DNA from: Candidatus Latescibacterota bacterium
GTDB taxonomy: Bacteria; JAAXHH01; JACQVL01
Direction: 5' to 3'
Assembly: GCA_016209865.1 (NCBI GenBank)
Contig: JACQVL010000167.1
Coordinates: forward strand, 1 to 6,737
DNA: 6,737 bases
How positions within the stretch are numbered: the first letter of the stretch is position 1; each line of letters starts with the position of its first letter. Shown in pieces: positions 1-6,737 of this stretch. The translations under genes and the position numbers were made by a program. A model generated the notes under the pieces. The model worked only from the letters and a program-made list of their open reading frames with translations, did not search any database and was not told where the DNA came from.

Positions 1-1139
1 ACCGTCAGTCCATCCAGCGTCACCGGAAGCACGACTGTCGGGTCGGACGGGCGATAGGCGGCGAGGGCGTCACGGGCTGCTCGGTCGATCTGCGTGAGGT
101 CTGGCCTGAGGAACGGCGCCCACAGACTATCCTGTTCCACGATCCTGGCCAGCCGCATGATCGTCGTGTCGAGGCCGTCGAACAGGCTCGAGTCCGCTAA
201 CGTTGGCCAGCGGGGTGCGATTTGAGGTATTCGTACTCCTGTCCCATCCATAATCCTGGTGTCTTGCATCGGTGGGATTGTCTCGACCAGCTTCAGCTCC
301 GTCCATGCCGGCCCCTTGCGCTGGACCGCGCCCATGTCCTGCGACCGGTGCATGCTGCGGCTTTCGAGTCCCACTTCCAGGTACGACCGGCCTAAGACCG
401 GGCTGTACTCCCCGACGTTGACCCGGAGGGTGGCCAGGCTGGGGAACGAGGCACGCGTATTATTGATGTAGAGCTTCTTCGCCTGCCAGGGACGGAGTCC
501 GGCGGCGATCTGATCGGGAAAGCGGTTCGGATCAGCGGCGGCCCGGAACGCCTCCCGTGCTAACAGGCCAGCCGCCTGGTGCTGCCCGTGGCCGTCCTCC
601 GGAGCCCCCGCGAAGACCGAGACGATCACATCCGGCCGGAACATCCGGATGACCCGTACGATGTCCGCTAACGTCTCCTCGTGGCCCCAGAGTTCCATCG
701 CCTCCGACGCCTGCTTGGAGAACCCGAAATCGTACGCCCGCGTGAAGAACTGCTCCGCGCCGTCGAGCTGGCGGGCGGCTAAGAGTTCCTCCGTCCGGAT
801 GATCCCGATGCCGTCGTACAGCTCGGGGCCGATCAGGTTCTGTCCCCCCTCACCACGATCGACGGACAGGTAGGCGGTCCGGGCCATCAGTCCACGGCTC
901 GTGTACGCCAACAGGCCACTGTTCTCGTCGTCGGGGTGCGCGCCGATGTTGAGCAGGCTGACGACGACCGGGAGCTTCTGGAGCGCCTGAACCAGGCCGG
1001 TCGTCCCCCGGCGGTCGGACGCCGGACGGCCGGCAAGGGAGGGAGCGGGGAGGAGCAGGCAGAGGACGGCGGCGAGGAAGAAATTTTGGATTTTGGATTT
1101 TGGATTTTGGATTGGAGCGCGTTGAAGAGCGGGGGACAT
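1..1139 (-). CDS. Secreted PIG-L/LmbE-family deacetylase (3' end missing)
   Basis: PIG-L/LmbE proteins are zinc-dependent N-acetyl deacetylases acting on sugars or glycoconjugates; the substrate here is unknown. I read 379 codons before the window edge, with no stop. Residues 1-36 look like a Sec signal peptide: basic n-region with K14 and K16, hydrophobic core from F20 to about L30, likely cleavage after SLA (34-36). The metal-site motif HPDDE is at 68-72, RxE at 115-117 and the second histidine motif GHGQHQ at 183-188, all in normal order, so the catalytic domain (about 58-260) appears intact. The protein continues well past this domain, as in the long secreted members of the family, whose C terminus would lie outside the window. 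The ATG at 1137-1139 is chosen because a GAGAGGA ribosome site lies 7 nt upstream. The gene begins 21 bp after the pentaheme cytochrome stop, so it is probably the last visible gene of that operon. A heptanucleotide repeat lies between start codon and signal-peptide core. Family call secure; function in the respiratory operon unknown. Confidence 0.9.
   Translation of the reverse strand, partial: MSPALQRAPIQNPKSKIQNFFLAAVLCLLLPAPSLAGRPASDRRGTTGLVQALQKLPVVVSLLNIGAHPDDENSGLLAYTSRGLMARTAYLSVDRGEGGQNLIGPELYDGIGIIRTEELLAARQLDGAEQFFTRAYDFGFSKQASEAMELWGHEETLADIVRVIRMFRPDVIVSVFAGAPEDGHGQHQAAGLLAREAFRAAADPNRFPDQIAAGLRPWQAKKLYINNTRASFPSLATLRVNVGEYSPVLGRSYLEVGLESRSMHRSQDMGAVQRKGPAWTELKLVETIPPMQDTRIMDGTGVRIPQIAPRWPTLADSSLFDGLDTTIMRLARIVEQDSLWAPFLRPDLTQIDRAARDALAAYRPSDPTVVLPVTLDGLT
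1084..1116. repeat. Heptanucleotide tandem repeat inside the start of the deacetylase gene
   Basis: Four perfect copies of TTTTGGA (plus strand) occupy 1084-1111, followed by a partial copy, TTGGA, at 1112-1116. On the coding strand they give AT-rich codons for the signal-peptide n-region, roughly residues 9-19 (a repeating IQNPKSK pattern), in an otherwise GC-rich gene. The unit is 7 bp, so gain or loss of one copy shifts the reading frame. Short heptamer repeats of this sort are known in cyanobacteria and other bacteria as repetitive elements; whether this one is dispersed through the genome cannot be seen here. Confidence 0.9.
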
Positions 1140-1146
1140 GAATCTA

Positions 1147-1153
1147 TCCTCTC
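1147..1153 (-). promoter_or_regulatory. Ribosome binding site of the PIG-L deacetylase gene
   Basis: GAGAGGA on the minus strand ends 7 nt before the ATG at 1139. This good Shine-Dalgarno match decides in favour of that ATG. A GTG at 1168 lies in a different frame and would read into the deacetylase frame only if the downstream heptamer repeat changed length. Confidence 0.65.
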
Positions 1154-1160
1154 TCTTGTG

Positions 1161-1985
1161 TCATTCACTCAGTGTCCGCCGGTACAGCCAGATGAACCCG
1201 GCCAGGATGACGAGGAACCCAGCGGCCACGATGCCGAATTTCCGGCGGGTGCTTACCTCCGTCCGGGCGGCCCGGATGTCGGTGTCCACCTTCTTCAAGC
1301 TGGCCTTGACGGAATCGGCACGCGGGACGATCGTCTGAAAGACGAACACGTGGGAGACCTTCTGGCGGAACATCTCCCTGGCCAGGTCCGCCCCCGCGTC
1401 GATGTGATCGACCGGCACCCCCGCCGGCCTGAGGTCTGCGGCCGCCTGTTTTGCCTGCGCGATCGGAGTCAGAACGCCCGTAATCACCCCGTTGAACTGG
1501 TCAAGGATGTCGTCCGTGTGGCAATCCCCGCAGCGCTTCGGCGTCGAGATCTTGACGACGTCGGCGGGGACGACTTTGTGGTCGGAGTGGCAATCCACGC
1601 AGTTGGGAATAAATTCACCGACTGTTCCGTGAGGACTCGGGATGTAATTGTCACGCTGAACCTGATGGCACTTCCCGCACTGCTCGGGCACCGCCGTCGG
1701 GTCGGGGATGCCGATGTACCCGGCGTTCGGGTCGTGCGCCTGTTCTTTGACCATCGATTTGGGCGACCCCCCGTGGCAGTCCTGACACCCGATCCCGGCC
1801 GTCTTATGGACACTCTGCTGCCAGGCAGGGACGGCTTTGGACATCTCCTCGTCCTCCAGGCTCGCGTGGCAGGTGAGACAGCCGCTGCCGCCCGGCTGTG
1901 CCGCCGGAGGCTCCGCGCTCATGACGCGGACCGGGAGCAGGGGGACTCCGACCAGACAGACGAGCAACCAGAGGAGCCGCTTCAT
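1161..1985 (-). CDS. Membrane-anchored pentaheme cytochrome c of a Rieske/cytochrome b complex
   Basis: The 274-residue protein has five CXXCH heme c sites: CLTCH 36-40, CQDCH 67-71, CGKCH 103-107, CVDCH 129-133 and CGDCH 152-156. A Sec signal peptide covers about residues 1-24, with cleavage near VMSA. His60, His84, His119 and His136 are candidate distal axial ligands. Residues 157-249 contain no CXXCH and end in a charged, helix-prone stretch. One hydrophobic helix (250-268) followed by a short basic tail, RR at 269-270, should anchor the protein with its hemes in the periplasm. The start codon overlaps the cytochrome b stop in an ATGA (1982-1985), which implies translational coupling. Its operon position and C-terminal anchor match those of cytochrome c1 or f, so I infer that it receives electrons from the Rieske protein. 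The sequence is not of c1/f type and resembles generic multiheme NapC/NrfB-like cytochromes only through its heme motifs. The heme count is certain; the complex assignment is inferred from context. Confidence 0.93.
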   Translation of the reverse strand: MKRLLWLLVCLVGVPLLPVRVMSAEPPAAQPGGSGCLTCHASLEDEEMSKAVPAWQQSVHKTAGIGCQDCHGGSPKSMVKEQAHDPNAGYIGIPDPTAVPEQCGKCHQVQRDNYIPSPHGTVGEFIPNCVDCHSDHKVVPADVVKISTPKRCGDCHTDDILDQFNGVITGVLTPIAQAKQAAADLRPAGVPVDHIDAGADLAREMFRQKVSHVFVFQTIVPRADSVKASLKKVDTDIRAARTEVSTRRKFGIVAAGFLVILAGFIWLYRRTLSE

Positions 1986-3238
1986 TCTTTCTTCATGTCC
2001 TTCTCAGGCGGGGTGGAGGTCGGCGGCGCGGCGGCAGAGTCGGACTCCGCGATCCCGTGCGGCACCCCTTTCGTATCGAAATGGTAGCGTGTGCCGAACA
2101 TCGTCCGGTCAGTCTCGGCTAATGCGCCCAAGATGGTCAGGATGACGGCGACGCAGACGAACAGGATGCCGAGTGTCGTGGCGACCGGCCGGCGGGCCGG
2201 ATGCCGCTCCGGGGAGCGATCCAGGAAGGGAAGCAGGAATAAGCCGAGGATGACCAGCCCCGTCCCGATGATCCCGACAAGCTTCGGGAAATACTTCAAC
2301 ACTTGATACATCGGCAGGAAGTACCATTCCGGCTTGACCCCGACCGGGGTGTTGAACGGGTCCGCTTTCTCATGGAGCGGGAGCGGAGCGTAGACGATGA
2401 AGATGAGCATCCCCGTGAAGACGAGCAAGGCGACCAACAGCTCCTTCATCACATGGTTCGGGAAGAACGATTTCCCACCTTCTTGCTTGAGGTCCTCCAC
2501 GGATTTCTCAGGCCCCTTCGTGCTATCCAGGGTCGAAATCCCTTTATACCGGATCAGGACGAGATGGAGGCTGACCAGGAAGACGAACAGCCAGGGCAGG
2601 ACGATGACGTGGACGGCGAAGAACCGGGTCAGGGTCATCCCCGTGACGTTCTCCCCGCCGCGCAGGGTCAGGAGGATGTATTTCCCGATGACCGGCGCGG
2701 ACCCGGCGACCTCCGTCCCGACGGTCGTGGCCCAGTAGGAGAGCTGATCCCAGGGCAGCAGGTAGCCGGTGAACCCGAAGCCGAGGGTGACGCCGAGCAG
2801 GAGGAACCCGATCAGCCAGGTGATCTCCCTCGGCTTCTTATACCCTCCGTAGAAGAAGACCCGGACGGCATGGAGGTACAGGAAGGCGATCATGAAATTC
2901 GCCCCGTACGCGTGGCTCTGACGAATGAGCCAGCCGAACCGGACCTGCTCCATCACGAACTTGACGCTGTCGTAGGCCGATTCTGCGGAGGATTTGTAAT
3001 ACGTCATCAACAGTAAACCGGTAAGAAACTGGCTGGCGAAGAATAGAAGCGTGATCGTCCCGAACGAGAAGAGCCAGTTGACATGCTTCGGGACGGGTTT
3101 GGTCAGTTGCGTCTGGATGAACGTGATGAGCGTGGAGAGTTCGATCCGGTCTTCAAGCCAGCGGTTGACGCCGCTGACACTGTGATTCAGTCTATCTTTG
3201 AGCCAGTGATTGACACCCCTGACGTATTTCGTCAGCAT
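1982..3238 (-). CDS. Cytochrome b (b6-subunit IV fusion) of a quinol-oxidising Rieske/b complex
   Basis: This 418-residue membrane protein carries the quinone sites and two b hemes of a bc/b6f-type complex. Residues 23-231 align by eye with cytochrome b6 and 258-372 with subunit IV. Heme ligands are His109/His123 and His210/His225. The second pair is separated by 14 residues, as in b6, not 13 as in mitochondrial-type cytochrome b. PWDQ (162-165) and the Qo motif PEWY (303-306) are intact, and RRPVATT (349-355) matches subunit IV. About seven membrane helices are visible: near 55-80, 109-130, 140-161, 206-230, 266-285, 322-338 and 354-372. This 4+3 pattern lacks the eighth helix of bc1 cytochrome b. 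Ser58 stands where b6 has the Cys that attaches heme c(i). Residues 8-18 and 23-33 are a duplicated amphipathic segment. The tail from about 375 is polar. An SD-like GGAGAA lies 4 nt before the ATG. The gene starts 33 bp after Rieske and its stop overlaps the pentaheme start. Confidence 0.96.
   Translation of the reverse strand: MLTKYVRGVNHWLKDRLNHSVSGVNRWLEDRIELSTLITFIQTQLTKPVPKHVNWLFSFGTITLLFFASQFLTGLLLMTYYKSSAESAYDSVKFVMEQVRFGWLIRQSHAYGANFMIAFLYLHAVRVFFYGGYKKPREITWLIGFLLLGVTLGFGFTGYLLPWDQLSYWATTVGTEVAGSAPVIGKYILLTLRGGENVTGMTLTRFFAVHVIVLPWLFVFLVSLHLVLIRYKGISTLDSTKGPEKSVEDLKQEGGKSFFPNHVMKELLVALLVFTGMLIFIVYAPLPLHEKADPFNTPVGVKPEWYFLPMYQVLKYFPKLVGIIGTGLVILGLFLLPFLDRSPERHPARRPVATTLGILFVCVAVILTILGALAETDRTMFGTRYHFDTKGVPHGIAESDSAAAPPTSTPPEKDMKKE
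3155..3223 (-). repeat. Imperfect direct repeat, period 45 bp, at the cytochrome b N terminus
   Basis: The 24-nt segments 3155-3178 and 3200-3223 match at 19 of 24 positions and are offset by exactly 45 bp, or 15 codons. They encode the paired sequences GVNHWLKDR (residues 8-16) and GVNRWLEDR (23-31). DNA-level similarity suggests an internal tandem duplication. The second copy aligns with the single N-terminal amphipathic segment of cytochrome b6 (WFEERLEI in plant b6), so the first copy is the added one. Confidence 0.75.
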
Positions 3239-3271
3239 CGTCTTCTCCGAACCAAGAGGAAGCCGTGAGCA

Positions 3272-3748
3272 CTATCCGCCGAGGATGACCTTCTCCCCGC
3301 TTTGGGCCACGCTGATGGCGACGAGGGGTTGAGGCGGCGGTCCCCCGGTGACCTGTCCCTTCTGGTCGAATTTCCCGCCGTGGCAAGGACAGAAGAATTC
3401 CTGGCCAGTCTCCACCCATTTGACGACGCAGCCCAGATGCGTACAGACCGCGTTGAAGGCGATGAACCCGTTCGGCCCGTTGACGACGATGGCTGGACGG
3501 CCGCGATAGATCACCGTCTTCGACCCACCGAACGGGATATCTGACGCGGCGATCTCGACGCGACTGGCTCCTTCAGCCTCCGGCGGTGGCTCGAGGTACC
3601 GGGTGATCGGGTAGAGCGCACCCAGGAACCCGGCCGCACTGAGCGCTCCTAAGCATCGCTCCAGAAAGCGACGCCGCCCACCCGGTCGTGTGGGTGGTTT
3701 GGGCCTGGCAGGTTTAGCGGGTTGTGGTACGGTATCCGGCGTGGCCAT
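3272..3748 (-). CDS. Rieske [2Fe-2S] protein of a cytochrome b complex
   Basis: The 158-residue protein would take the first electron from quinol at the Qo site and pass it to the cytochrome c partner. Both cluster motifs are complete: CTHLGC at 102-107 (Cys102 and His104 as ligands) and CPCHGG at 120-125 (Cys120 and His123), with Cys107 and Cys122 placed for the usual disulfide. CTHLGCVV followed by a short insert resembles b6f and menaquinol-type Rieske proteins. The N terminus has a long Pro/Lys-rich stretch (5-22), then RRRFL at 25-29 and one hydrophobic helix (about 32-48). This is a twin-arginine-type signal that would stay as the membrane anchor, although the S/T normally before the arginines is a Gly. 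GGGGAGA lies 8 nt before the ATG. This is the first gene of the leftward operon; cytochrome b follows after 33 bp. Confidence 0.96.
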   Translation of the reverse strand: MATPDTVPQPAKPARPKPPTRPGGRRRFLERCLGALSAAGFLGALYPITRYLEPPPEAEGASRVEIAASDIPFGGSKTVIYRGRPAIVVNGPNGFIAFNAVCTHLGCVVKWVETGQEFFCPCHGGKFDQKGQVTGGPPPQPLVAISVAQSGEKVILGG

Positions 3749-3832
3749 GCTGAGTTTCTCCCCGTCCTGGAGTCAATCGGTGGTCGGTACAAACGATCAT
3801 TGCTCTATTCAACCGGGTTCCTGATTCCTTGT

Positions 3833-3862
3833 AACCTAATTCTCGCGCATGACGGTTGTCAA
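3833..3862 (-). promoter_or_regulatory. Candidate sigma70-type promoter for the Rieske-cytochrome b operon
   Basis: On the minus strand a perfect TTGACA (-35; plus coordinates 3857-3862) is followed, after 18 bp, by TAGGTT (3833-3838), which keeps the strongest -10 positions (TA....T). Transcription would start near 3826 and give a leader of roughly 80 nt before the Rieske ATG. The spacing is within the normal range, but the -10 matches at only three of six positions and the organism's sigma consensus is unknown. Confidence 0.4.
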
Positions 3863-3937
3863 CTACTTTTTGGCCCGCGTTTCCCTCAACCAGACGGGCT
3901 TCTCCGCCAACTTTTCGCTTGACTTTCGACCGGCGAT

Positions 3938-3958
3938 AACCCTGATTGTGTGAGGGTT
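3938..3958. repeat. Short inverted repeat upstream of the lipoprotein gene
   Basis: AACCCT (3938-3943) and AGGGTT (3953-3958) are perfect inverted copies separated by 9 nt, and four T residues span 3957-3960 on the plus strand. It could be an operator or a weak hairpin in the lipoprotein leader. A 6-bp match is short enough to arise by chance. Confidence 0.3.
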
Positions 3959-4009
3959 TTCCTGATCGTGCCCGTTTCCTGGTCGTGTGTTCCCGCCATT
4001 CGTCTGTCC

Positions 4010-5002
4010 ATGAGCGCTCCTATGACCCCGCGTTCCCTGTTCATCGGGATGATGTGTGGTCTGGCATTCCTTGTCGGTTGTGCCGGCTCGAAGCCGGTCT
4101 CCTTCTCGGTGACCCGGCCGCCGTTGCTCGGAACCGCCCCGGTGAAAGTCATCGCCTGTCTCGGGTTTGGTGGAGAGGATGTGGAGGCTGGGGCGCGGGT
4201 GGAATCCCGGCTACTTCAGCTCCTGGCCGTGTCCGGGACGTACACCGTCGTCCCGCCGGGCCCGATCCGTGCCGCATTGGGCGGGCACTCGCGCGAACGC
4301 ATCGAGATGACGGATACGTTAGCGCTGGCCGTGGGACGTGCGGTCCGCGCCGACGTCGTGCTGCTCGGCCAGGTGACCAGTGCGTTCACCGAATGGTATG
4401 GCGAGGAGAAGAAGTTTCGGAACATCGAGGTGGCTACGACGGAGACGCTCCCCCGGCGCGGGGCGACAAAACTGGTGACCGTGCCATACTGGGAACCGTT
4501 TGTGCTGCAGACCGCCTCGCTGGAGGCCACCATCCGGGGGTTGAGCGTGGAGACGGGCCGCGAGGTCGGCATGGAGCGGATGGAATCCAGGAATGCCTTC
4601 AGAATCCCACTCCCGGTCGCTGTCGAAGATGCTCCGAAGAAACCCACGATCGTCAAGCGGGTTAATCCTCAACTCGTTGACGTGACCGCCACAGAGCTGG
4701 CGAGAAAGCTGGTCGAGAGTCTCTCCTGGCATCCGGTGTCCTTCACCCGGTACGTGAAGCGGGGAGTCAGAGGGGGGGATGAGGGACTGATTGCGGCGTT
4801 GAAGGGGGAGTGGGATCGCGCGCTGGCCATCTGGGAACGTGCGGTGCGTGAAGCGCCCAACAGTCCGGGCGCCTGGAATAACGTGGCGATCGCGTACGAG
4901 CAGGCGGGCCGGCTGGCCGAGGCACGGCAGGCGTACGACCGTGCGCTGGCGTTGCAGCCGGGGGACCCGGTGATCAGGAAGAATCAGACAGAAGGATGGT
5001 AA
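4010..5002 (+). CDS. Lipoprotein with CsgG/LpoB-like domain and C-terminal TPR repeats
   Basis: Numbered from the ATG at 4010, the protein has 330 residues. A lipoprotein signal sits at about 5-24: MTPRS, then a hydrophobic core, then the lipobox LVGC with Cys24 as the lipidated residue. Residues 44-125 show the beta-alpha-beta pattern of CsgG/LpoB/TolB-N-like domains: an opening strand (VKVIACLGF), a helix, a strand with TYTVV, then a helix with ALAVGRAV and strand VVLLGQV. The middle (about 126-250) is beta-rich and unrecognised. Two TPR-like repeats fill about 258-318, followed by a short tail. Such proteins usually sit on the periplasmic face of the outer membrane as adaptors; the partner is unknown. 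ATG 4022 is an equally good start; GTG 3950 would extend the frame but precedes the lipoprotein signal badly. None has a clear ribosome site. It is divergent from the respiratory operon and convergent with the kinase. Confidence 0.85.
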   Translation: MSAPMTPRSLFIGMMCGLAFLVGCAGSKPVSFSVTRPPLLGTAPVKVIACLGFGGEDVEAGARVESRLLQLLAVSGTYTVVPPGPIRAALGGHSRERIEMTDTLALAVGRAVRADVVLLGQVTSAFTEWYGEEKKFRNIEVATTETLPRRGATKLVTVPYWEPFVLQTASLEATIRGLSVETGREVGMERMESRNAFRIPLPVAVEDAPKKPTIVKRVNPQLVDVTATELARKLVESLSWHPVSFTRYVKRGVRGGDEGLIAALKGEWDRALAIWERAVREAPNSPGAWNNVAIAYEQAGRLAEARQAYDRALALQPGDPVIRKNQTEGW

Positions 5003-5034
5003 CGGTCGGCGTAGATCAGGCTCCTGGCAGATTT

Positions 5035-6459
5035 TTATCTCTCTGCTGGCCACCTGAGGAGTGACCGTTGATGCTCACTCGGATACGTGTCTTTGTTCCC
5101 CAATGGAGCATCCAGCACTTCACGCACTTTTCGGATCATCACATTCGGGGTGAATGGTTTCTGGAGCAGGGAGGTTCCGGCCTCCAGGATGTTGTGCTGA
5201 ATGATCGTACGATCCGTGTAGCCCGACATATAGAGGATTCGTATATTCGGGTGCACGCACGCTAAGTATTCCGCCACTTCTCGTCCGCTCATCTGGGGCA
5301 TCACCAGGTCGGTCAACAACAGATCAATGCCCGATCCGACATGCTCCTGGCCAGTGAGCAGAGCCTCTCTCCCGTTCGATGCTTCCAGCACCGTGTAGCC
5401 CTGTTCCTGCAGAATCTGGACCGCCAGCTCGCGCACCAGAGAATCATCCTCAACCACGAGCACGGTCTCCGTGCCGCGTGGCACGGCGCTGGATGAATCG
5501 TCCTTGGACCGAACCTCGACGGCCTCTTCAACACGGGGCAGGTAGATCTTAAAGGTCGTCCCCCGGCCTACCTCACTGTAGACCCAGACGCATCCCCCAC
5601 TCTGCTTGATGATACTGGCCACGGTGGACAAGCCCAGTCCGGTCCCTTTGCCGGGTTCTTTGGTCGTAAAGAATGGCTCAAAGATACGTGCCTGGGTGGC
5701 CTCATCCATCCCGCAGCCGGTGTCACTCACTGCCAGCATCACATACGGGCCGGGCTGGACGTTGGCGTGCCAGCGGGCATACTCCTGATCTAATTCAACG
5801 TTCGCGGTTTCAATCGTGAGCACCCCCCCCTCCGGCATGGCATCACGGGCGTTGACGACTAAGTTCATGATGACCTGCTCGATCTGTCCAGGGTCGGCTT
5901 TCACACGGTCCAACGCCGAGTCTGGAACCGTAATCAGCGTAATCTGCTCGTCAATCAACCGCCGCAGCATTTTGTCGATGTCGGTCATCACCGTGTTCAG
6001 GTCCAGGACTTGTGGATGCAGCACCTGCTTGCGGCTGAAGGTCAGGAGCTGCCGAGTCAGTGCGGCGGCACGATTGCTCGCTCGCTTAATTTCTTCGAGG
6101 CTCTTCCGCATCGGGCTGCTCGCGTCGAGGCGCAGCAACAGGAGATCAGCATACCCCAGAATGACCATCAGCAGGTTGTTGAAATCGTGAGCCGCCCCGC
6201 TCGCCAATTGCCCGACAATCTCCATCTTCTGCGCCTGGAGAAGCTGCGCTTCCAACTGTGCGCACTCGGCCTTGAGCTGTTCCTCTGCTCGGGCGCGCTC
6301 GGCGAGTTCACGTCGCAGTGCCTCGTTGACGCTCGCCAGTTCAGCGGTACGTTCCTGAACCCGCCTCTCGACCTCGTCAGGGCTCTGTTGCAGCGCCTCT
6401 CCCGCCCACGAACACAGGCGCAAGGCAGCATTGAGACGAGTGTAGGATAGTGTGCTCAT
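5035..6459 (-). CDS. Soluble hybrid histidine kinase with C-terminal receiver domain
   Basis: This 474-residue signalling protein should autophosphorylate on His and pass the phosphate to its own receiver domain, or onward. There is no membrane helix or recognisable sensor domain; residues about 27-80 form a heptad-rich coiled coil leading into the kinase. The H box is AAHDFNN with His91, the phosphoacceptor. The ATPase domain shows the N box (Asn199/Asn203), the G1 motif DTGCGM (246-251), the F box EPFFTTK (261-267) and the G2 motif GKGTGLGL (270-277). These motifs fit the NtrB-like class often followed by a receiver. The receiver (about 332-450) has acid pocket Glu337/Asp338/Asp339, phosphoacceptor Asp384 (TDLVMP), Ser412 and Lys434 (QKPF), all intact. 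The ATG at 6459 lies 45 bp after the upstream TPR-like gene, with only a weak GAAAGAA ribosome site, so co-transcription is likely. There is no output domain. The input may come from the upstream protein. The target is unknown. Confidence 0.95.
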
Positions 6460-6504
6460 GGGGATTCTTTCGTCTTGTGCAACCGGATGGTATGGAACGC
6501 TTCC

Positions 6505-6737
6505 CTACGTACCGATGGTGTCAAGCAGGCGCTCGACTTCGGCCGCATCCGTCTGGGCCCCCAGCTTCCGAAAACCGGACAACGCCGACTCAAAGGATGC
6601 CCGGGCTTCGGTGGTATGGCCCCAGGCCGCATGCAGTTTCCCTATCTCCCGGTGCGTTTCTGCACTGCCCAGAGGGTTCGTATACTCCTCGTTCAGGCGG
6701 AGGCTGTCCTGGAGCAGACGGGCAGCCGTCGCCCACT
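6505..6737 (-). CDS. C-terminal end of a TPR-like protein (5' part outside the window)
   Basis: An open frame enters from the right edge and ends at TAG (6505-6507), giving 76 residues. Visible text includes a GKLHAAWGHTTEARASF segment and a SGFRKLGAQTDAAEVERLL segment, which have the Ala/Leu/Gly spacing and helix pairs of TPR repeats. This style of ending, with a last repeat plus a short helix and Leu-Leu-Asp near the end, is common in large ATPase or cyclase or kinase proteins with TPR tails, but nothing here shows which one. The next gene, a sensorless histidine kinase, starts 45 bp downstream on the same strand, so this protein may supply its sensory input. Confidence 0.7.
   Translation of the reverse strand, partial: WATAARLLQDSLRLNEEYTNPLGSAETHREIGKLHAAWGHTTEARASFESALSGFRKLGAQTDAAEVERLLDTIGT

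Follow-up and report, generated by a model that had tools for sequence, protein, structure and literature searches.

The window, a single contig of 6,737 nucleotides (JACQVL010000167.1) from a 3.75-Mb draft genome that is 83% complete, carries on its minus strand one tight operon that reads Rieske protein, cytochrome b and pentaheme cytochrome c, in that order (Table 1). It is strongly supported that this operon encodes a complex related to respiratory bc1, with a membrane-anchored five-heme protein in place of the one-heme exit protein. Very probably, the operon encodes a b6-like, quinol-oxidising Rieske/b complex that uses the anchored pentaheme protein as its electron-exit subunit instead of cytochrome c1 or f. 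A sequence-only reading of the window had described the three genes, the gap between the first two and the overlap between the last two, and its description proved right in every detail when coordinates, Pfam matches and motifs were checked.

Table 1 Features of the Rieske/b/pentaheme operon, with positions in the window
Feature	Positions	Strand	Details
Rieske [2Fe-2S] subunit	3272..3748	-	158 aa; CTHLGC...CPCHGGKFD; Pfam PF00355
Intergenic gap of 33 bp, Rieske to cytochrome b	3239..3271	-	
Cytochrome b	1982..3238	-	418 aa; fusion of a four-helix part of b6 type with a subunit IV part
Overlap (ATGA) between the stop of cytochrome b and the start of the pentaheme gene	1982..1985	-	read in sequence
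Pentaheme cytochrome c	1161..1985	-	274 aa; signal peptide, five CXXCH, helical stalk, C-terminal anchor
Transmembrane anchor predicted near residues 250-269 in the pentaheme protein	1179..1238	-	alignment; end of model helix 216-271; hydrophobic helix of orthologues

Redox centers of the three subunits

The cytochrome b matched Pfam PF00033, PF13631 (N-/C-terminal parts) and PF00032, whereas the pentaheme protein matched generic multiheme models only (C7/c3/C554); none of the three operon proteins reached an NCBIfam cut-off. In sequence the cytochrome b is b6-like. The paired histidines that bind the b hemes are present when it is read in alignment to b6, the Qo site carries PEWY in the window protein and in most relatives, and a serine replaces the heme cn cysteine of b6 in the window and in all members of its clade. 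The Rieske motif of the window, CPCHGGKF, was compared with CPCHGS.Y in b6f by alignment to the b6f Rieske sequence CPCHGSQYD, and it lacks both the serine and the tyrosine that raise the potential of the cluster. This holds across the family, where the serine was absent wherever the motif could be read and the tyrosine was nearly always absent. In yeast, loss of the Rieske serine or tyrosine lowers the potential by ~130 or ~65 mV, respectively (as cited in PMC12954380). The two missing residues therefore predict a low-potential, menaquinol-type complex, and the sequences suggest menaquinol as its substrate.

In the pentaheme protein the heme motifs begin at residues 36, 67, 103, 129, and 152, and all five are CXXCH. 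Five further histidines outside the motifs (60, 84, 119, 136, and 212), one per heme, are shared by all the phylum orthologues in the alignment. His60, His119, and His212 align with histidines in soluble five-heme paralogues and in nonaheme relatives, His136 is gone in the soluble paralogues, and the position of His84 is taken by Met, Lys, or another residue in most nonahemes; all these assignments concern alignment-dependent columns. Bis-histidine hemes of the electron-transfer type are the favoured reading of this pattern, as an extra conserved histidine for each of the five hemes argues for electron transfer over an open catalytic site. Close to its C-terminus the window protein has a hydrophobic helix at about residues 250-268, and the position of the anchor was also scored as a hydrophobic helix in the orthologues.

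Conservation of the operon and the place of c1 or f

We examined 16 genomes of the phylum, labelled mostly Candidatus Latescibacterota and in some cases Gemmatimonadetes or Zixiibacteriota. All 16 encode an orthologue of the pentaheme protein, the others being 43-49% identical to the window protein, and in 15 of them the gene directly adjoins cytochrome b. Where the contig was long enough, a Rieske gene lay upstream of the b/pentaheme pair and, usually, a PIG-L family gene downstream. Universal presence together with a conserved operon excludes a chance neighbourhood. In the one exception (G001, the same record as G019), the Rieske and pentaheme genes lie together around a stub of ~200 bp that resembles cytochrome b ends. 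An intact cytochrome b gene has stayed at the ancestral site on a different contig, next to PIG-L and a gene for a TPR lipoprotein. Such a split would be expected if a duplicated operon had lost complementary parts; this assembly carries 6% contamination. In a tree of cytochrome b, all members of the window clade belong with five-heme proteins (support 99), and a second five-heme protein, from a member of the Nitrospiria, stands apart from it on a long branch. Stop-to-stop frames of ~680 aa that had been taken for cytochrome b-pentaheme fusions were overlapping out-of-frame readings and were set aside.

A search seeded with the pentaheme alignment alone returned 79 loci. Cytochrome b was encoded within 4 kb of the multiheme gene in 52 of these, spread over ~18 phyla by their record labels, and a Rieske gene was found as well in 44 of the 52. 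In most phyla the multiheme gene is on the downstream side of cytochrome b; in Omnitrophota and some Planctomycetota it precedes the Rieske-b pair. Gene order is thus permuted yet adjacency is kept, so the association has survived rearrangement. At one Nitrospinota locus the end of cytochrome b runs in frame, with no signal peptide in between, into a five-heme protein with four CXXCH motifs and one CX4CH; its contig is cut within cytochrome b, and a full-length fusion was not found among 24 Nitrospinota genomes. In Phycisphaerae (two loci), a protein with six hemes and an anchor is extended by an FAD/NAD(P)/FeS module, next to genes for Rieske, b6, and subunit IV; this arrangement also fits a cytoplasmic C-terminus. 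Close relatives of the nonaheme form additionally adjoin pyruvate:ferredoxin oxidoreductase genes in places that have no Rieske or cytochrome b, and the family is therefore not exclusive to the Rieske/b role. The association that the earlier reading had proposed to look for across genomes was thus recovered, both within the phylum and, in permuted order, far beyond it. Its preference for a stoichiometric subunit over a chance neighbour is supported by the protein's own anchor, its overlapping start, its presence in all 16 genomes examined, and the Nitrospinota fusion.

Cytochrome c1 (PF02167) was not found above the curated cut-off in the window genome, at its 83% completeness, nor in any of the 16 phylum genomes. 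For cytochrome f (PF01333), the best score in the window genome was 18.5 bits against a cut-off of 30.4, in a gene other than the pentaheme gene, and neither domain matched the pentaheme subunit itself. The window genome does encode two further Rieske/b clusters, one consisting of Rieske, cytochrome b, and a bd-like protein (contig C193), and the other of Rieske, b6, and subunit IV followed, where the contig stops, by a diheme protein with a coiled coil (contig C289). A TAG within the cytochrome b match of the latter marks only the split between b6 and subunit IV. In 13 phylum genomes, the window genome not among them, the pentaheme-linked cytochrome b is the sole PF13631 match; two of these assemblies, in 7 and 9 contigs, are 96-97% complete. 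A c1 or f gene elsewhere in the genome, which the sequence-only reading had wished to see checked, was not found above cut-off in this 83% complete genome, and the combination that it had named as counter-evidence, a second Rieske/b/c1 operon with no conservation of the pentaheme gene beside cytochrome b, did not turn up. Taken together, conserved adjacency in ~18 phyla, permuted order, the in-frame fusion, the lack of c1 in the phylum, and the frequent status as sole cytochrome b give strong support to a dedicated subunit in the c1/f slot.

Most of these genomes contain another route from quinol to oxygen. COX1 was found above cut-off in 15 of the 16, as was an ActF-like protein of alternative complex III (ACIII). 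In one of them (G006), the ActF homologue lies within a full ACIII-caa3 operon that reads as actABCDEF (a five-heme ActA, a large FeS ActB, ActC, ActD, a monoheme ActE, and ActF), names that we assigned from gene order and sequence features, not from a family model; the set precedes an oxidase whose subunit II has a fused heme domain. ActF was not found in the window genome (83% complete), and an apparent COX1 there was a weak match to a protein that, judged by eye from its sequence, is NnrS-like. With ACIII in 15 of 16 genomes, the Rieske/b/pentaheme complex is not the sole quinol oxidiser of the phylum and is not required to feed the oxidase, and given also the two other Rieske/b clusters of the window genome, it should not be taken as "the" complex III by default. 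It probably serves another condition or another acceptor than oxygen respiration.

Heme number and predicted fold of the exit subunit

The spacings between CXXCH motifs show a striking regularity. In the Latescibacterota proteins they are 26, 31, 21, and 18 residues, followed by a tail of 119. The commonest form among the relatives has nine hemes, with spacings of 26, 31, [39, 23, 38, 16], 23, and 20 and a tail of ~128, and an undecaheme form (L087; L100 is similar) shows 22, 31, [40, 23, 39, 23, 38, 16], 23, and 20 with a tail of 135. Chloroflexota encode 12- and 13-heme forms in which extra N-terminal hemes precede the nine-heme pattern, and loci of NC10/Methylomirabilota among the relatives encode the nonaheme form. 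Profiles of separate segments matched pentaheme hemes 1-2 to nonaheme hemes 1-2 in 31 of 35 cases and pentaheme hemes 3-5 to nonaheme hemes 7-9 in 34 of 35. A plain MAFFT alignment had paired the pentaheme with nonaheme hemes 1-5, and we discarded this pairing in view of the profile result for hemes 3-5. Spacings and profiles thus indicate that the ends are common and that the middle grows by pairs of hemes. By this comparison of sequences, the window pentaheme corresponds to both ends of the widespread nonaheme (hemes 1-2 plus 7-9) and is the shortest of the family; five hemes may be either the ancestral state or the outcome of a deletion. A broader proposal, to which we give even weight for and against, is that these loci represent a class of menaquinol-oxidising Rieske/b complexes, widespread yet uncharacterised, whose exit subunit is a modular heme wire, with a fixed anchored end (three hemes, stalk, and anchor), a fixed two-heme end, middle pairs that are inserted or removed to give 5, 9, or 11 hemes, and further N-terminal hemes in Chloroflexota that give 12 or 13.

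AlphaFold2 models were obtained for the pentaheme (pLDDT 85) and for a nonaheme relative (L078; pLDDT 88.7). They share a C-terminal three-helix pattern in which the last helix continues into the anchor. In the pentaheme model this helix spans residues 216-271, so that ~34 residues precede the membrane anchor; a straight helix of this length could place the hemes tens of angstroms away from the membrane. On this model the hemes could be far from the Qo side unless the long helix packs along the complex. The nonaheme model resembled an octaheme protein of the HAO type with a Z score of 10.6 and an rmsd of 5.1 over 276 residues. For the pentaheme model the values were Z 9.2 and rmsd 10.8 against HAO and Z 8.2 and rmsd 7.6 against NrfA, which for helical proteins are only suggestive, and a Foldseek search with it gave no match at E<=0.001. 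In the predicted pentaheme and nonaheme folds, an N-terminal part packed with hemes precedes a long bundle of C-terminal helices, a layout that may be akin to that of the HAO and NrfA multiheme cytochromes; the window pentaheme has no CXXCK among its motifs, carries a membrane anchor, and shares less than 20% identity with those proteins.

Electron path, alternatives, and known systems

In the proposed mechanism, menaquinol would give up its electrons at the Qo site, which carries PEWY. One of them would pass through hemes bL and bH to the quinone site on the N side, and the other would pass through the low-potential Rieske cluster directly to one heme of the pentaheme protein, whose chain would deliver it to a periplasmic acceptor. 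As relatives insert heme pairs between the fixed ends, the wire would be longer in other phyla.

The likeness of the predicted folds to HAO and NrfA also bears on a different role for the multiheme protein, that of a terminal reductase similar to NrfA or to octaheme reductases, fed by Rieske/b in an operon that would then be a quinol:substrate reductase and not a quinol:cytochrome c reductase. The best multiheme likenesses of the predicted pentaheme and nonaheme folds are indeed to NrfA, HAO, and octaheme nitrite reductase, and Nitrospirales often have the gene for an octaheme nitrite reductase next to those for a Rieske protein and cytochrome b (PMC12342949). We nevertheless regard a reductase as very unlikely, since the match of the pentaheme model is weak (Z ~9, rmsd 8-11), every motif is CXXCH and none is CXXCK, the additional histidines of the window clade leave no obvious open site, and a heme number that varies from 5 to 9 to 11 in the same slot between fixed ends is better suited to a wire than to a catalytic center. 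It is likewise highly improbable that the cytochrome is a co-transcribed partner that docks only transiently instead of a stoichiometric subunit. Most phylum genomes encode, elsewhere, a soluble five-heme paralogue without an anchor, which would suit such a role; the operon form, in contrast, has its own anchor and stalk residues that are invariant across orthologues, its start overlaps cytochrome b, and in Nitrospinota its counterpart is fused in frame to the end of cytochrome b.

The direction of electron flow could differ from that proposed above, with the complex working mainly in reverse or by bifurcation (reducing quinone with electrons from a periplasmic donor of high potential, or reducing NAD(P)) and not as a forward complex III. 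In most relatives the oxidase is already supplied by ACIII, the anchored hexaheme protein of Phycisphaerae, which is of this kind, is fused to a flavin/NAD(P)/FeS module beside Rieske/b, and NAD(P) reduction has been proposed for Kuenenia (PMC12954380). The window operon, however, contains no flavoprotein or FeS module, and its Rieske protein, predicted to be of low potential, is the opposite of the Kuenenia protein at >+300 mV, which makes this alternative unlikely. A forward, quinol-oxidising complex with the pentaheme protein in the c1/f slot is the reading that we prefer.

The c subunit is the least conserved part of a major energy-converting complex. On this reading the multiheme family would be a second large solution for it, found in ~18 phyla, most of them uncultured, and one that makes the number of hemes a tunable trait. 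Comparing the forms with five and nine hemes offers a natural way to ask what a longer chain gains in reach, electron storage, or choice of acceptor, and annotation that seeks only c1 or f will overlook complexes of this kind in the phyla concerned.

Compared with bc1 and b6f, the window shares the core of Rieske protein and cytochrome b and an outer-side c subunit with its anchor at the C-terminus, but c1 and f hold a single heme c and have no detectable sequence relation to the pentaheme. It has been proposed that early bc complexes had multiheme acceptors (Dibrova 2013, as cited in PMC5317091). Kuenenia stuttgartiensis encodes two Rieske/b complexes with hexa- and octaheme cytochromes c (Kustd1480-1485 and Kuste4569-4574; PMC12954380), which, compared by description, have like the window a b6-like cytochrome b, a Rieske protein, and an anchored multiheme c that replaces cytochrome f. 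The Kuenenia complexes have split b6 and subunit IV, a predicted heme cn, NAD(P) oxidoreductase subunits, and the high-potential Rieske protein (PMC12954380), whereas the window has a fused cytochrome b, a serine at the heme cn cysteine, no flavoprotein, a Rieske protein without the serine and tyrosine, and five hemes. In Nitrospina gracilis and Methylomirabilis oxyfera, a bc-like operon encodes a cytochrome c described as an "atypical octaheme" which, as in the window, is the only c subunit beside Rieske and b (PMC3578206); their proteins have more hemes, and cytochrome b is split in Nitrospina. In Methanoperedens, a Rieske/cytochrome b cluster encodes two pentaheme cytochromes plus a canonical c subunit (PMC4683180), a likeness by gene content in an archaeon that, unlike the window, retains the canonical subunit. 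We found no description of the five-heme form, of its fixation throughout a phylum, of the ladder of paired hemes, or of a nonaheme with Rieske and cytochrome b in the open literature, subscription papers lying outside this search. Of what the sequence-only reading had put forward, a dedicated subunit is strongly supported by adjacency, fusion, and the lack of c1, and its electron-accepting role is a proposal; since hexa- and octaheme subunits in the c1/f slot have been published, the principle is not new and the window is a variant of it. What is new is the five-heme form and its phylum-wide fixation, together with the match of the pentaheme to both ends of the nonaheme and the pairs of hemes added in the middle of the longer forms.

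Genes around the operon and features of its cytochrome b

Nearly all relatives carry a PIG-L/Mca-like deacetylase gene after the operon; in the split arrangement, this gene remains with cytochrome b. Upstream in the window lies a TPR lipoprotein-like gene, and relatives (L051, L134) have one in the same position. The N-terminal near-repeat of the window's cytochrome b is present as a single copy in the relatives inspected by eye. In the genome with the split operon (L055/L014 and L134), one contig carries the Rieske and pentaheme genes with a cytochrome b stub, and cytochrome b lies by itself on a separate contig.

Coordinates of the features in the window and at compared loci
Feature	Coordinates	Context
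Exported PIG-L/Mca-like deacetylase gene	window 3-1139	after operon
TPR lipoprotein-like gene, weak similarity to DUF3280	window 3950-5002	upstream, divergent
Near-repeat GVNHWLKDRL / GVNRWLEDRI	window 3140-3220	cytochrome b N-terminus
Another b6-like cytochrome b, adjoining eight-heme protein	L185:4252-6790	genome G014
Pyruvate:ferredoxin oxidoreductase genes, then anchored nonaheme cytochrome	L088:2622-7224, L098:2609-7236, L071:1859-6458	Nitrospinales/Nitrospirae
Operon with hexaheme-anchor protein fused to FAD/NAD(P)/4Fe-4S module	L128:5968-8568, L122:5401-8532	Phycisphaerae operon

Multiheme proteins in other settings

The eight-heme protein of L185 weakly resembles hydrazine dehydrogenase. 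Most genomes of the phylum have a soluble five-heme paralogue that lacks the anchor; at the loci inspected (L029-L041), it was not near Rieske/b genes. In Nitrospinales/Nitrospirae, the pyruvate:ferredoxin oxidoreductase genes lie immediately upstream of the nonaheme cytochrome, and no Rieske or cytochrome b gene was found nearby at these three loci.

In Phycisphaerae, the operon encoding the fusion protein also comprises a 13-heme cytochrome, Rieske, b6, and subunit IV. This natural fusion of a hexaheme-anchor protein to a flavin/NAD(P)/FeS module bears on the NAD(P)H-making Rieske/b complexes proposed for anammox bacteria.
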